Shown one piece after another: positions 1-64,000 of a stretch of 64,000 bases of DNA. Numbering within the stretch: the first letter of the stretch is position 1; the number at the start of each line of letters is the position of its first letter. Below the pieces are notes generated by a model, which had not been told where the DNA came from, ran no database searches, and saw only the letters and a list, made by a program, of their open reading frames with translations. The position numbers and the translations under genes are program-made. The DNA is from an uncultured Draconibacterium sp. (GTDB lineage Bacteria > Bacteroidota > Bacteroidia > Bacteroidales > Prolixibacteraceae): assembly GCF_963675585.1 (NCBI RefSeq), contig NZ_OY776413.1:1-64000 (forward strand), in the 5' to 3' direction.

Positions 1-134
1 GCCAATTGGTTTTGCAAAAAGAAATTTACAATCTATTACAAGCCATCGATGTTTCAGCAATAAACCCCGGAACATACCTAATTTCAGTAGTTTCAAATGA
101 TTTTTCAGCAAAACAGAAGATCATTATCAACTAA
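1..134 (+). CDS. C-terminal fragment of a T9SS-secreted protein (type A sorting domain)
   Basis: Only the last 43 codons are present; the gene begins left of the window and stops at TAA 132-134. The visible peptide reads like the end of a type A T9SS C-terminal sorting domain: a hydrophobic beta strand, the pattern D-V-S-x-I-N-P-G-T-Y-L-I-S-V, then a Lys/Ile-rich final strand ending K-I-I-I-N. In Bacteroidota this domain directs a protein through the outer membrane by type IX secretion, after which it is removed. The identity of the protein ahead of the domain cannot be known from here. The 209 bases that follow, up to 343, hold no gene and carry the promoter of the next operon. Confidence 0.75.
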   Translation, partial: QLVLQKEIYNLLQAIDVSAINPGTYLISVVSNDFSAKQKIIIN

Positions 135-266
135 AAAAGGCTGTATTCCTAATTTTTCCAGGTTCATCGTGCAACTTTTCTAAATCTGTTCTGTCATTAC
201 AATTGATTAGTAAAACAATAAGCTAAAGTTCTGTTGTTCACCGATAGAATTGCCGGGTTAATCGGT

Positions 267-274
267 TAAATTTG
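267..274 (+). promoter_or_regulatory. Bacteroidota -7 box ahead of the TonB receptor/DUF4249 pair
   Basis: TAAATTTG matches the Bacteroidota sigma-ABfr -7 consensus TAnnTTTG and lies 70 bases before the receptor start, giving an untranslated leader of about 60 bases. No clear -33 TTTG at the ideal spacing is visible. Confidence 0.5.
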
Positions 275-343
275 TTTTGGAGAAGAAGTAAACTGTAATT
301 TTAGTGCATTGTTAAAAGCAGAAAACAGAAAACAAACAGAAAA

Positions 344-2692
344 ATGATGAAATTTAAACTGCTACTACTGTGCCTGATTTTAGGGTCAACTGTACTAGCG
401 CAAAATGTAACCCTCAGTGGCTACCTAAAAGATGCTTCCAATGGAGAAGCCCTGATAGGAGCCACAATCTATGTTGAAGAAATTCACCAGGGAACCGCCT
501 CAAATGCCTACGGATTTTACTCATTAACTATACCTGAAGGCAACTACACTCTACAAGTATCGTTTATTGGATACGAAACCGTTAAACAGAAAATTGAAGC
601 GACTGCCAGTAAAACCATTTCCGTTTCATTGATTGAAAGCACTGAGCAACTTGCTGAAGTAATTGTTCGCGGAGAAGCCGCAAATGCCAATGTTGAACGG
701 GTTGAAATGGGAATGGCCACTCTGCCGGTTAAAACCATAAAAAAGTTACCGGCATTTATGGGTGAAGTCGACATTATTAAAACCATTCAGTTACTTCCCG
801 GGATCCAAAGTGGTGGTGAAGCAAGTTCAGGTTTGTATGTTCGTGGCGGTGGCCCCGACGAAAACCTGATGTTACTTGACGAAGCCCCCGTTTACAATGC
901 TTCTCATTTAATGGGCTTCTTTTCGGTTTTTAACTCCGATGCAATTAAAGACATTCAGGTTTACAAAAGTGGGATTCCGGCTGAATATGGAGGCAAAGGT
1001 TCTTCAGTAATCGATATTCGCCAAAAAGATGGAAACTCGCAACGTTTTGGGTTCGAAGGTGGAATCGGAAACTTGTCGAGCCGTCTTACTTTGGAAGGCC
1101 CGATAATAAAAGACAAATGGAGTTTTATACTTGCCGGAAGACGAACTTATTATGATGTACTTGGTAAAGCAGCCGGTTTGGAAGAGCTGCAGGACAACAA
1201 ACTCTACTTTTACGATTTAAACGGAAAATCGAACCTGATTATAAACAATAACAACCGCATTTATATTTCGGGTTACATGGGCGATGATGTTTTCTCCATG
1301 GGAGAATCCATTTACATGCGTTGGGGGAACTCAACTGCAACTGCACGCTGGAACCATATTTTTGGCGATAAAATTTTCATGAATATTTCCGCCATTTACT
1401 CCAACTACGATTACAATCTTGGGGTACCCGGCGACAACGCCGATAATTTCGACTGGTCGTCAAGAATCAGAGACTACAACGCCAAGTTCGATTTTACGTA
1501 TTTCTTTAATCCCAACAACACCATAAAATTTGGAGGAAATACAATCCTGCATCATTTTAGACCCGGGAAAGTGCAAACCGAAGGCGAAAACTCCATGTTC
1601 AGCGATATGGAACTAGCACAGTACAATGCATTGGAAAATGCGCTGTATATTTCGAACGAACAAAAAATATCGGATCGTTTCACCGTTCAATACGGGCTTC
1701 GTTTGAGCCATTTTCAACAAATTGGAGAAGGAGAGGTAAACATTTACCAAAACCCGGAGGCGCTGAAAAAGAATGAAATAATAGAGACAAAGGAATACAA
1801 AAAAGGGGATAAAATTGGAGATGCATTTGTTCACCTCGAGCCGCGTTTAGGCATGAAATATACACTTGGAAGGCACAATTCTGTAAAATCGTCGTTCAAC
1901 CGGATGGTACAAAACCTGCATCTTATTACCAATACCCAATCGCCTACCCCGCTTGACATTTGGCTACCCACCAGTACATATATAAAACCTCTAATTGTCG
2001 ATCAGGTTTCGGTCGGATATTTTCATAACCTGAACAACAATATGTGGGAAGCTTCGCTGGAACTGTATTACAAAAACATGCAAAATGTGTTGGATTATCG
2101 CGAAGGTGCAGAATTGTTTTTGAACAATGCGATTGAAACAGAGCTGTTGCACGGGAAAGGAGAATCGAAAGGATTGGAATTATTGATGAAAAAATCGAAA
2201 GGGCAACTAACCGGATGGGTCGGCTATACGTGGTCGAAAACAAGCAGAAAAATAAATGGAATCAACAATGGCAACTGGTATCCTTCGTCATACGACCGCA
2301 CGCACGATGTATCGGTGGTTTCGAACTACGAACTAAACAGCCGTTGGAACTTTGCAGCTAATTTTGTTTTTGCAACCGGAAGTCCGATATCTTATCCGGT
2401 GGCTAAGTACACAGTTCAGGGCAATCAAATATACGAGTACTCGGCACGCAACAGCAACCGTATTCCAGACTATCATCGTCTGGATATTTCAGCCACTTAC
2501 GATTTTAAGAAAAACGAAAACCGCCGCTTTAAACAGTCGCTTAATTTTTCTGTTTACAACGTATATGGCCGTCGCAATGCATATTCTATTACGCCGGAAG
2601 CCAATGAAGACAATCTAAATCAAACACAATTTTTACGTATTTCTATCATTGGTGCTCCTATTCCATCAGTAACCTATAATGTAAAATTCTAA
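344..2692 (+). CDS. TonB-dependent receptor with carboxypeptidase-like regulatory domain
   Basis: Outer-membrane TonB-dependent transporter of 782 residues. A signal peptide spans residues 1-19 (L-rich core, V-L-A cut before Q-N). It is followed by a carboxypeptidase-D-like regulatory domain (about 22-105), a plug domain (about 125-235; contains L-Y-V-R-G-G-G-P-D and the D-E-A-P-V-Y-N segment) and a 22-strand barrel to the C-terminal F. Two adjacent ATG codons (344 and 347) are both possible starts. It lacks the SusC signature and is not paired with SusD. Instead a DUF4249 lipoprotein starts 4 bases downstream, the usual partner of this receptor type, so the two probably form one import or surface complex. 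The substrate is unknown; iron-complex or peptide uptake are guesses only. Family assignment is firm, specificity is not. Confidence 0.92.
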   Translation: MMKFKLLLLCLILGSTVLAQNVTLSGYLKDASNGEALIGATIYVEEIHQGTASNAYGFYSLTIPEGNYTLQVSFIGYETVKQKIEATASKTISVSLIESTEQLAEVIVRGEAANANVERVEMGMATLPVKTIKKLPAFMGEVDIIKTIQLLPGIQSGGEASSGLYVRGGGPDENLMLLDEAPVYNASHLMGFFSVFNSDAIKDIQVYKSGIPAEYGGKGSSVIDIRQKDGNSQRFGFEGGIGNLSSRLTLEGPIIKDKWSFILAGRRTYYDVLGKAAGLEELQDNKLYFYDLNGKSNLIINNNNRIYISGYMGDDVFSMGESIYMRWGNSTATARWNHIFGDKIFMNISAIYSNYDYNLGVPGDNADNFDWSSRIRDYNAKFDFTYFFNPNNTIKFGGNTILHHFRPGKVQTEGENSMFSDMELAQYNALENALYISNEQKISDRFTVQYGLRLSHFQQIGEGEVNIYQNPEALKKNEIIETKEYKKGDKIGDAFVHLEPRLGMKYTLGRHNSVKSSFNRMVQNLHLITNTQSPTPLDIWLPTSTYIKPLIVDQVSVGYFHNLNNNMWEASLELYYKNMQNVLDYREGAELFLNNAIETELLHGKGESKGLELLMKKSKGQLTGWVGYTWSKTSRKINGINNGNWYPSSYDRTHDVSVVSNYELNSRWNFAANFVFATGSPISYPVAKYTVQGNQIYEYSARNSNRIPDYHRLDISATYDFKKNENRRFKQSLNFSVYNVYGRRNAYSITPEANEDNLNQTQFLRISIIGAPIPSVTYNVKF

Positions 2693-2696
2693 TCCC

Positions 2697-3617
2697 ATGA
2701 AACAACTGAAATTCATAAAAATAACAATACTCACTCTACTACTTTCATCTTTTTTATTATCATGCGAAGATGTAGTAGATGTTGATATAAACCCTGTGGA
2801 TCTAGATTTGATAACTGTTGAAGCTTATATAAATACCAGGTCGGTCAATAATATTTATGTGAAACTAGAAAAATCACTACCTGTTGATGTTGCAAATGCA
2901 AATCCTGCAATAAACGATGCTTTGGTACAAATTTCAGACGATGCGCCTACGCCGCACACAATTACCTTGCAGGAAGACGGGCAAACCGGTATGTATTGGA
3001 TACCTCAGAATGAAACTTATACCGCTGTTCCCGGAAGAACCTACAAACTTAGCATTACCACCACCGACGGGACTGTAATTACCGCTGAAGATTATTTGGC
3101 TGAAGTTGAAAACCTCGACGAAGTAAAAGTAAATCTCTCGCCGCGGGGCGACTACGAATATCTGGGTGTGTTTATTAATTCGCAGGAAACACCGGGGTTA
3201 GGAAACTATTACAAATGGAATATTTATATAAACAACCGCTTGTTGTACGAGAGTGATAAACTGGCATTTGCCAGCGATGAGCTCGTGGACGGGAATTACA
3301 TTTACGATTTTGAAATTTTTACCGATTGGTATGAAGACGAAGAAGACAAAATATTGTTACCTGGCGACACAATCCGTGTTGAGCAGCTTTCAATTTCACG
3401 AACATCCTACGATTTTTATTTGGGAATGATGAACCAGGCATTCTCGGGTGGTCCCTTTAGTGTACCTCCTGCAAATGTTCCCAATAACCTTTCGGCAAGT
3501 GATGGGAAACGGGTTTTAGGTTTATTTTCGGCACGCGATATTTCGGTTGGAAACATTATAATCCTGGACGACGACAACTATACTCCACTGGCTTCAAATT
3601 ACAATTTGAACCAATAG
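2697..3617 (+). CDS. DUF4249 family lipoprotein
   Basis: 306-residue outer-membrane-associated lipoprotein. The leader is hydrophobic (residues 8-22) and ends in a lipobox L-L-S-C with lipid-modified Cys23, followed by acidic residues (E-D-V-V-D-V-D), a mark of lipoproteins kept or exported at the surface in Bacteroidota. The rest is beta-rich with many Asp/Asn and matches the general look of DUF4249 proteins, which are found next to TonB receptors. It starts 4 bases after the receptor stop, so it is co-transcribed and probably translationally coupled. Its role is taken to be a receptor-associated substrate-binding or lid protein, by analogy with SusD pairs; that is inference. A terminator follows at 3640. 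Confidence 0.8.
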   Translation: MKQLKFIKITILTLLLSSFLLSCEDVVDVDINPVDLDLITVEAYINTRSVNNIYVKLEKSLPVDVANANPAINDALVQISDDAPTPHTITLQEDGQTGMYWIPQNETYTAVPGRTYKLSITTTDGTVITAEDYLAEVENLDEVKVNLSPRGDYEYLGVFINSQETPGLGNYYKWNIYINNRLLYESDKLAFASDELVDGNYIYDFEIFTDWYEDEEDKILLPGDTIRVEQLSISRTSYDFYLGMMNQAFSGGPFSVPPANVPNNLSASDGKRVLGLFSARDISVGNIIILDDDNYTPLASNYNLNQ

Positions 3618-3639
3618 AAATTATGGAATAAATCGGTAT

Positions 3640-3665
3640 AAATAGAATAGCATTTCTATTTTTTT
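3640..3665 (+). terminator. Intrinsic terminator of the receptor/DUF4249 operon
   Basis: An 8-bp stem AAATAGAA/TTCTATTT with a 6-base loop is followed by a run of T, 23 bases after the DUF4249 stop. Confidence 0.65.
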
Positions 3666-3712
3666 AGGTAAGATGAATTGAATATCCGCATTAGCTTATA
3701 TCCTTCTTTGCT

Positions 3713-3811
3713 CGTCATGCTGTCCGTCAGCTGACGGATTCAGCATCTTTTCCACTTTTATAATAAGTGTTTTGTCAAAAAGAGCCTGAAATAAATTGCT
3801 TCAGGATGACG
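3713..3811. repeat. Palindromic intergenic repeat element (MITE/REP-like)
   Basis: A 99-base unit bounded by inverted ends CGTCAT (3713-3718) and ATGACG (3806-3811). The left half folds on the perfect palindrome CCGTCAGCTGACGG (3724-3737) inside ATGCTG...CAGCAT. The right half folds as CCTGAA...TTCAGG. Elements of the form CGTCATxCTGxx...CAGGATGACG are scattered between genes in many Bacteroidota genomes. The rest of the gap 3618-3921 holds only the terminator above and AT-rich DNA with the YbbR gene's possible -7 box TAAATTTG at 3902-3909. Confidence 0.6.
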
Positions 3812-3921
3812 TTTATTTTATGATTCATAACGGACATTCATTAAGATTTCTTAATTATCAATATTAAATAATTGTCAGCGCAACAAATCGACAGATTTGG
3901 TTAAATTTGTCATTTACACTG

Positions 3922-4911
3922 ATGAACAAAAGAATTGAGAAAATACCGGGTTATTTAAAAGTAGAGCAACTAAAAAACAATAAACAGGCGGTTGTATTTT
4001 TAGTATGTTTACTTATTGCCACTGCTTTATGGTTTTTAAATGCCTTAAGTAAAGATTATTCGACCACAATTTCTTATCCGGTAAAATATGTAAATGCGCC
4101 CAGTCATCAGTTTCTTTCCAACGAGCCACCATCAAAACTGGAATTGAAAGTGGATGCTCATGGATTTACACTTTTGCGCCATAAATTAAGTTTATCGTTT
4201 TCGCCTATTATTTTAAATCTGACGAATTTAACACAAGGAGTTTCGCCCAATAACAGAACCTACGAAATACAAACAAGGCAGCACTTAAAACGAATTGCAA
4301 GCCAGATAAGTAATGAAATTCAGGTTCGCGAAGTACAACCCGATATTATTCGTATCGTTTTAGATAGTTTAATTTCTAAAAGTGTACCCGTAAAAACAAA
4401 TATTAAATTGGAATTTAAGCCGCAGTTTAATTTAAAAGACCCGGTAAGTGTAATTCCACGCGAGGTAAAAATTACGGGTCCGGCTGCCATTGTCGATACC
4501 ATCAGGTTTTTGCTTACCGAACAAAAAACGTACAATAATCTCGATGCAACCATCGAAAGAAACCTGGAAGTACTGCATCCGGAAAAAACAACTGTTGTTC
4601 CTCCCAAGGTATTGACAAAAGTAAGTGTTGAGAAATTCACAGAAAAGGAAATTAAAGTCCCTATCAAAATAATAAACCAACCGGTAAATTCAAATATCAA
4701 GTTATTTCCTTCGGAAGTGAAACTAAGTTGTTTGGTTGGACTAAGTGAATTCGACAACATCAATCCGGGCGATTTTCAGATCGTTGTTGATTATGCTTTA
4801 ATCGATAGTGGAAATACAAATCTCACTTTACGAGTTAAATCAAAACCGGTTTTTATTGACCAGGTGCGATTAAAACCTGAAAGTGTAGAATACCTTATTG
4901 AAACCAATTAA
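3922..4911 (+). CDS. YbbR-like (CdaR-type) membrane protein
   Basis: 329 residues from the ATG at 3922; a TTG five codons upstream (3907) is in frame but lies inside a -7-like box and is less likely. One N-terminal transmembrane segment (about 21-41) is followed by an exported region with repeated YbbR domains (beta-rich, with the recurring pattern V-x-P-x-x-V-x-I-x-G-P, seen around residue 185). In Firmicutes YbbR/CdaR regulates the diadenylate cyclase CdaA. In Bacteroidota the gene typically sits beside coaE, as here, 6 bases upstream of it. Whether it regulates a cyclase in this organism is not shown, since no cyclase gene is in view. It is the first gene of a run with coaE, the DnaJ-domain gene and perhaps the MOSC gene. 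Confidence 0.82.
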   Translation: MNKRIEKIPGYLKVEQLKNNKQAVVFLVCLLIATALWFLNALSKDYSTTISYPVKYVNAPSHQFLSNEPPSKLELKVDAHGFTLLRHKLSLSFSPIILNLTNLTQGVSPNNRTYEIQTRQHLKRIASQISNEIQVREVQPDIIRIVLDSLISKSVPVKTNIKLEFKPQFNLKDPVSVIPREVKITGPAAIVDTIRFLLTEQKTYNNLDATIERNLEVLHPEKTTVVPPKVLTKVSVEKFTEKEIKVPIKIINQPVNSNIKLFPSEVKLSCLVGLSEFDNINPGDFQIVVDYALIDSGNTNLTLRVKSKPVFIDQVRLKPESVEYLIETN

Positions 4912-4917
4912 TTAAAC

Positions 4918-5517
4918 ATGGCACTTATTGTTGGTATAACAGGTGGTATTGGAAGTGGAAAATCAACGGTTTGCTCTGTTTTTAGATTATTGGGAGCACC
5001 GGTTTTTGAAGCCGATGCAGAAGCCAAAAAATTAACAAATACAAGTTCGGTAATAAAAACCGGACTTATTGACCTGTTTGGCAACGACATTTATACCACA
5101 AATGGCACAATTAACCGAAAAAAACTTGCTGGCATAATTTTTAATGATGAAGTTCAGCTAAGGAAAGTTAACGGGTTAATACATCCGGTTGTTCGCTCTG
5201 AATTTAAAACGTGGGTTGAAAAACAAAATGCACCTTATGTAGTTCACGAAGCAGCAATTCTTTTTGAAAGCGGTTTTTATAAAATGATGAATTATACCAT
5301 TTTGGTTTCGGCGCCTGAAAACATGAGAATAAACAGAGTGGCTAATCGAGATAGTGCCACACCGGAACAAGTAAAAGAACGAATTGGAAAACAATGGTCG
5401 GATGAGCAAAAAAGAGAACTGGCCTCATTCGAAATTAAAAATGATAATAAAGAACTAATAATCCCTCAGATTATACGAATTGATAAGCAATTAAAAGATT
5501 ATGGCAAAATTTGGTAA
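4918..5517 (+). CDS. coaE: Dephospho-CoA kinase
   Basis: 199 residues. It catalyses the last step of coenzyme A synthesis, ATP-dependent phosphorylation of the 3'-hydroxyl of dephospho-CoA, in the cytoplasm. The N-terminus carries a textbook P-loop, G-I-T-G-G-I-G-S-G-K-S-T (residues 6-17), followed by the F-E-A-D-A-E-A segment that contains the conserved Asp of the family, and the L-I-H-P-V-V-R motif near residue 85. The length is normal for CoaE (about 200). It starts 6 bases after the YbbR gene and its last 17 bases overlap the next gene, so the three are translated from one message. Confidence 0.95.
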   Translation: MALIVGITGGIGSGKSTVCSVFRLLGAPVFEADAEAKKLTNTSSVIKTGLIDLFGNDIYTTNGTINRKKLAGIIFNDEVQLRKVNGLIHPVVRSEFKTWVEKQNAPYVVHEAAILFESGFYKMMNYTILVSAPENMRINRVANRDSATPEQVKERIGKQWSDEQKRELASFEIKNDNKELIIPQIIRIDKQLKDYGKIW

Positions 5518-6235
5518 ATGGATAGGCGCCGGACTTGGAGCTTTTGCAGGTGGCCCAATAGGAGCAATTATAGGTTTTACAATTGGCTCAATGTTCGACG
5601 GTGGACAGGAAGCAGTTAAACGTGGCACCAGAGGTGGTTATTCGAGCCGTACCACAACGGGGGGTTATGTAATGAGTTTATTGGTACTTGTTGCAGCAGT
5701 GATGAAAGCTGACGGCAAAGTATTAAAATCGGAACTCGATTATGTGAAAAAATTTATGGTGCACAATTTTGGTGAAGCATCGGCTCAGGAAGCCATAAAA
5801 ATGTTAAAAGACCTGCTAAACCAAACCATTCCGGTAAATGAAGTTTGTTTACAAATTAAACAAAACATGAACTACTCGGCGCGTTTGCAGTTGGTACATT
5901 TCCTTTTTGGAATTGCACAAGCCGATGGACATGTTGACCCAAATGAGCAAAATTTAATCACACAAATCTGCAATCAGATGGGAATTGGTACCAGCGACTT
6001 TGAGTCCATTCAGGCTATGTTTGTGCCAAACACCGACAGCGATTACAAAATCCTTGAAATTGAACGTACTGCCACCGATGATGAACTAAAAAAAGCATAC
6101 AGACGTATGGCAATGAAATACCACCCTGACAAAGTGAGTACTTTGGGTGAAGAGGTACAAAATGCTGCCAAAGAAAAATTCCAAAAGGTAAATCAGGCAT
6201 ACGAGAATATTAAAAAGGAACGAAAAATTGCCTAA
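5501..6235 (+). CDS. TerB-DnaJ domain co-chaperone (DjlA-like)
   Basis: 244 residues. The N-terminus is Gly/Ala-rich and hydrophobic (about 8-33), like the membrane-insertion region of DjlA. A TerB-like helical domain follows (about 55-165; two repeats of the A-D-G-K/H-V pattern at 70 and 142), then a C-terminal J domain (about 180-240) with the essential H-P-D triad at 208-210, which stimulates Hsp70/DnaK ATPase. TerB plus terminal J domain is the DjlA architecture. The start overlaps the coaE end by 17 bases, implying translational coupling. No partner DnaK is in the window. The assignment as a membrane-associated J-protein is firm; the client is unknown. Confidence 0.88.
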   Translation: MAKFGKWIGAGLGAFAGGPIGAIIGFTIGSMFDGGQEAVKRGTRGGYSSRTTTGGYVMSLLVLVAAVMKADGKVLKSELDYVKKFMVHNFGEASAQEAIKMLKDLLNQTIPVNEVCLQIKQNMNYSARLQLVHFLFGIAQADGHVDPNEQNLITQICNQMGIGTSDFESIQAMFVPNTDSDYKILEIERTATDDELKKAYRRMAMKYHPDKVSTLGEEVQNAAKEKFQKVNQAYENIKKERKIA

Positions 6236-6265
6236 AACATTAGTCATACACGGTTTCTTTTCCAA

Positions 6266-6904
6266 ATGAAAATAATTTCGACAAATATTGCAGAGCCCAA
6301 AACTTTCGTATGGAACGGTAAGAAAGTTACAACCGGACTTTTTAAATATGCGGTAAACTCTCCCATTTTTCTGGGTGACGAAGATGTGGATAATGATCAT
6401 GTTATTGATCGGCAACACCATGGAGGAGTAGATAAAGCTTGCTATTTGTATTCTGCCGACCATTACAAGTACTGGCAAAAACTCTACCCGGAGTTGGAGT
6501 TACCATGGGGAATGTTTGGTGAAAACCTTACGGTGGAAGGATTACACGAAGCTGATGTCAATATTGGAGATATTTACAAAATTGGAGAAACGCTGGTTCA
6601 GGCAACACAACCCCGCCAACCCTGTTTTAAGTTACAGTTTCGTTTTAACGATAAAGAAATTGTTCGAAAATTTGTTGACTCAGGCTTTTCAGGAGTGTAT
6701 GTCCGAGTGCTTAAAAAAGGCAAAATCAAGGCAGGCGATTCGATGACTTTGATCGAAAAAAAGGAAGCGCTATCCATCCGGAAAGTATATGAAATGCTTT
6801 ATGCCAGCGAGTTTGATCCAACGGTTGGGCAAGCTGTAAACGATCCGTTTATTGCAGCCAGCTGCAAACGCGATTTGCTAAAACGTTGGGGCGATAATCT
6901 GTAA
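6266..6904 (+). CDS. MOSC domain-containing protein (YiiM-like)
   Basis: 212 residues forming a MOSC (molybdenum cofactor sulfurase C-terminal) domain protein of the YiiM type. Visible signatures are H-G-G-V-D-K-A (52-58), F-G-E-N-L-T-V (84-90) and R-Q-P-C-F-K-L with the conserved Cys120, which is the presumed cofactor or sulfur ligand. E. coli YiiM acts with molybdenum cofactor to detoxify N-hydroxylated compounds, so a similar reductase role is plausible but inferred. It begins 30 bases after the DnaJ-domain gene and could share its transcript. It converges on the MscS gene, with 25 bases between the two stop codons. Confidence 0.85.
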   Translation: MKIISTNIAEPKTFVWNGKKVTTGLFKYAVNSPIFLGDEDVDNDHVIDRQHHGGVDKACYLYSADHYKYWQKLYPELELPWGMFGENLTVEGLHEADVNIGDIYKIGETLVQATQPRQPCFKLQFRFNDKEIVRKFVDSGFSGVYVRVLKKGKIKAGDSMTLIEKKEALSIRKVYEMLYASEFDPTVGQAVNDPFIAASCKRDLLKRWGDNL

Positions 6905-6929
6905 AAATTACGCTATTTCCCTCGAAAAC

Positions 6930-7850
6930 CTATATATCCTTTGGCGAATCAGACGTATCGTTTGGGATAACAACATTTGACACTTCTAATGATGATGTGG
7001 CAATCATAATGATATTATCGAATTTTCGAATTTCTTCCAAGAAGCGGGTATAAAGTTTGTCTTTTGTACTTCTTCGCTTTTTGTAATCAACCACATAACG
7101 TATTGTAAAGGTAATCCAGTTTTCGTCGAATGTTAATGTTACCAGTGGCTGTACATCCGCATCCTCAATACGGTACTTGTTTGTCATTTGTGTCCATACT
7201 ACTTTCGATTTTTCAGAGTAAGCTCCACAAACTTCATTCGCTACTTCTTCAAAGACCTTACGTGCACGATTAAAATCGCTCTCAGTACGAATTGGGATCG
7301 TTATTTCATCCCATAAAAAAGGGTAATCAGCCGAGTAATTCTGCAAGGGTTCTTTAAAAACAAAACTATTCGCAAGTTGAGTAATTCTTCCGTTGTACAA
7401 ATCTCCTTCAACCCAATCTCCCAACTCCATAATAGTGGTTTTAAAAACTCCAATATCAATTATATCGCCTATTATTTGTCCCACTTTTATACGCTGACCT
7501 ATTTTAATTGAATTCGAGGTCATTATACTAATCCAACCGGCAACACTGGTAATAACTTCCTGCAGTGCAAAAGCAATTCCGGCACCGGCAAGCCCAAGCG
7601 CAATTCCAATATTTCCGAGTTTATCACTAAAAACAAATAAAACAACACTTACAATTAATGCATAACTTACAATATTTACAGCCTTTCTGGAGCGATATTT
7701 ATTATCAGCATCTACCACCCGCCTCGATATTACCTTTTTGAGATAATACGAAAACAGGAGTGTTAAAAACACTCCAATGCTTATGATTAATAAACGCTCT
7801 ATATTCTGTTCATGAAACCAACGTTCAAATAATGCATTTGTCTTATCCAT
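6930..7850 (-). CDS. MscS family mechanosensitive ion channel
   Basis: 306 residues from the ATG at 7850; a TTG three codons upstream is in frame but less likely. Inner-membrane small-conductance mechanosensitive channel. Transmembrane segments lie near 20-40, 60-80 and 85-115. The last one contains the glycine/alanine-rich pore helix of MscS (G-L-A-G-A-G-I-A-F-A-L-Q near residue 90) and is followed by a beta domain (I-G-D-I-I-D-I-G) and an alpha/beta cytoplasmic domain. Such channels open under osmotic downshock to release solutes. A -7 box TAATTTTG on this strand (7874-7881) lies just upstream. The gene stands alone, convergent with MOSC and divergent from the aldolase. Confidence 0.9.
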   Translation of the reverse strand: MDKTNALFERWFHEQNIERLLIISIGVFLTLLFSYYLKKVISRRVVDADNKYRSRKAVNIVSYALIVSVVLFVFSDKLGNIGIALGLAGAGIAFALQEVITSVAGWISIMTSNSIKIGQRIKVGQIIGDIIDIGVFKTTIMELGDWVEGDLYNGRITQLANSFVFKEPLQNYSADYPFLWDEITIPIRTESDFNRARKVFEEVANEVCGAYSEKSKVVWTQMTNKYRIEDADVQPLVTLTFDENWITFTIRYVVDYKKRRSTKDKLYTRFLEEIRKFDNIIMIATSSLEVSNVVIPNDTSDSPKDI

Positions 7851-7999
7851 ATTTTGCAATTTAATACTTCAACCAAAATTAAATAACTTACAAACAAAAC
7901 TAAAAGTATTTTACTATGTTACCACCGAAAATTGAATCTCATAAAACACAACAAAAGATCGTCAAAAAATTCCGACCTTTGGCATTGCAAAATACATTT

Positions 8000-8668
8000 A
8001 TGACAACAGATTATTTAAATGAACGAAAAGCGCTGGTTGAAGCCGGGCTTAAACTGATAGAACAAGGTTTGGTTTCGCGAACCTGGGGGAATATTAGTAT
8101 GAAGGTAAACGATACTGAAATGTTGATTACTCCAAGTGGAAAGTTCTATGAAGATCTTACTCCTGCAGATATGGTTCTGGTGAACTTTGTAACAAACCAA
8201 TTCAACCCGAACGGAGTACAACCATCTTCGGAATTTAAAATGCATTCGGGCATTTATAAAGATCGGAATGAATTTAAGGCCATCATTCATACCCACCAAA
8301 TGAATGCCTCTACATGTGCAGCTGCGCGTCGCGAAGTTCCCCCTATTTTAGATGATTTAGCTCAGATAATTGGCCCTTCGGTTCGTGTAGCAAAATACGC
8401 CACGCCTTCGACAAAAAAGATAGTTCGCGAAACCGTAAAAGCAATGCGTGGCCGAAACGCAGCGCTTATGGCCAATCATGGTGCTGTTTGTGCAGGCCGC
8501 GATTTAGACGAAGCTTTTGTAGTTTGCCAGGTACTTGAAAAAGCGTGCAAAGCATTTATTGAGGCAGAGTTTTTAGGTGGTGCCAAACACATCAACAAAT
8601 TTGAAGCCTGGGCAATGCACCAATTTTACATTAAAAAATATTCAAAACTGGCAAATAAGAACAGCTAA
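8000..8668 (+). CDS. Class II aldolase/adducin family protein
   Basis: 222 residues from the ATG at 8000. The frame is open back to an ATG at 7916, but those 28 codons (basic, Gln/Lys-rich) look like an untranslated leader rather than domain sequence. Class II aldolases use zinc: the conserved catalytic Glu78 (S-S-E-F-K-M-H), zinc ligands His97 and His99 (I-I-H-T-H) and His160 (N-H-G-A-V) are all present. The N-terminal G-N-I-S motif binds the phosphate of the substrate. Related enzymes cleave L-fuculose-1-phosphate or isomerise L-ribulose-5-phosphate; substrate choice cannot be settled here. The gene is monocistronic, with a terminator 190 bases downstream. Confidence 0.85.
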   Translation: MTTDYLNERKALVEAGLKLIEQGLVSRTWGNISMKVNDTEMLITPSGKFYEDLTPADMVLVNFVTNQFNPNGVQPSSEFKMHSGIYKDRNEFKAIIHTHQMNASTCAAARREVPPILDDLAQIIGPSVRVAKYATPSTKKIVRETVKAMRGRNAALMANHGAVCAGRDLDEAFVVCQVLEKACKAFIEAEFLGGAKHINKFEAWAMHQFYIKKYSKLANKNS

Positions 8669-8854
8669 TTGATTTCTCGAACGCAAAGTTGAAACAAAAA
8701 TTAGAATGGATATAAATAGAATTGTTTTAATAAAATCAGGGGTTACCTTTTAATGTTTTTCAGAATATATAAGTGGACAAGGAAGGATGACGCAAACCTC
8801 TTTCAATCATTAAATCAATTTTAAAAACGTAACATCAATTACGAAAAGACACTT
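8669..8854. other. Intergenic stretch after the aldolase
   Basis: AT-rich, no recognised gene. A 23-codon open frame starts at ATG 8753 and ends at 8824, but there is no ribosome site or known family to support it. The stretch most likely is the 3' untranslated region of the aldolase, ended by the hairpin at 8855; a small RNA is possible. Confidence 0.4.
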
Positions 8855-8890
8855 GGAGACTATTTTTTAGTCTCCTTTCTTTTTGCCTTT
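8855..8890 (+). terminator. Intrinsic terminator
   Basis: An 8-bp stem GGAGACTA/TAGTCTCC with a T-only loop is followed by a long T-rich tract. It ends rightward transcription from the aldolase or from an unrecognised small RNA ahead of it. Confidence 0.75.
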
Positions 8891-8905
8891 TTTTGAAATG
8901 ACATT

Positions 8906-8937
8906 TATAAAAACGGCAAGACTTAATGCCTTGCCAT
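8906..8937 (-). terminator. Terminator of argS
   Basis: Read leftward, GGCAAG/CTTGCC with a 9-base loop is followed by GTTTTTAT, about 45 bases after the argS stop. Confidence 0.7.
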
Positions 8938-8979
8938 TCAATATATAATACAGTATTTTTAAACTAAAATTGAAAAGTG

Positions 8980-10770
8980 TTACATCCTCTCCGGCATTTC
9001 AACACCCAACAAATTCATTCCCTTTTGTATTACTTTCCCCACTGCAGAGGCAAGTACCAATCGGAAATTCATTACATCGGCATTAGGTTCTCCCAAAATA
9101 TGGTGATCGTGATAAAACTGATTAAATTCTTTTACCAGCTCATAACAATAATTTGCGATAATGGCAGGGCTATAATTGTCACCCGCCTCTTTTACTGCAG
9201 CAGGAAATAGCGAAATACGTTTTAATAAATCCTTTTCCTTCGCCGAAATATCAGTAATATTTTGTTCCGGATTAACAACAATATTTTTATCGGCTGCTTT
9301 ACGTAATACAGATTGGATACGTGCATAAGTGTACTGTACAAAAGGTCCTGTATTTCCGTTAAAATCAATTGATTCTTCCGGATTAAACATCATATTTTTA
9401 CGAGGATCAACTTTTAAAATAAAATACTTTAACGCTCCAAGTGCGATCATTCGATATGTTTCTTGTGCTTCCTGCTCAGTAAGCGAATCCAGTTTACCCA
9501 ACTCAGTTGACATTTCGCGGGCAACTTTTACCATTCCTTCAACCAGATCGTCGGCATCAACTACAGTTCCTTCACGCGATTTCATTTTTCCCGATGGCAA
9601 TTCAACCATACCATACGAAAAGTGGTATAAATCTTTACCCCAGGCATAACCAAGTTTATCCAGGAGGTTTGCTAAAACCTGAAAATGATAATTTTGCTCA
9701 TTGCCTACTACATAAACCATTTTATCGATGGTAAAATCGTTAAAACGCATTTTGGCTGTTCCTATATCCTGCGTCATATAAACCGATGTACCATCGCTAC
9801 GTAACAAAATTTTCTGGTCCAATCCTTCGCCGCTTAAATCGGCCCAAACCGAATTGTCATCTTTTTGGTAAAAAACACCTTCTTTTAAGCCTCTTAAGAC
9901 CTCATCTTTACCAATCAAATAAGTATCCGACTCGTAATAGATTTTATCAAAATCAACTCCCAGAGTTTTATAGGTAACATCAAATCCGGCATATACCCAC
10001 TCGTTCATTGTTTTCCAAAGTTCAACTGTTTGTTCGTCTTTGGCTTCCCATTTTCGGAGTAAATCTCTGGCAGCAATTATAGATAGAGCCTGGGTTTCAG
10101 CCTCTTCTTTTGATAATCCTTTTTCCGTTAGCTCAGCAATTTCAGACTTATAATGTTTATCGAATTCAACGTAATATTTTCCAACAAGGTGGTCGCCTTT
10201 CAAGCCTGAGCTTTCAGGAGTTTCGCCATTCCCCCATTGTTGCCAGGCATACATCGATTTACAAATATGGATTCCACGGTCGTTAACAATGTTTGTTTTA
10301 ACCACTTTGTTTCCATTTGCCTTTACAATTTCAGCAATGGAATACCCAAGCAGGTTATTCCGAATATGCCCTAAATGAAGCGGTTTATTGGTATTGGGCG
10401 ATGAGTATTCAATCATCACCAGTTTACTGTTTTCATCGGCTTGCTTAAAACCAAAACGATCGTTTGTGTAGCTGGTGTTTAATACATTTAACCAATAACT
10501 TGTGCTAATTTCCAGGTTTAAAAATCCTTTAATAACGTTGTATGAATCTACAAGATCAACATTTTCGGTAAGATAAGTTCCCAAATCTTCGGCAGTTAGT
10601 TCAGGCGATTTTTTTGACAAACGTAAAAACGGAAAAACAACAATTGTAATGTCGCCTTCTACTTCCTTTCGTGTATTCTGTACCTGAACCTGATTTTCAT
10701 TTACTTCAGCTCCGTAAAGTGTTTTTACTGCCTCAATGGTAGCTTTTTGTATAATTGTTTCAATACTCAT
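8980..10770 (-). CDS. argS: Arginine--tRNA ligase
   Basis: 596 residues, a normal ArgRS length. It charges tRNA-Arg in the cytoplasm. The N-terminal additional domain (about 1-110) precedes a class I catalytic core with the signature H-L-G-H (132-135, inside S-P-N-T-N-K-P-L-H-L-G-H). The second signature, K-M-K-S-R (395-399), takes the place of KMSKS, a variation common in ArgRS. The C-terminal helical DALR anticodon-binding domain ends in G-V-E-M-P-E-R-M, typical of the family. A -7 box lies 22 bases before the ATG and an intrinsic terminator follows the stop, so the gene is its own transcription unit. Confidence 0.97.
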   Translation of the reverse strand: MSIETIIQKATIEAVKTLYGAEVNENQVQVQNTRKEVEGDITIVVFPFLRLSKKSPELTAEDLGTYLTENVDLVDSYNVIKGFLNLEISTSYWLNVLNTSYTNDRFGFKQADENSKLVMIEYSSPNTNKPLHLGHIRNNLLGYSIAEIVKANGNKVVKTNIVNDRGIHICKSMYAWQQWGNGETPESSGLKGDHLVGKYYVEFDKHYKSEIAELTEKGLSKEEAETQALSIIAARDLLRKWEAKDEQTVELWKTMNEWVYAGFDVTYKTLGVDFDKIYYESDTYLIGKDEVLRGLKEGVFYQKDDNSVWADLSGEGLDQKILLRSDGTSVYMTQDIGTAKMRFNDFTIDKMVYVVGNEQNYHFQVLANLLDKLGYAWGKDLYHFSYGMVELPSGKMKSREGTVVDADDLVEGMVKVAREMSTELGKLDSLTEQEAQETYRMIALGALKYFILKVDPRKNMMFNPEESIDFNGNTGPFVQYTYARIQSVLRKAADKNIVVNPEQNITDISAKEKDLLKRISLFPAAVKEAGDNYSPAIIANYCYELVKEFNQFYHDHHILGEPNADVMNFRLVLASAVGKVIQKGMNLLGVEMPERM

Positions 10771-10791
10771 ATTAAACCTGTTTTAAGTGCG

Positions 10792-10799
10792 CAAATATA
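10792..10799 (-). promoter_or_regulatory. -7 box of argS
   Basis: Reads TATATTTG on the minus strand, an exact TAnnTTTG match, 22 bases before the argS ATG. No ideal -33 box is visible. Confidence 0.6.
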
Positions 10800-10812
10800 A
10801 TACAATACTCGC

Positions 10813-10850
10813 TATAAAATAAAAAAGCCCTGTCTTGCGACAGAGCTTTT
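10813..10850 (-). terminator. Terminator of the OmpA-family gene
   Basis: Read leftward, a 12-bp stem (AAAAGCTCTGTC with GACAGGGCTTTT, one G-U pair, GCAA tetraloop) runs into a T-rich tract. It lies between the ompA-like gene and argS and separates the two transcripts. Confidence 0.85.
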
Positions 10851-10871
10851 CAAAAATATTTAAGCTATTAC

Positions 10872-12188
10872 TTATTTGCGAATTTTTGCAACATCAAATT
10901 CAGCTCTACGATTCATTTTACGATGTGCTCTTGTATCGTTATCAACTGCAGGTTTTGTTTCACCATAGTTGTTTGAACCAACGTATGCGTTATTTACTCC
11001 TTTTGAAAGTAAGTATTTAACAACTGCTTGTGCACGTTTTTCTGAAAGTCCCATGTTGTACTCTTCTGTTCCAACACTACAAGTATGACCGCTAATTACA
11101 AGTTCGAATTCTTTACTTGCCATCAACTGATCTGCCAGTTTATCCAATTCGGCTTTGCCTTCTTCTTTAAGTACAGCTTTGTTCAAATCGAAATAAATTG
11201 CAGGAATAGTTAACGATTGCCAGTCTGGACAACCTTTGTTGCTGGCAGGGCCTGCAACGGTTGGGCAGTCATCCTCACAGTCGATAACACCGTCGCCGTC
11301 TGAATCAAGTGGGCAACCATCTGCATCAACCGGACATCCTTTTGGAGTATCAGGACATTTGTCTTTGTGATCCGGTACACCATCACCATCAGTATCAGGA
11401 CAACCTTTAAATTTAGCTAAACCTGGTACATCCGGACACTCATCGTCTTTATCAGGAATACCATCGCCATCACGGTCTGGGCAACCATTAAATTTGGCCA
11501 ATCCCGGCTCATCCGGACAATCATCTTTATAATCAGGAACGCCGTCGCCATCGCGGTCAAGCGGACATCCTTTTTCATCAACCTGAACTCCTGGAGGAGT
11601 ATCTGGACACTCATCTTTTTTATCAGGAACGCCGTCACCATCAGAATCTTTTGCTTTACCTAATGCAAACTCAATAATACTTGTTACCTGAAAACGATCG
11701 TCGTTAACTGATACAAGTCCCTGACCAGGCATTAATCTTTCGCCATCAATTCCACTAACGTATGAACCGGCAACAAAAAGTGCTACTTTTTCACTAACAG
11801 GAACTTTAAAACCAAGACCACCGTCGAAGTTTACCCCATTGGCATTGTTATCCCACATGTAACCAACTCCTCCAAACAAGTAAGGCTGAATTGCACTGTT
11901 TTCTTTAAAGATGTAGCCATTGCTAAGTTTGTATCTCAGGTTTAACAATGCAGTATTCATATCTACTCCATCTTCCCACCATGAAACGCGGTTATCAAGC
12001 ATAAGGTCGAACGAAGGACTCAAATAACGGCTAATGTAAAAGTCAGCAAGAATATTTGACTCTTCTTTTTCCAGGTTATAATCAATACCGGGGCCCAAGC
12101 CAATCGCCCATTTGTTATCAGCATTTTGTGCTACAACTCCTCCAACAATAAAGGTGAGCATTAAAAAGAAAAAAGTAATTTTTTTCAT
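10872..12188 (-). CDS. OmpA family protein with thrombospondin type 3 repeats
   Basis: 438 residues from the ATG at 12188; upstream in-frame TTG codons belong to the leader. Signal peptide 1-20 (V-V-A before Q-N). Residues about 22-178 form a small beta-barrel, and 181-323 hold five calcium-binding thrombospondin-3 repeats (D-x-D-G-D-G-V/I-P-D followed by D-x-C-P). A C-terminal OmpA domain (326-437) binds peptidoglycan. Inside it the usual G-H-T-D is G-H-T-C: the Asp that contacts diaminopimelate is replaced by Cys369, while the partner Arg of L-S-E-K-R-A (Arg384) is kept. It is probably an abundant outer-membrane to cell-wall tether, with its own promoter and terminator. Confidence 0.92.
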   Translation of the reverse strand: MKKITFFFLMLTFIVGGVVAQNADNKWAIGLGPGIDYNLEKEESNILADFYISRYLSPSFDLMLDNRVSWWEDGVDMNTALLNLRYKLSNGYIFKENSAIQPYLFGGVGYMWDNNANGVNFDGGLGFKVPVSEKVALFVAGSYVSGIDGERLMPGQGLVSVNDDRFQVTSIIEFALGKAKDSDGDGVPDKKDECPDTPPGVQVDEKGCPLDRDGDGVPDYKDDCPDEPGLAKFNGCPDRDGDGIPDKDDECPDVPGLAKFKGCPDTDGDGVPDHKDKCPDTPKGCPVDADGCPLDSDGDGVIDCEDDCPTVAGPASNKGCPDWQSLTIPAIYFDLNKAVLKEEGKAELDKLADQLMASKEFELVISGHTCSVGTEEYNMGLSEKRAQAVVKYLLSKGVNNAYVGSNNYGETKPAVDNDTRAHRKMNRRAEFDVAKIRK

Positions 12189-12303
12189 AATCTTGAAGTT
12201 TATTTTGTTTTTATTAAATTCTCTCAGCAATTTAAAAATTAATTTTTACCTATCAAAACATGATTCAATTTCTATTGTTTAGTTTTGTTACGTAAATTAT
12301 TAA

Positions 12304-12336
12304 CAAATTTAAACATTTAAACAATATAAAATCAAA
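12304..12336 (-). promoter_or_regulatory. Promoter of the OmpA-family gene
   Basis: On the minus strand TTTG (12333-12336) and TAAATTTG (12304-12311) are separated by 21 bases, a near-ideal Bacteroidota sigma-70 promoter. It leaves a 5' leader of about 110 bases. Confidence 0.65.
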
Positions 12337-12348
12337 TAAAAATATATT

Positions 12349-12888
12349 TTGTTTGCTATAATCGACATCGAAACAACAGGACACAGCGCCAAATTCGGTA
12401 AAATAACTGAAATTGCTTTGTATCAACATAATGGACAAGAAGTAACTCACTCCTTCTCAACGTTAATTAACCCTGAAATGGATATTCCTTATTTTATAAC
12501 TGAGTTGACCGGAATAGACAATGAAATGGTTAAAAATGCCCCCAAATTTTATGAGGTTGCTAAAACGATTGTAGAACTTACACAAGGCAGAACTTTTGTT
12601 GCTCACAATGTAAGTTTCGACTACAACTTTATAAAAGAAGAATTTAACAAGCTGGGATACAATTACATGCAAAAAACAATGTGCACTGTAAAACTGTCGC
12701 GCAGGTTATTGCCCGGACACGGGTCTTATTCGTTGGGGAAACTTTGTTCCGATTTAAATATCGAAATCAATGGAAGGCACCGCGCTGCAGGCGATGCTCT
12801 TGCCACTGTTAAACTTTTTGAAATATTATTACAAAAAAATAAATTGATTGGAAATCCTAAAGCTGTTGACAACTTTAAGCTTTTCTAA
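12349..12888 (+). CDS. DEDDh 3'-5' exonuclease (DnaQ-like), TTG start
   Basis: 179 residues. A single exonuclease domain with all five acidic/His residues of the DEDDh group: Asp6 and Glu8 (I-I-D-I-E-T-T-G), Asp91 (S-F-D-Y-N-F), His144 and Asp149 (R-H-R-A-A-G-D-A). This is the fold of the polymerase III epsilon proofreading subunit. Many Bacteroidota relatives carry an additional GIY-YIG nuclease domain, but this one stops after the exonuclease. The domain begins right at the first possible codon, TTG at 12349; an in-frame TAA lies four codons upstream and no ATG is available. It is convergent with the DUF5606 gene, with one base between the stop codons. DNA repair or RNA trimming are both possible roles. 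Confidence 0.85.
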   Translation: MFAIIDIETTGHSAKFGKITEIALYQHNGQEVTHSFSTLINPEMDIPYFITELTGIDNEMVKNAPKFYEVAKTIVELTQGRTFVAHNVSFDYNFIKEEFNKLGYNYMQKTMCTVKLSRRLLPGHGSYSLGKLCSDLNIEINGRHRAAGDALATVKLFEILLQKNKLIGNPKAVDNFKLF

Positions 12889-12889
12889 T

Positions 12890-13315
12890 TTATTCTTCTG
12901 AATCTTTCTTTTCTTCAGTATCTTCTTCCGGCTCGGTAAAATCAAGCAAATCTTTTTCCTGAAGAGAGTTGTACCAGTTCAATACTTTTTTAATATCCGA
13001 TACATAAACTCTGTCCTTATCAAATTCAGGAACCACTTCTTCAAAATAGGCTTTTAGCTCGTTTCCGGAAGCTTTTGGAGAAAGTGATTGTCCACCTTCT
13101 TCTTTATCAGAAATAGATTTAAAAATATCTTTCAAAGGAATGTCCCCTTCGTAAGTGTAAATGGCGATATCTTCCAAAGCAGAAACCTTTGCTGAAGAAT
13201 ATACCGGTATACGTTTTTGAGTATCTAACGACTCAACAATTATGCTGTTTTTACTCTCGGCAACCAATTTAAAAAGTCCCGATTGACCTGAAATAGCTAA
13301 TATTCCTTTTAACAT
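12890..13315 (-). CDS. DUF5606 family protein
   Basis: 141 residues, cytosolic, no signal peptide. The N-terminal 70 residues (G-I-L-A-I-S-G-Q-S-G-L-F-K-L-V) match the look of DUF5606, a compact beta-rich domain found across Bacteroidota. The C-terminal 25 residues are almost all Asp/Glu/Lys and probably disordered. Function is unknown; the fold resembles small RNA- or ligand-binding beta domains but nothing in the sequence proves it. A near-consensus -7 box (TATCTTCG, minus strand, 13331-13338) sits 15 bases upstream of the ATG. Its 3' end meets the exonuclease gene. Confidence 0.8.
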   Translation of the reverse strand: MLKGILAISGQSGLFKLVAESKNSIIVESLDTQKRIPVYSSAKVSALEDIAIYTYEGDIPLKDIFKSISDKEEGGQSLSPKASGNELKAYFEEVVPEFDKDRVYVSDIKKVLNWYNSLQEKDLLDFTEPEEDTEEKKDSEE

Positions 13316-13456
13316 GACTTAAATTTTTGGCGAAGATACAATTTTTGTGAATTTGAAAAAGCCAGAATACCGAAGACTGCCAAACAAAATTTGGACACAC
13401 CTCCTACATTCCGGCCTAACAAACTCAAAATATGTAAATTATGAATTTTGCGTAAA

Positions 13457-15499
13457 TTATTTAAAATTGAAATTATACACTACTCCAGCTTTTAACCATC
13501 TACCCGGTTGTAACACATTTCCGATATCGTTGTAGCTAACATCGAACAGGTTATTTACCGAGCCAAATACTGTAAAGTTATTTTGCGAATACGACAATTT
13601 TGTGTCACAAATTAAAAACGGTTCATAATCCACTTCACCAATGGCGACTTTATCTTCAAACCTGGTAAATGTGCCTTCTCTGTCCTGGTAAACCAGTTTT
13701 ACATCGAGTGATAAATTCGGTAAAATTTGCTGATTAACCGAAGCTACCAATTTATGTTTCAGATTATCGAGAACGTAATTCGAAACGAAATCAGCTTCCT
13801 GCTTTTGTAGATTATTATACAGATAACTTAACTGAACATTTGGGTACTGCTTGCCATATTGATTCCGAAATAGAAAACTGGCCTGAATCTCGGTTCCCAA
13901 ATTATTCACTGCGGTTAGGTTTTGAGGTTGCCAAACTTCATCATCGTTAAGTACCCAGTCGATAATATTTTTCCCTTTGCGATAAAAAACAACCGCATGA
14001 CCTTTTATTAACGGTTTATTTAGTTTCAAACCACCTTCTATTGTGGCTGATTTTTCGGGCTCTAAATCAGGATTACCAATATTGGTTGGGCCTTTGTAAT
14101 ATAAATCGGTGAATGTTGGCATGCGAAGCGAAGTATTGTAACTGGAATATAGTTTAACACCTTCACCAATAGAATAGCTCACATCTATTCCGGGAAATAC
14201 ATTCATTCCCAAATTGCTACCCGAAATTACGTTGGCCATCAAGCCGGTGGTTACTGTCCATTTATTTATATACACCGCATGTTCTAAAAATCCCGACACA
14301 GTATTCCTTTCATCCGATTTGGTAAACTGAGCATCTTCTCCCGGCACATCTTTGGGTTCATCCATTTCGTTTCCAAGAACATTACTTAAAATTTGTTCAG
14401 AACGGTATTCAACGCCAAATGCAGTTTTACCCAGTTTCCATTTAAACCATGAATTTAAGTTGGCTCCATATACATCGGTTAAATGGTAATTGTGATTGGT
14501 GTACCACGATGCCGGATTATCGCGAAACAATTCGAAGCGATCCTGATTGCGTCGGTAGTAAACTGTTGGCGAAAAGTGCAGCGGACAATTCCCTTCCCAT
14601 TTTACTGAAGTAAAAAGTGTTTTGGTTGCTTCGTACTGATTGGGGTATTTGGGCGTGTAAAAACTGTTTGCGCCAAATCCTTTTTCGGTAAGTCCCAACT
14701 GAAACTTTAAAGTTCCTTTTTTTGCAATCAGCTGGTTCGAATAAAAACCATTCACTTCCTTAAAGTCGGTGTTTTCAATGTAACCGTCCGAACGTTTACC
14801 ACTAACTGCTACCATGTGACTCAGTTTGCCGGTTTGAAACGAACCTGAAAGATTCCCGTCAAAATAGCCAAAACTTCCTCCCGACACTGACGTCTGAATT
14901 GACTTTCCGGTATTTTGTTTGGTAACAATGTTAATTGCCCCCGAAAATGCATTGGGACCATAAACACGCGCGGCAGGTCCTTCAAGAATTTCGATACGTT
15001 CGATTTGGGCTAAACTAACTGGAAGATTTAAATTGTGGTGACCGGTTTGGGGATCGGTGATGTTGATTCCGTTAAGCAGAATCAGGGTTTGATCGAAGGT
15101 ACCTCCACGAACACTTACATCCGCTTGTACCCCTTCAGCACCTCGTTGTCGAACATCCACTCCGGCAATGTACTCTAACAAGTCCTGAACACTCTGAGCC
15201 GGTGCCGCCTCAATTTCTTTACTCTCAATCACGGAAATTATCCGTGCCACCTGTGAATACACCACAGGTGTTCTCTGCGCACTAACCTCGATCTCATCAA
15301 GGTCGTATTGCATTTTAACTTCAGAAGTGTCTTGTTCTGTGGCCAAAGTAATAACAGTAGTTGAAAGCAGATATACTACTGACAACACCGAAATTACCAC
15401 AGCCTTTTTTAAAGTTAGGAAAGAAGAATAATTTTTTCTTCCCCATTTTCTAAAGGTTAAAATGGTTTGCGCATTCTGTTTTAAATTTAAAAACTTCAT
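13457..15499 (-). CDS. TonB-dependent receptor, BtuB-like
   Basis: 680 residues from the ATG at 15499; the frame stays open upstream but the family leader begins here. The N-terminus is long and basic before the hydrophobic signal (about 36-57), a leader type seen in Bacteroidota BtuB-like receptors. No carboxypeptidase-like domain is present. The plug (about 80-190) starts after a short segment with E-I-E-V-S-A that may act as the TonB box. It contains V-S-V-R-G-G-T-F-D-Q-T-L-I-L-L-N-G, followed by a barrel ending Y-N-F-N-F-K. BtuB-type receptors import cobalamin or related cofactors. No cobalamin riboswitch is visible upstream, so the substrate is uncertain. Confidence 0.85.
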   Translation of the reverse strand: MKFLNLKQNAQTILTFRKWGRKNYSSFLTLKKAVVISVLSVVYLLSTTVITLATEQDTSEVKMQYDLDEIEVSAQRTPVVYSQVARIISVIESKEIEAAPAQSVQDLLEYIAGVDVRQRGAEGVQADVSVRGGTFDQTLILLNGINITDPQTGHHNLNLPVSLAQIERIEILEGPAARVYGPNAFSGAINIVTKQNTGKSIQTSVSGGSFGYFDGNLSGSFQTGKLSHMVAVSGKRSDGYIENTDFKEVNGFYSNQLIAKKGTLKFQLGLTEKGFGANSFYTPKYPNQYEATKTLFTSVKWEGNCPLHFSPTVYYRRNQDRFELFRDNPASWYTNHNYHLTDVYGANLNSWFKWKLGKTAFGVEYRSEQILSNVLGNEMDEPKDVPGEDAQFTKSDERNTVSGFLEHAVYINKWTVTTGLMANVISGSNLGMNVFPGIDVSYSIGEGVKLYSSYNTSLRMPTFTDLYYKGPTNIGNPDLEPEKSATIEGGLKLNKPLIKGHAVVFYRKGKNIIDWVLNDDEVWQPQNLTAVNNLGTEIQASFLFRNQYGKQYPNVQLSYLYNNLQKQEADFVSNYVLDNLKHKLVASVNQQILPNLSLDVKLVYQDREGTFTRFEDKVAIGEVDYEPFLICDTKLSYSQNNFTVFGSVNNLFDVSYNDIGNVLQPGRWLKAGVVYNFNFK

Positions 15500-15688
15500 T
15501 TTGCAAATAATTTGTGGCGTAAATATATAAATTGAAAGTGGATATCGGTGAGCTTCGAATTTTGCTAAAAAGATACAAAACACACATTTAACACTGACTT
15601 TCGTAACAAATACTTTATCAAGACGTTATGTGAGATAAAGATTCTTTATACTGCATAGATAAAATCAACTGCTAAATGCATACAAATA

Positions 15689-15721
15689 TTTGCTTTTGCC
15701 CTCCTTCAACTACTATATTTG
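15689..15721 (+). promoter_or_regulatory. Promoter of the stand-alone ECF sigma gene
   Basis: TTTG (15689-15692) and TATATTTG (15714-15721) are 21 bases apart, matching the Bacteroidota housekeeping promoter. The ATG follows 26 bases after the -7 box. Confidence 0.65.
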
Positions 15722-15747
15722 TTTAGACAAATTAAAAATAACACGCT

Positions 15748-16257
15748 ATGACTCAGATTCAATTTAACAACGCACTACTTGGTTTAAGTGACAAATTACA
15801 CTATTACGCACTAAGTTTAACGTCAGACTCTGAAAGAGCAAACGATCTTTTACAAGAGACGTTCCTCAAGGCGTTAACCTACCGCGACAAGTTTACACAG
15901 AACACAAATTTTAAAGCCTGGATATATACAATAATGAAAAACACTTTCATTAACGACTATCGCAGAAATGTGAAAACTAAAAACACATTTGATGGTTCTA
16001 ACAACGATTTTCATTTAATGTTTTCAAAAGACAAAGTTTATCCTGCGCCCGATTCGTTTTACAGTTCGAAAGAAATTAATAAAAGCATTAATTCTTTGGA
16101 AGATGAATACAAAGTTCCATTCACTATGTTTTTGGAAGGATTTAAATACAAAGAAATAGCAGAAGAACTTGATTTACCGCTGGGAACCGTAAAAAGTCGG
16201 ATTTTCTTCACTCGTAAGAAATTAGAAAAAGCATTGCACGAATATTCGAATAATTAA
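15748..16257 (+). CDS. ECF-type RNA polymerase sigma factor, stand-alone
   Basis: 169 residues. Region 2 (about 10-80, with D-L-L-Q-E-T-F-L-K-A and the F-K-A-W-I-Y-T-I-M-K-N promoter-melting helix) and region 4 (about 110-165, E-I-A-E-E-L-D-L-P-L-G-T-V-K-S-R) are both intact. There is no anti-sigma gene beside it: a terminator follows within 25 bases. Stand-alone ECF factors with N-T-F-I-N-D-Y-R-R in region 2 are widely conserved in this phylum, and one (SigP of Porphyromonas gingivalis) works with the PorX/PorY system to control type IX secretion. A similar role here is inference supported only by the T9SS signal at the left edge. Confidence 0.9.
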   Translation: MTQIQFNNALLGLSDKLHYYALSLTSDSERANDLLQETFLKALTYRDKFTQNTNFKAWIYTIMKNTFINDYRRNVKTKNTFDGSNNDFHLMFSKDKVYPAPDSFYSSKEINKSINSLEDEYKVPFTMFLEGFKYKEIAEELDLPLGTVKSRIFFTRKKLEKALHEYSNN

Positions 16258-16280
16258 TAGTAGAGAAAGTATTGGTTTTT

Positions 16281-16310
16281 AAAGGTCTTCATTTTTGGAG
16301 ACCTTTTTTT
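16281..16310 (+). terminator. Terminator of the ECF sigma gene
   Basis: An 8-bp stem AAAGGTCT/AGACCTTT with a 10-base loop is followed by T-rich sequence, 24 bases after the stop. Confidence 0.85.
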
Positions 16311-16434
16311 ATGCCTGTTGTACTAAAAAAATGCCACACTATGCCCCGTTAATCTTTATAAAAATGAATTGTCTGCCACACAGAATTGAGAAACAATTTA
16401 TAAATTGCTTTTCAATTCATATTTCAAACTTATT

Positions 16435-16989
16435 ATGAAAAAGATAGCCGTTCATTTAGCAGAAGGATTTGAAGAAATTGAGGCCATAAGTATAATCGAT
16501 GTTTTACGCCGGGCCAATTTTGATGTTGAGGTTATTTCAATAACGAAATCGATTGAAGTAAAAGGTGCGCATAATATTATTGTAAAAGCGGATTTGCTTT
16601 TTGAGGAAGCGAACTACCAAAGCATAGACATTATTGTACTTCCGGGAGGAATGCCGGGCTCGGAGAACCTGAAAGCCCACAGCGGTTTACGCGAACAAAT
16701 CTTAAACTTTAACGACAGCAAAAAACCACTTGCTGCCATTTGTGCTGCACCGATGGTTTTTGGTGGCCTTGGTCTGTTACAAAATAAAAATGCGACCTGC
16801 TACCCGGGCTTTGAAGAGGAATTACATGGTGCAATTATTACGGGCAACAATGTAGAACAAGCTGATAATATTATTACAGGAAAAGGCGCTGGCGTTGCCA
16901 TAGAATTTGCACTTAAAATTGTGGAATTTTTAACAAACAAAGAAACGGCAAACGAGCTAGCCCAAAAGATGATCGTTGATGTTCAATAG
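16435..16989 (+). CDS. DJ-1/PfpI family protein (YajL-like)
   Basis: 184 residues from the ATG at 16435; ten further in-frame codons upstream (from 16405) lack domain similarity. Flavodoxin-like DJ-1/PfpI fold with the reactive Cys103 in the nucleophile elbow (A-A-I-C-A-A-P) and the conserved Glu near the start (E-G-F-E-E-I-E, residues 10-16) that lowers the Cys pKa. Length and motifs fit the YajL/DJ-1 clade, credited with protection against oxidative and carbonyl stress in the cytoplasm. It is probably monocistronic: its end faces purL across a bidirectional terminator. Confidence 0.9.
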   Translation: MKKIAVHLAEGFEEIEAISIIDVLRRANFDVEVISITKSIEVKGAHNIIVKADLLFEEANYQSIDIIVLPGGMPGSENLKAHSGLREQILNFNDSKKPLAAICAAPMVFGGLGLLQNKNATCYPGFEEELHGAIITGNNVEQADNIITGKGAGVAIEFALKIVEFLTNKETANELAQKMIVDVQ

Positions 16990-17015
16990 TTATACCAAGC
17001 AAATGGATTACAGCC

Positions 17016-17057
17016 AAAAAAGAAGAGCCGCTTTTCAGATGAGAAGCGGCTCTTTTT
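17016..17057. terminator. Bidirectional terminator between the DJ-1 gene and purL
   Basis: A perfect 11-bp stem AAGAGCCGCTT/AAGCGGCTCTT with a 10-base loop has a T run on the right and an A run on the left, so it can end transcription from both sides. Confidence 0.9.
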
Positions 17058-17073
17058 ATATCAAATGGAAATT

Positions 17074-20000
17074 CTATTTTGTCTTTTCAGCAATCCAGTT
17101 TTTGGCATTTACAAAAGCCTGAATCCAAGGTGCAACTTCGTCGGCTTTTCTGTCGGCAGGATAATTTGCCCAGTGCCATGGTTTAAATGCACGTTCCAGG
17201 TGAGGCATCATAACCAAATGACGGCCGTCATCAGAACACAGTGAAGCAGCTCCAAAGTGCGAACCGTTCGGATTACCCGGATAACCTTCGTAACTGTATT
17301 TCATTGGAATATTGTACTGGTCTTCGTTAAATGGCAGGTAGAATTTTCCTTCACCGTGAGCCACCCAAATTCCAAGTTTCATACCGCCCATATTACCCAA
17401 CATCACCGAATCGTTCTCTTGCACATCAACATTTAAGAATGTAGATTCGAATTTACCCGATTCGTTGTGTAACATTTTAGGCTGAATACTGTGTTCAGGA
17501 TATATAACTCCCAGTTCTACCATAACCTGGCAACCGTTACAAACTCCGAGACTCAAAGTATCTTCGCGCTGGTAAAATTTCTCCAGAGCCAATCGTGCTT
17601 TTTCGTTGAATTTAAATGCACCTGCCCAGCCTTTTGCCGATCCAAGCACATCGGAGTTCGAGAATCCACCCACAAAAACAATCATGTTAACATCTTCCAA
17701 CGTTTCGCGGCCTTCAATCAGGTCGGTCATGTGAACGTCTTTTACATCCATTCCGGCCAGGTACATGGCATACGCCATTTCACGGTCGCCATTTACACCT
17801 TTTTCACGAATAATAGCAGCTTTCACTCCTGAAGTAGTTCTGCGTTTCAGATCAATTCCCAAATCAGCAGCTAAGCCGGTAAAGTCTTTAAAATCGAAAT
17901 CAAGGGCGTAGCCTTTGTAATTTTTAAAACGTTCCAAAGCTTTTTTCTCGCCACTTTGTTTGCGGTCTAACAAATACGAAGTTTTAAACCACAAATCGCG
18001 AAGTGTAACAATATCAAAATCGGCTTCAACCGTTTTATTTAAAACCCTAACTTTTCGATAAGGAACAGTATTACCAAGTGTTAAAAAGTCAACACCGGCA
18101 TCTGTTAATTGCTTTTTCACTTCATCGTTATCGGCACATTGAATCACAATTCCCGGATTCTCTGCCAACAATATTTTTGCAAGATCTTCTTCGCCAAAAG
18201 CAGTAACATCTACTTTCATTCCTCCTTTTGTGTTGCTAAAACACATCTCCAGTAAAGTGGTAATTAAACCACCTGACGACACATCGTGCCCAGCCAGAAT
18301 CAGATCCTGTTCGATTAAATTCTGAACGGTATTAAAAGCGGTTACAAATTTTTCAGGATCGGCAACAGTTGGAGCTGTTTTTCCCAGTTTGTTGATGGAT
18401 TGAGCAAAAGCACTTCCACCCAACGCACGTTCCATAAACGATAAATCAATAAAGAGAATCTCTTTGCTTTCGTCGTTTACCAAAACAGGTTCAACTACTT
18501 TTTTAACATCCGATACTTCGCCGGCTGCCGATATAATTACTGTTCCCGGTGCATAAACCACATCATCTTTGTATTTCTGCGTCATCGACATGGAGTCTTT
18601 TCCGGTTGGAATGTTAATTCCCAATGCGCAGGCGAAATCACTGGCTGCTTTAACTGCATTGTAAATACGGGCGTTTTCTCCCGGATTTTTTGCAGGCCAC
18701 ATCCAGTTGGCACTCAACGAAACACTCTTTAACTGATCGGTCATTGGCGCCCAAATAATATTTGTCAGCGATTCAGCAATCGAAAGTACCGAACCTCTTT
18801 CCGCGTCAACCATTCCGGCAATTGAAGCATGACCAACCGAAGTTGCCAAACCGGCCTTTCCCTGGTAATCGAGTGTAATTACACCCACGTTATTTAATGG
18901 AAGTTGTAACGGACCCGCACCTTGCTGTTTTGCAATTCGTCCGGTTACCGAACGGTCAACTTTGTTGGTTAACCAGTCTTTACAGGCAACCGATTCCAAT
19001 TGTATCGTTTGTTCTACCAGATCGTAAATTTCTTCCCAGTTGTATTCTAATTCGTCAAATTCAGGAACAAGAGTTTCGTCTTCCAAAACGGTTTTTGGAG
19101 GATTTCCAAACATGTATCCCAATTGCCAGTCAATCGATTTCTCCCCTGTTTCCGAGTTTTCAAAAGTAAATTGCATATCGCCGGTAGCCTCTCCAATTAC
19201 ATACATTGGAGCACGCTCGCGTTCGGCAATTTTCTGCAACAATCCAACATGTTCCTCTTTAATTACAAGTCCCATTCTTTCCTGCGACTCGTTTCCAATA
19301 ATTTCTTTTTGTGAAAGAGTTGGGTCACCAACAGGAAGTTTCGAAGTATCAATTTTTCCTCCGGTTGATTCAACCAGCTCCGAAAGACAGTTTAAGTGTC
19401 CACCCGCACCATGATCGTGAATCGAAATAATTGGGTTTTCGTCGGCCTCGCTTAATGCACGAATGGCATTGTAAGCACGTTTTTGCATTTCAGGATTGGC
19501 ACGCTGAACGGCATTTAATTCAATGTCGTTTTTAAATTCTCCGGTTGCAACCGACGAAACAGCACCTCCGCCCATTCCAATGCGGTAATTATCGCCACCC
19601 AAAAGAACTACTTTATCACCTTTTACCGGTTCGTCTTTTAAACTGTCGCGTTTGGTACCAAAACCAATACCACCTGCCAACATAATTACTTTGTCGTAAC
19701 CATATTTCATGTAGTTTTCGAAATGTTCGAAAGTAAGTACCGACCCGGTAATTACCGGCTGACCAAATTTATTTCCAAAATCGCTGGCACCGTTCGAAGC
19801 TTTAATCAGAATTTCTTCCGGAGTTTGATACAACCAGTCGCGTTCTTCCGTTGCCTGTTCCCACGAACGTTGTGCTTCGGTTCGCGGATACGAAGTCATG
19901 TAAACTGCAGTTCCGGCAATTGGCAAACTCCCTTTACCTCCTGCAATACGGTCGCGAATTTCACCACCCGAACCTGTTGCGGCTCCGTTAAACGGCTCAA

Positions 20001-20763
20001 CCGTTGTTGGGAAGTTATGTGTTTCGGCTTTTAACGAAAGAACCGTTTCAATGTCTTTTACTTCAAAAAAATCGGGTTTATCCTGAGTTTTAGGAGCAAA
20101 TTGTTCCACTACCGGCCCCTGAACAAAAGAACAGTTGTCTTTGTAAGCCGAAACAATTTTATTTGGATTTTGCTGCGAAGTCTTTTTAATCATCTGAAAT
20201 AATGACGACTCCATTTCTTTTCCATCGATTACAAAAGTTCCGTTAAAAATTTTGTGCCGACAGTGTTCCGAATTTACCTGCGCAAACCCGTACACTTCTC
20301 CATCGGTTAACGGACGTCCCATTTCTTTCGACACTCCATTCAAATATTGTATTTCATCTTCGCTTAAAGCAAGACCTTCTTGTTCGTTATACGCCGCAAT
20401 ATCAACAATATTCAGAATCGGATCGGGCTCTTTATCAATTGAAAACACTTGCTGGGACAATCCTTCATAAATTGCCTGAAGCATTGGATCGTAGCTTGCC
20501 TTTTGGTTATCTACCTGGAAAAACTCTTCCATTCTGCGAATGCCTTCAATCCCCATGTTCTGGGTAATTTCAACTGCATTTGTACTCCAGGGAGTTAACA
20601 TTTCTTTTCGCGGACCAACAAACCAACCGTCAAGCGTTTGGTCTTTTAAGTAGCTGGCTCCCGAAAAAAGCCAAACCAGCTTTTCAATGTTTTCCTGTCC
20701 TAATGATTTGGCAGAATAAACTGCGATAATACTGTTACTTTGAGTTTTAAAGAATTGAATCAT
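17074..20763 (-). CDS. purL: Phosphoribosylformylglycinamidine synthase (single-chain)
   Basis: 1229 residues, the long form of FGAM synthase. It converts FGAR, glutamine and ATP to FGAM, the fourth step of purine synthesis, in the cytoplasm. An N-terminal PurS-like domain (about 1-150) is followed by two AIRS-type ATP-binding halves (with the G-E-I-R-D-R and H-D-H-G-A-G-G-H-L segments). The C-terminal glutamine amidotransferase has the nucleophile Cys1075 in G-V-C-N-G-C-Q. The whole length is intact. A -7 box lies 46 bases upstream and a strong terminator lies just after the stop. No other purine gene is adjacent. Confidence 0.97.
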
Positions 20764-20808
20764 TGTGCAACGTAAAATTTATTAACGAACATGTTGTAAA
20801 ACACGCTG

Positions 20809-20816
20809 CAAAGATA
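20809..20816 (-). promoter_or_regulatory. -7 box of purL
   Basis: Reads TATCTTTG on the minus strand, an exact TAnnTTTG match, 46 bases before the purL ATG. No purine riboswitch is recognisable in the short leader. Confidence 0.55.
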
Positions 20817-20948
20817 AAAAATAATAATTGCTGTTTGTGTCAAGTTATAACAATAAGGGGGTAGTTTTTAACATGAAAAGAGTTAAATAGGATTAATTTG
20901 GCCTTTGATTAAATAATTCTGTTTTACTTTAAGCAAAATTAAATTTGA

Positions 20949-21272
20949 ATGAAAGGTTTATTAATACTATTAATTGCAGTACTGTTTTTTGCCTGCAGCA
21001 CGCAAAGGAAAATACAGAAAACATATATCGGGCAGCCGGTTTCGGTTATGGAAAAAAAGTTTGGTGAAGCCAAAATCCTATTTAAGAAATCAGCAGAAGA
21101 AGAATATATTTTTGAGAAGAAGGAATATTTGAAAAGTACAGAAATTAGCCAGCATAAATTAACACTCGATCCAATGATAACGCCTCAGGTCACAAAAATT
21201 AGCATGTATCATGTTACTGTGGTTGATGGTATAATTACAAAAATTGAGATTGAAGAAGAGTACGAACGATAA
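20949..21272 (+). CDS. Small hypothetical lipoprotein
   Basis: 107 residues. A leader of hydrophobic residues 3-15 ends in F-F-A-C, giving a lipidated Cys16 (S-T-Q-R after it). The mature part (about 90 residues) is rich in Lys and Glu and has the pattern G-Q-P-V-S-V-M-E-K-K-F-G, reminiscent of the helix-turn seen in small outer-membrane-assembly-like lipoproteins, but I do not recognise the family. TAAATTTG at 20940-20947 is placed too close to the ATG to serve as a normal promoter unless the message is leaderless. It stands alone between purL (divergent) and a tRNA gene. Function unknown. Confidence 0.65.
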   Translation: MKGLLILLIAVLFFACSTQRKIQKTYIGQPVSVMEKKFGEAKILFKKSAEEEYIFEKKEYLKSTEISQHKLTLDPMITPQVTKISMYHVTVVDGIITKIEIEEEYER

Positions 21273-21409
21273 AGGAAAGTAAGTAATATTCAGGTGCAGT
21301 TGGCAGAACAGCAGCAGAAGTGGTCTATTCAGAAACAAAAATCCAAAACTTTAAAAATGGTAACTTATAAAATTCTTGGATTGATTCTGTTGAGTTTAAA
21401 GAAATTTTA

Positions 21410-21417
21410 TAGTTTTG
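21410..21417 (+). promoter_or_regulatory. -7 box ahead of tRNA-Leu
   Basis: TAGTTTTG matches TAnnTTTG and lies 23 bases before the first base of the tRNA, the spacing expected for a short precursor. Confidence 0.5.
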
Positions 21418-21440
21418 CAGGCACGTTCAAAAAAAATAAA

Positions 21441-21529
21441 GCCCAGGTGATGAAATTGGTAGACATGCAAGGTTGAGGGCCTTGTGGGAGAATTTTCCCG
21501 TGCAGGTTCGAGTCCCGTCCTGGGCACCA
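21441..21529 (+). tRNA. tRNA-Leu (anticodon GAG)
   Basis: A complete class II tRNA with encoded CCA (21527-21529). Acceptor GCCCAGG pairs with CCTGGGC. The D stem ATG/CAT is intact, the anticodon stem CAAGG/CCTTG holds loop TTGAGGG with anticodon GAG, and the long variable arm GGGA...TCCC confirms a type II tRNA. The T loop is TTCGAGT. The anticodon reads CUC and CUU leucine codons. The T stem GCAGG/CCCGT holds one A-C mismatch (21504 with 21516) and one G-U end pair, but the rest is canonical. A strong terminator follows 5 bases after the CCA. Confidence 0.97.
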
Positions 21530-21533
21530 ACAG

Positions 21534-21572
21534 AAAGAGCAACAGTCAAATATAAAGACTGTTGCTCTTTTT
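21534..21572 (+). terminator. Terminator of tRNA-Leu
   Basis: A perfect 14-bp stem (AAAGAGCAACAGTC and its complement) with a 9-base AT loop is followed by T residues. Confidence 0.9.
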
Positions 21573-21664
21573 CGTTTAAATCCGATAACCGTAGGTAGTA
21601 AAAATAATTTAACCAATTACTCCCAAAAATCACATCATACTGTTACTTTTTGAGCGTCTGATTT

Positions 21665-24600
21665 TTAAAGCGGTTTATCAAACAATTCCAGTAAATCTTT
21701 TGCCCCTGCATGCATCGAGTTCAACAACAATATTTCTTTCAAGTTCTTCTTAGCATCCTCAACCAAACCTTGACCAAACTTTACAAGAGCAATTAAATAT
21801 TTAGCATCTATGGTGTTTCGCATTTGAATATCATCGTCAAAAACCAATAACAATGGTAATGAAGTGGCAAAATAATCGATCTGAACTGTTTCTTTTAATT
21901 TCGCTTCTGCGAAAGCTTTTATTCTGCCAAGTAATTCATTAGAGTCCTCTGTTTTGCCCAATTCTTTTAATGAAAGCGCTTTATAGTACGACAACTCGGA
22001 ATAAGCGCTCACAGCCATATCGATAAAATCACCTTCTTCGTTTGTACTTTCGAGGAAGTGTGCCTTGGCTTCTTCTGTTTTTCCAAGCGCTTTCAATGCC
22101 ATTCCTTTCCAATAGTTGATATGAGCAACTGCCTGAAGCGGATGGTATTTTTCACCCAAATTATCCGGTACATTCACTGATCTGTTAAAGTACTGCAAAG
22201 CAGATTCAGCATCCCCGTTCTGCAAAGCCAGCTGCCCAAGTTTCAAACAAGCATAGGTAAACTGACGCAGAACCTGTCCTTCGCCACCCTCCCAAGGGTG
22301 GAAACTTCTGCTTTCCAACAAATCCAGTGCGTCGTGGTACCTGCCTTCGAAATTGTATAAAGCGGCCAGCTCAACACTGAAATAATCGCGTTGCAGAATG
22401 AGTTCTTTTATTGGCTCAAGACTTTCCAATCGTTCCTTTGGGTCGTCGTTCAGTTTTTTTCTTAACTGATCGTATTCATATTGAATTCTCACATCGGAAG
22501 ACGAAAATTCTAATGCCTTTAAAAATGCCTGCCTTGCTTTTTCGCCATCATTTTGTTTGTTCCAGTAGGCAATTCCTAAATTACGGTATAAGGTTCCGTA
22601 TTTGCTTCCTGCATCAACTGCCATTTCCCAAACATGTATTGCCTCTTCATGACGTTTCAAATTGAAATAAAAATTTCCCAAACCATAAGCGGGCAAAGCA
22701 TTATCCGACATTTTTTTGATTGCCCACTCCAAAACCAACTGTTCATGCAGCCTCGACGGAAAAAAATAATCGTACTCTGAATTACCAGCTTCTTCGAGTG
22801 TTATCTTCGAAGTCTCGTCATTCCCGGAAAGTTCGTAAAGCCAGGCCAGGGCGAACTGAGTCATCGCTGATTTTTGCATTGGATTTGGCACGACACATTC
22901 AGGAATTTCATTTTTGTGGTGCAACTCAATAACAGCAATTGCTTCGTGATAAAAACCAGCTTCGGCATAATCAAAAGCAATGTCGATGATGGTTTGTGCA
23001 TCGTTTCTTGAAAATTTGATAAACTCATCGTAGTTAGCCTTCAGTGTTGCCAGTTCAAATTTCGCCCATTGATCGAGCGGATCGGTTTTGAACAGTTCTG
23101 CCAGTACACTTTCTGCAGTCGCTTTTTCGCCATGATTTTTCAGAATGACAGCTTTTAGAATGTATGCTTTGTTATTCTGCCGGTTGGTATCCAACGATGC
23201 CTCCAAATGCTCCAAAGCTGCTTCGTAGTCAGCTTTCAAACAGTCGAGTGTTGCCAGCTGATAATAAGCTGCCGAACGCCACTCGAAATTCCAGGTTGAT
23301 TTGTAGAATAATCCGTAAGCTTCGTCTTTTCTGCCTTGCAGAGAACAAGCTAATCCACAGAAATAATGTGCCTCGCCCGATGCCGGATTTGGATGATAAG
23401 TGGTGATAATATCAATGGCAGTTCTGAAGTTCTTTTCAGCTTCGGCGAACTTGCCGTTTTTAAGCTCCACGCGGCCTAAAGCAATGTATGATTTGTAACT
23501 ATTCGGATCTTTTTTGATGGCCTCTTTCCAGTAGGGTTCCGGGTAACGGGTGGGATGACGATACAATTCCAGATGTTCGCCAATCAGTTCCAACTCACTG
23601 GCACTTTCAATTTTATTGGGTTGTTTTGGCTCAAAAGCCAGTTTGCGGTTTCGTTCTTTCGGAACTTCACGATGATGATACGCGATTAATTCTTTTCCCT
23701 GTTCATCAACAACGATTAACGAAACTGAATTCTCCTGTCCTGCTTCAATACGGATAGAAGTATCTTTCCACGGCTTTTTAGGCGATATTGTTTGTTTATC
23801 AAAAATCTTTTTCTCGTTTCCTATTAACAATACAAATTGAAGGTTTTCGAATTTCCGGCTGCCTGCAACGCCCAAATCCAGTTTGTTTTCTTGCTGTTTC
23901 TCGAGTCGGATAGCCAGATCTTTATTGGCATTTTGCACCGGACCAAGGTTTTTATAGCTCCACCAAAATTGCGAGAATGTTTTTGTTTCGTAAGGAAGCA
24001 GGTAGGTAAAATCGGGCTGATTATCGGTGTAAACACCAGCCATCAACTCGAAATATGGTCCGCCTTCATCGGTCAATTCGCGATCCCATGCACGGCCAAA
24101 AGCCTCGTTTCCCCAGGTCCATTGTTTTTTACCCGGCGCAATATAACGATTGGCCACATGAATAAAACCGCCGTCTGCTTTAAAATCGTATCCTCCAAAG
24201 AAATTGTATTTCGTATCGCAAACCATGTAACTGGTTGGCACAGGAATATTATTGTAATTACGCAAATCATTCTTGCCCGGTCTTTCGTTGTAAGGAATTC
24301 CATAATAATCGTTTTCTGCAAACGGAAAACTACTTTGTGCACGCACAGCGTGGTCGGCCACATAATGCACGTCGGGCGGAAAAAAGCTTTGGTAATCTTT
24401 ATGCACTTTTACCGCAACATTTGCCCACCACAAAAAGGTTTGTGTCAACGGCGTGCGGTTAAACAAGCGCCCCCGAAGTTCGATCAACGCACTGCCCGGA
24501 CGAATACGAATTCCGTGCATTCCTTTCAGTCGGTACATCGGATCGTATTCCGACATCCAAATCGTTCGGGCACCATCGGCTTCCTCTTCGATATAAACAT

Positions 24601-25000
24601 CGCTGGGCAAATACGTTCCCGGGCGGTGGTGCTGCGGCCAGTTAAACTCAACACCACCACTAATCCACGGGCCGGCCAAACCAACCAAAGCTGGTTTTAT
24701 CACTTTCTGCTGATACAAAAAATTGTAATTGTTATTGGCTTTGTCTTGCGCTTCAAATATGCGCCCACCTATTTCGGGCAACATTAGCAGCTTCACAAAC
24801 TCATTTTCAAGTGTTGCTGCCTGGTATTCTTTGTCAATTTTATGATCGTAAACCTTATCAATAAACGGAACCGGATACACTTTCCCTGACGATCCCTGGT
24901 AAACGCGTTTTTCGAAAAACACCGGATTTATTTCAGAATCGCCTAATTCATAGGTAGGGATTATTATTTTTTTTATGGCTGCATTTACCGAAGTACTCAT
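21665..25000 (-). CDS. DUF5107 domain protein with C-terminal tetratricopeptide repeats
   Basis: 1111 residues without a signal peptide, so probably cytosolic. The first 400 or so residues form the DUF5107 domain (beta-rich, with G-G-R-I-F-E-A and the G-G-V-E-F-N-W-P segment), which looks like an aldose-epimerase/galactose-mutarotase-type carbohydrate-binding fold. Residues about 480-1105 are a long array of TPR helices (recurring A-L-G-x-x-x-x-x-G-x-x-x-x-A pattern). Proteins of this build sit in sugar-utilisation clusters in several phyla, but the activity is, to my knowledge, not established. It starts 6 bases after the GH2 gene and is therefore the last gene of the leftward unit MFS-GH2-DUF5107. 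A glycoside hydrolase or epimerase role on the imported sugar is inference. Confidence 0.85.
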   Translation of the reverse strand: MSTSVNAAIKKIIIPTYELGDSEINPVFFEKRVYQGSSGKVYPVPFIDKVYDHKIDKEYQAATLENEFVKLLMLPEIGGRIFEAQDKANNNYNFLYQQKVIKPALVGLAGPWISGGVEFNWPQHHRPGTYLPSDVYIEEEADGARTIWMSEYDPMYRLKGMHGIRIRPGSALIELRGRLFNRTPLTQTFLWWANVAVKVHKDYQSFFPPDVHYVADHAVRAQSSFPFAENDYYGIPYNERPGKNDLRNYNNIPVPTSYMVCDTKYNFFGGYDFKADGGFIHVANRYIAPGKKQWTWGNEAFGRAWDRELTDEGGPYFELMAGVYTDNQPDFTYLLPYETKTFSQFWWSYKNLGPVQNANKDLAIRLEKQQENKLDLGVAGSRKFENLQFVLLIGNEKKIFDKQTISPKKPWKDTSIRIEAGQENSVSLIVVDEQGKELIAYHHREVPKERNRKLAFEPKQPNKIESASELELIGEHLELYRHPTRYPEPYWKEAIKKDPNSYKSYIALGRVELKNGKFAEAEKNFRTAIDIITTYHPNPASGEAHYFCGLACSLQGRKDEAYGLFYKSTWNFEWRSAAYYQLATLDCLKADYEAALEHLEASLDTNRQNNKAYILKAVILKNHGEKATAESVLAELFKTDPLDQWAKFELATLKANYDEFIKFSRNDAQTIIDIAFDYAEAGFYHEAIAVIELHHKNEIPECVVPNPMQKSAMTQFALAWLYELSGNDETSKITLEEAGNSEYDYFFPSRLHEQLVLEWAIKKMSDNALPAYGLGNFYFNLKRHEEAIHVWEMAVDAGSKYGTLYRNLGIAYWNKQNDGEKARQAFLKALEFSSSDVRIQYEYDQLRKKLNDDPKERLESLEPIKELILQRDYFSVELAALYNFEGRYHDALDLLESRSFHPWEGGEGQVLRQFTYACLKLGQLALQNGDAESALQYFNRSVNVPDNLGEKYHPLQAVAHINYWKGMALKALGKTEEAKAHFLESTNEEGDFIDMAVSAYSELSYYKALSLKELGKTEDSNELLGRIKAFAEAKLKETVQIDYFATSLPLLLVFDDDIQMRNTIDAKYLIALVKFGQGLVEDAKKNLKEILLLNSMHAGAKDLLELFDKPL

Positions 25001-25006
25001 GTTTAC

Positions 25007-27829
25007 CTACTTTAAAATCGATTGAATTTGCGATACACTAAGTTCGACTGCCGGATGAAACTCAGAGCCTTCCATATAATTTACAATGCTCTTTTTCAAC
25101 TGACAGGCTTCACGCCTGTTATCCAAATCATTAAGCAAATCTACCCCGCTAATAAAAATACTTCCTTCTCCAACTTTAGCTTCAAGCAGTAATGCCAACC
25201 GGCGATTGCTCACCCAGTCGTCAATGATCCGAACAATCGGTTTCAGCTCAACCGGCAAAGAATCGAGCTGGACTGCATCAGCATGACTCATTGCATCCTG
25301 CCACTGCCAGTTTGAATAATTTTCAGTTGGGAAGTATTCAAGGGCAGGATGATCAGAATTACATAAAATACCGAGGGTATGAGGCTTCTGATTATCTGTC
25401 CAGGCAGTATTCCAGAAAATACTGGAGAAACCAACACCAACTTTTCCTCCCATTTCAGGTGACACCTTTCCCCTGCCTAGACTTAAGAGAACTTTTCCTC
25501 CTTTTTGAAGGTATTGAATCGTGGAAGAATCTAAACGATCAACCACCTTAATCTGATCATTTTTAGTTTCTTTATTTTCAGGATATACCCAAATATCCCA
25601 GGAATTGGCAAAATCACCAACGGATACTGATAAGGTTAATTTTCGCGGACTGTTTTCTTGCGGAAACTGATAAACGACATTGCCCAAGGAGATCGCATTT
25701 CCAATCTCAATATTGCGTTGCCCCAAAGTTCCATTGGCGACTACTTCACCTTTTGAAGAAATTGTCCATTCCGGATTTATATTCATTAAAGGTGCTTCTC
25801 CAAAATGTGCCACTTCTATTTTAGCCGACATGGTCTCGCCTTCCGTAAATATGCGTTTCTCCAATCGTGCCAGCGGAACAGTTGTATTACAGAAAGCACT
25901 AAACTCTTCAGGTGAAATGTAGCCTTTTTCTTCCCAAAACGCGTCGAGCACACCAACAAGTGCCGTACCCTGCCCGGGAAAATCATATAATCCCAGCAAC
26001 TGAAAGCCTGCAAAACCGGGTGTGCGTAAGGCTGCTTCAATATCTGCTTTGTAACAAAGTGCCTGTAATTTTCCCGAAGCCATTAAAAAGCTATCTGCCA
26101 ACTCTCCCATGTGATGAGCATTCAAACTTTCGCGGAATAACTCAAAGTTTTTCGCTTTCAGTACACCAGTATATTTTTCAATTTCTTTGAAATTGGGATA
26201 CACGCACCACTGGCCAATTTCGTGACTTACAACCGGTTTGCCATCACCAGGCAATTTATTACCCCAGTCGTAATCGGTTTTTGGAGCTTCCGCATTAATC
26301 AGACTGTTTAATTCCTCGCCCCATCCCTGAATTCGCGGCTGTGGCAAATTGTGATATTGGTTGACGTCCAACACTGGCCAGCCGGCAGCACCGGTATAAA
26401 CTCTGCGTGCATCTTCCGCTTTCCAATAATTTACAAAGTCAGTAAGATACTTTGTATATTCCGGACCGCCCGGCTCATTTCCGTATGTCATCATTACAAA
26501 CGAAGGATGGTTACCATATTCTTTTACAATTTGTTTGCTTTCGTCCCAAACGTATTGATCAATGGGCAATCCGCTGCCAAGCCGGGTACTCTGATTGGCC
26601 CACGAACTGCATTCCACCTGCAGGTAAACACCCATTTCATCGGCCACATTAAAGGCCGCTTCAGGTGGGCACCACGAATGAAAACGAACGTGATTCAGAC
26701 CATGTCCCTTCACCGCTTTATAAATTTTTGCCCAATATTCCGGCTCGGTGGGCGGATAACCGGTTTTTGGAAAAGCAGCACATTCGAGCGTTCCTCTCAG
26801 AAATACCGGTCTTTCATTAATGGCAAAACGTGTTCCCTTAACTTTGAAATCGCGCAAACCAAATGTCTCAGTTAATTCATCCGTTCCCGATTTTGATTGA
26901 AGTTGAAGCGAAAGTAGATACACATTCGGATTAAATTCATCCCACAACAATACATCTTCTCCCAATTTATAAGTCATACTAAGTATGTTCTCTCCCGGAG
27001 TTACGGTAAACCTAAATGTTTCCTTCCCGGTTTTTACATCAGTATTTTTTAGCTGGGCGTAAACAGGAACCGTAATTTCTACTTCTTCCGAAGAAGTATT
27101 AATAACTGCTGATTTTATTCTGATACTCTTACCCTGAACATCGGGAAAAACATCAACTTGTTTAAAATAAACCTCGTTCCTTTTTTCCAACTCAATTTTC
27201 CCTACTATTCCATTCCAGTTTGTTTGAGTATGATCAGAAACACTGTGTGAATTTTCGCCCACATCTATTTTATCGGTGCGGTTATCAATGCAAATGCTAA
27301 TACTGTTTTCACCTGTTCGAACAAATTCACCAATGTTATAAACATGAGGTGTACCCAAACTATTTTGAGAGCCAACTTTTGAACCGTTTACCCAAACAGC
27401 CGATTGCCAGTGTGGACGTTCCAGAGACAAAAACACAGGCTCCCCGTTCCACTCTTCAGGAATTGTAACTGTTTTACGGTACCAGGCTGCTCCTGTATAT
27501 TTTTTCAGTGGTTGCAACCAAAACGGGAAATGAATAGCATCAAGATCGAGATATGGCGTATAATTGGGATCTTTATACCACTCCGGATTTCTGACTCCTC
27601 CCGTCCATTTGGTTTGTAAAGTAATATCCATTCCTTTATCATTCTCAACCATCGATCCGGGAAGTATAACACTTTCGTCAAATTCCTGATTGTACCATTT
27701 TTCAGAAATTGCAACATCAAGAGAATCCATTTTAAATTGCCATTCTCCACTTAAATCAATTGTATTTTTTGTTTCAGAACTGCACGACCAAATGGCGAGT
27801 AATAAAAACAGATATTGAAAATATTTCAT
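25007..27829 (-). CDS. Glycoside hydrolase family 2 lipoprotein (beta-glycosidase)
   Basis: 940 residues. Lipoprotein leader with lipobox W-S-C (Cys16). It is a family 2 glycoside hydrolase: jelly-roll sugar-binding domain (about 25-215), immunoglobulin-like domain (about 220-335), then a TIM barrel. The acid/base Glu452 lies in Y-G-N-E-P-G-G and the nucleophile Glu537 in V-S-H-E-I-G-Q-W, so the retaining active site is intact. A further C-terminal region (about 690-940) contains beta-rich and Rossmann-like segments (S-L-G-R-G-K). Substrate (beta-galactoside, -glucuronide, -mannoside) is not decidable by eye. The lipoprotein signal places it in the periplasm or on the outer membrane, upstream of the MFS importer's work. 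Same transcript as the DUF5107 gene. Confidence 0.9.
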   Translation of the reverse strand: MKYFQYLFLLLAIWSCSSETKNTIDLSGEWQFKMDSLDVAISEKWYNQEFDESVILPGSMVENDKGMDITLQTKWTGGVRNPEWYKDPNYTPYLDLDAIHFPFWLQPLKKYTGAAWYRKTVTIPEEWNGEPVFLSLERPHWQSAVWVNGSKVGSQNSLGTPHVYNIGEFVRTGENSISICIDNRTDKIDVGENSHSVSDHTQTNWNGIVGKIELEKRNEVYFKQVDVFPDVQGKSIRIKSAVINTSSEEVEITVPVYAQLKNTDVKTGKETFRFTVTPGENILSMTYKLGEDVLLWDEFNPNVYLLSLQLQSKSGTDELTETFGLRDFKVKGTRFAINERPVFLRGTLECAAFPKTGYPPTEPEYWAKIYKAVKGHGLNHVRFHSWCPPEAAFNVADEMGVYLQVECSSWANQSTRLGSGLPIDQYVWDESKQIVKEYGNHPSFVMMTYGNEPGGPEYTKYLTDFVNYWKAEDARRVYTGAAGWPVLDVNQYHNLPQPRIQGWGEELNSLINAEAPKTDYDWGNKLPGDGKPVVSHEIGQWCVYPNFKEIEKYTGVLKAKNFELFRESLNAHHMGELADSFLMASGKLQALCYKADIEAALRTPGFAGFQLLGLYDFPGQGTALVGVLDAFWEEKGYISPEEFSAFCNTTVPLARLEKRIFTEGETMSAKIEVAHFGEAPLMNINPEWTISSKGEVVANGTLGQRNIEIGNAISLGNVVYQFPQENSPRKLTLSVSVGDFANSWDIWVYPENKETKNDQIKVVDRLDSSTIQYLQKGGKVLLSLGRGKVSPEMGGKVGVGFSSIFWNTAWTDNQKPHTLGILCNSDHPALEYFPTENYSNWQWQDAMSHADAVQLDSLPVELKPIVRIIDDWVSNRRLALLLEAKVGEGSIFISGVDLLNDLDNRREACQLKKSIVNYMEGSEFHPAVELSVSQIQSILK

Positions 27830-27906
27830 GTGAGTAGTATTATTTATTGGTTATTATAATTATTTAAAGCGTACCATGTTAATCATGCTTATTCTTATGG
27901 TTTAGT

Positions 27907-29301
27907 TTATTTCGCTGCTAGTTCTTCTTCGATTTTTTCGAGTGATTTACCTTTGGTTTCGGGCAGTTTTTTCAGAATAAAGAGGAATCCGGCCAGGCAA
28001 ATAAATGCATACAACCAGAAGGTACCTCCGGCCTGAAACATTTTATTTAGAACAGGAAATGTGTAGGTTAGCAAGAAGCTGGCAATCCAAAGTGCTGTTG
28101 TTGCTACAGCCATTGCCGCGCCTCGTATCCTGTTTGGAAATATCTCGGACAATACCACCCATGTTATCGGTGCCAGGGTCATTGCATAGGTTGCAATTCC
28201 AAGCAGAACAAGTATAAGCACCACAATTCCATCGAGTTTTAAAATGTAACTGCCACCCAGTAAAAAATAAATTACTGCCAGTCCGATGGAACCGAACAAC
28301 ATTAATTTCCGACGGCCTAAACTATCAACTACGCGCATGGCTACCAGGGTAAAAATCAGGTTAACAGTACCGGTTATAATAATATTGAACAGCATGTCGC
28401 CAACCGAATACCCGGCTGCAACAAATACTTCCTCGGCGTAATTAAAAATTACATTTATTCCACACCACTGCTGAAAGGCAGCCAGTACAATTCCGATAAG
28501 CAGAACCGGCCTTACTTTTGTATGAACAAGGTCGCCAAAGGCAATTTTCTTTGTACCTGTTTTTAAGGTCTGTTCTATATTTTTCTCTTCGGCAAGCGCA
28601 TACTCTTCCCCTCCTATACGGCTTAGAATTGCAGCTGCTTTTTTAGTTTCTCCGGTTTTTACCAGAAAACGCGGACTTTCAGGAATGAAAAAAGCCATTA
28701 CTGTAAAAGCAAATGCAGGAACAACTTCGGCCCAAAACATCCAACGCCAGCCCATTTGTCCGTTCCATGAATTTAGGATATCGGCATCAGTAGCATTCGC
28801 CGCAATATTATCAGCAATAAGATAATTAATTACTTGGGCTGCCAGAATACCAATTACAATTGTTAACTGGTTGACCGAAACCAAACGTCCGCGAATGTGT
28901 GCCGGCGATATTTCGGCAATGTACATGGGCGATACGGCAGAAGCCAATCCAATTCCCAGACCGCCAATTAAACGAAACAATATAAAAAGTGTAAAATTGT
29001 TAACCGCCCCGGTACCAATTGCCGAAACAGTAAACAGAACTGCCGCACTAATCAACAGCAACTTTCGTCCAAACCGGTCGGCCAAAAATCCGGATGTTAT
29101 GGCTCCCAGAAAACACCCGATCAAGGCACTACTCATAGCCCACCCTTGAAGGTGCGGAATGGTGGCAATGTCAAAAAATCTTTCGTAAAATGGTTTGGCT
29201 CCGCCAATTACCACCCAGTCGTATCCGAACAAAAGTCCACCCATTGCCGACACGGCAGTAATACCAAATATGAATTGATTATTGAATACTGTTTTATTCA
29301 T
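27907..29301 (-). CDS. Sugar porter family MFS transporter
   Basis: 464 residues, 12 predicted transmembrane helices. Motifs of the GLUT/XylE sugar porter family are clear: G-G-L-L-F-G-Y-D-W in helix 1 (family usual G-Y-D-T), D-R-F-G-R-K after helix 2, P-M-Y-I-A-E-I-S-P-A-H-I-R-G-R after helix 4, P-E-S-P-R-F-L after helix 6 and P-E-T-K-G-K-S at the end. Such porters bring monosaccharides across the inner membrane with protons. It is the first gene of the leftward MFS-GH2-DUF5107 unit (gap of 77 bases to GH2) and is divergent from an AraC regulator. A -7 box TATTTTTG (minus strand, 29326-29333) sits 25 bases upstream. Confidence 0.93.
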   Translation of the reverse strand: MNKTVFNNQFIFGITAVSAMGGLLFGYDWVVIGGAKPFYERFFDIATIPHLQGWAMSSALIGCFLGAITSGFLADRFGRKLLLISAAVLFTVSAIGTGAVNNFTLFILFRLIGGLGIGLASAVSPMYIAEISPAHIRGRLVSVNQLTIVIGILAAQVINYLIADNIAANATDADILNSWNGQMGWRWMFWAEVVPAFAFTVMAFFIPESPRFLVKTGETKKAAAILSRIGGEEYALAEEKNIEQTLKTGTKKIAFGDLVHTKVRPVLLIGIVLAAFQQWCGINVIFNYAEEVFVAAGYSVGDMLFNIIITGTVNLIFTLVAMRVVDSLGRRKLMLFGSIGLAVIYFLLGGSYILKLDGIVVLILVLLGIATYAMTLAPITWVVLSEIFPNRIRGAAMAVATTALWIASFLLTYTFPVLNKMFQAGGTFWLYAFICLAGFLFILKKLPETKGKSLEKIEEELAAK

Positions 29302-29325
29302 CGGTTTGATTCTTTTATTTCAGTT

Positions 29326-29333
29326 CAAAAATA
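29326..29333 (-). promoter_or_regulatory. -7 box of the MFS-GH2-DUF5107 unit
   Basis: Reads TATTTTTG on the minus strand, an exact TAnnTTTG match. The region just upstream holds the inverted repeat at 29360-29389. Confidence 0.5.
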
Positions 29334-29359
29334 GAGGAGTTCAACAACATTAACCATGA

Positions 29360-29389
29360 ATAATATTTCGATTATATGGACAATATTAT
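29360..29389. promoter_or_regulatory. Inverted repeat, possible regulator site
   Basis: ATAATATT (29360-29367) and AATATTAT (29382-29389) form an 8-bp inverted repeat with a 14-base spacer in the MFS/AraC intergenic region, just upstream of the MFS -7 box. The position suits an operator, but AraC proteins often use direct repeats, so this is a candidate only. Confidence 0.35.
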
Positions 29390-29518
29390 CCTTCAAATTT
29401 TAACTTTACTAATTTTAAACATTGATTTAATATGTACAACAAACTGAATTAATGACACTTAACATATCTTCCGAGATTAAAAACGGAAAAGAACATTAAC
29501 AATAGACACTTTTAAGCC

Positions 29519-30406
29519 ATGAAAAGAAAAGAAGGATTTCCGGGTCAACTAAGTTACATTATTCCTAAAGCAACACTCGAAAAACTCGTACAAAATCCCT
29601 TGTTTGAAGATTTATACATTACCGACATTGGCTATTACCCTCGCGCACTTTATCACTACAGGGAACGTTCGGAAGGAATTAATCAATCCATTTTAATTTA
29701 TAATATCGACGGATATGGTTATATAAAAATTGCAGGCACTGAATATGTTCTTCCTCCCGATCACTTTATAATCATCCCTCAAAATAGGCCGCATTCTTAC
29801 TTTTCAGATAAAAAAAATCCTTGGTCTATTTATTGGATTCATCTGGCTGGAATAAAATCAAAATTTATTTCGAATTCCTTTTCCCAGGCCACTCCTATCG
29901 AAAGAACGAATACCTCGCGAATTAATGAACGCCTGGAGATGTTTGGCGAGATTTTTAAATGCCTTGAAATGGGGTATGGTATTGAAATTTTGGAGTACGT
30001 AAATATGTGCCTGCCCCGCCTTTTGGCTTCTTTCACCCACATAAAACAGTTTCGAAGTATTAACGAGCCCATAACCAGCGATCCAGTTGCATTGGTTATC
30101 AACTACATGTTAGAAAATCTTAAGAAAAAATTGTCGCTTGGCCAACTGGCCCGTGAAGTGAATCTTTCCAGTTCTTATTTCTCAAGAATGTTTTTAAAAA
30201 GGACCGGATTCCCACCCATCGACTATTTTAATCAGCTAAAAATTCAACAATCCTGCCGGCTTCTGGACAATAAAGAACTTACTGTTGCCGATGTGGCCAG
30301 AGAGCTTGGATTTGACGACCAGTTCTATTTTTCAAGGCTATTTAAGAAAGTCATGAATCAATCACCCAGAGAATACAGAAAAGGACGAATTCTTACTTTA
30401 TACTAA
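29519..30406 (+). CDS. AraC family transcriptional regulator
   Basis: 295 residues. N-terminal cupin-like sugar-sensing domain (about 25-165; Y-V-L-P-P-D-H-F-I-I-I-P-Q-N-R-P-H-S-Y is the typical barrel strand with metal-like His). The C-terminal AraC DNA-binding domain (about 195-293) has two helix-turn-helix units (L-S-L-G-Q-L-A-R-E-V-N-L-S-S-S-Y-F-S-R and D-V-A-R-E-L-G-F-D-D-Q-F-Y-F-S-R) and the closing S-P-R-E-Y-R. It is divergent from the MFS operon, with 217 bases between them, so it most likely controls that unit and possibly the SusCD genes that follow in its own direction. Confidence 0.93.
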   Translation: MKRKEGFPGQLSYIIPKATLEKLVQNPLFEDLYITDIGYYPRALYHYRERSEGINQSILIYNIDGYGYIKIAGTEYVLPPDHFIIIPQNRPHSYFSDKKNPWSIYWIHLAGIKSKFISNSFSQATPIERTNTSRINERLEMFGEIFKCLEMGYGIEILEYVNMCLPRLLASFTHIKQFRSINEPITSDPVALVINYMLENLKKKLSLGQLAREVNLSSSYFSRMFLKRTGFPPIDYFNQLKIQQSCRLLDNKELTVADVARELGFDDQFYFSRLFKKVMNQSPREYRKGRILTLY

Positions 30407-31191
30407 CTATAAATACAATTCGGTCCGGCTATTCTCACCTTTACCGAGTGTTTTGCTTCCGCTTATTTAGACTATTTGCCTTTTGCTCCGGCTGGAGTTG
30501 AACACGCCTAACTGCAATGCTGCTAAGAACAAGTGTTGCCCCGGCAACAAAATATTCAGTTTGTTTGAGATTCGATCCTCATACGTTTTAACAGAATAGG
30601 ACCAGATCTTTCGATAAGCGCTAAGCTCACTTATACTATAAATTGCACAGCTTATTACGGGATGCCGCGCCCAGCTTGCCTTTTCAGCTACAAAGCAAAA
30701 CAAGCAGTCGTGCAACTCGCTGATTATGTACTTTCTGTTACCATATAATTCCAGAACACATTTCATATTTCAAAGACACTCTTTGTGGCTGTAACTTAGT
30801 GCGAGTACAACAAAAAACCACTCATTACATTCAACAAGGCACGATTTATAAATTAAAACTTTTTTTGCCATTTTAAATCACAAACAAAAGCAATAACGAG
30901 TCTAAACTTTCACTTTTTCGAATAAATCGGGAAAATATTTCATTTTTCAAAAAAAATATTTTATCCTCCTTATACAAACTTATGGTCATTACATAATTCC
31001 AAAGACTTATAAGTAACAGTACTTTCTAAAAATCATTTCACACCACTGTTCGCGAGTATTTTATGACAAAAAGAGCAATGTGTCTAAATAACACAATAAT
31101 TTTTTTTCTTAATTAAAATCTTTTACTTAAAATTATCATTGAAAATTTAACATTTTTTAAACAAACTAATATTTAACTAAAACTTTAATTT
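30407..31191. other. 785-base gap ahead of susC
   Basis: No gene is clearly supported. 30430-30780 is richer in G+C than its surroundings and has short hairpins (CTCC-GGCT-GGAG at 30486-30497; GTTGCC-CC-GGCAAC at 30535-30548). 30850-31190 is very AT-rich and probably holds the SusC promoter and leader; the nearest -7-like sequence is TATCATTG around 31134, one base off consensus. Confidence 0.45.
30467..30766 (-). CDS. Doubtful 99-residue open frame
   Basis: An ATG-initiated frame of 99 codons antisense to the direction of both flanking genes. The translation is rich in Cys, Ser and Arg, shows no signal peptide or motif I know, and has no promoter box or partner. Because the region is compositionally odd, it could be a decayed gene or a structured RNA rather than a true gene. 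Listed so that it is not overlooked. Confidence 0.15.
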   Translation of the reverse strand: MKCVLELYGNRKYIISELHDCLFCFVAEKASWARHPVISCAIYSISELSAYRKIWSYSVKTYEDRISNKLNILLPGQHLFLAALQLGVFNSSRSKRQIV

Positions 31192-34100
31192 ATGCTATTT
31201 ACCAAATCTTTAAGAAGTGGTATGCTAATACTTATTAGCATATTCTTCTCAGTTGGTGTTGCATTTGCGCAGCAAATCACCATTAAAGGACAGGTTACAG
31301 CAGCTGGAGACGAAGCTCTTCCCGGGGTAACCGTGGTTGTTGATGGCACTGTTACAGGTACCATTACGGATATTGATGGTAATTACACCCTCGATGTTCC
31401 CGATCAATCAGCTGTTCTTATCTTCTCTTTCGTTGGTTTCAAAACCCAAAAAGTTCCGGTTGGTTCTCAAACCACCCTTAACATTCGTTTGGAAGCAGAC
31501 GTCATGGGGATCGACGAAGTAGTTGTTACCGGTTATTCTACTCAACGTAAAAGAGACCTTACCGGTGCAGTAGCTATTGTTGAAGCAGAAGAACTTACAG
31601 CACAACCAACCGGAAACGTAGCTAACCAGTTGCAGGGACGTACTGCAGGTGTTACGGTAACCGGTTCTGGTGAGCCAGGGGAAACGTCATCGGTAAGGAT
31701 CAGAGGATTTAGTTCGTTTGAGAACAACGATCCATTGTACATCGTTGATGGTGTTCCCACTCAGGACATTTCCAGTTTAAACCCTAATGATGTTCAGTCA
31801 ATGTCTGTACTTAAAGATGCGGGTGCTGCTTCCATTTACGGTTCACGTGCATCAAATGGTGTAATTATAGTAACTACAAAAAAAGGTTCGGGTGGTGTTA
31901 AAGTATCTTACAGCATGTACGCCGGTACTCAGTTAGCTGGCAAAGGTCCTGTTGACGACCTTTTAACAACTCAGGAATATGCCGACCTGCAGTGGCTAGT
32001 ATATGCAAACGATGGCACGTCTGAGACTCATCCTATTTATGGTGCTTCTTCAAACGCATCCCCAACATTACCAGATTGGGCCGCGAATACCAACTGGTAT
32101 GACGAATTAACCAATAATGCTCCTATCCAAAACCACGATATATCCCTGTCTGGTGGAAACGAAAAAGCCAAATTCTTTGCAGGTTTAGGATATTTTGATC
32201 AGGAAGGTATTTTCAACCACAACTGGGCAAAAAGATACAGCGCCCGTTTTAACTCAGAATTCAAGGTTTTAGATGGCAAATTAACTGTTGGCGAAAATGC
32301 ATCAATCGCTCACCGTTCAGGTGTAGGTGTTACCAACCTTGGTGAAGGTAGCCCGCTTCAAATGGGTGTGTACAGATCGCAATCAATTATTCCGGTTATT
32401 ATCCCGGAAGGACAAACCATAGAGGGTGGTGCTACTGCTCATACATTTGTTCCGGGAGACTGGGGAGGTACCGGTATAGCTCCACGTTTGGGTAACGCAG
32501 GTAACGTTTATGCAAACCTATACAGAGATAAGGATGATGTTAGCCAAAACCTGAACTTTACAGGAAGTATGTTTGCTAACCTGGAAATTATCCCTGGGCT
32601 GAATTTAAAAACAACTTTTGGTGGTCAGTATTACACCGGATACTACACAAACTATACTTTTGCTACTTACGAAAACTCAGAAAATACTGCCACGCCTGCT
32701 TTTACTGAAGGAGCTAGCTTTGGGGGAAACTGGACTTGGTCGACTCAATTAAATTACAGTAAGACTTTTGGCGACCACAGCCTTAGTGCACTGGTTGGTT
32801 ACGAAAGAAACAAACTGGGCATGGGTCGTAATGTTTTCGGTACTCGTGCTGATTACTTCTCGGATGATGTTGATTACCGCACACTTTCTAATGGTGCAAC
32901 TATCCAAAATGCTGCGTCAAGTGCCAACACCCCTGTTTCTCTGGCATCTGAATTTGCAAAATTGGATTACACATTTAAAGAAAAATACATTCTTAGTGCA
33001 ACTATCCGTCGTGATGGTTCATCGGTATTTAGCGAAGACACCCGTTACGGAGTTTTCCCTGCATTTGCAGGAGGTTGGCAATTGGGTGATGAAGATTTTA
33101 TGCAAGACATTGAATTTATCTCAAATTTAAAAATCAGAGGTTCGTGGGGAACCATGGGTAACCAACTGGCAGTATCTCCAATGAATGCGTTCTATTTGTA
33201 CAGTGGTACAAAAGGATATTCTGATTATGATATTGGCGGTACCATGAATTCTGCTATTCAAGGATTCAGATTGGCACGAATTGGTAATCCTGATGCAAAA
33301 TGGGAAACAAACGTGACAACCGATATAGGTTTTGAAACTTTATTGTTTGATGGTAAAATTGGACTGGTATTCGACTGGTATTCAAAACAAACCAAAGATC
33401 TGCTTTTCAATCCTGAATTGCCTGCAACCAGTGGTAATGCATCTGCTCCGTACGTAAACATTGCTTCCATGTCGAACAAAGGAATGGACATTGAATTGCG
33501 TTACAAAGACAACATTGGTGATCTTGACTTTGAAATAGCCGGTACAGTTACTACTGTAAATAACGAAATTACAGCTCTTGCCGAAGGCGTAGATTATTTC
33601 GACACTGATGTAAACAACCGTCAATCCGGAGCATTTAACCGAAATATGGTTGGTCATCCAATGTCGGCATTTTATGGATATCAGGTTATTGGTCTTTTCC
33701 AGAATGCTGCTGACGTATCATCTTCTCCGACACAAGATGGAGCAGAACCCGGTTTCTTTAAATTCCAGGATACCAACGGTGATGGCTCCATTACAGATGA
33801 CGACAGAACCTGGATTGGAAATCCAAATCCAGACTTTACTTATGGTCTAAATATTGCGTTAAATTGGAAGAACTTCGATCTTACTGCCTTTATTTATGGA
33901 TCGTATGGAAATGATATCTACAACTTTAACAGATTCTTCCTTGATTTCTGGCCATCGTTCCAGGGACAAAAAAGTAAGGATCTATTGTACAATAGCTGGA
34001 CAGAAAGCAATACTGGTGCAACAACACCAAAAGCATCCAATACCTCTAACTTCTCTACCAATACGCAAACATCAAGCTACTACGTAGAAGATGGTTCGTA

Positions 34101-34341
34101 TGCAAGATTGAAAAACCTTACTTTAGGTTACACCTTACCTGAGAGTCTTCTGTCAAAAGTTGGTATTGGTTCAGTTAGAGCATATGTACAGGGTGTTAAC
34201 TTATTCACAATTACAAATTACAGCAACCTCGATCCTGAAATTGGTGTGGATGCAGATTATGGTGATAGTGCATATGGTGTTGACACAGGTAACTATCCAA
34301 CTGTGAAACAAATTATTTTCGGACTTAATGTTTCGTTTTAA
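31192..34341 (+). CDS. SusC/RagA family TonB-linked outer membrane protein
   Basis: 1049 residues. Signal peptide about 1-26 (V-A-F-A before Q-Q). The carboxypeptidase-like domain (about 28-105) is followed by the SusC signature region and plug (about 110-225; V-T-G-Y-S-T-Q-R-K-R-D-L-T-G-A and P-L-Y-I-V-D-G-V-P) and a large 22-strand barrel ending G-L-N-V-S-F. There is no N-terminal STN domain, so it does not signal to an anti-sigma factor. SusC proteins form the TonB-driven pore that imports oligosaccharides with a SusD lid. The SusD gene starts 18 bases downstream. No SusE/F gene is present; an FG-GAP lipoprotein downstream may fill the surface glycan-binding role. Confidence 0.97.
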   Translation: MLFTKSLRSGMLILISIFFSVGVAFAQQITIKGQVTAAGDEALPGVTVVVDGTVTGTITDIDGNYTLDVPDQSAVLIFSFVGFKTQKVPVGSQTTLNIRLEADVMGIDEVVVTGYSTQRKRDLTGAVAIVEAEELTAQPTGNVANQLQGRTAGVTVTGSGEPGETSSVRIRGFSSFENNDPLYIVDGVPTQDISSLNPNDVQSMSVLKDAGAASIYGSRASNGVIIVTTKKGSGGVKVSYSMYAGTQLAGKGPVDDLLTTQEYADLQWLVYANDGTSETHPIYGASSNASPTLPDWAANTNWYDELTNNAPIQNHDISLSGGNEKAKFFAGLGYFDQEGIFNHNWAKRYSARFNSEFKVLDGKLTVGENASIAHRSGVGVTNLGEGSPLQMGVYRSQSIIPVIIPEGQTIEGGATAHTFVPGDWGGTGIAPRLGNAGNVYANLYRDKDDVSQNLNFTGSMFANLEIIPGLNLKTTFGGQYYTGYYTNYTFATYENSENTATPAFTEGASFGGNWTWSTQLNYSKTFGDHSLSALVGYERNKLGMGRNVFGTRADYFSDDVDYRTLSNGATIQNAASSANTPVSLASEFAKLDYTFKEKYILSATIRRDGSSVFSEDTRYGVFPAFAGGWQLGDEDFMQDIEFISNLKIRGSWGTMGNQLAVSPMNAFYLYSGTKGYSDYDIGGTMNSAIQGFRLARIGNPDAKWETNVTTDIGFETLLFDGKIGLVFDWYSKQTKDLLFNPELPATSGNASAPYVNIASMSNKGMDIELRYKDNIGDLDFEIAGTVTTVNNEITALAEGVDYFDTDVNNRQSGAFNRNMVGHPMSAFYGYQVIGLFQNAADVSSSPTQDGAEPGFFKFQDTNGDGSITDDDRTWIGNPNPDFTYGLNIALNWKNFDLTAFIYGSYGNDIYNFNRFFLDFWPSFQGQKSKDLLYNSWTESNTGATTPKASNTSNFSTNTQTSSYYVEDGSYARLKNLTLGYTLPESLLSKVGIGSVRAYVQGVNLFTITNYSNLDPEIGVDADYGDSAYGVDTGNYPTVKQIIFGLNVSF

Positions 34342-34359
34342 TCTCAAAACTACTTTATT

Positions 34360-36093
34360 ATGAAAAAGATTAAAATTTCAATATCAATAATATTTGCCAT
34401 TCTGCTTGTATTGAATGGCTGCCAAAGCGAATCAGACTTCTTTGATATAAAACCCAAAGGAAGTCTGGGTGAAGACGTTTTAGCAAACGAAAAAGGTATA
34501 AATACGCTTCTGATTGGAGCATACTCCATGGTTGATGGAGTATCCGGATATGATTTCGACCTGAACGTTAGCTCCATCAACTGGGTTTGGGGAGATGTTC
34601 GCGCGGTGATTGCAAACAAAGGAACAGATGCCGGTGATGCCAGTGGTTTAAATCCAATTGTACGTTTTGAAGAACCTGCAAGCAACAGCTACGTTAACGA
34701 CAAATGGAAAGTTTATTACGATGGAATATCCAGGGTGAATGCAGTAGTTACTGTAATCAACAAAGCCTTGGAAGCCGGAACAATTACCCAGGAACAAGGT
34801 GACCTCTTCCTCAACCAGTGCAGACCATTACGTGGTTTCTTCCACATGGAATTAGTAAATAATTTCGACATGGTTCCATACATTGATGAAAATACCGACC
34901 ACGAAGCGCTTACTAACACAGAGGATATTTCGGACAAGATAATTGCTGATTTTCAGGCAGGTACAAACTTACCACAAAACATGACTGACATTGGCCGCTG
35001 GAACAAAACAGTTTGCCAGGTATTTTATGCAAAAGCATTAATGCAGTTCAAAGGCGATTACGCTGCTGCAAAAACAGTGCTTGCCGATGTGGTTGCCAAT
35101 GGAGTAAAACCCAATGGGGCAGCAATAGGTTTGGCTCTTACTTATGGTGAAATTTTTGACATTGTTGAACGCAATGGTATTGAATCAGTTTACACCGTGC
35201 AAGCTTCTGTAAACGATGGTTCAGGTGGTTTGAACGGCGCGCATGGAGCCTTGTTGAACTTCCCTTACAAAGGGGGTGCTTCCCCGGGTGGTTGCTGCGG
35301 ATTCTTCCAACCTTCTCAGGAATATGTAAATTCATTCCGTACAGATGAAAACGGATTGCCGCTTCCTAATTTTACTTACAACGACGATCCAATTAAAAAC
35401 GACCAGGGAATTGATGCTGCTGATGCATTTACTCCTGACGCCGGTAATATCGATCCAAGACTCGACTGGTCAGTTGGTCGTAGAGGAATTCCTTACTGGG
35501 ACTGGGGCCCACACACAGGTGCCGACTGGATTCGTGACCAATCGTATGCAGGACCTTATAGTCCGAAAAAACAGGTATACAAAAAATCGCAGGAAGGTGT
35601 ATATACCGAAGTGGGTGGATGGACTTCCGGTTGGACCGCAAACGGTTATCGTATGATCCGTTACTCTGAAGTACTTCTACTTCTTGCCGAGTGTCAGATT
35701 GAGACAGGTGAATTGGATCAAGCATTAAACAACATTAATAAAATACGGGAAAGAGCAGCTAATCCGGATGGATTTGTTAAAAATGAAGATGGAACTCCTG
35801 CTGCAAACTATGTTATTGGATTGTACACATCATTTGCAAACAAAGATGCTGCAACTTATGCATTACGCATGGAACGTAAACTCGAATTAGGAATGGAAGG
35901 AAAACGTTTCTTCGACCTTAAACGTTGGGGTATCGCGATTACAGAAACTTCGCGTGCTTTAACTTACGAAAAAACGATGCCTTGGGGTGGACCTCATTAT
36001 GGTAGCGCAACCGTGGGGCCGGAAGACATTGCTCTGCCTATTCCACAACGTCAAATCGACCTTAGTAATGGTATGTTGGTACAAAATAGATAA
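34360..36093 (+). CDS. SusD/RagB family nutrient-binding lipoprotein
   Basis: 577 residues. Lipobox L-N-G-C with Cys21, then a Ser/Glu/Asp stretch typical of surface export. The all-helical SusD fold shows its TPR-like helices and the conserved C-terminal pattern R-x-E-R-x-x-E-L-x-x-E-G-x-R-F-F-D-L-K-R-W (about 510-530). SusD caps the SusC barrel and captures oligosaccharide at the cell surface. It is translated from the SusC message (18-base gap) and is followed by an intrinsic terminator, so the SusCD pair forms its own unit; the GH92 gene has its own -7 box. Confidence 0.96.
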   Translation: MKKIKISISIIFAILLVLNGCQSESDFFDIKPKGSLGEDVLANEKGINTLLIGAYSMVDGVSGYDFDLNVSSINWVWGDVRAVIANKGTDAGDASGLNPIVRFEEPASNSYVNDKWKVYYDGISRVNAVVTVINKALEAGTITQEQGDLFLNQCRPLRGFFHMELVNNFDMVPYIDENTDHEALTNTEDISDKIIADFQAGTNLPQNMTDIGRWNKTVCQVFYAKALMQFKGDYAAAKTVLADVVANGVKPNGAAIGLALTYGEIFDIVERNGIESVYTVQASVNDGSGGLNGAHGALLNFPYKGGASPGGCCGFFQPSQEYVNSFRTDENGLPLPNFTYNDDPIKNDQGIDAADAFTPDAGNIDPRLDWSVGRRGIPYWDWGPHTGADWIRDQSYAGPYSPKKQVYKKSQEGVYTEVGGWTSGWTANGYRMIRYSEVLLLLAECQIETGELDQALNNINKIRERAANPDGFVKNEDGTPAANYVIGLYTSFANKDAATYALRMERKLELGMEGKRFFDLKRWGIAITETSRALTYEKTMPWGGPHYGSATVGPEDIALPIPQRQIDLSNGMLVQNR

Positions 36094-36113
36094 ATAGATT
36101 TGAAAATGATTTG

Positions 36114-36145
36114 AAAAAGGACTTTCAGAGGAGAGTCCTTTTTTT
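36114..36145 (+). terminator. Terminator of the SusCD unit
   Basis: A 10-bp stem AAAAAGGACT/AGTCCTTTTT with a 10-base loop is followed by further T residues, 20 bases after the SusD stop. Confidence 0.85.
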
Positions 36146-36313
36146 ATTCAACTTCTGTCTATTCCTTTTTTTAACAAAACATATTTTAGAAAATTGTTCG
36201 TATAAATTTCAATTTGATTTATTCACCGTTTTTCAATCCGTAAAGTGCATGTTTTCATTCATTTTAAACCCGACTCAACATCCGGGTTAATGTGTGTGTC
36301 CATGTAAAAATGT

Positions 36314-36332
36314 TATTTTTGATAACGTATCA
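36314..36332 (+). promoter_or_regulatory. -7 box and overlapping palindrome ahead of the GH92 gene
   Basis: TATTTTTG (36314-36321) matches TAnnTTTG. It overlaps TGATA-ACG-TATCA (36320-36332), a 5-bp-arm palindrome at the expected transcription start, which could be a regulator site. The ATG follows at 36347. Confidence 0.45.
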
Positions 36333-36346
36333 ACACCAGATAAACA

Positions 36347-38605
36347 ATGTCGACCAAAACTGTTTTAATACTTTTAATTGTAGCCCTTTCGAGCTGTAAT
36401 CATAAATCACAAACAAATTATATTCAATTTATCGACCAAAAGATCGGGACGAATACTTCCACTACCCTTTTGGCAGATGGTAGCCAACAAATACAGGCAG
36501 CCGACGGGCAAACAATTATTGGCATTTCAGCTCCTTTTGGAATGACTCAATGGACTCCGCAATCGCAATCGGGACAACAAAAATGTGTTGCACCGTATTA
36601 TTATGGAAACATATATACCGAAGGATTCAGAGCCACGCACTGGTTAAACGGAGCATGTGAAAAAGACTATGGATCAATCTCAATACTGCCCTCTACCCTT
36701 TCCCAGGAATTAAAATTTTTGCCAACCAAAAGGCCAACTTTTTCGTTAATCTATTTCGAAGATATTTCGCCTGCCTACATGTCGGTTGGTTTTGTACAAG
36801 AACAACTTTTAACTGAAGTTACCGGAAGCAAACGTTGTGGCCTTTTCCGCTTTTCGTGGCTGGCACCGGTCGATCCGGTTATTATGATTTACATTAACAA
36901 CGACTACGACAAGGGATTTATTCATATCGATCTTGAAAATCAGGAAATTGTTGGTTACAATCCGGTATCTAAATTTTATCGAAACAAAGGGGAATCGGCC
37001 GGCATTGCGGGTTACTTTGTAGCAAAATTCAGTATGCCAATTAACGAGTATGGCACCTTTGGAAACTTTGAAAAAGAAAAAGGAAGCACCACCAGAAAAG
37101 ACCAAAGACAAATTGGTGCCTATGTTAGTTTTCAACCTGAAAACAGTGAACCCATTTTACTAAAAGTGGGTACTTCATTCACCAGCATTGAGAACGCCAG
37201 AAAAAACCTGGAAACAGAAATTGAAGACTGGAATTTTAACGCAACAAAAAATAAACTGGAAAAACAATGGAACGAAATGCTTGGACGAATTGATATTGAA
37301 ACGACTGATTCATTGGAACTAAGCAAATTCTACACAGCATTGTATCACAGCCTGCTTCATCCACGATTAATGAGTGACGTGAATGGCGATTACCCGGTTT
37401 TTAATGCTGCAGATCGTATTCAGAACTCCGGCGAGTTTAACTACTACGACGACTTTGACAGCTGGAATACTTCGCGTGCACAAATGCCTTTATTAAGTTT
37501 GATAGCTCCGGAAGAATACAAGGATATGATTGCTTCGTTGCTGCAAAAAGCAAAAGACGGAAACTGGCTACCAGCTTCTCCGCTGGCAAACAATTTTACA
37601 ATGGCTTCCACCGGAGATTATACCAGTTCAATAATTGCCGATGCAGCCGCAAAAGGATTTGATTTTGACTACAAGCTGGCATATAACTATTTAAAGAAAA
37701 ATGCAACAGATATACCCACTGCCGGAGAATTGAACGACGGCAAAGGAAGACCGGGTTCCGAATCTTACCTGACCAATGGTTTTATTCCGCTGGAAGAACC
37801 ACTCATGAATTTTCCACAAACTGAATCGCAGGTTGCGCGGGTACTCGAATATTCATACAACGATTGGTGTGTGGCTCAGCTGGCAAACAGAGTTGGAGAA
37901 AATGCAGATTACAATACACTTCTAGCAAACTCGATGAACTTTACCAATGTATTCGACGAAGACCGGGAGTGGATGAATGGTTGTTATGCCGATGGTTCGT
38001 TTGTTACGGATTTTGATCCCGACCAGGCGCAGCCATTTTTTAATAACAGAACTTCGCGCCAGTATACCTGGTATGTTCCACACAGTGTTCCTACTTTGAT
38101 CGAACTTTTGGGCGGAAAGGCTCAATTTGAAGAAAAGCTTTCTTCGTTTTTAAACTCGGCACAATACAAACATGCCGATGCCATTTCTCAACATGTTCCT
38201 TATTTGTTCAACTATATCGGTGATTGGGCAACAACTCAAAAACTGGTAAAAGCAATTTTAACGCGTGAATATGGAGCAGATGTGGGCGGATTATCGGGAC
38301 ACGATAATGCAGGACAACTATCGGCATGGTATGTTTTAAGCAGTATGGGATTTTACCCAACTTGCCCGGGAAGCAACGAATACCAGCTTTCGTCACCCAT
38401 TTTTAAGAAGGCAACACTTCATTTAAACAAAAAATATTATTCAGGAAAACGTTTAATACTCTCAACGGATCAGGAAGCTAAATCCATCATTTTTAACCAA
38501 GTAACTTTAAATAACAAAACAATTGGGAATTCAATCACTCATCGGGATATTCAACTTGGAGGAGAGTTACATTTTTCGAAAAAACAAACGTATTCCAAAG
38601 AGTAA
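36347..38605 (+). CDS. GH92-family lipoprotein with altered catalytic motifs
   Basis: 752 residues. Lipobox S-S-C (Cys17). Family 92 (exo-alpha-mannosidase) landmarks are clear: A-P-F-G-M-T-Q-W-T-P-Q-S near 62, G-F-R-A-T-H-W-L-N-G near 93, Y-D-D-F-D-S-W-N-T near 367, and G-Q-L-S-A-W-Y-V-L-S-S-M-G-F-Y-P near 656. Two usual catalytic positions differ. In the segment before R-Q-Y-T-W-Y-V-P-H the general-acid Glu of the usual E-G-x-x-x-Q-Y pattern is Asn567. The usual G-N-D/E-D-x-G base loop reads G-H-D-N-A-G (651-656). The usual P-H-D is P-H-S. It is therefore a divergent or inactive member, perhaps a binding protein. It lies between SusCD and the FG-GAP gene. Confidence 0.88.
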   Translation: MSTKTVLILLIVALSSCNHKSQTNYIQFIDQKIGTNTSTTLLADGSQQIQAADGQTIIGISAPFGMTQWTPQSQSGQQKCVAPYYYGNIYTEGFRATHWLNGACEKDYGSISILPSTLSQELKFLPTKRPTFSLIYFEDISPAYMSVGFVQEQLLTEVTGSKRCGLFRFSWLAPVDPVIMIYINNDYDKGFIHIDLENQEIVGYNPVSKFYRNKGESAGIAGYFVAKFSMPINEYGTFGNFEKEKGSTTRKDQRQIGAYVSFQPENSEPILLKVGTSFTSIENARKNLETEIEDWNFNATKNKLEKQWNEMLGRIDIETTDSLELSKFYTALYHSLLHPRLMSDVNGDYPVFNAADRIQNSGEFNYYDDFDSWNTSRAQMPLLSLIAPEEYKDMIASLLQKAKDGNWLPASPLANNFTMASTGDYTSSIIADAAAKGFDFDYKLAYNYLKKNATDIPTAGELNDGKGRPGSESYLTNGFIPLEEPLMNFPQTESQVARVLEYSYNDWCVAQLANRVGENADYNTLLANSMNFTNVFDEDREWMNGCYADGSFVTDFDPDQAQPFFNNRTSRQYTWYVPHSVPTLIELLGGKAQFEEKLSSFLNSAQYKHADAISQHVPYLFNYIGDWATTQKLVKAILTREYGADVGGLSGHDNAGQLSAWYVLSSMGFYPTCPGSNEYQLSSPIFKKATLHLNKKYYSGKRLILSTDQEAKSIIFNQVTLNNKTIGNSITHRDIQLGGELHFSKKQTYSKE

Positions 38606-38770
38606 ACAATAAATAAAACTATACTATTTTAAACATAAGTCGGACATTTAAAACATAGCGGAGAATTATGCCAAAACAGCCATTTTTACTACGATTTCAG
38701 CCTCTGGTTTCTATCCGGTTTTCGGCTTTTTTTTATATTTTACAATCATTAAACTAATCTATCACAACAA

Positions 38771-41700
38771 ATGCGTATACTTTCGATACTATTACTTAGC
38801 CTTCTGTTTTTCTCTTGTTCAAAAACCACAAAATTCGAGCTTTTAAGTCCGGGTAAAACCGGTATCGATTTCGAAAACAAAATTGTGGTTTCCGATAGTT
38901 TCAACGTTATGACCTATGAATATTTGTACAATGGAGCCGGTGTTGGAGTTGGAGATTTAAACAACGACGGATTACAGGATTTGATTTTTGCAGGAAACCA
39001 GGTATCAAGCAAAATATACTTAAACAAGGGCAATTTTAAATTCAAAGACATCACTGCTAATTTCCCGGGAATAGACAACGATCAGTGGTTTAGCAGTGTA
39101 ACTGTTGCCGATGTGAACAATGACGGATGGGCCGATATTTATTTAACAGCCACCGGTGTAGAAAATCCTGAAAAAAACAAAAACCGTTTGTGGATAAACA
39201 ATGGTTCAATCGACGGCTCTGATCCAACTTTTACCGAACAAGCCGAAAAATACGGAATTGAAGAAACGGGACAATCGATAAATGCTGCATTTTTTGATTA
39301 CGACCTCGACAACGACCTTGATTTGTATGTAATGAGTAACACCTTAAACCAGCGCATGAATACAAACTACAGGGAAAAAGTAGTGGATGGAAGTGCCGAA
39401 AACAATGATCAACTCTACCGAAACAATGGCGACGGAACATTTACCAATGTTACTATTGAAGCAGGAATTGTTATAGAAGGTTTTGGACTTGGCCTTGCCG
39501 TTTCCGACATCAACAAAGATGGATATCCTGACATTTATATTTCCGACGATTTTATTTCAAACGATCTTTTGTACATGAATCAGGGCGACGGAACTTTTAA
39601 AAACGAAATTGCCACTTACTTGTCGTACCAAACCAAATCATCGATGGGAAACGACATTGCCGATGTAAACAACGATGGCAATCCTGACATTTATACAATG
39701 GACATGTTTCCGCAGGAATATTCCAAAAAGAAACAAACCATTAACGGTTTTAGTTACATTTTTTATGTGTTAGACGAGAAATTTGGTTTTGAGCACCAGT
39801 ATCTGCGCAACATGTTACACCTGCACAATGGCTTTATAAATGACGAAATGGTTCCGTTTAGCGAAGTGGGTCAGATAACAGGTATTTATCACTCGGAGTG
39901 GAGCTGGTCGCCACTTTTTGCCGATTACGATAACGACGGCGACCGCGACCTGATTATTGCAAATGGATATCCGGTAGATATGACGGATAAAGACTGGACA
40001 CGTTTAAAAGCAAAAGTATACGGATCGGTTGCCAACGACGAATACATGGTAAGTATGGCGCCCGTTTTAAAAGTACATAATATAGCCTACGAAAACACCG
40101 GTGAGTTAAAGTTTGAAGACCGCTCGAAAGAATGGTTGCCGGGAGTTGGTTCATTTTCTTACGGGGCATCGTTTGTTGATTTAGACAACGACGGGGACCT
40201 GGATTATGTAACCAACAACATAGACGACAAAGCCTTTGTTATGAAAAACAATACGATGGAAAAATCGAAGGGTAAAAAGAAATTCATTCAAATAAATTTA
40301 AAAGGCAAAAAGGGTAATACAAATGCAATTGGAGCCAAAGTTGAAATTTGGAGCAAGGGGAAATACCAGTTTGCCGAAAAATACCTCACCCGTGGGTTTG
40401 CCTCATCTGTTGATCCGATACTTCATTTTGGACTGGGAAGCGAAGAGACAATAGATTCTGTAAAAGTTTCGTGGCCTGCAAGCCAACATGTTTCGGTACT
40501 TCGTAATGTGGCATCCAACCAACTCATTCAAATCGACGAAACAGCTACCGATCTGTATGAAATTCAAGCCAAAAAATCAGCTGCCAACTACTTGTTTGCC
40601 AAGCGCAACGATGTTATAGATTACACACACGAGCAGGAAGATTTTATCGACTTTATTCTCGATCAGAAAATTATTCCACACAAATTTTCGATGGTTGGAC
40701 CTTCAATGGCAAAAGGCGATTTGAACGGAGATGGAGTTGATGATTTGTTAATTGGCGCGTCAAACACACAACCAACCACAGTTTATACCCAACAAGAAGG
40801 AAAATTTGAACGAGCTTATTTTGAAGGGCTTACAACAGAAAAAGACATCACCGAATCGGATGTTGCAATAGTTGATATTGATAATGATGGCGACAACGAT
40901 ATAATTGCAGTAGCTGGTGGATACGAAAATGAGAAAGAAGAAGAGTACCAACATTTTCTGTATAAAAATGAGGATGGAAAATTTACCCGACAAGAATTAC
41001 CAATACTTACATTTCCGGCTTCGGTTATTCGCCCCTGCGATTTTAACCACAACGGAAGCATTGATTTATTTGTAGGCGCCCGCATAAAAAAAGATTATTT
41101 CCCGTTCTCAAACCATTCGTGGCTTATTGCAAACAACAACGGAGAATTAAACACCAATCCAAACTTTAAACTAAACCTCGGCATGGTAACCGATGCCGTT
41201 TGGAGCGATTTTGACAAAGATGGCTGGGAAGATCTGATCATAACCCGGGAGTGGAATTCCATTGTAATTCTGAAAAACAATGAAGGACGAACTTTCGAAC
41301 CGATACTTGTTCCGGGTCTTGAAGACTACCACGGAATCTGGAATTCTGTTACAGCAGGCGATTTCGATCAGGATGGAGACGACGATTACATTGTTGGCAA
41401 CCTGGGATTAAATCACCGTTTTACGGTTAGCAATGAATACCCTCTCAGAGTTTACTCGATGGATACCGATCTGGATGGTATTATGGATCCTTTTTCAACA
41501 GCTTACTGGAAAGATCCCAACGGAGTAATGACTGAATATCCGATCAATTACCTGGATGAACTTATCTCGCAATCACGAGCTTTTCAGAAAAAGTTTAAAG
41601 ATTACACTTCATTCAGCTATGCTTCTTTTAACGAAATGTTTGACAAAGAAACACTGGACAGAGCAAAACTGGTATTGGATGTGAACACCACATCGAGTTG

Positions 41701-42058
41701 CATTTTGTGGAACGAAGAGGGCAATATTCGTTGGGAAGAATTGCCTCGTGAGCTACAAATGGCACCAATAAAACGGATGATCGTGCACGACTTTAACAAC
41801 GACAAATTCCCGGATGTGCTGCTCTCCGGTAATGATTATTCGTATGATGTAAGCACCGGAAACTACGATGCCAACAAAGGTTTTGTATTGCTCAGCAAAG
41901 GAAAAGAACACGGCTTTGAAATACTGCCACCATCAAAAAGTGGAATCGTGTTACGTGGTATGGTCAACTCGCTCGAATTATTTGACGGCGAAATCCCACT
42001 CATAATTTCAGGCAGCAACAGAAACAAAGCAGAAGTTTTTCAACTAAACAAATACTGA
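38771..42058 (+). CDS. FG-GAP/VCBS repeat and ASPIC/UnbV lipoprotein
   Basis: 1095 residues. Lipobox F-F-S-C (Cys16). Many FG-GAP/VCBS beta-propeller repeats with calcium-binding D-x-N-x-D-G-x-x-D loops occur in two blocks (about 45-470 and about 630-1090). Between them is an ASPIC/UnbV domain (about 505-575, with G-A-K-V-E-I-W and H-F-G-L-G-S). Proteins of this build are common beside SusCD genes and are thought to be surface carbohydrate-binding or assembly proteins. No enzymatic residues are visible. Starts 165 bases after the GH92 gene and is followed by a terminator. It is probably the surface glycan-binding partner of this SusCD system (inference). Confidence 0.88.
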   Translation: MRILSILLLSLLFFSCSKTTKFELLSPGKTGIDFENKIVVSDSFNVMTYEYLYNGAGVGVGDLNNDGLQDLIFAGNQVSSKIYLNKGNFKFKDITANFPGIDNDQWFSSVTVADVNNDGWADIYLTATGVENPEKNKNRLWINNGSIDGSDPTFTEQAEKYGIEETGQSINAAFFDYDLDNDLDLYVMSNTLNQRMNTNYREKVVDGSAENNDQLYRNNGDGTFTNVTIEAGIVIEGFGLGLAVSDINKDGYPDIYISDDFISNDLLYMNQGDGTFKNEIATYLSYQTKSSMGNDIADVNNDGNPDIYTMDMFPQEYSKKKQTINGFSYIFYVLDEKFGFEHQYLRNMLHLHNGFINDEMVPFSEVGQITGIYHSEWSWSPLFADYDNDGDRDLIIANGYPVDMTDKDWTRLKAKVYGSVANDEYMVSMAPVLKVHNIAYENTGELKFEDRSKEWLPGVGSFSYGASFVDLDNDGDLDYVTNNIDDKAFVMKNNTMEKSKGKKKFIQINLKGKKGNTNAIGAKVEIWSKGKYQFAEKYLTRGFASSVDPILHFGLGSEETIDSVKVSWPASQHVSVLRNVASNQLIQIDETATDLYEIQAKKSAANYLFAKRNDVIDYTHEQEDFIDFILDQKIIPHKFSMVGPSMAKGDLNGDGVDDLLIGASNTQPTTVYTQQEGKFERAYFEGLTTEKDITESDVAIVDIDNDGDNDIIAVAGGYENEKEEEYQHFLYKNEDGKFTRQELPILTFPASVIRPCDFNHNGSIDLFVGARIKKDYFPFSNHSWLIANNNGELNTNPNFKLNLGMVTDAVWSDFDKDGWEDLIITREWNSIVILKNNEGRTFEPILVPGLEDYHGIWNSVTAGDFDQDGDDDYIVGNLGLNHRFTVSNEYPLRVYSMDTDLDGIMDPFSTAYWKDPNGVMTEYPINYLDELISQSRAFQKKFKDYTSFSYASFNEMFDKETLDRAKLVLDVNTTSSCILWNEEGNIRWEELPRELQMAPIKRMIVHDFNNDKFPDVLLSGNDYSYDVSTGNYDANKGFVLLSKGKEHGFEILPPSKSGIVLRGMVNSLELFDGEIPLIISGSNRNKAEVFQLNKY

Positions 42059-42074
42059 TTTCTACGATAAAACA

Positions 42075-42108
42075 GAAAGGCCGGAAGTTTGAAAAACCCG
42101 GCCTTTTA
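42075..42108 (+). terminator. Terminator after the FG-GAP gene
   Basis: A 9-bp G+C-rich stem AAAGGCCGG/CCGGCCTTT with a 13-base loop, 17 bases after the stop; only a short T run follows. Confidence 0.7.
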
Positions 42109-42124
42109 TCCGGAAACTGAATTA

Positions 42125-42185
42125 AAAATTCGATGTTACAAACTACGGGATTATTCTTTTAGTAAACTAACATCGAATTTTCTGT
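42125..42185. terminator. Long hairpin between convergent genes
   Basis: A perfect 14-bp inverted repeat (AAAATTCGATGTTA and its complement at 42168-42181) with a 29-base inner part that can pair further (AACTA/TAGT). T runs exist in both reading directions. It most likely ends the symporter transcript coming from the right. Confidence 0.6.
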
Positions 42186-42193
42186 TTTCCACT

Positions 42194-43663
42194 TTATTTT
42201 CGTTTAAGGAATAAAGTCCCCACTAAAAATCCGACGATAAACAGGGCTACTGTTCCGAATACAATGGACAAATAACTGTGAAACGGACTGGCATAGGCTT
42301 TTAATTTATCGGATGTAAAAAAGATGGGTGTTAAACTCATCCATCCAATAACCAGCACACCTGCCACAACACCAACAACCGCACCTTTACTTTTTACTTT
42401 TGGCGCAAAATAGCCCAATAAAAACAAACCAAGCATACCACCACTAAATATCGATGCCAGTTTCCACCAGGCATCCAGTGCGCTCTGAACATTAATCATA
42501 GCTACGGCAATGGCCATACTTAAAACACTAAATACCAGCGACGATAAATACAAAATCCCCATTGAACGTTTGGCCGTTTTTGGATCGTCTTTTGGCAGCT
42601 TGTAAAAATCGGTTAAAATTACCGTTGCCGAGCTGTTTAAGCTGGTAGATACAGTACTCATTCCGGCAGCAAAAATCGATGCAATAAGTAAGCCTGTTAA
42701 TCCAACCGGCAATTGATTTACTATAAAATACGGGAATACTTTATCGCCTTCAATTCCGGCAGGTAAAAGTCCGGCCTGGGTTTTATAATAACTAAACAAC
42801 GAAGTACCAATAAACAAAAACATAGCCGAAACCGGCACATAAAGCATTCCACCCCATAAAGCAGAACGTTTTGCTGCCTTTTCCGAACCGGATGTCATGT
42901 ACCTTTGAATGTAATTTTGATCGATTCCGTAATTCTGCAGGTTGATAAACAAACCATAAATTAAAACCACCCAAAAAGTTGAACTTGTTAATTCAGCTTT
43001 AAAACTTCCTAAACTAAACTTATTACTACCGGCTGCAATTTCAAAAAGCTGACCAGGTCCTTCAGGCATCGAAAACAGAAGTACAATGCCACAAACCAAA
43101 GCGCCTGCAATAAGAATTATTGCCTGAATTGCATCGGTCCAAACCACTGCCTGAATTCCGCCAAGCAACGAATAAACCATAACACTAAACCCGGTAACAA
43201 TTATAATGGTGGTAATATTCCACCCCAACAACACATGCAAAGGCAAAGCCAGCAAAAACAAAATTGTTCCGGCACGCATTAACTGTGTCATCAAATACAT
43301 TACCGATGCATATGTTTTTGCCCAGGGACCAAATCGTTGCTCCAGATAAGTGTAAGCTGACGGGCTGTTTACTTTCCGGTACAAGGGGACAAAAAACCTC
43401 ACGGCCATCAGCGAGGCAATTGGAATTGACAAACTGAATGCAAATGCATTCCAATTGGTCATGTACGCTTGTCCGGGCAGTGCCAAATAACTAATGCTAC
43501 TTACAAAAGTGGCAAAAATCGACATGGTGATTACCCACGACGGAATACTGTTATTTCCCAATGTAAAAGCCGATGCCGTTTTATTCTTTTTATAAAACGA
43601 GCTTCCGAAAAGTACAATCCCAAGCAGGTAAAGAATAAATATGCTTAAATCGATTATAGTCAT
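42194..43663 (-). CDS. Sodium:solute symporter (SSS family)
   Basis: 489 residues, about 13 transmembrane helices, inner membrane. Typical SSS features: G-N-N-S-I-P-S-W near residue 36, the L-A-L-P-G-Q-A-Y segment, a G-G-I-Q-A-V-V-W-T-D-A-I-Q motif (about 168-180), and A-A-G-M-S-T-V-S-T-S-L-N-S (about 330-342, the second sodium-binding helix). The family imports sugars, sialic acid or other solutes with sodium. It is co-transcribed with the DapA-family lyase (32-base gap). Many SSS transporters beside such lyases carry sialic acids or sugar acids, so a similar substrate is likely here, but not proved. Confidence 0.9.
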   Translation of the reverse strand: MTIIDLSIFILYLLGIVLFGSSFYKKNKTASAFTLGNNSIPSWVITMSIFATFVSSISYLALPGQAYMTNWNAFAFSLSIPIASLMAVRFFVPLYRKVNSPSAYTYLEQRFGPWAKTYASVMYLMTQLMRAGTILFLLALPLHVLLGWNITTIIIVTGFSVMVYSLLGGIQAVVWTDAIQAIILIAGALVCGIVLLFSMPEGPGQLFEIAAGSNKFSLGSFKAELTSSTFWVVLIYGLFINLQNYGIDQNYIQRYMTSGSEKAAKRSALWGGMLYVPVSAMFLFIGTSLFSYYKTQAGLLPAGIEGDKVFPYFIVNQLPVGLTGLLIASIFAAGMSTVSTSLNSSATVILTDFYKLPKDDPKTAKRSMGILYLSSLVFSVLSMAIAVAMINVQSALDAWWKLASIFSGGMLGLFLLGYFAPKVKSKGAVVGVVAGVLVIGWMSLTPIFFTSDKLKAYASPFHSYLSIVFGTVALFIVGFLVGTLFLKRK

Positions 43664-43695
43664 GGTATAAGTTTAGTTGTTTGATTTATTTGCTG

Positions 43696-44610
43696 TTACA
43701 AATCCAAAGCGTCTAAAGCTTTTATAATTTTATTGCGTTCTTCCTGTTTAAAACGATGAAACGGTTCGGCCATAAAATCGTTGCAAATCCCTTTCACCGA
43801 CAAAGCACATTTTAATCCTTTCAGGTAACTTGAACCGTAGCTTCCAACATTGTAGATGCTGGTACTTATTTGCATTACTTTATTCCGAAGTTTCTCAATT
43901 TGTACAAAATCCTTATTTACCGATGCATTGTACAAATCGACGTACAATTTAGGAAATAAATTTGCACCACCATTCACTCCACCATGTCCACCGGTCAATA
44001 CAAATTCAGGCATAATTTCTTCTGGTCCTACCATAAACGTAAAATCAGGGCGATTACGAAGCAAATAACGAACCTGATTAAAATACGCCAGGTTTGCCGA
44101 GCTGTCTTTCATACCAACAATTCCGGGAATTTCGGCAGCTGCCTTTACAGTTTCGGGAGCAAATATAACCTTTGTATGAACAGGCATATTGTAAATAAAT
44201 AATGGAAGTGGCATTTGCGCCACAATACGTTCGAGGTATTCGAGCAATTCCGGCTGACCCGACGAAAAATAATAAGGCGGAGTAATAACAACGGCATCGG
44301 CTCCGTTTTCGGCAGCACAGTTTGCCAAATTTATACTTTCCTGAAACGAAGTATCGGCAATACCAACCAAAACCGGCACACGACCGTTTACCAAAATACA
44401 TGTTTTTTCGATCAGCTCCTGACGAATTTTATAACTTAAACTGGCAAATTCGCCTGTTGTTCCCAAAATAAACACACCGTGCACACCTCCTGCAATGGTG
44501 TGTTCTATTAAACGTTCCAAACCGTCAACATCCAATGTATTGTTATCGGTTAAAGGTGTAACCAGTGGAGGTACAATGCCTCTGAGTGGTTGAATCAATT
44601 TATTTGTCAT
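43696..44610 (-). CDS. DapA/NanA-family aldolase (dihydrodipicolinate synthase-like)
   Basis: 304 residues from the ATG at 44610; an in-frame open extension of 21 codons is present but not needed. TIM-barrel class I lyase of the DapA/NanA superfamily, cytosolic. G-T-T-G-E (50-54) binds the keto-acid carboxylate. Tyr140 (F-I-Y-N-M-P) is the proton relay and Lys168 (G-M-K-D-S-S) forms the Schiff base; all three are present. In a sugar cluster such enzymes split N-acetylneuraminate or 2-keto-3-deoxy-sugar acids into pyruvate and an aldehyde. It is upstream of the symporter on the same message and divergent from an AraC regulator, so it is probably catabolic rather than the lysine-biosynthetic DapA. 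Confidence 0.88.
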   Translation of the reverse strand: MTNKLIQPLRGIVPPLVTPLTDNNTLDVDGLERLIEHTIAGGVHGVFILGTTGEFASLSYKIRQELIEKTCILVNGRVPVLVGIADTSFQESINLANCAAENGADAVVITPPYYFSSGQPELLEYLERIVAQMPLPLFIYNMPVHTKVIFAPETVKAAAEIPGIVGMKDSSANLAYFNQVRYLLRNRPDFTFMVGPEEIMPEFVLTGGHGGVNGGANLFPKLYVDLYNASVNKDFVQIEKLRNKVMQISTSIYNVGSYGSSYLKGLKCALSVKGICNDFMAEPFHRFKQEERNKIIKALDALDL

Positions 44611-44755
44611 TTGTTTTTTTACTTTATAACCAGTGTACAAAGAAAGATTATTCCGCATTGAAGTCCGTATCAAATTTTAACCGAAATGCATTATATTTTA
44701 ACCTCCTATCAGACAAATTATAACTAATTTTACTTCGTGTGTTAATATTTAACAA

Positions 44756-45607
44756 ATGGAATACATTTTTGAGAAAATTTACGTCCCCCACAAACACTCC
44801 TTTATTACCCGTGAAATGGAACTCAAACAAAATTCGGCAAGGGTTCATTCTCACAAAAATTACGAATTGAATTTTATACTTTCCGGAAGTGGTAAAAGAA
44901 TTGTAGGCAATAATATTTCCGGATTCGAAAAGAATGACCTGGTATTGTTAGCTCCAAATGTTCCGCATTGCTGGGAAATAACAGCCACCGACGAAGGCGA
45001 AACGGCAAAGTGCATCGTCATACATTTTTATGAAAACCTGATTACATCCGATTTTTTTAATAAACCTGAACTGGAATCAATTGTAAACCTGTTGCACAAA
45101 GCTGAAGCCGGTATTTTTTTCAATGGCTCTTCCATATCAAAAATTAAAGCACTGCTTAAAGAACTTACTCAGAAAAGTGGACTGGAAAGCTACATTGGAC
45201 TGCTTCGCATTTTTAAGTACCTGATTGAATGCGAAAACAAAGAATTTTTGTCGCGGCAGCCGGTTGGAGTTTCTGATTTTGACAAGGATTTTGACAAGAT
45301 CAATAAAATTTATGAGTACGTATTTAAACACATCCACCAGGAAATAAAATTAAGTGAAGTGTCGGCACTATTAAACATGGCCCCCGGTTCGTTCTGTCGT
45401 TTTTTTAAGAAAAAGACACAACTTACTTTTATGGATTATGTGATTAAAATACGTGTGGGTTACGCTGCCAAAATGCTGGCAGAAACCAACAAACAAATAA
45501 CTGAAATTGCCTACGATTGCGGCTATAACAACCTGGCAAACTTTAATCACTACTTCAAGAAAATAATGCAAAAAACTCCTTCCGGGTACCGGAAAGAGTT
45601 TTGCTAA
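44756..45607 (+). CDS. AraC family transcriptional regulator
   Basis: 283 residues. N-terminal cupin sensor domain (about 15-140; H-S-H-K-N-Y-E-L-N-F-I-L is the opening strand, P-N-V-P-H-C-W-E the metal-like His). C-terminal pair of helix-turn-helix units (about 185-280) with V-S-A-L-L-N-M-A-P-G-S-F-C-R-F-F-K and I-A-Y-D-C-G-Y-N-N-L-A-N-F-N-H-Y-F-K-K and the P-S-G-Y-R-K end. Divergent from the lyase-symporter genes with 145 bases between the starts, so it is most likely their activator. It shares domain order, but little close sequence, with the first AraC regulator in this window. Confidence 0.93.
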   Translation: MEYIFEKIYVPHKHSFITREMELKQNSARVHSHKNYELNFILSGSGKRIVGNNISGFEKNDLVLLAPNVPHCWEITATDEGETAKCIVIHFYENLITSDFFNKPELESIVNLLHKAEAGIFFNGSSISKIKALLKELTQKSGLESYIGLLRIFKYLIECENKEFLSRQPVGVSDFDKDFDKINKIYEYVFKHIHQEIKLSEVSALLNMAPGSFCRFFKKKTQLTFMDYVIKIRVGYAAKMLAETNKQITEIAYDCGYNNLANFNHYFKKIMQKTPSGYRKEFC

Positions 45608-45618
45608 AAGTATGGAAA

Positions 45619-45650
45619 GTTGCAGAATCCTTTTCAGGAAATTCTGCAAC
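45619..45650. terminator. Hairpin between convergent genes
   Basis: A 10-bp stem GTTGCAGAAT/ATTCTGCAAC with a 12-base loop sits between the AraC stop and the Gfo/Idh/MocA stop. There is no clear T run, so termination is likely but not certain. Confidence 0.5.
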
Positions 45651-45663
45651 CGGCGTTACTGTA

Positions 45664-47010
45664 TTACAGTTTAGGTTCCCACCCTGGTTCATATTCACGA
45701 TCCCAAAGTTTCATGGCATCACGATCATAAATATGTCCGTTTTCGGTGTCAACATCAAATGATTTTCCAATTCGATACCCAATGTTTGCGTAGTGCGTCA
45801 ACATCTGGCTTTTTGCACCCATGTCAATCGGAGAATTCAGAATATTTGATTTTCCGCGGATGTTGTCGAAGAAATTAACGATGTGATTATCGGTCATTCC
45901 ACCACCGCCACCGAGTGCAGTGCCGGCTTCGCCACTTGTTGATTTGCTGTCGCGAACTAATTTACCACCCCTGTCAAATAATTTATATCCTTCGCGGTTT
46001 ACAAATACCGAACCTTCCGAACCATAAATTATCGTTCCTCTGTCGGAACCATAAGTAGGGTAACCATTTCTACTTTTGCCATCCCAAACAATAATTTTGT
46101 TTTCAGGAAAGCGGAAAGTGGCATCCATGGTATCGTACATTTCCCAGCCGTCATCCAAAAAATGACGTTTGGCTGCCTGAACATTTACATGCTCCGGATA
46201 ATCGACCTGCAATGCCCAGCGAGCAATATCCAACTCATGCGTAGCATTATTTCCGGTTTCGGCTGTTCCCCATTTCCAACCGTACCAGTGCCAGTTGTAG
46301 TCCCATGTATCATGACGGTATTCTTCGCGAGGCGCAGGTCCCTGCCATAAATCCCAGTCCAATCCTTGCGGAACAGCTGCCTTTTTAGGCACAGGTGTTA
46401 CACCTCTTGTATTTGAATAAAAAGCAACGGCACGGTACACATCACCAATTACTCCTGAATGAATGTCTTTAATTATTTCGATTGATTCGTTTGACGAACG
46501 TTGTTGGTTTCCCATTTGAACCACCTTGCCGAATTTCTTTTGAAAAGCAACCAGCAATTCACCCTCGCGAGGACTGTGACTACATGGTTTTTCGATATAA
46601 ACATGTTTGCCGGCTTCCATGGCCAGCCATGTTCCGGGCGCATGCCAGTGGTCGGGAGTGGCGTTAAAAACCGCATCCACATCCTTATCGGCAAAAGCTT
46701 CCCGAATATCATTTATTAAGGCAGCCTTGCCTGTCACTTGTCCTTCCAAATGTTTGGCCACTCTTTCACGCTGACTTTGCATTACGTCGCAAATGTAGGC
46801 CAGATCAACGTTGTTGTTTTTATCTTTTATGGCATTGTAATATGCACCAACACGACGGCCACACCCCATTAGTGCAACCTGTAAACGATCGTTGGCACCA
46901 ATCACACGCGAATAACTTTTGGCTGACATACTCATTGCCGAACCCCCTAAAGTTATACCTGCCGTACCAATGGCAGCTTTTCGTAAAAAATCTCTTCTGT
47001 TTGAACTCAT
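45664..47010 (-). CDS. Gfo/Idh/MocA family oxidoreductase, Tat-exported
   Basis: 448 residues. The N-terminus has a twin-arginine signal (R-R-D-F-L-R-K at 5-11, then a mild hydrophobic stretch to about 30), so the folded, cofactor-loaded enzyme is exported to the periplasm. NAD(P)-binding Rossmann motif G-C-G-R-R-V-G (49-55), E-K-P (140-142) and a C-terminal substrate domain with N-A-T-H-E-L-D-I-A-R-W. Such Tat-exported members oxidise or isomerise sugars with a tightly held NAD. It is last in the DUF1080/isomerase/oxidoreductase operon (17-base gap). A glycoside 3-dehydrogenase or related role in the 3-keto pathway fits the neighbours. Confidence 0.9.
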   Translation of the reverse strand: MSSNRRDFLRKAAIGTAGITLGGSAMSMSAKSYSRVIGANDRLQVALMGCGRRVGAYYNAIKDKNNNVDLAYICDVMQSQRERVAKHLEGQVTGKAALINDIREAFADKDVDAVFNATPDHWHAPGTWLAMEAGKHVYIEKPCSHSPREGELLVAFQKKFGKVVQMGNQQRSSNESIEIIKDIHSGVIGDVYRAVAFYSNTRGVTPVPKKAAVPQGLDWDLWQGPAPREEYRHDTWDYNWHWYGWKWGTAETGNNATHELDIARWALQVDYPEHVNVQAAKRHFLDDGWEMYDTMDATFRFPENKIIVWDGKSRNGYPTYGSDRGTIIYGSEGSVFVNREGYKLFDRGGKLVRDSKSTSGEAGTALGGGGGMTDNHIVNFFDNIRGKSNILNSPIDMGAKSQMLTHYANIGYRIGKSFDVDTENGHIYDRDAMKLWDREYEPGWEPKL

Positions 47011-47027
47011 ATTTATTGGTTTAAAGT

Positions 47028-47864
47028 TTATTCAAATGTTGACATAATTCCTTTAACATATCCCATCGATTCGGCCATTCCTGCAAATGGGTCATCACCG
47101 TCTTTTTCAAATTCAAGTGCCAGAACGCCATCGTATCCCAAATCAACCAAATCGGTTAAAAAGGTAGTAAAATTTATTACTCCGTGACCTATTTCGCACG
47201 TTGTTCCATCGTGGGTAGCCTCAGTTACATCTTTAATATGTATATCAAAAATACGATCGAAATAGTTTTTTACATCATCCGACGGGCTTCTGCCGATTCG
47301 GGTAGTGTGGCCAATATCGATGCACAAGCCCATACGCGAATCCATGTCCTTTATTAAAACATATGCACTTTCGGCACTCGGATAAAGTTTATCGCCGGGT
47401 CCGTGATTGTGAATGGCAAGTTTAATATCGTACTCTTTCACTTTCTCTTCCACGTACGACAATAATTCGTGGTTCGGAACGCCAACAATCATATCCATTC
47501 CGGCTTTCCGGGCGTATTCAAAAGCCTGATCTACTTCGGCCTTTGTTTTCATATAAATTACACCACCTGCATATAAATCCAAACCGGCATTGTTGGTTTT
47601 TGCTACCGTTTCAGCAATTTCGGCATCGTTGGCATCCAGTTTTAAGTGAAAACTTTTAAAAGCAATATAATCAACACCCAACTGTTTCGTAAAATTTAAT
47701 GTGGTATCCAAACCAAATTTACGAAGCGAATAAGATGCAACACCCAACTTAAATTTCACTTGCTTTTTTTGAGCCGAAACTGTTGTTGTTTTTGGTTCTG
47801 TTTTACAGGCACTGAACATGCTCAACACCAAAATAGCGACAATAAATTTCTTAAATATTTGCAT
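47028..47864 (-). CDS. Sugar phosphate isomerase/epimerase-like lipoprotein
   Basis: 278 residues. Lipobox F-S-A-C (Cys20) follows a short hydrophobic leader. The mature part is a xylose-isomerase-like TIM barrel (AP-endonuclease 2 superfamily) with metal-binding residues in H-N-H-G-P-G, C-I-D-I-G-H-T and L-A-L-E-F-E-K. The family name is misleading: exported members in this setting act as 3-keto-glycoside lyases or hydratases rather than on phosphosugars. It lies between the DUF1080 gene (21-base gap) and the oxidoreductase (17-base gap), so all three share a transcript and compartment. Confidence 0.87.
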   Translation of the reverse strand: MQIFKKFIVAILVLSMFSACKTEPKTTTVSAQKKQVKFKLGVASYSLRKFGLDTTLNFTKQLGVDYIAFKSFHLKLDANDAEIAETVAKTNNAGLDLYAGGVIYMKTKAEVDQAFEYARKAGMDMIVGVPNHELLSYVEEKVKEYDIKLAIHNHGPGDKLYPSAESAYVLIKDMDSRMGLCIDIGHTTRIGRSPSDDVKNYFDRIFDIHIKDVTEATHDGTTCEIGHGVINFTTFLTDLVDLGYDGVLALEFEKDGDDPFAGMAESMGYVKGIMSTFE

Positions 47865-47885
47865 TATTATCTGAGTTTAAGATTA

Positions 47886-49286
47886 TTATAGCTTTCTGAT
47901 CTTAATGCTTCGGTAATGAACTTCATTTCCATGATCCTGTAACAAAAGATGACCGGATTGCCATGCTCCAAAATCTTCCCATTTGGCATATTTGCTTCGC
48001 GCAACCAGCGCATAAAAAGCCTGCGTTCCTCGTTCGTATTCCAACACCAAACGATTATTCAACCAGTGTTCAACATTTGCACCTACAAACTCATTTGTTT
48101 CAATGTTATTTCCTTTCAACCACTTATCCTGACGGGTTCCTTTAACAACCAAACGAGCCTGGTTCCACTGGCCCGGTTTATTTACAATTTTATTTTTATG
48201 AGCAGGAATTAAATCATACAACGAGGCAACCGTTCTGTTTCCATCGGTTCCCAATTTGGCATCGGGGTGTTTCTCATCATCTAAAATCTGGTACTCCAAA
48301 CCAATTGCCGACATATCGGAACCGTATTTTTCAGTGATAAAATATTTGATTCCGCTGTTAGCGCCTTCTGTTATTTTAAAATCGAGTTTAAATTCGAAAG
48401 TGCTGTATTCATCCAATGTTACAATGTCGCCACCATTTCCCGACTCTGCCCCATCAGCTGATTCAACAACCAGTTCTCCATTTTCAACGTGCCATCCTCG
48501 CGATGGGAATGTTTCTTTTCCAACACCACGCCAACCATTTGTAGTTTCACCGTCAAAAAGCAAAGTCCATCCTTGTGCCTGTTCCTGCGGCGACAAATAA
48601 TTGGGAATTAAATTCACTACCGGAATATCTGTCCAGGCCCTTTGCTTTAAGTTCTCAGTTTTAATCCGGATGTTACGCCATTTTATTTGTCTTCCTTCCT
48701 CCGATTTATTTCCAATAGCATGAACCTGTAAAGCAATAAATCCTTTTAAAGTTACCTCGTCGATTAAATCGGCACATGGAATTCCGTTGACCCAGGTACG
48801 AATTGAGTTTCCAATGGCTTCAATGTGATAATGATTCCATTCGCCACGACGAAATGCTTTTTGTCCTTCCGGATTCATATCCAACGGGTACAACCAGCCC
48901 CGGCGAGCCTCATCATATATTCCGCCGCTCCATGCCCTGTCTGCCGGATCCACTTCGCATTGATAACCATGCACACGGCCATTCATATAATCTGCCTTGC
49001 TCAGACTTCGGAACTGAATACCTGAATTCATTGCATTGTCAACCAACAATTCCACTTCAAATATAAAATCACCGTATTCTTTTTCGGTGGCTAAAAACGA
49101 ATTTGGAGTATTGGCCACAGTTGTACCAACAATAACTCCGTCTTTTACTTCATAAGTAGCTTTACCATTTAATTGTTCCCATCCCGACAAATCTTTACCG
49201 TTAAATAGATTCACCCATTCACCCGATTCGCCCGCGAATAAAAACGATGAGAGAAATACCAAAAGAATAGTTGTTAAATTTTTCAT
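47886..49286 (-). CDS. Two-domain DUF1080 protein (3-keto-disaccharide hydrolase family)
   Basis: 466 residues. Signal peptide 1-18 (F-L-F-A before G-E-S). Two tandem DUF1080 domains (about 22-210 and 232-466), each opening with W-x-x-L-F-N/D-G-x and containing an N-S-G-I-Q/K-F/Y segment (concanavalin-like jelly roll). The family includes 3-keto-glycoside hydrolases and lyases. The first gene of a leftward three-gene operon with an isomerase-like lipoprotein and a Tat-exported Gfo/Idh/MocA protein, a set similar to the 3-keto-glycoside cluster described in Bacteroides thetaiotaomicron (recalled, not searched). Divergent from a winged-helix membrane regulator with 134 bases between. Confidence 0.88.
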   Translation of the reverse strand: MKNLTTILLVFLSSFLFAGESGEWVNLFNGKDLSGWEQLNGKATYEVKDGVIVGTTVANTPNSFLATEKEYGDFIFEVELLVDNAMNSGIQFRSLSKADYMNGRVHGYQCEVDPADRAWSGGIYDEARRGWLYPLDMNPEGQKAFRRGEWNHYHIEAIGNSIRTWVNGIPCADLIDEVTLKGFIALQVHAIGNKSEEGRQIKWRNIRIKTENLKQRAWTDIPVVNLIPNYLSPQEQAQGWTLLFDGETTNGWRGVGKETFPSRGWHVENGELVVESADGAESGNGGDIVTLDEYSTFEFKLDFKITEGANSGIKYFITEKYGSDMSAIGLEYQILDDEKHPDAKLGTDGNRTVASLYDLIPAHKNKIVNKPGQWNQARLVVKGTRQDKWLKGNNIETNEFVGANVEHWLNNRLVLEYERGTQAFYALVARSKYAKWEDFGAWQSGHLLLQDHGNEVHYRSIKIRKL

Positions 49287-49361
49287 AGTTCTATAAATGT
49301 ATAAGTTTTAAAATGTGTTGCTGTTACGTGTGTTGAAAGTATTAAATCTCATAGATTTAGG

Positions 49362-49369
49362 TATATTTG
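49362..49369 (+). promoter_or_regulatory. -7 box of the winged-helix regulator
   Basis: TATATTTG, an exact TAnnTTTG match, 51 bases before the regulator's ATG. No good -33 box at standard spacing, which would suit a regulated promoter. Confidence 0.55.
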
Positions 49370-49386
49370 TGACGACGAAACTAGTT

Positions 49387-49401
49387 TTATAACCGTTATA
49401 A
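49387..49401. promoter_or_regulatory. Palindrome in the regulator/DUF1080 intergenic region
   Basis: TTATAAC-C-GTTATAA, a perfect 7-bp-arm palindrome, nested with GTTTTATA (49384-49391) and TATAAAAC (49408-49415). It lies between the -7 box and the start codon of the winged-helix gene, a good place for an autoregulatory operator. Confidence 0.4.
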
Positions 49402-49420
49402 CCTCGCTATAAAACCTAAT

Positions 49421-50593
49421 ATGATTAAAGACAAAGACCTAGTAAACAAATACTTAAAAAAAATCGTCACAAGCAGGCACTTTTCAAAGTCAAAAATCAA
49501 TTGTGATTTGTTGACCTATTTGGTAGAGGCCTCATTAGAAAACAAAAATCCGAAAGAGTACACAATTGGAGTAGAATTATTTGGTAAAAAATACTCTGAC
49601 ACCGAAAAACAGGATTCGAACATAAGAGTCTATATTCATAATATTCGTAAAAAACTGGCCGATTATTACGAGAACGAGGGGAGCAAAGATCCGGTTGTTT
49701 TTGTGGTTGAAAAAGGCAAATACCGTGTACGATTCGATTCTCCCAAAGACCACCGCAAACCAAAAGCAAAACCTTTTCTGTTTCCATTCATCATTTCTGT
49801 GCTTGCACTTGTTGTTGCGGTTGTTGTTTTATTCAATGTGTCTAAAAAAACATCCAACCCTTGGAAAAAGCTTCCTTTGTGGCAGGAATTTGCAGAAAAT
49901 GAAAAACCTACCCTACTTGTTTTAGGCGACTATTTTGTTTTTAACGGCACCTTGCCTACCGGTAATAATGGAATTTTCAGGGATTTTGGCATTAACTCTG
50001 AAACAGATTATGAGCACCTTTTAGATAAAAATCCGGATTTGGTAAAAACCATATCAAAATCGAGTCTTACTTATTTATCTAAGATGGCTGTATTTTGTGA
50101 AAGTGAAATTTATAAGGTTTTTGCGCAAACCGGGGGTACCATTAATGTAAAACTATCATCGGATTTACAGCCCGACGACATTAAAAACAACAACATTATT
50201 TACATAGGCAATTACAAGAACCTGGGATTATTTGAAAATTTAGTAAAAGAAATGACCTTTTCTTTTGGAATCTCAAGTTCTGCAACTCAGTATATCTTTT
50301 CATCAGATCCTTGTGCCGAAATATTTGAGCCGCAAAGCGACCGGGCCAAACAAAACGATTATGCTCTTGTAATTAAATCCAAGGAATTCTCGGGAAATCA
50401 CATACTTCTTTTCTTGTCGACCATTGATATCGGCAATATTTCGGTTGTTAACCAGATGACAAATTCGGAATACATGAAACAATTCTACCGGGAGCATTTA
50501 AAGACATTGAATTCGGAAGAGTTTAAAGCTTTGTATAAAGTAGATGGCATTAATAAAACCGATCTGTCGTTTGAACTGATAAAGGTGGAGTAA
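49421..50593 (+). CDS. Membrane-anchored winged-helix regulator with unknown sensor domain
   Basis: 390 residues. Residues about 25-107 form a winged-helix DNA-binding domain of the type Y-T-I-G-V-E-L-F-G-K-K-Y ... N-I-R-V-Y-I-H-N-I-R-K-K-L-A-D-Y-Y-E ... V-E-K-G-K-Y, known from CadC-like and cyclase-linked regulators of other phyla. One transmembrane helix (about 119-141) leads to an exported C-terminal domain of 250 residues with L-G-D-Y-F-V-F-N-G ... R-D-F-G-I-N-S. I recognise that pattern from uncharacterised proteins of this build but know no function. DNA binding plus a periplasmic sensor, with no kinase, is a one-component design. The divergent DUF1080 operon is its likely target. Confidence 0.75.
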   Translation: MIKDKDLVNKYLKKIVTSRHFSKSKINCDLLTYLVEASLENKNPKEYTIGVELFGKKYSDTEKQDSNIRVYIHNIRKKLADYYENEGSKDPVVFVVEKGKYRVRFDSPKDHRKPKAKPFLFPFIISVLALVVAVVVLFNVSKKTSNPWKKLPLWQEFAENEKPTLLVLGDYFVFNGTLPTGNNGIFRDFGINSETDYEHLLDKNPDLVKTISKSSLTYLSKMAVFCESEIYKVFAQTGGTINVKLSSDLQPDDIKNNNIIYIGNYKNLGLFENLVKEMTFSFGISSSATQYIFSSDPCAEIFEPQSDRAKQNDYALVIKSKEFSGNHILLFLSTIDIGNISVVNQMTNSEYMKQFYREHLKTLNSEEFKALYKVDGINKTDLSFELIKVE

Positions 50594-51017
50594 TTTTTTT
50601 CCAATACTATTCGAACACAATTTATTTCATTCTAAAACTTTTGTACTTCAGAAAAAAGTCCTGCGCTGAAGCTGCAAGCTGCTTTCAAATCCGGGCATAG
50701 AAACACAAGTTCGGACCCGAAAAACAAGTACTTTTTATAGGATTAAAGCTTGTAAAACTTTTCCTGTTTAATCCATTTCCTCAGCAGCTTTTAATTTTAC
50801 AACCACAATTTCCTAGACTTTTTTGGTCTTTTTGAACCTCTATTATCAGCAATTGCAATTACACAAATCGCAGACAGAAGCTCTAAATTTACAATACCAT
50901 TAAAAAGGACGACAAACCATTTTTTATTTAAGTCCCTGCTTGTTGCACATATTTAGAGGAATTTCTGTCTCCGGCATTTACAATAAACAGGACTTTAACT
51001 TTCAAAAATGTAAAGTT
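50594..51017. other. 424-base intergenic region
   Basis: AT-rich, no convincing gene, RNA or terminator. Short repeats of AGCTGC and a T-rich patch near 50816 are the only structure noticed. The frame of the next gene is open here but lacks signal-peptide features before 51018. Confidence 0.4.
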
Positions 51018-51623
51018 ATGAAAGCAATCGTTATAATCATATTTTTCACCGCCATGGTACTGGGAAGTTCAGCCCAATGGGCAGATAGAGATCTTTCTCC
51101 ACAAAAACATTTTTTATATACCTCAGGCGATTATGTAATGGGGCAAAACAACGGGGGCAACCTCGGCTTAAGTTATATATACAACGACAAATACTCAATC
51201 AGTATTGGTTATTCGGCAACCAATAAGGTCGAGCAGTCGCTTCCCTCTGAATACTTAAAGTCGGCCGAGGCATTAACTCCAATAAACGATGATATGCCAT
51301 TCAAAAACTTTGAAGATTTACACATCATGGTTGGTCGCGTTATAAATCTTAATGCAAGCAGCACAATGCGGCTTTTACTGCAAGGCGGACCTGGCATTTC
51401 GAATTATAGAGAACCCATTTTTAATGTAAGTGGAGACCAATATTATCACTCAACTCAAACAACGAAAAAATTATGTTTTATCGTAAATCCAAAATTAGAG
51501 TTGCCATTAAGCTGCACTCTTGGTTTTTCGGTAGGGCCAATGTATGTGGTTAATAACGCACAAAGCTATTTTGGTTTGGGAGTTGGCCTAATGTACGGCG
51601 TTTTACGCAATAGCAAAATTTAA
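51018..51623 (+). CDS. Small outer-membrane beta-barrel-like protein
   Basis: 201 residues from the ATG at 51018. The frame is open back to 50940, but a signal peptide starts exactly here (M-K-A-I-V-I-I-I-F-F, cut near residue 19 before Q-W-A-D). The mature part consists of alternating aromatic/polar strands with G-L-S-Y-I-Y-N-D-K-Y-S-I-S-I-G-Y and ends in a strand G-V-G-L-M-Y-G-V-L, as in small eight-strand outer-membrane barrels. I do not recognise a family. It precedes the kinase/regulator genes by 315 bases and is not in the same unit, so a link with them is only suggested by order. Confidence 0.6.
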   Translation: MKAIVIIIFFTAMVLGSSAQWADRDLSPQKHFLYTSGDYVMGQNNGGNLGLSYIYNDKYSISIGYSATNKVEQSLPSEYLKSAEALTPINDDMPFKNFEDLHIMVGRVINLNASSTMRLLLQGGPGISNYREPIFNVSGDQYYHSTQTTKKLCFIVNPKLELPLSCTLGFSVGPMYVVNNAQSYFGLGVGLMYGVLRNSKI

Positions 51624-51938
51624 AAAATAACAGCATTTAAACTTAATACAAACTTCCTATACGCCTATAACCCCATTCAATAATACTTAGCACCACTAAG
51701 CAATTTACTGAGTGCCTCTAAGTATTTGCTTCATTATATCAAAAATTTCCACCAGTTTTCGTATTTTTAAGAAATTGAGTGAAAATGGACGCTTATTTAC
51801 TCTGGTTTTCTTGTCAATTAATACACGTTTACTTAAATTCGAATAAGCATCTATTCATTTAGATACAAAATAGTTGAATAAAAGCACGAATTCTGTTACG
51901 TCCAAAACAATCCAGAAATTGTGAAGAATAACAAAAAG
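51624..51938. other. 315-base intergenic region with a symmetric hairpin
   Basis: No gene. Contains an imperfect stem-loop at 51682-51726: 9-bp outer arms AATACTTAG/CTAAGTATT, a 3x3 internal loop, then CACT/AGTG. No T run follows. The rest is AT-rich leader of the kinase gene. Confidence 0.45.
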
Positions 51939-52973
51939 ATGAAAAAAATCCTCGCTGTTGACGACAACACGATTAATTTAGAGTTATTGGCCCAGATAGT
52001 AAGAATGTACTATCCGGACTTTACTTTTTTTAGCGCTGAAACAGGCGAAGACGGGATAATTATTGCTACCAAAGAGAATCCCGATTTGATTCTGCTTGAT
52101 ATTATGATGCCCGGACTTGACGGCTATGAAACTTGCAAGGTGCTAAAGGAAAACATCAAAACAAAACACATTCCTATTATTATGGTATCGGCGCTCGGAC
52201 GCGACAGTGTTGAAAGAACCAAAGGTTTAAATGCCGGTGCTGATTCCTTTATTTCAAAACCCTTTGATCAGATTGAACTTAAAGCACAAATTAACGTAGC
52301 ACTCAGAATAAAAGGATACCAGGAACAACTTAAAAAACTATATTCCGATATTACGTTGGTTGAAGAACGTGAACGTCGCAGGATTGCTGAAAACCTGCAT
52401 GACAGCCTTGGACAAACTCTCAGTTTGGCATACATGAATTTATCGTCGATTGAGACCGAAGGCTGCAATGCGGCAGTAAAAAGCAAACTCAACTTCACTT
52501 CTAAATTATTAAATAAAGCCATTGAGGAATCGCGATCGTTGACTTATGATTTAAGTCCTCCTATTTTATATGAATTGGGCTTAGCTCCGGCAATAAAATG
52601 GAAACTGGAAAGATTTGAAAAAGAATTTGGTATTAAAACACAACTAAGAACGAATAATATAGACAAACCTTTAAAAAAACAATACAACATTTTTCTGTAT
52701 CGGATAGTGGGTGAACTACTTACCAATATAAATAAGCATGCAAATGCTTCGGAGGTTTTAGTTGAATTGTATACCAAAAACGAAACGTATTATCTTACAG
52801 CTGAAGATAACGGGGATGGAATAACCAAAAAGAAAATTGAAACAAACTCGAAAGGTGGGTTTGGACTATTAAGTATTACCGAACGGATTGAAAGCATCAG
52901 GGGATCGTTCACCATTGAATCAATCGATAAAGGAACAATAGCCCGAATAGAAATTCCGCTTGCAGACGGCTAG
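51939..52973 (+). CDS. Soluble histidine kinase with N-terminal receiver domain
   Basis: 344 residues from the ATG at 51939; a GTG six codons earlier (51921) is also in frame. The N-terminal receiver (about 1-118) has the acidic pair D-D, phospho-acceptor Asp54 (I-L-L-D-I-M-M-P-G) and Lys107 (S-K-P-F). It is followed by a HisKA_3 dimerisation domain with the phospho-His154 in R-R-I-A-E-N-L-H-D-S-L-G-Q and a HATPase domain with N box (N-I-N-K-H) and G box (D-N-G-D-G). No transmembrane helix, so it acts in the cytoplasm and probably takes its signal by phosphorylation of the receiver. The NarL-type regulator gene begins 20 bases downstream. Confidence 0.93.
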   Translation: MKKILAVDDNTINLELLAQIVRMYYPDFTFFSAETGEDGIIIATKENPDLILLDIMMPGLDGYETCKVLKENIKTKHIPIIMVSALGRDSVERTKGLNAGADSFISKPFDQIELKAQINVALRIKGYQEQLKKLYSDITLVEERERRRIAENLHDSLGQTLSLAYMNLSSIETEGCNAAVKSKLNFTSKLLNKAIEESRSLTYDLSPPILYELGLAPAIKWKLERFEKEFGIKTQLRTNNIDKPLKKQYNIFLYRIVGELLTNINKHANASEVLVELYTKNETYYLTAEDNGDGITKKKIETNSKGGFGLLSITERIESIRGSFTIESIDKGTIARIEIPLADG

Positions 52974-52993
52974 AACGTAAACAATTATACATT

Positions 52994-53641
52994 ATGAAAA
53001 TTAAAGTTTTGATCGCAGACGATCATCAACTTTTTAGAGAAGGGTTGATGAATTTACTTCAATCGGCAGAAGACATTGAAGTTATTGCACAGGCCGAAAA
53101 TGGCCAGGATGCCATTGACAAAGTTTTGCATTACAAACCCGATGTGTTGCTTATTGACATTGCCATGAGTGTAATGAACGGTATTGAAGCAACAAAACGT
53201 TTAAAAAAGGAAGTACCGGAGTTAAAAATTGTAGCAGTTTCAATGCATTCCGACAAACAATATGTAAAAGGAATGCTGGAAGCAGGAGCAGACGGCTATT
53301 TGCTTAAAAATTGTACATACCGCCAATTAACCGATGCCATTCATTCAACCTACGACGGGAAAAAATTCCTGAGTGAAGACATTACCGAAATTGTTATTGA
53401 TGGTTATTTACATTCGTCGCAAATTGTTTCCGACAAATTTTCACAACTTTCGGAGCGCGAAAAGGAAATTTTCATCTTGTTTGCTGAAGGAGAATCAACA
53501 CGCGAAATCGGTGATAAACTTTTTATCAGTGTTAAAACAGTTGGTACCCACAAGCAAAACATTTTGGAAAAACTGGAACTTAAGACAAACTCCGACATTG
53601 TTAAATACGCCTTAAAACACGGGCTTATCCAGTTGGATTAA
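52994..53641 (+). CDS. NarL/FixJ-type response regulator
   Basis: 215 residues. Receiver domain (about 1-120) with acidic D-D, phospho-acceptor Asp55 (L-L-I-D-I-A-M-S), and the conserved Lys in Y-L-L-K-N; then a LuxR-type helix-turn-helix (about 145-210, L-S-E-R-E-K-E-I-F-I-L-F-A ... T-R-E-I-G-D-K-L-F-I-S-V-K-T-V-G-T-H). The usual Pro four residues after the phospho-Asp is Ser59, an uncommon change in this loop. It follows the HisKA_3 kinase by 20 bases, the standard NarX/NarL arrangement, and is certainly its partner. The target genes are unknown; no terminator clearly serves this strand. Confidence 0.94.
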   Translation: MKIKVLIADDHQLFREGLMNLLQSAEDIEVIAQAENGQDAIDKVLHYKPDVLLIDIAMSVMNGIEATKRLKKEVPELKIVAVSMHSDKQYVKGMLEAGADGYLLKNCTYRQLTDAIHSTYDGKKFLSEDITEIVIDGYLHSSQIVSDKFSQLSEREKEIFILFAEGESTREIGDKLFISVKTVGTHKQNILEKLELKTNSDIVKYALKHGLIQLD

Positions 53642-53729
53642 ACGGATCTGTTAATCGATCTGCATTCTTACTATTTGTGATGATCTTCTTGCGTGAATGT
53701 CATCAACTCGTTCAACGTGGCTTTTCTGT

Positions 53730-53770
53730 ACAAAAAAAAATCTGCTATTCCTTACCGGAATAACAGATTT
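53730..53770 (-). terminator. Terminator of typA
   Basis: Read leftward, a stem of 7+6 bp (AAATCTG and TATTCC arms, one mismatch) with a short loop runs into a T9 tract at 53732-53740, about 20 bases after the typA stop. It may also stop the oncoming regulator transcript. Confidence 0.85.
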
Positions 53771-53790
53771 ATATATTGTACTTTCAGATC

Positions 53791-55602
53791 TTATTCTGCA
53801 ATTGATTTTTCCATACGTTTTCTCTCGTGTTCATCGAGGTAAATCTTACGAATACGCATGTGATTTGGAGTTACTTCAATGTACTCGTTGTTACGAATGT
53901 ATTCCATGGCTTCTTCCAGCGAAAACTTAATTGCCGGAGCAATACTGGTTTTATCGTCTGATCCGGATGCACGCATGTTCGACATTTTTTTGGTGCGAAT
54001 AATGTTAATCGTCAAATCATCCTGACGCGTATTTTCACCAATTACCTGGCCGGCATAAACATCTTCTCCCGGATCAACAAAGAATCGACCGCGATCCTGC
54101 ATCTTATCAATTGAATAAGTAATTGCCGTTCCTGTTTCAAGCGAAATCAAAGCACCATTCCGTTTTACACCAAGCTCACCTTTCCAAGGCTCATAACCGG
54201 CAAAACGGTGCGCCATAATTGCTTCACCTTCGGTAGCAGTTAACATTTGGTTACGCAAACCAATTAATCCACGTGCAGGAATTTTAAATTCCAAATGAGC
54301 ACGTTCCTGGCTTACTTCAATGTTTAAAATTTCTCCTTTACGAAGCGTAACCAACTCAATCACTTTACCCGAAAATTCTTCTGGAACCTGAACGGTTAAA
54401 GCTTCTACCGGTTCATTTTTTACGCCGTCAATTTCTTTAATAATCACTTTTGGCTGGCCCAATTGCACCTCAAAACCTTCGCGACGCATGGTTTCAACCA
54501 AAACAGACAAGTGAAGAATTCCACGTCCGTACACTAAAAATGCATTGGCCGAACTGGTTTCTTCAACACGTAAAGCCAGGTTTTTTTCAGTCTCTTTTAT
54601 AAGTCTGTCGCGCAACTGACGAGAGGTTACAAATTTTCCATCCTTCCCAAAAAATGGAGAATTATTGGCCACAAAAAGCATGCTCATTGTTGGCTCATCA
54701 ACGTTAATTGGCTTTAATCCTTCAGGCTCTTCAATATCGGCAATGGTATCACCGATATCAAAACCTTCGAGGCCAAGTACGGCACAAATTTCTCCTGAAG
54801 GAACCGGATCTTTGGTTTTTTCCTTGCCAAGCCCTTCAAAAAGATAACACTCTTTTGCAACTGATTTTACAATTGTTCCATCGCGTTTTACCAACGAAAC
54901 ACGTGCCCCGGGTACCAACTCACCACGGGTTACTTTACCAACTGCAATACGTCCGGTGTACGATGAGTAATCCAACGAAGTTATGCGCATCTGAACGGTT
55001 CCTTCCTTGTGCGTTGCAGCAGGAATGTGTTCAATTATAGAATCGAGCAAATAAGTAACATCAGTTGTTTCGTTTGTCCAGTGGTCGCTCATCCAGCCGG
55101 CTTTCGACGAACCAAAAACGGTAGGGAAATCCAACTGCTCTTCTGTTGCATCCAGACTGAACATCAAATCAAGTACTTTTTCCTGAGCAATGTCGGGAGT
55201 ACAGTTTGGTTTGTCCACCTTGTTAACCACAACAATTGGTTTTAATCCCAGCTCGATGGCTTTTTGTAATACGAAACGTGTTTGTGGCATTGGTCCTTCA
55301 AAAGCATCAACAATTAAAAGAACACCGTCGGCCATGTTTAAAACACGCTCCACTTCTCCTCCAAAATCACTGTGACCGGGAGTATCGATAATATTGATTT
55401 TTGTGTCTTTGTAGTGCACCGAAACGTTTTTCGACAGAATGGTAATCCCGCGTTCGCGTTCCAAATCATTGTTATCGAGGAACAATTCCTGAACCTCCTG
55501 ATTTTCTCTAAAAAGATTTGCCTGATGTAAAATCCTGTCAACCAATGTAGTTTTACCATGGTCAACGTGGGCAATAATTGCAATATTTCTAATTTCTTTC
55601 AT
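53791..55602 (-). CDS. typA: Translational GTPase TypA/BipA
   Basis: 603 residues, normal length for the family. GTP-binding domain with G1 A-H-V-D-H-G-K-T-T (11-19), G3 D-T-P-G-H (near 75) and G4 N-K-V-D (near 128). EF-Tu-like domain 2, two alpha/beta domains and the BipA-specific C-terminal domain ending in basic E-R-K-R-M-E follow. It is a ribosome-binding GTPase needed for ribosome assembly and growth under stress or low temperature. Monocistronic, leftward, with a terminator after the stop. The nearest -7-like sequence upstream (AATATTTG, minus strand, 55630-55637) misses the consensus by one base. Confidence 0.97.
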
Positions 55603-55880
55603 TTCCCGTTTTTCTAATCCTAACTAATACAAATATTGAGCGTAATTGTTTCATTCACATCTATTTATTAGCAAATGATATTCTCAGTACCCGAATTGGC
55701 GGGCAAAAGTATAAAAGTTTTACTGCGCCAGACGAAATAAGTTATTAATTGAGTGTGATTTGGAGGGAAATTTAATATGCCTTGTATAAACAAGTCTTTT
55801 AATAAAATTTATCTTGCAATGTAATGAAATACTAATCCAAACGTAATTCAAAAAAAACAAAACTAAAGAGCACAATCTGA

Positions 55881-56375
55881 ATGACAAGCAGCGAATTTGA
55901 AAAACTAATAATTCAGCAAAAGGATAAAATGTACAGGTTCGCTGTGAGCATCCTAAAAAATTCTGAAGACGCACAAGACACTGTTCAGGAAGTGGTGCTT
56001 CAATTATGGAAAAACCGTCGCTCGCTTGATCGCAAAAAAAATCTTGAGAGCTACTGTTTAAATGCTGTCAGGAACAGATGTTTTGATGTTTTACGAAAAC
56101 AAAAGCACAGGCAGGAATACCAAAAAACGATGGATTACCAAAGCATGGTAGAAAGCAATATAGAATACACCGATCTTGTTGAAAAGCTAAAAAAAGAGAT
56201 TCTGAAATTGCCCGATCAGCAACGTTTATCCATTGAATTAAAGGACTTACAAGGCCTGAACTACGAAGAAATCAGCACAATTATGGAGCAAAGCATTACT
56301 TCAATACGGGCAAGTGTTTCGCGGGGGAGAAAAAAACTTTACGAAATTTTTAAGGAGGAAATTGCAAATGTATAA
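55881..56375 (+). CDS. ECF RNA polymerase sigma factor
   Basis: 164 residues. Region 2 (about 8-75; D-T-V-Q-E-V-V-L-Q-L-W-K-N-R) and region 4 (about 105-160; L-Q-G-L-N-Y-E-E-I-S-T-I-M-E-Q-S-I-T-S-I-R-A-S-V-S-R-G-R-K-K-L) are intact. The last codons overlap the start of the next gene by 8 bases, so an anti-sigma-like membrane protein and a DUF4252 protein are co-expressed with it. This sigma / membrane protein / DUF4252 order recurs in Bacteroidota. It differs from the stand-alone sigma at 15748, which has no partner gene. Confidence 0.92.
   Translation: MTSSEFEKLIIQQKDKMYRFAVSILKNSEDAQDTVQEVVLQLWKNRRSLDRKKNLESYCLNAVRNRCFDVLRKQKHRQEYQKTMDYQSMVESNIEYTDLVEKLKKEILKLPDQQRLSIELKDLQGLNYEEISTIMEQSITSIRASVSRGRKKLYEIFKEEIANV
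56351..56359 (+). promoter_or_regulatory. Perfect Shine-Dalgarno sequence within the sigma gene
   Basis: TAAGGAGGA lies 9 bases before the ATG at 56368 and inside codons of the sigma factor. Such a perfect site is rare in Bacteroidota; together with the 8-base gene overlap it decides this start for the next gene. Chance (codons for Lys-Glu-Glu) cannot be excluded. Confidence 0.5.
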
Positions 56376-56856
56376 TGATAAACTAAACCGCTTTTTAAAT
56401 GGCCAGCTCGACCTGAAAGAGTTTGGGAAAACGGTGCAAGAAAATACGGAAGAACAGGAGTTTTTGGATTCGTATTTAAAAGCAAACATCCGGCTGCAAA
56501 AAGAAATTCCAGATTTCAATCCGTTCGAAAAAGTTGAATTGTATAAAAAACAACGACATTCACTTGCTAGACGCATTCTTCCGTATGCGGCATCAGTTTT
56601 AGTGATCATTTCTCTGTTTTTCACCCTATTCATTCAAAGCCATAAAAAAACTCAACTTACCATTTCGGAACAAGATTTGGCAGAATTAAAACACAATACA
56701 GAACTAGCTCTTTGGAATTTATCGAATGAACTAAATACTTGCCTGGCGAAACTTGAAGAGGCAAATAAAATCAGCCATCCTATTGAAGAGAGCCAGTCAC
56801 TAAAAAACGTAAATATTAATTTTAATAATCCAATTAGCAATTTAAAGATCAATTAA
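56368..56856 (+). CDS. Membrane protein, likely anti-sigma factor
   Basis: 162 residues from the ATG at 56368; upstream in-frame codons run through the sigma gene and are not needed. Cytosolic N-terminal part (about 1-65, with F-L-N-G-Q-L-D-L-K-E-F-G at the start, as in the first helices of anti-sigma factors), a single transmembrane helix (about 68-90) and an exported C-terminal coiled region (about 100-162, rich in Leu, Lys and Glu). No zinc-binding HxxxC motif is visible. Position and topology suggest it holds the sigma factor at the membrane until signalled; this is inference. It is 2 bases ahead of the DUF4252 gene. Confidence 0.7.
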   Translation: MYNDKLNRFLNGQLDLKEFGKTVQENTEEQEFLDSYLKANIRLQKEIPDFNPFEKVELYKKQRHSLARRILPYAASVLVIISLFFTLFIQSHKKTQLTISEQDLAELKHNTELALWNLSNELNTCLAKLEEANKISHPIEESQSLKNVNINFNNPISNLKIN

Positions 56857-56858
56857 CC

Positions 56859-57350
56859 ATGAAAACAAAATTCATCATTTTTTTTATGTTCGTTAGTTTT
56901 ATTGCGCTTGCACAAAACGGGAATAAAAACATAGATCAAGCGCTCAAATTAATTGACAATCGGGAAAATGCCTCATACTTTGAAGTAACTAAAGATATGT
57001 TTCAGATGTTATCTGACACAAGAGATATCAGTCCTGAATTTAAAGAATACATTAGTAAACTTCATAAGCTAAAAATGATTCAACCCACGGGCGAAAAACA
57101 ACGTGAGCTCGGTGAAGAATTCTACAAAATAATTTTAGCTAATACCAACCTGAGTGAATATACCCGATTAATGACTCAAAGAGACCAGCATTCAAAATTG
57201 TCGTTTTACAAAAAAGAAGGAAAAAACGAGAATGAATTTCTATTGCTTAGTAACAATATGATTATTTATATTACTGGCACCCTCGATCTGAAATCGATTC
57301 ACGAATTTGAACAAGTAATTAAAATTGCAGGAAATGCAGTAGGCATGTGA
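56859..57350 (+). CDS. DUF4252 family exported protein
   Basis: 163 residues. Signal peptide 1-18 (F-I-A-L-A before Q-N). The mature domain of about 145 residues matches DUF4252 by general look and by its place after an ECF sigma factor and a small membrane protein. It has mixed helix/strand content and no enzymatic residues. DUF4252 proteins are thought to be periplasmic or outer-membrane-associated. As the last gene of the operon it is a good candidate for the sigma factor's own regulated product or signal. Two hairpins follow the stop. Confidence 0.72.
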   Translation: MKTKFIIFFMFVSFIALAQNGNKNIDQALKLIDNRENASYFEVTKDMFQMLSDTRDISPEFKEYISKLHKLKMIQPTGEKQRELGEEFYKIILANTNLSEYTRLMTQRDQHSKLSFYKKEGKNENEFLLLSNNMIIYITGTLDLKSIHEFEQVIKIAGNAVGM

Positions 57351-57363
57351 AGTCAATTAATCT

Positions 57364-57475
57364 CATAAATCGAACAGTATTTTGGATTCTGTTCGATTTA
57401 TGGGCATCCCTGATTCAATAAGACGATAGGATTGATCGAATTTGGCTCACAATTATTACACTTAAATAATTGTGA
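57364..57475. terminator. Two hairpins between convergent genes
   Basis: First hairpin 57364-57402: 14-bp perfect arms CATAAATCGAACAG/CTGTTCGATTTATG, loop of 11. Second hairpin 57447-57475: 11-bp arms TCACAATTATT/AATAATTGTGA, loop of 7. Neither has a T run, so they may act in mRNA stability rather than simple termination. Confidence 0.5.
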
Positions 57476-57496
57476 AAGCTAAAGTTTGAGTTTACT

Positions 57497-58768
57497 TCAT
57501 TTTATAGCGTACAAAAACTTATCGCTTCGTAAAATCATTTTATCGCCAACAAATACAGGGACTGCTTTAACCGTTCCATCAACATCATTTTCAGAAACTT
57601 TTTGAAAAGTATTTCCCGGTTTTACAATGGTACATTCGCCTTTTACATTGATAAAATAAATGTTTCCGGCCGCATATATAGGAGACGAATTAAAATTCCC
57701 CTTTAGTTCTTCCCTCCATACCAGTTTCCCGGTCATTGCATCCAAACAAGTCACCATTCCACGATCATGAACCATGTACATTAAACCATCGACGATTACC
57801 GGAGTAGGAATTTGCGGAACCTCGTCTTCATACATCCACTTTACATGTGTTTTTGTTACGTCGCCTGTTCCGGTCGGATCAATGGCGTATTGTTGGGTAA
57901 AACGTTCTCTGTTGTCTAAAAATATCCAGCCCGAATTAACATAAACCAAACCGTTGTAAAAAAGGGGTTGACTAACAGTTGAATCGTAACCGTATTCAAT
58001 GGTCCAAATCACCTCACCGGTATTTACATCGTGCGCAAAACACATGAAAGCTGAATTACTGATAAGCAGCTCTTTACCATTTGCATTTATAACAATCGGT
58101 GTTTGGTACGATTTCCGGTAAACCGGCTCCAGCGGATCGTAAATTTCTTTGGGACGTACACTTTTCCAAATCGTTTCTCCGGTGTTTTTATCCAGCGCAG
58201 CCACGTACGGATCTTTCGTACCTTCAAGGTGAACAATCAATTTATCCTTGTACAGAAGCAAGGATGACGCAGGTCCCTGCATATGATCGCAAGGCATATC
58301 CTCGCGTTTCCAAACCACTTCAAAATTGTCGGTGTTTATACAAGCTGTTCCAAAATTTCCATAATGTACATACACCCGGCCCTCCTCGATACAAGGAGTT
58401 GGTGTTGCATACGAATTGGTTCCATGAATCCGCTGCGGATTTTCGGCAGTAAATAAAGTTTTCTCATCCAACAACTTACCGCTTTCCAAATCGAAACAAA
58501 GGGTGTAAAATTCATGCCCGTCCTTTTCGGCTGATGTTAGCCAAACCTGATTTCCATATACCACCGGCGACGACCATCCCAAACCTTTTACCGGTACTTT
58601 CCATACCACATTTTCAGTTTCGCTCCACTGCAAAGGCGCCACTTCCACGTCAGCGTGCGCGTTGGAATCTGATCCACGAAAGTGTGTCCAGTTTTGAGTT
58701 TCTGAAGAACAGGAAAAAATAAATTGTGAAGTAAAAACAATTAGAACAAGATAGATTTTGGTTTTCAT
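57497..58768 (-). CDS. PQQ-like beta-propeller lipoprotein
   Basis: 424 residues from the ATG at 58768; the frame is open upstream but the lipoprotein leader starts here (lipobox F-S-C, Cys20). After N-W-T-H-F-R-G, a start typical of PQQ-binding-like repeat proteins, it has seven or so beta-propeller blades, each with the W-K-V/S or V-W-R tryptophan-docking pattern and D-x-x-T-G-x-x/V-W. No PQQ-contacting residues can be assigned, so it is likely a binding or scaffold protein, not a dehydrogenase. Divergent from the EEP-family gene. -7 box TAACTTTG (minus strand, 58795-58802) lies 27 bases upstream. Confidence 0.85.
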   Translation of the reverse strand: MKTKIYLVLIVFTSQFIFSCSSETQNWTHFRGSDSNAHADVEVAPLQWSETENVVWKVPVKGLGWSSPVVYGNQVWLTSAEKDGHEFYTLCFDLESGKLLDEKTLFTAENPQRIHGTNSYATPTPCIEEGRVYVHYGNFGTACINTDNFEVVWKREDMPCDHMQGPASSLLLYKDKLIVHLEGTKDPYVAALDKNTGETIWKSVRPKEIYDPLEPVYRKSYQTPIVINANGKELLISNSAFMCFAHDVNTGEVIWTIEYGYDSTVSQPLFYNGLVYVNSGWIFLDNRERFTQQYAIDPTGTGDVTKTHVKWMYEDEVPQIPTPVIVDGLMYMVHDRGMVTCLDAMTGKLVWREELKGNFNSSPIYAAGNIYFINVKGECTIVKPGNTFQKVSENDVDGTVKAVPVFVGDKMILRSDKFLYAIK

Positions 58769-58794
58769 TATTACAGGTTTAGATTGTATGGAAT

Positions 58795-58802
58795 CAAAGT
58801 TA
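58795..58802 (-). promoter_or_regulatory. -7 box of the PQQ-like gene
   Basis: Reads TAACTTTG on the minus strand, matching TAnnTTTG, 27 bases before the ATG. Confidence 0.5.
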
Positions 58803-58863
58803 TACGAAAAATGCAAATTGTAAAATTTAATTTCTATTTTCAGACTTTCGATAAAATTTACAG

Positions 58864-59658
58864 ATGAAGCCAATTAGACTACTATTTCTATTCTCGTCAA
58901 TCTTACTATTTAATACACTTTCAGCTCAAAATACAAACGATGACGGAAGAACAGTTCGTGTTTTAACGTTTAATATTTTACATGGCGCTACCACAAAAGG
59001 AGATTTCGATTTGGATAAACTGGCATCGGTAATAAAAAATGCAAATCCGGATTTTGTTGCTCTGCAGGAAGTGGATTTTAAAACCAACCGGGCAAAAAAA
59101 TACGATCTGGTAACCGAGCTGGGCTGGAGAACAAAAATGGCTCCTCTTTTTGGAATTGCAATGCCATTCGATGGCGGTGGCTATGGCGAAGGAATTCTTA
59201 CTAAAAAACCAATTTTGGGCAGCCGAAATATTGCACTCCCCCATTCGCCTGGAAATGAACCGCGTGCGGCCCTGGAAGTTATTGTTGAATTGGATTCGGG
59301 CGATACAATCTGTTTTGTTGGAACGCATTTGGAGCACCAGGAAAACAGTAGCGACCGGATTGACCAGGTGAAAAAATTAAACCGGGTTTTTACAAATGGG
59401 AAATATCCAACTATTTTAGCCGGCGATTTAAATGCGACTCCGGAGAGTGAACCCATTTCATTACTAAAGCAATATTGGACAGATAGTTTTGCGTATAAAT
59501 CCGAACCTACTTATTCTTCAGATAATCCAAGAATAAAAATTGATTACATTTTATTTCGCCCGGAAGAAAAGTGGAAAGTAATAGAAAACAGGATAATTTG
59601 CGACGAAGTAGCTTCCGATCATTGTGCTGTGCTTTCGGTTCTGCGCTTGGTAAAATAA
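58864..59658 (+). CDS. Exported endonuclease/exonuclease/phosphatase family protein
   Basis: 264 residues. Signal peptide 1-21 (N-T-L-S-A before Q-N). The EEP fold has its metal and catalytic residues intact: Asn37 (T-F-N-I-L-H-G), Glu69 (L-Q-E-V-D), His155 (G-T-H-L-E-H), Asp188/Asn190 (G-D-L-N-A-T-P) and Asp252-His253 (S-D-H-C-A-V). The T-F-N-I-L-H-G opening is found in exported sphingomyelinase- and phosphodiesterase-like members, so a periplasmic phosphodiesterase or phosphatase is likely; the substrate (sugar phosphate, lipid or nucleic acid) is open. It is monocistronic, and the message faces the saccharopine dehydrogenase gene across a leftward terminator. Confidence 0.87.
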   Translation: MKPIRLLFLFSSILLFNTLSAQNTNDDGRTVRVLTFNILHGATTKGDFDLDKLASVIKNANPDFVALQEVDFKTNRAKKYDLVTELGWRTKMAPLFGIAMPFDGGGYGEGILTKKPILGSRNIALPHSPGNEPRAALEVIVELDSGDTICFVGTHLEHQENSSDRIDQVKKLNRVFTNGKYPTILAGDLNATPESEPISLLKQYWTDSFAYKSEPTYSSDNPRIKIDYILFRPEEKWKVIENRIICDEVASDHCAVLSVLRLVK

Positions 59659-59689
59659 AGGAAAATCAGATTAATATTTATCGCAAAAA

Positions 59690-59723
59690 CAAAAAAAGAT
59701 TCCACCTAAAAAAGATGGAATCT
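59690..59723 (-). terminator. Terminator of the saccharopine dehydrogenase gene
   Basis: Read leftward, an 8-bp stem AGATTCCA/TGGAATCT with an 11-base loop runs into T7, about 33 bases after the stop. Confidence 0.8.
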
Positions 59724-59755
59724 AAAGATCGTACTCTACAATTACTCACAAAAAT

Positions 59756-61096
59756 CTAAACTTTGTACGATTCTTTTATCGTTTCAGCAAAAGTTATTCC
59801 ATAATTCTCCAATTCACTTAAAACAGGTTTATAAATTTCTTCGCGCGTTGGAATAAACATGCCATGCAATTTTAATTGCCCCGTTAAAATTAATTTTGCT
59901 GCAACCCCCAGAGGCAAGCCAACTGTTTTTGCCATTGCCGTATGTTCTCCGGATTCACCCAAAACTACAAGCGAAGAATTCATTGTTACCTTTTCGCCGG
60001 AGTTTTTGTCGCGGTAAACGAATTTATGCCACATCACCACCATGTCTTTTTCATCCGCTAGCAAAGCCCATTTTTCTTTGAGTAATTTTTCAAGAACCTG
60101 AGCCGGAGTTGCCTTTTCCAAACCAATTTTTCGATCTTCAAAAATTCCGAGCCATTTTAGTTTCGGAATAATGTCAGAGTCCATGGCTATTTTCATGTAA
60201 TGATACAATTTTAGCTCCACCGAATCGGTTGGATGGTAGTACAAAAAGGAATTGATAAAATCCCGGTACGTCATATTCTCCACATCTTCGAGCAAATAAT
60301 CATCACTTGTGGCACCCAGCTGCACAAAAACATCCCAAGCCCGGCAATATCCCGGCCGACGCAAAGTTCCGCGATATACAGTTGGTACTCCCTGTAAATT
60401 GTACTTGTCGACATAACTCAAAGAATCACGGTTGGCATAACCTTCAAACCAGCCAAAATCAGCTATTTCTATTAATTCGGTTCGCCGAAACAAACGGTTG
60501 TAAGGAATGTATTTGTATTTGCCTTCCTGAATAAATTTTGCCGGCCCCTCCTGTCCTGCCAAAACAACATTTCGCGGATTCCAGCTAAATTTATAATGCC
60601 ACGGATTATCGTCTGATACAGGTGCAACCAATCCTCCGGTAAACGATTCAAATGCCTGCAGCTCGTGACCTTGTTCCTTAATTTTATCAATGGCCCGCAT
60701 GGCCGACATGTGGTCCAGCCCGGGATCGAGTCCGCATTCGTTTAAAAACAACAATCCTTTACTTTCTACCTCATCGGCAAAAGCTTTCATCTCTTTGTTT
60801 TCGTATGAGGCTGTCAATAAATTTTTCGAGAATTTGATACACGATTGAGCGACTAATTTATGAAAACGTGCGGGGAGCATTGAAATTACCAAATCAGCTT
60901 TTTTAATTTCCTTTTCCCGGGCAAGCTCGTCTTTCACATCCAGTAGTTCAAAGGTAAGTTTCAACTTGTCGATAAAACTACTTTTGTTTGTGTCAACAAC
61001 CTTTACCAACCACTTGTATTTTGGCGCGTTTTCGAGCAAATAAGTAAGCATAGAAATGCTCGATCTACCTGCTCCAAATATTAAAATGTTTTTCAT
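59756..61096 (-). CDS. Saccharopine dehydrogenase family protein
   Basis: 446 residues from the ATG at 61096; a longer in-frame reading (to 61126) would run into the palindrome upstream. N-terminal NAD(P)-binding Rossmann domain (G-A-G-R-S-S at about 8-13) and C-terminal catalytic domain with E-C-G-L-D-P-G-L-D-H-M-S-A-M, the usual saccharopine reductase/dehydrogenase signature. It would release glutamate and alpha-aminoadipate semialdehyde from saccharopine. The next gene upstream on the same strand encodes the matching semialdehyde dehydrogenase (63-base gap), so the pair fits lysine breakdown via saccharopine. No lysine-ketoglutarate reductase gene is in view. Confidence 0.87.
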   Translation of the reverse strand: MKNILIFGAGRSSISMLTYLLENAPKYKWLVKVVDTNKSSFIDKLKLTFELLDVKDELAREKEIKKADLVISMLPARFHKLVAQSCIKFSKNLLTASYENKEMKAFADEVESKGLLFLNECGLDPGLDHMSAMRAIDKIKEQGHELQAFESFTGGLVAPVSDDNPWHYKFSWNPRNVVLAGQEGPAKFIQEGKYKYIPYNRLFRRTELIEIADFGWFEGYANRDSLSYVDKYNLQGVPTVYRGTLRRPGYCRAWDVFVQLGATSDDYLLEDVENMTYRDFINSFLYYHPTDSVELKLYHYMKIAMDSDIIPKLKWLGIFEDRKIGLEKATPAQVLEKLLKEKWALLADEKDMVVMWHKFVYRDKNSGEKVTMNSSLVVLGESGEHTAMAKTVGLPLGVAAKLILTGQLKLHGMFIPTREEIYKPVLSELENYGITFAETIKESYKV

Positions 61097-61112
61097 ATTT
61101 CCTAAAATTTTT

Positions 61113-61145
61113 AGTGATACTCTCACTCAAAGTGAGAGTATCACT
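61113..61145. repeat. Perfect 15-bp inverted repeat with 3-base loop
   Basis: AGTGATACTCTCACT (61113-61127), loop CAA, then AGTGAGAGTATCACT (61131-61145). It lies in the 63-base gap between the semialdehyde dehydrogenase stop and the saccharopine dehydrogenase ATG. No T run follows on either strand, so it is more likely a stability/attenuation hairpin or an operator than a terminator. Confidence 0.8.
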
Positions 61146-61159
61146 ACATTTATCGAACA

Positions 61160-62701
61160 TTAAACATTAAACTCAATGCCTTGGGCCAAAGGCAAATCGG
61201 TACTAAAGTTGATGGTATTTGTTTGACGGCGCATATACGCTTTCCAGGCATCAGAACCCGACTCGCGGCCACCTCCTGTTTCTTTTTCGCCACCAAAAGC
61301 GCCACCAATTTCGGCACCCGAAGTTCCAATATTTACGTTGGCGATACCACAATCGGAACCTTCGTGCGACAGAAATTTTTCGGTTTCCAGCATGTTTCTG
61401 GAAAATATTGCCGATGATAATCCCTGTGGCACATCGTTATGTATTGCAACTGCTTCTTCCATTTCTGAATACCGAATCATATAAAGTAAGGGTGCAAAAG
61501 TTTCGTCCTGAACAATTTCATAATGGTTTTCAACTTCGGCAATACAAGGCGTTACAAAACATCCCGAAGGATTTGCGTCGCCTTTTACAACCTCTCCTCC
61601 AATCAGTATTTTACCGCCTTCTGCTTTTACCTTTTCAATAGCAGCCAGGTAAGTTTCAACCGCCCATTTATCTACCAACGGTCCAACCAGTGTTTTTTCA
61701 TCGAGTGAATGCCCAATCGGAAGTTTGGAATAGATACTAATTAGCCGGTTTTTGAAATCGTTGTAAATGGAATCGTGGACAATAATTCTGCGGGTTGATG
61801 TACAACGCTGACCACAAGTTCCAACGGCACCAAATACCACAGCCCGAAGCGCCATTTCAATATCGGCATCCGGTGTTACAATTACGGCATTGTTTCCGCC
61901 CAATTCCAGTATCGATTTCCCCAGTCGTTCTCCAACTAAACGCCCCACTTTTTTACCAATTTTTGTCGATCCGGTAAACGAAATCAAAGGAATGTTTTTA
62001 TCGGAGAAAAACTCGTCGCCCAGTTCGCGCGAACCTGCGGCCACTAAATTCACAACACCCTCGGGCACGTTGTTTGCTTTTAAAACTTTTGCAATAATGT
62101 TGTGCACGGCCACTGCGCATAAAAATACTTTCGACGAAGGTTTCCAGATAACCACATCGCCGCTAATTAAAGCGATCATTGTATTCCATGCCCAAACTGC
62201 AACCGGAAAGTTAAAAGCCGAAACCACCCCTACAATTCCCAGCGGATGATACTGATCGTACATCCGGTGTTTTTCGCGCTCCGAGTGCATAGTCGATCCG
62301 TACAACTGGCGCGACTGGCCAACAGCAAAATCGCAGATATCGATCATTTCCTGCACTTCTCCCAAACCTTCCTGGTAAATTTTACCCATTTCGTACGAAA
62401 CCAGTTTACCCAGCGGCTCCTTGTATTTTCTCAATTCCAAGCCCATTTGGCGGACTACTTCTCCGCGTTTTGGCGCCGGAATCATTCGCCAAACTTTAAA
62501 TGCATTTTTGGCCTTTTCAACAACCTCGCGGTAATCGGCAGCAGTTGCCTGATTCACTTTGGCAATTAATGCACCATCCGATGGAGAAAAAGATTCAACA
62601 ACACTGCCTGCTGTTTCTTTCCATACCGTTCCGGTGCAAACCCCATTGTTAACTTCTCTAATTCCTAACTCTGCTAATTCTTTCGAAATATCAATTTTCA
62701 T
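61160..62701 (-). CDS. ALDH7-type L-aminoadipate-semialdehyde dehydrogenase
   Basis: 513 residues. Aldehyde dehydrogenase of the antiquitin (ALDH7/AmaB-like) group: catalytic Cys300 in C-G-Q-R-C-T-S-T, general base Glu266 in L-E-L-G-G-N-N and the N-F-P-V-A-V-W cofactor segment (about 164-170). The V-G-P-L-V-D segment and Q-D-E-T-F-A-P motif are also present. It oxidises alpha-aminoadipate semialdehyde to alpha-aminoadipate with NAD, in the cytoplasm. Its place before a saccharopine dehydrogenase gene supports a lysine catabolic role. The thiolase gene lies upstream beyond a repeat element, so co-transcription with it is uncertain. Confidence 0.92.
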   Translation of the reverse strand: MKIDISKELAELGIREVNNGVCTGTVWKETAGSVVESFSPSDGALIAKVNQATAADYREVVEKAKNAFKVWRMIPAPKRGEVVRQMGLELRKYKEPLGKLVSYEMGKIYQEGLGEVQEMIDICDFAVGQSRQLYGSTMHSEREKHRMYDQYHPLGIVGVVSAFNFPVAVWAWNTMIALISGDVVIWKPSSKVFLCAVAVHNIIAKVLKANNVPEGVVNLVAAGSRELGDEFFSDKNIPLISFTGSTKIGKKVGRLVGERLGKSILELGGNNAVIVTPDADIEMALRAVVFGAVGTCGQRCTSTRRIIVHDSIYNDFKNRLISIYSKLPIGHSLDEKTLVGPLVDKWAVETYLAAIEKVKAEGGKILIGGEVVKGDANPSGCFVTPCIAEVENHYEIVQDETFAPLLYMIRYSEMEEAVAIHNDVPQGLSSAIFSRNMLETEKFLSHEGSDCGIANVNIGTSGAEIGGAFGGEKETGGGRESGSDAWKAYMRRQTNTINFSTDLPLAQGIEFNV

Positions 62702-62736
62702 TGTCTTTATTTTTAGTTGTTATTAATTTCTTTTTA

Positions 62737-62855
62737 CTCCTCACCCTTCGGGAGCTCCCCTCCTGAGGGGAGCATTCTCCAATCAGCTTTTTCAGTTAAT
62801 CCAGGCAGTTTTCCCCTTTTAAAGGGGAAATGCCGAAAGGCAAAGGGGTATACTT
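62737..62855. repeat. Palindrome-rich intergenic repeat (REP-like)
   Basis: Contains three nearby hairpins: GCTCCCCT-CCTG-AGGGGAGC (62754-62773), TTTCCCCTTT-T-AAAGGGGAAA (62810-62830) and GCC-GAAA-GGC (62832-62841). It is flanked by the CCCTTCGGG palindrome and CAAAGGGG. Elements of this C4/G4 style are dispersed between genes in Bacteroidota. It fills the gap between the dehydrogenase and thiolase genes. Confidence 0.55.
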
Positions 62856-62860
62856 ATTGT

Positions 62861-64000
62861 TTAAACTTTCTCCAAAACCATGGACAAACCCTGCCCAACA
62901 CCGATACACATTGTACAAAGCGCGTATTTGCTACTACTATTTTGTAACTGATAAAATGCCGTTGTCACCAGTCTTGCTCCTGACATTCCAAGCGGGTGCC
63001 CCAGTGCAATTGCACCACCAAGCGGATTAATCCTCGGATCGTCATCTGCCAAACCCAACTCGCGGGTACATGCCAGCGACTGGGCAGCAAATGCCTCATT
63101 CAATTCAATGATATCCATTTGTTCGATTGTCATTCCCAAACGTTTTAGCAACTTATTGGTAGCCGGAACAGGACCAATTCCCATAATTCGTGGCGGCACA
63201 CCGGCTGCCTGCGTTCCCAGAATTTTTACTCGCGGTGTTAAATTGTATTTTTTAACTGCGGCTGCCGAAGCCACTATTACTGCGGCAGCGCCATCGTTAA
63301 TTCCAGAAGCATTCCCGGCAGTTACAGTTCCTTCTTCAAGCGAAACAGGTTTTAATGTCGCTAGTTTTTCAGGCGATGTTAATCGTGGATGTTCATCCTT
63401 ATCAACCAAAATCGGATCGCCTTTTTTTTGTGGAATAGAAACAGGAACAATTTCACGTGCCAGCATTCCGTTGTTTATGGCTGTAGCAGCTTTTAACTGA
63501 CTGGAATGCGCAAATGCATCCTGATCTTCTCTGCTTATTTTATATTCGCTGGCAAGATTTTCTGCTGTACAAATCAGCGGATCGGTTCCAAATTGTGTAT
63601 GAAATTTATCGTTTACGAAGCGCCAGCCAATGGTAGTATCGAACAATTCAGGTGCACGCGAAAAAGCTGTTTCTGATTTTGCCATTACAAAAGGAGCACG
63701 CGACATACTTTCAACTCCACCGGCGATAATTATATCAGCTTCGCCTGCTTTAATGGCCCGGGCGGCAATACTAATTGCCTCCATTCCCGAGGCACACAAA
63801 CGATTTACGGTTACACCCGAAACACTTTCAGGGTAGCCCGCCAGCAACAATGCCATTCGGGCAACGTTACGATTGTCTTCGCCAGCCTGATTGGCGCAAC
63901 CAAGTATTACATCGTCTACAACCACATTTTTTAACTGCGGATTTCTGTCGATTAAAGTTTTTAACGGAATCGCAGCCAAATCGTCTGCTCTCACCGATGC
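62861..64000 (-). CDS. Acetyl-CoA acyltransferase (thiolase), 5' end beyond the window
   Basis: About 379 codons are visible; the gene starts to the right of the window, only about 15-20 residues short of the family's usual 390-400. Biosynthetic/degradative thiolase: nucleophile Cys in N-R-L-C-A-S-G-M-E, G-G-A-I-A-L-G-H-P-L-G-M-S-G and the second Cys in C-I-G-V-G-Q-G are intact. The segment A-N-Q-A-G-E-D-N-R-N-V-A-R-M-A and T-T-I-G-W-R-F-V-N are typical of the 3-oxoadipyl-CoA thiolase (PcaF/PaaJ) branch. It could work in aromatic, fatty acid or lysine (acetoacetyl-CoA) degradation; the neighbours favour the last, but the branch fits the first. Confidence 0.92.
   Translation of the reverse strand, partial: ASVRADDLAAIPLKTLIDRNPQLKNVVVDDVILGCANQAGEDNRNVARMALLLAGYPESVSGVTVNRLCASGMEAISIAARAIKAGEADIIIAGGVESMSRAPFVMAKSETAFSRAPELFDTTIGWRFVNDKFHTQFGTDPLICTAENLASEYKISREDQDAFAHSSQLKAATAINNGMLAREIVPVSIPQKKGDPILVDKDEHPRLTSPEKLATLKPVSLEEGTVTAGNASGINDGAAAVIVASAAAVKKYNLTPRVKILGTQAAGVPPRIMGIGPVPATNKLLKRLGMTIEQMDIIELNEAFAAQSLACTRELGLADDDPRINPLGGAIALGHPLGMSGARLVTTAFYQLQNSSSKYALCTMCIGVGQGLSMVLEKV

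Follow-up and report, generated by a model that had tools for sequence, protein, structure and literature searches.

The SusC-SusD-UnbV locus and its GH92 gene

The window, i.e., the whole stretch of 64,000 nucleotides that was analysed from the genome of an uncultured Draconibacterium sp., carries a SusC-SusD-UnbV locus on its forward strand. The locus encodes a SusC-like TonB-dependent transporter (31192..34341, +), which is recognised by TIGR04056 (894.2 bits) and Pfam, a SusD-like lipoprotein (34360..36093, +; PF07980) and an FG-GAP/ASPIC-UnbV protein (38771..42058, +). An AraC-type regulator, which is presumably linked to the locus, is encoded upstream (29519..30406, +). The gene under study (36347..38605, +) sits between the SusD and the FG-GAP/UnbV gene and codes for a GH92-family protein of 752 amino acids, which lacks the catalytic pair and is predicted to be a lipoprotein. 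It is a single open frame of 752 codons, free of the stops or frameshifts that mark a pseudogene. The Pfam GH92 catalytic domain was matched with 444.7 bits over profile positions 1-461 of 464, the GH92 N-domain with 137.1 bits and the NCBIfam model TIGR01180 with 434 bits (cut-off 249.55); with both domains matched over nearly the full length, the protein belongs to the GH92 sequence family. A PDB search with the protein (E<=0.01) matched 14 distinct sequences, all of which are solved GH92 proteins, and PADLOC returned no match.

A terminator-like hairpin followed by a T run is located directly after the SusD gene (36113..36144, +; z -3.95), and similar hairpins are found 3' of SusD in the orthologous loci L119 (z -6.38) and L120 (z -6.05). 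The hairpin argues against simple co-transcription with SusCD, and the GH92 gene may be expressed apart from it. A second terminator in front of the UnbV gene was considered and was not borne out by the fold (z -0.10). A promoter scan gave 31 sites compared to a mean of 20.6 in shuffled sequences, and no argument is built on it.

The closest relatives of the SusD protein (56-64% identity) are encoded in G004 and G006, which belong to the same family, and in G146 and G263 from another family, which were found in a sample of 198 genomes of the order; in the family search, the SusD relatives that come next reach at most 45% identity. Four orthologous loci (L119, L120, L158 and L159) have the order SusC, SusD, UnbV, with two SusD copies in L158 and a further SusD beyond UnbV in L119. 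The initial annotation had stated that the GH92 protein sits in a SusCD locus, which is true of the window; however, none of the four orthologous loci has a GH92 gene between SusD and UnbV. The gene therefore looks like an insertion, and an insertion in the window lineage, rather than a loss elsewhere, would be the simplest reading. The four loci span two families, and no gene other than SusD separates SusC from UnbV in them.

Two further regions of the window, both on the reverse strand, were also noted. Three proteins are encoded in the region 45664-49286 (-): a Gfo/Idh-type oxidoreductase, which weakly resembles the BT_2158 glycoside 3-dehydrogenase model (145.4 bits, cut-off 750), a second protein that is weakly similar to a model for inosose dehydratase and a third one, without a profile match, which we take to resemble DUF1080; these genes possibly form a 3-keto-glycoside pathway. 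A GH2 protein encoded at 25007-27829 (-) scores 1182 bits (cut-off 1500) with the BT4151 exo-beta-1,4-galactosidase model, to which it is close, and its gene adjoins those for a DUF5107/TPR protein and a sugar transporter.

The catalytic pair and the -1 pocket

In GH92 enzymes, a Glu is described as the general acid and an Asp as the general base (PMC5930347; PMC10167667), and Asp353, Trp390 and Met400 of BT3130 as side chains that contact the -1 sugar (PMC5930347). Alignment with phmmer places the BT3990 acid loop F-T-E-G-N-S-W-H-Y-T-W opposite F-N-N-R-T-S-R-Q-Y-T-W of the window protein and the base loop G-D-E-D-N-G opposite G-H-D-N-A-G; in the authors' numbering, Glu533 falls on N567, and Asp642-Glu643-Asp644 fall on H652-D653-N654. 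With BT3130, whose numbering was checked, Glu535 aligns with N567, Asp637 with N654, Asp353 with N374, Trp390 with S411 and Met400 with S421, and there is a one-residue gap at N566. Thus, all five named side chains are changed: general acid Glu, general base Asp and the -1 side chains of a GH92 alpha-mannosidase are missing from the protein.

The replaced residues lie in five segments. The acid loop (residues 564-575, FFNNRTSRQYTW; 38036..38071, +) carries N567 in place of the general acid, and the base loop G-H-D-N-A-G (residues 651-656; 38297..38314, +), which is common to the sister protein L033, carries N654 in place of the general base. N374, which replaces the Asp that binds O3 and O4 of mannose (BT3130 Asp353), is part of D-S-W-N-T-S-R (residues 371-377; 37457..37477, +). 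Residues 404-426 (37556..37624, +) include S411, A414, S421 and Y425, and residues 609-613 (38171..38185, +) read H-A-D-A-I instead of H-G-N-E-P. Among the 61 canonical members of the window protein's subfamily, the column of A414 is Trp in 61/61 and that of BT3130 Trp390 is Phe in 60/61. The position of D653, which is kept in the window protein, is D or E in all 61.

The initial annotation had reported Asn567 at the general-acid position, an altered base loop G-H-D-N-A-G and P-H-S in place of P-H-D, and had proposed an alignment with the solved enzyme BT3990. Its residue numbers are exact (N567, G651-H-D-N-A-G656, P578-H-S580), and the alignment identifies N567 and N654 as the acid and base columns. 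N374, S411, S421 and the exchange of H-G-N-E-P for H-A-D-A-I go beyond that description, so that the observation on the catalytic residues is confirmed and is stronger than first described.

Alteration of either catalytic residue of AnGH92A is reported to abolish activity, and the third Asp of the base motif is described as conserved in every GH92 enzyme examined in the same study (PMC12858847). Loss of the acid alone does not equal zero activity, since acid variants of BT3990 and NnGH92 retain residual hydrolysis (PMC10167667), and the presence of the catalytic pair is also no proof of activity, since AnGH92B keeps both Glu and Asp, yet showed no detectable hydrolysis in the reported tests (PMC12858847). 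Judged by its residues, the window protein is very probably dead as an alpha-mannosidase.

Conservation among GH92 relatives

A search of 140 genomes of the family gave 71 matches at E<=1e-150, 66 of which were read; five were left out (in G007, G080, G092, G093 and G139). Acid and base are kept in 61 of the 66 subfamily members read, plus L081, and the canonical set of 61 rows, from which L081 and four rows with a lost base are excluded, has E567, D654 and D374 throughout (61/61 each). Both catalytic residues are also present in all 14 other GH92 open reading frames of the window genome, in 14/14 full-length distant rows (12 from the window genome and 2 others) and in 28/28 GH92 proteins from other genomes of the order, the best 28 of a longer list. 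Outside the subfamily, the D374 column is more variable, with 14 D, 2 G and 1 N in 17 distant rows, three of which are fragments. The four base-loss rows are the window protein (N), L033 of G047 (N), L041 of G055 (N) and L044 of G097 (S). At the acid position, Glu is kept in L041, while L044 has Asp and L033 has Gly.

When columns with at least 97% identity among the 61 canonical rows are taken as near-invariant, 27 of 126 such positions are changed in the window protein, compared to a median of 1 and a maximum of 5 in leave-one-out controls with the canonical rows (n=61). The corresponding numbers are 27 for L033, 27 for L041, 18 for L044 and 30 for L081. The initial annotation had pointed out that the changes cluster around the expected active site. 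In the window protein, there are 17 changes at 43 positions in pocket segments versus 10 at 83 positions outside (Fisher p 0.001); the p value is descriptive, as motifs and literature were used to define the segments once the alignment had been seen. L081 (G136:C7:42613-44826) is a separate case, in which acid and base are kept and the pocket is eroded; its specificity is possibly altered.

No relative with more than 54% identity to the window protein was found in the survey, the nearest differing at 46% of its positions. At E<=1e-190, searches of the order (393 genomes) and the class (395 genomes) gave no match beyond the window genome, G051 and G133, and a contig scan for close relatives with query P0001 yielded two at 28-29%. 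The DNA pattern N-x-G-Q-x-S-A-W had 16 matches in the 140 family genomes, those within a GH92 gene being confined to the window genome, G047 and G055, and a stricter D-N pattern gave one further match in 395 genomes of the phylum, which lies outside any GH92 gene; both patterns detect only Asn at the base position. The initial annotation had suggested looking for other family members with the same Asn/His-Asp-Asn set: L033 has the loop G-H-D-N-A-G, but Gly at the acid position. Among the matches listed in open-licence PubMed Central, no title or beginning of an abstract pointed to a paper on a catalytically dead GH92 group.

Evolutionary history and retention of the gene

In a tree of 44 rows and 616 columns, from which the pocket columns had been removed, the window protein and L033 are sisters (bootstrap 97, SH-aLRT 91), and L041 and L044 stand apart. 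The two sisters share only 50% identity, and both frames are open. Base loss requires three changes on the tree (5-95% bootstrap range 3-3), and the four base-loss rows form one group in 0% of 200 bootstrap trees; one loss followed by two regains of the base, in place of three losses, is unlikely. The AU test rejected a single clade of all four degenerate copies (p 0.0007) as well as a clade of the window protein, L033 and L041 (p 0.016), tests that involve long branches and groups that were defined once the first tree had been seen. The end branches of the four base-loss rows measure 0.43-0.69 compared to a median of 0.17, and other long end branches are those of L081 (0.87), L066 (0.85) and L083 (0.64).

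The window protein and L033 share 17 residues that are absent from 23 near canonical rows; among them are N374, S411, A414, P469, Q491, A497, H652 and N654, at positions invariant in the 23. The count of 17 is weak when taken alone, because other pairs of odd rows share 8-16 residues. The acid loop and the loop 609-613 differ between the two proteins, so that much of the pocket is not conserved as one new site, which argues against one shared ligand. The window protein has gained D371 and D611, where L033 has S and N, and L033 has Glu at the place of Met400.

The gene of L033 adjoins a gene for a 293 aa protein and SusC-SusD, like the canonical gene in L073. This arrangement is not universal, as both neighbours are absent from the 20 kb read at the canonical gene of L074. 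The canonical paralogue in the window genome, L002, is flanked in L072 by genes for a DUF4861 protein, a short-chain dehydrogenase, a KduI-family protein and a 292 aa protein. Proteins of 274-298 aa are encoded near canonical or degenerate GH92 genes in L069, L071, L072 and L073 and have an N-terminal pattern in common by eye; a Pfam search with the copies of L069 and L073 gave no match.

In a simulation of unconstrained mutation (0.05 changes per base, roughly 10% of the residues altered), 0 of 100 frames were left open, and the long open frame argues against decay. Although the end branch amounts to approximately 0.7 changes per site, 73 of 83 near-invariant sites outside the pocket are kept, and no stop has arisen. 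The degenerate variant is the sole match at E<=1e-150 in G047, G055 and G097 (7/12, 7/11 and 5/5 candidates scored), so that it is probably not a spare copy in these genomes; the window genome also carries the canonical L002. The window protein appears to have been kept as a protein, presumably by selection.

N-terminus and cell location

The N-terminus contains a lipobox, A-L-S-S-C17 (36383..36397, +), which agrees with the lipoprotein nature claimed in the initial annotation and predicts the mature N-terminus C-N-H-K-S-Q. An acidic export signal has been described in Capnocytophaga canimorsus, Bacteroides fragilis and Flavobacterium johnsoniae (PMC5080379), genera other than that of the host. 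The mature window protein has no acidic residue at positions +2 to +6, and the SusD protein of the same locus starts with C-Q-S-E-S-D. A simple lipobox pattern is present in 59 of 83 GH92 rows, and the number of acidic residues at +2 to +6 is zero in 21 of them, one in 33 and two in 5. The absence of a recognised export signal thus weakens the surface role that had been considered plausible. The protein is at least as likely to face the periplasm as to lie on the surface.

Possible roles of the GH92 protein

The initial annotation had suggested a pseudo-enzyme used for glycan binding, or a different reaction. As far as alpha-mannosidase activity is concerned, a pseudo-enzyme is well supported by the sequence: acid, base and -1 side chains are gone, the frame and most conserved positions are kept, and a sister protein has the same base loop. 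The best explanation, which we regard as fairly probable, is that this GH92 protein without acid, base and -1 pocket, placed between SusD and UnbV, is a non-catalytic lipoprotein that aids SusCD. In this reading, a GH92 alpha-mannosidase was stripped of its acid, its base and the residues that bind mannose at -1, with most conserved positions staying in place, and the altered gene copy became part of a SusC-SusD-UnbV import locus, where it separates SusD from UnbV. The resulting non-catalytic lipoprotein would help SusCD either by means of a rebuilt pocket, which holds or presents a glycan, or through protein contact. We infer a functional link with SusCD, and glycan binding by the protein is possible; any binding would probably not use the classical -1 mannose contacts, because those side chains are also gone.

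The loss of these side chains bears on the proposal of a classical mannose lectin, in which catalysis is dead and mannose is still bound at -1 with Ca2+. The exchanges Glu to Asn and Asp to Asn would keep hydrogen-bonding side chains, but the Asp, the Trp (Phe in the subfamily) and the Met of the -1 site are replaced as well, L033 having Glu at the Met place, and we regard such a lectin as quite unlikely. The losses could also be an artefact of alignment, with the real catalytic carboxylates located at other places in the chain, and the one-residue gap beside the acid loop in the BT3130 alignment would fit this. However, the columns are identical in the phmmer alignments with BT3990 and BT3130 and in the MAFFT alignment of the subfamily, and the published numbering is reproduced, which makes an artefact very improbable. 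The protein could also be a decaying or selfish leftover, i.e., a duplicated mannosidase that has no job and is merely unbroken so far. The intact paralogue L002, the long end branches of the degenerate copies and the recurrence of pocket loss in other lineages would fit this, but the conservation outside the pocket over so long a branch without a stop, and the variant being the sole match in three genomes, make it unlikely.

The protein might instead be an enzyme with a different reaction, in which D371, D611, H652 and D653 would do acid-base work on another glycoside, a lyase substrate or a phosphodiester. D653 is kept, H652 is new and common to L033, and D371 and D611 are gained in the window protein; a His/Asp dyad has been reported for GH117 (PMC11574756), and a mannose-alpha-1,4-PO4-mannose mannosidase reportedly belongs to GH92 (PMC9522356). 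However, L033 lacks D371 and D611, and the acid position is Asn in one sister and Gly in the other. The phosphate type, moreover, presumably keeps the base, which is gone from the window protein, and a different reaction is accordingly improbable. A related idea, which we rate as a long shot, is that the rebuilt pocket, in which both the window protein and L033 have the pair His652-Asp653, serves a new reaction or senses a new ligand for the SusCD-UnbV importer; if true, this would be a new functional class carved from the GH92 fold. A non-catalytic accessory of SusCD thus remains the reading that we favour.

Significance and comparison with known systems

Family membership alone readily leads to the annotation of a GH92 protein as an alpha-mannosidase, and the window protein, which has been kept without both catalytic residues and the sugar pocket, is a warning against this practice. 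Base loss arose three times on the tree within one bacterial family and provides natural variants of a well-studied inverting enzyme. The window protein is also a testable case of a glycosidase that may have turned into an accessory of a glycan importer.

Like the window protein, BT3990 (2wvx) and BT3130 (6f8z) consist of GH92 over approximately the whole chain (phmmer, 274.3 and 278.9 bits); the window protein has other residues in place of their general acid, their general base and their -1 side chains. Its nearest canonical relatives are L002 and the related L020-L029 with 52-54% identity, which, in contrast to the window protein, keep E567, D654, D374 and H-G-N-E-P. The degenerate L033 of G047 resembles it in G-H-D-N-A-G, N374, S411 and A414, but has Gly at the acid position and other changes of its own. 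The mannose-phosphate-mannose-cleaving protein of Cellulosimicrobium cellulans (2xsg), which was matched in the PDB search, is also a member of GH92 and presumably has Gln at the acid position and a kept base. The window protein, whose base is lost as well, does not conform to this type. In its proposed role as a non-catalytic lipoprotein beside SusD, it would resemble the surface glycan-binding proteins of SusCD loci, from which it differs in belonging to the GH92 family and in having no recognised export signal.
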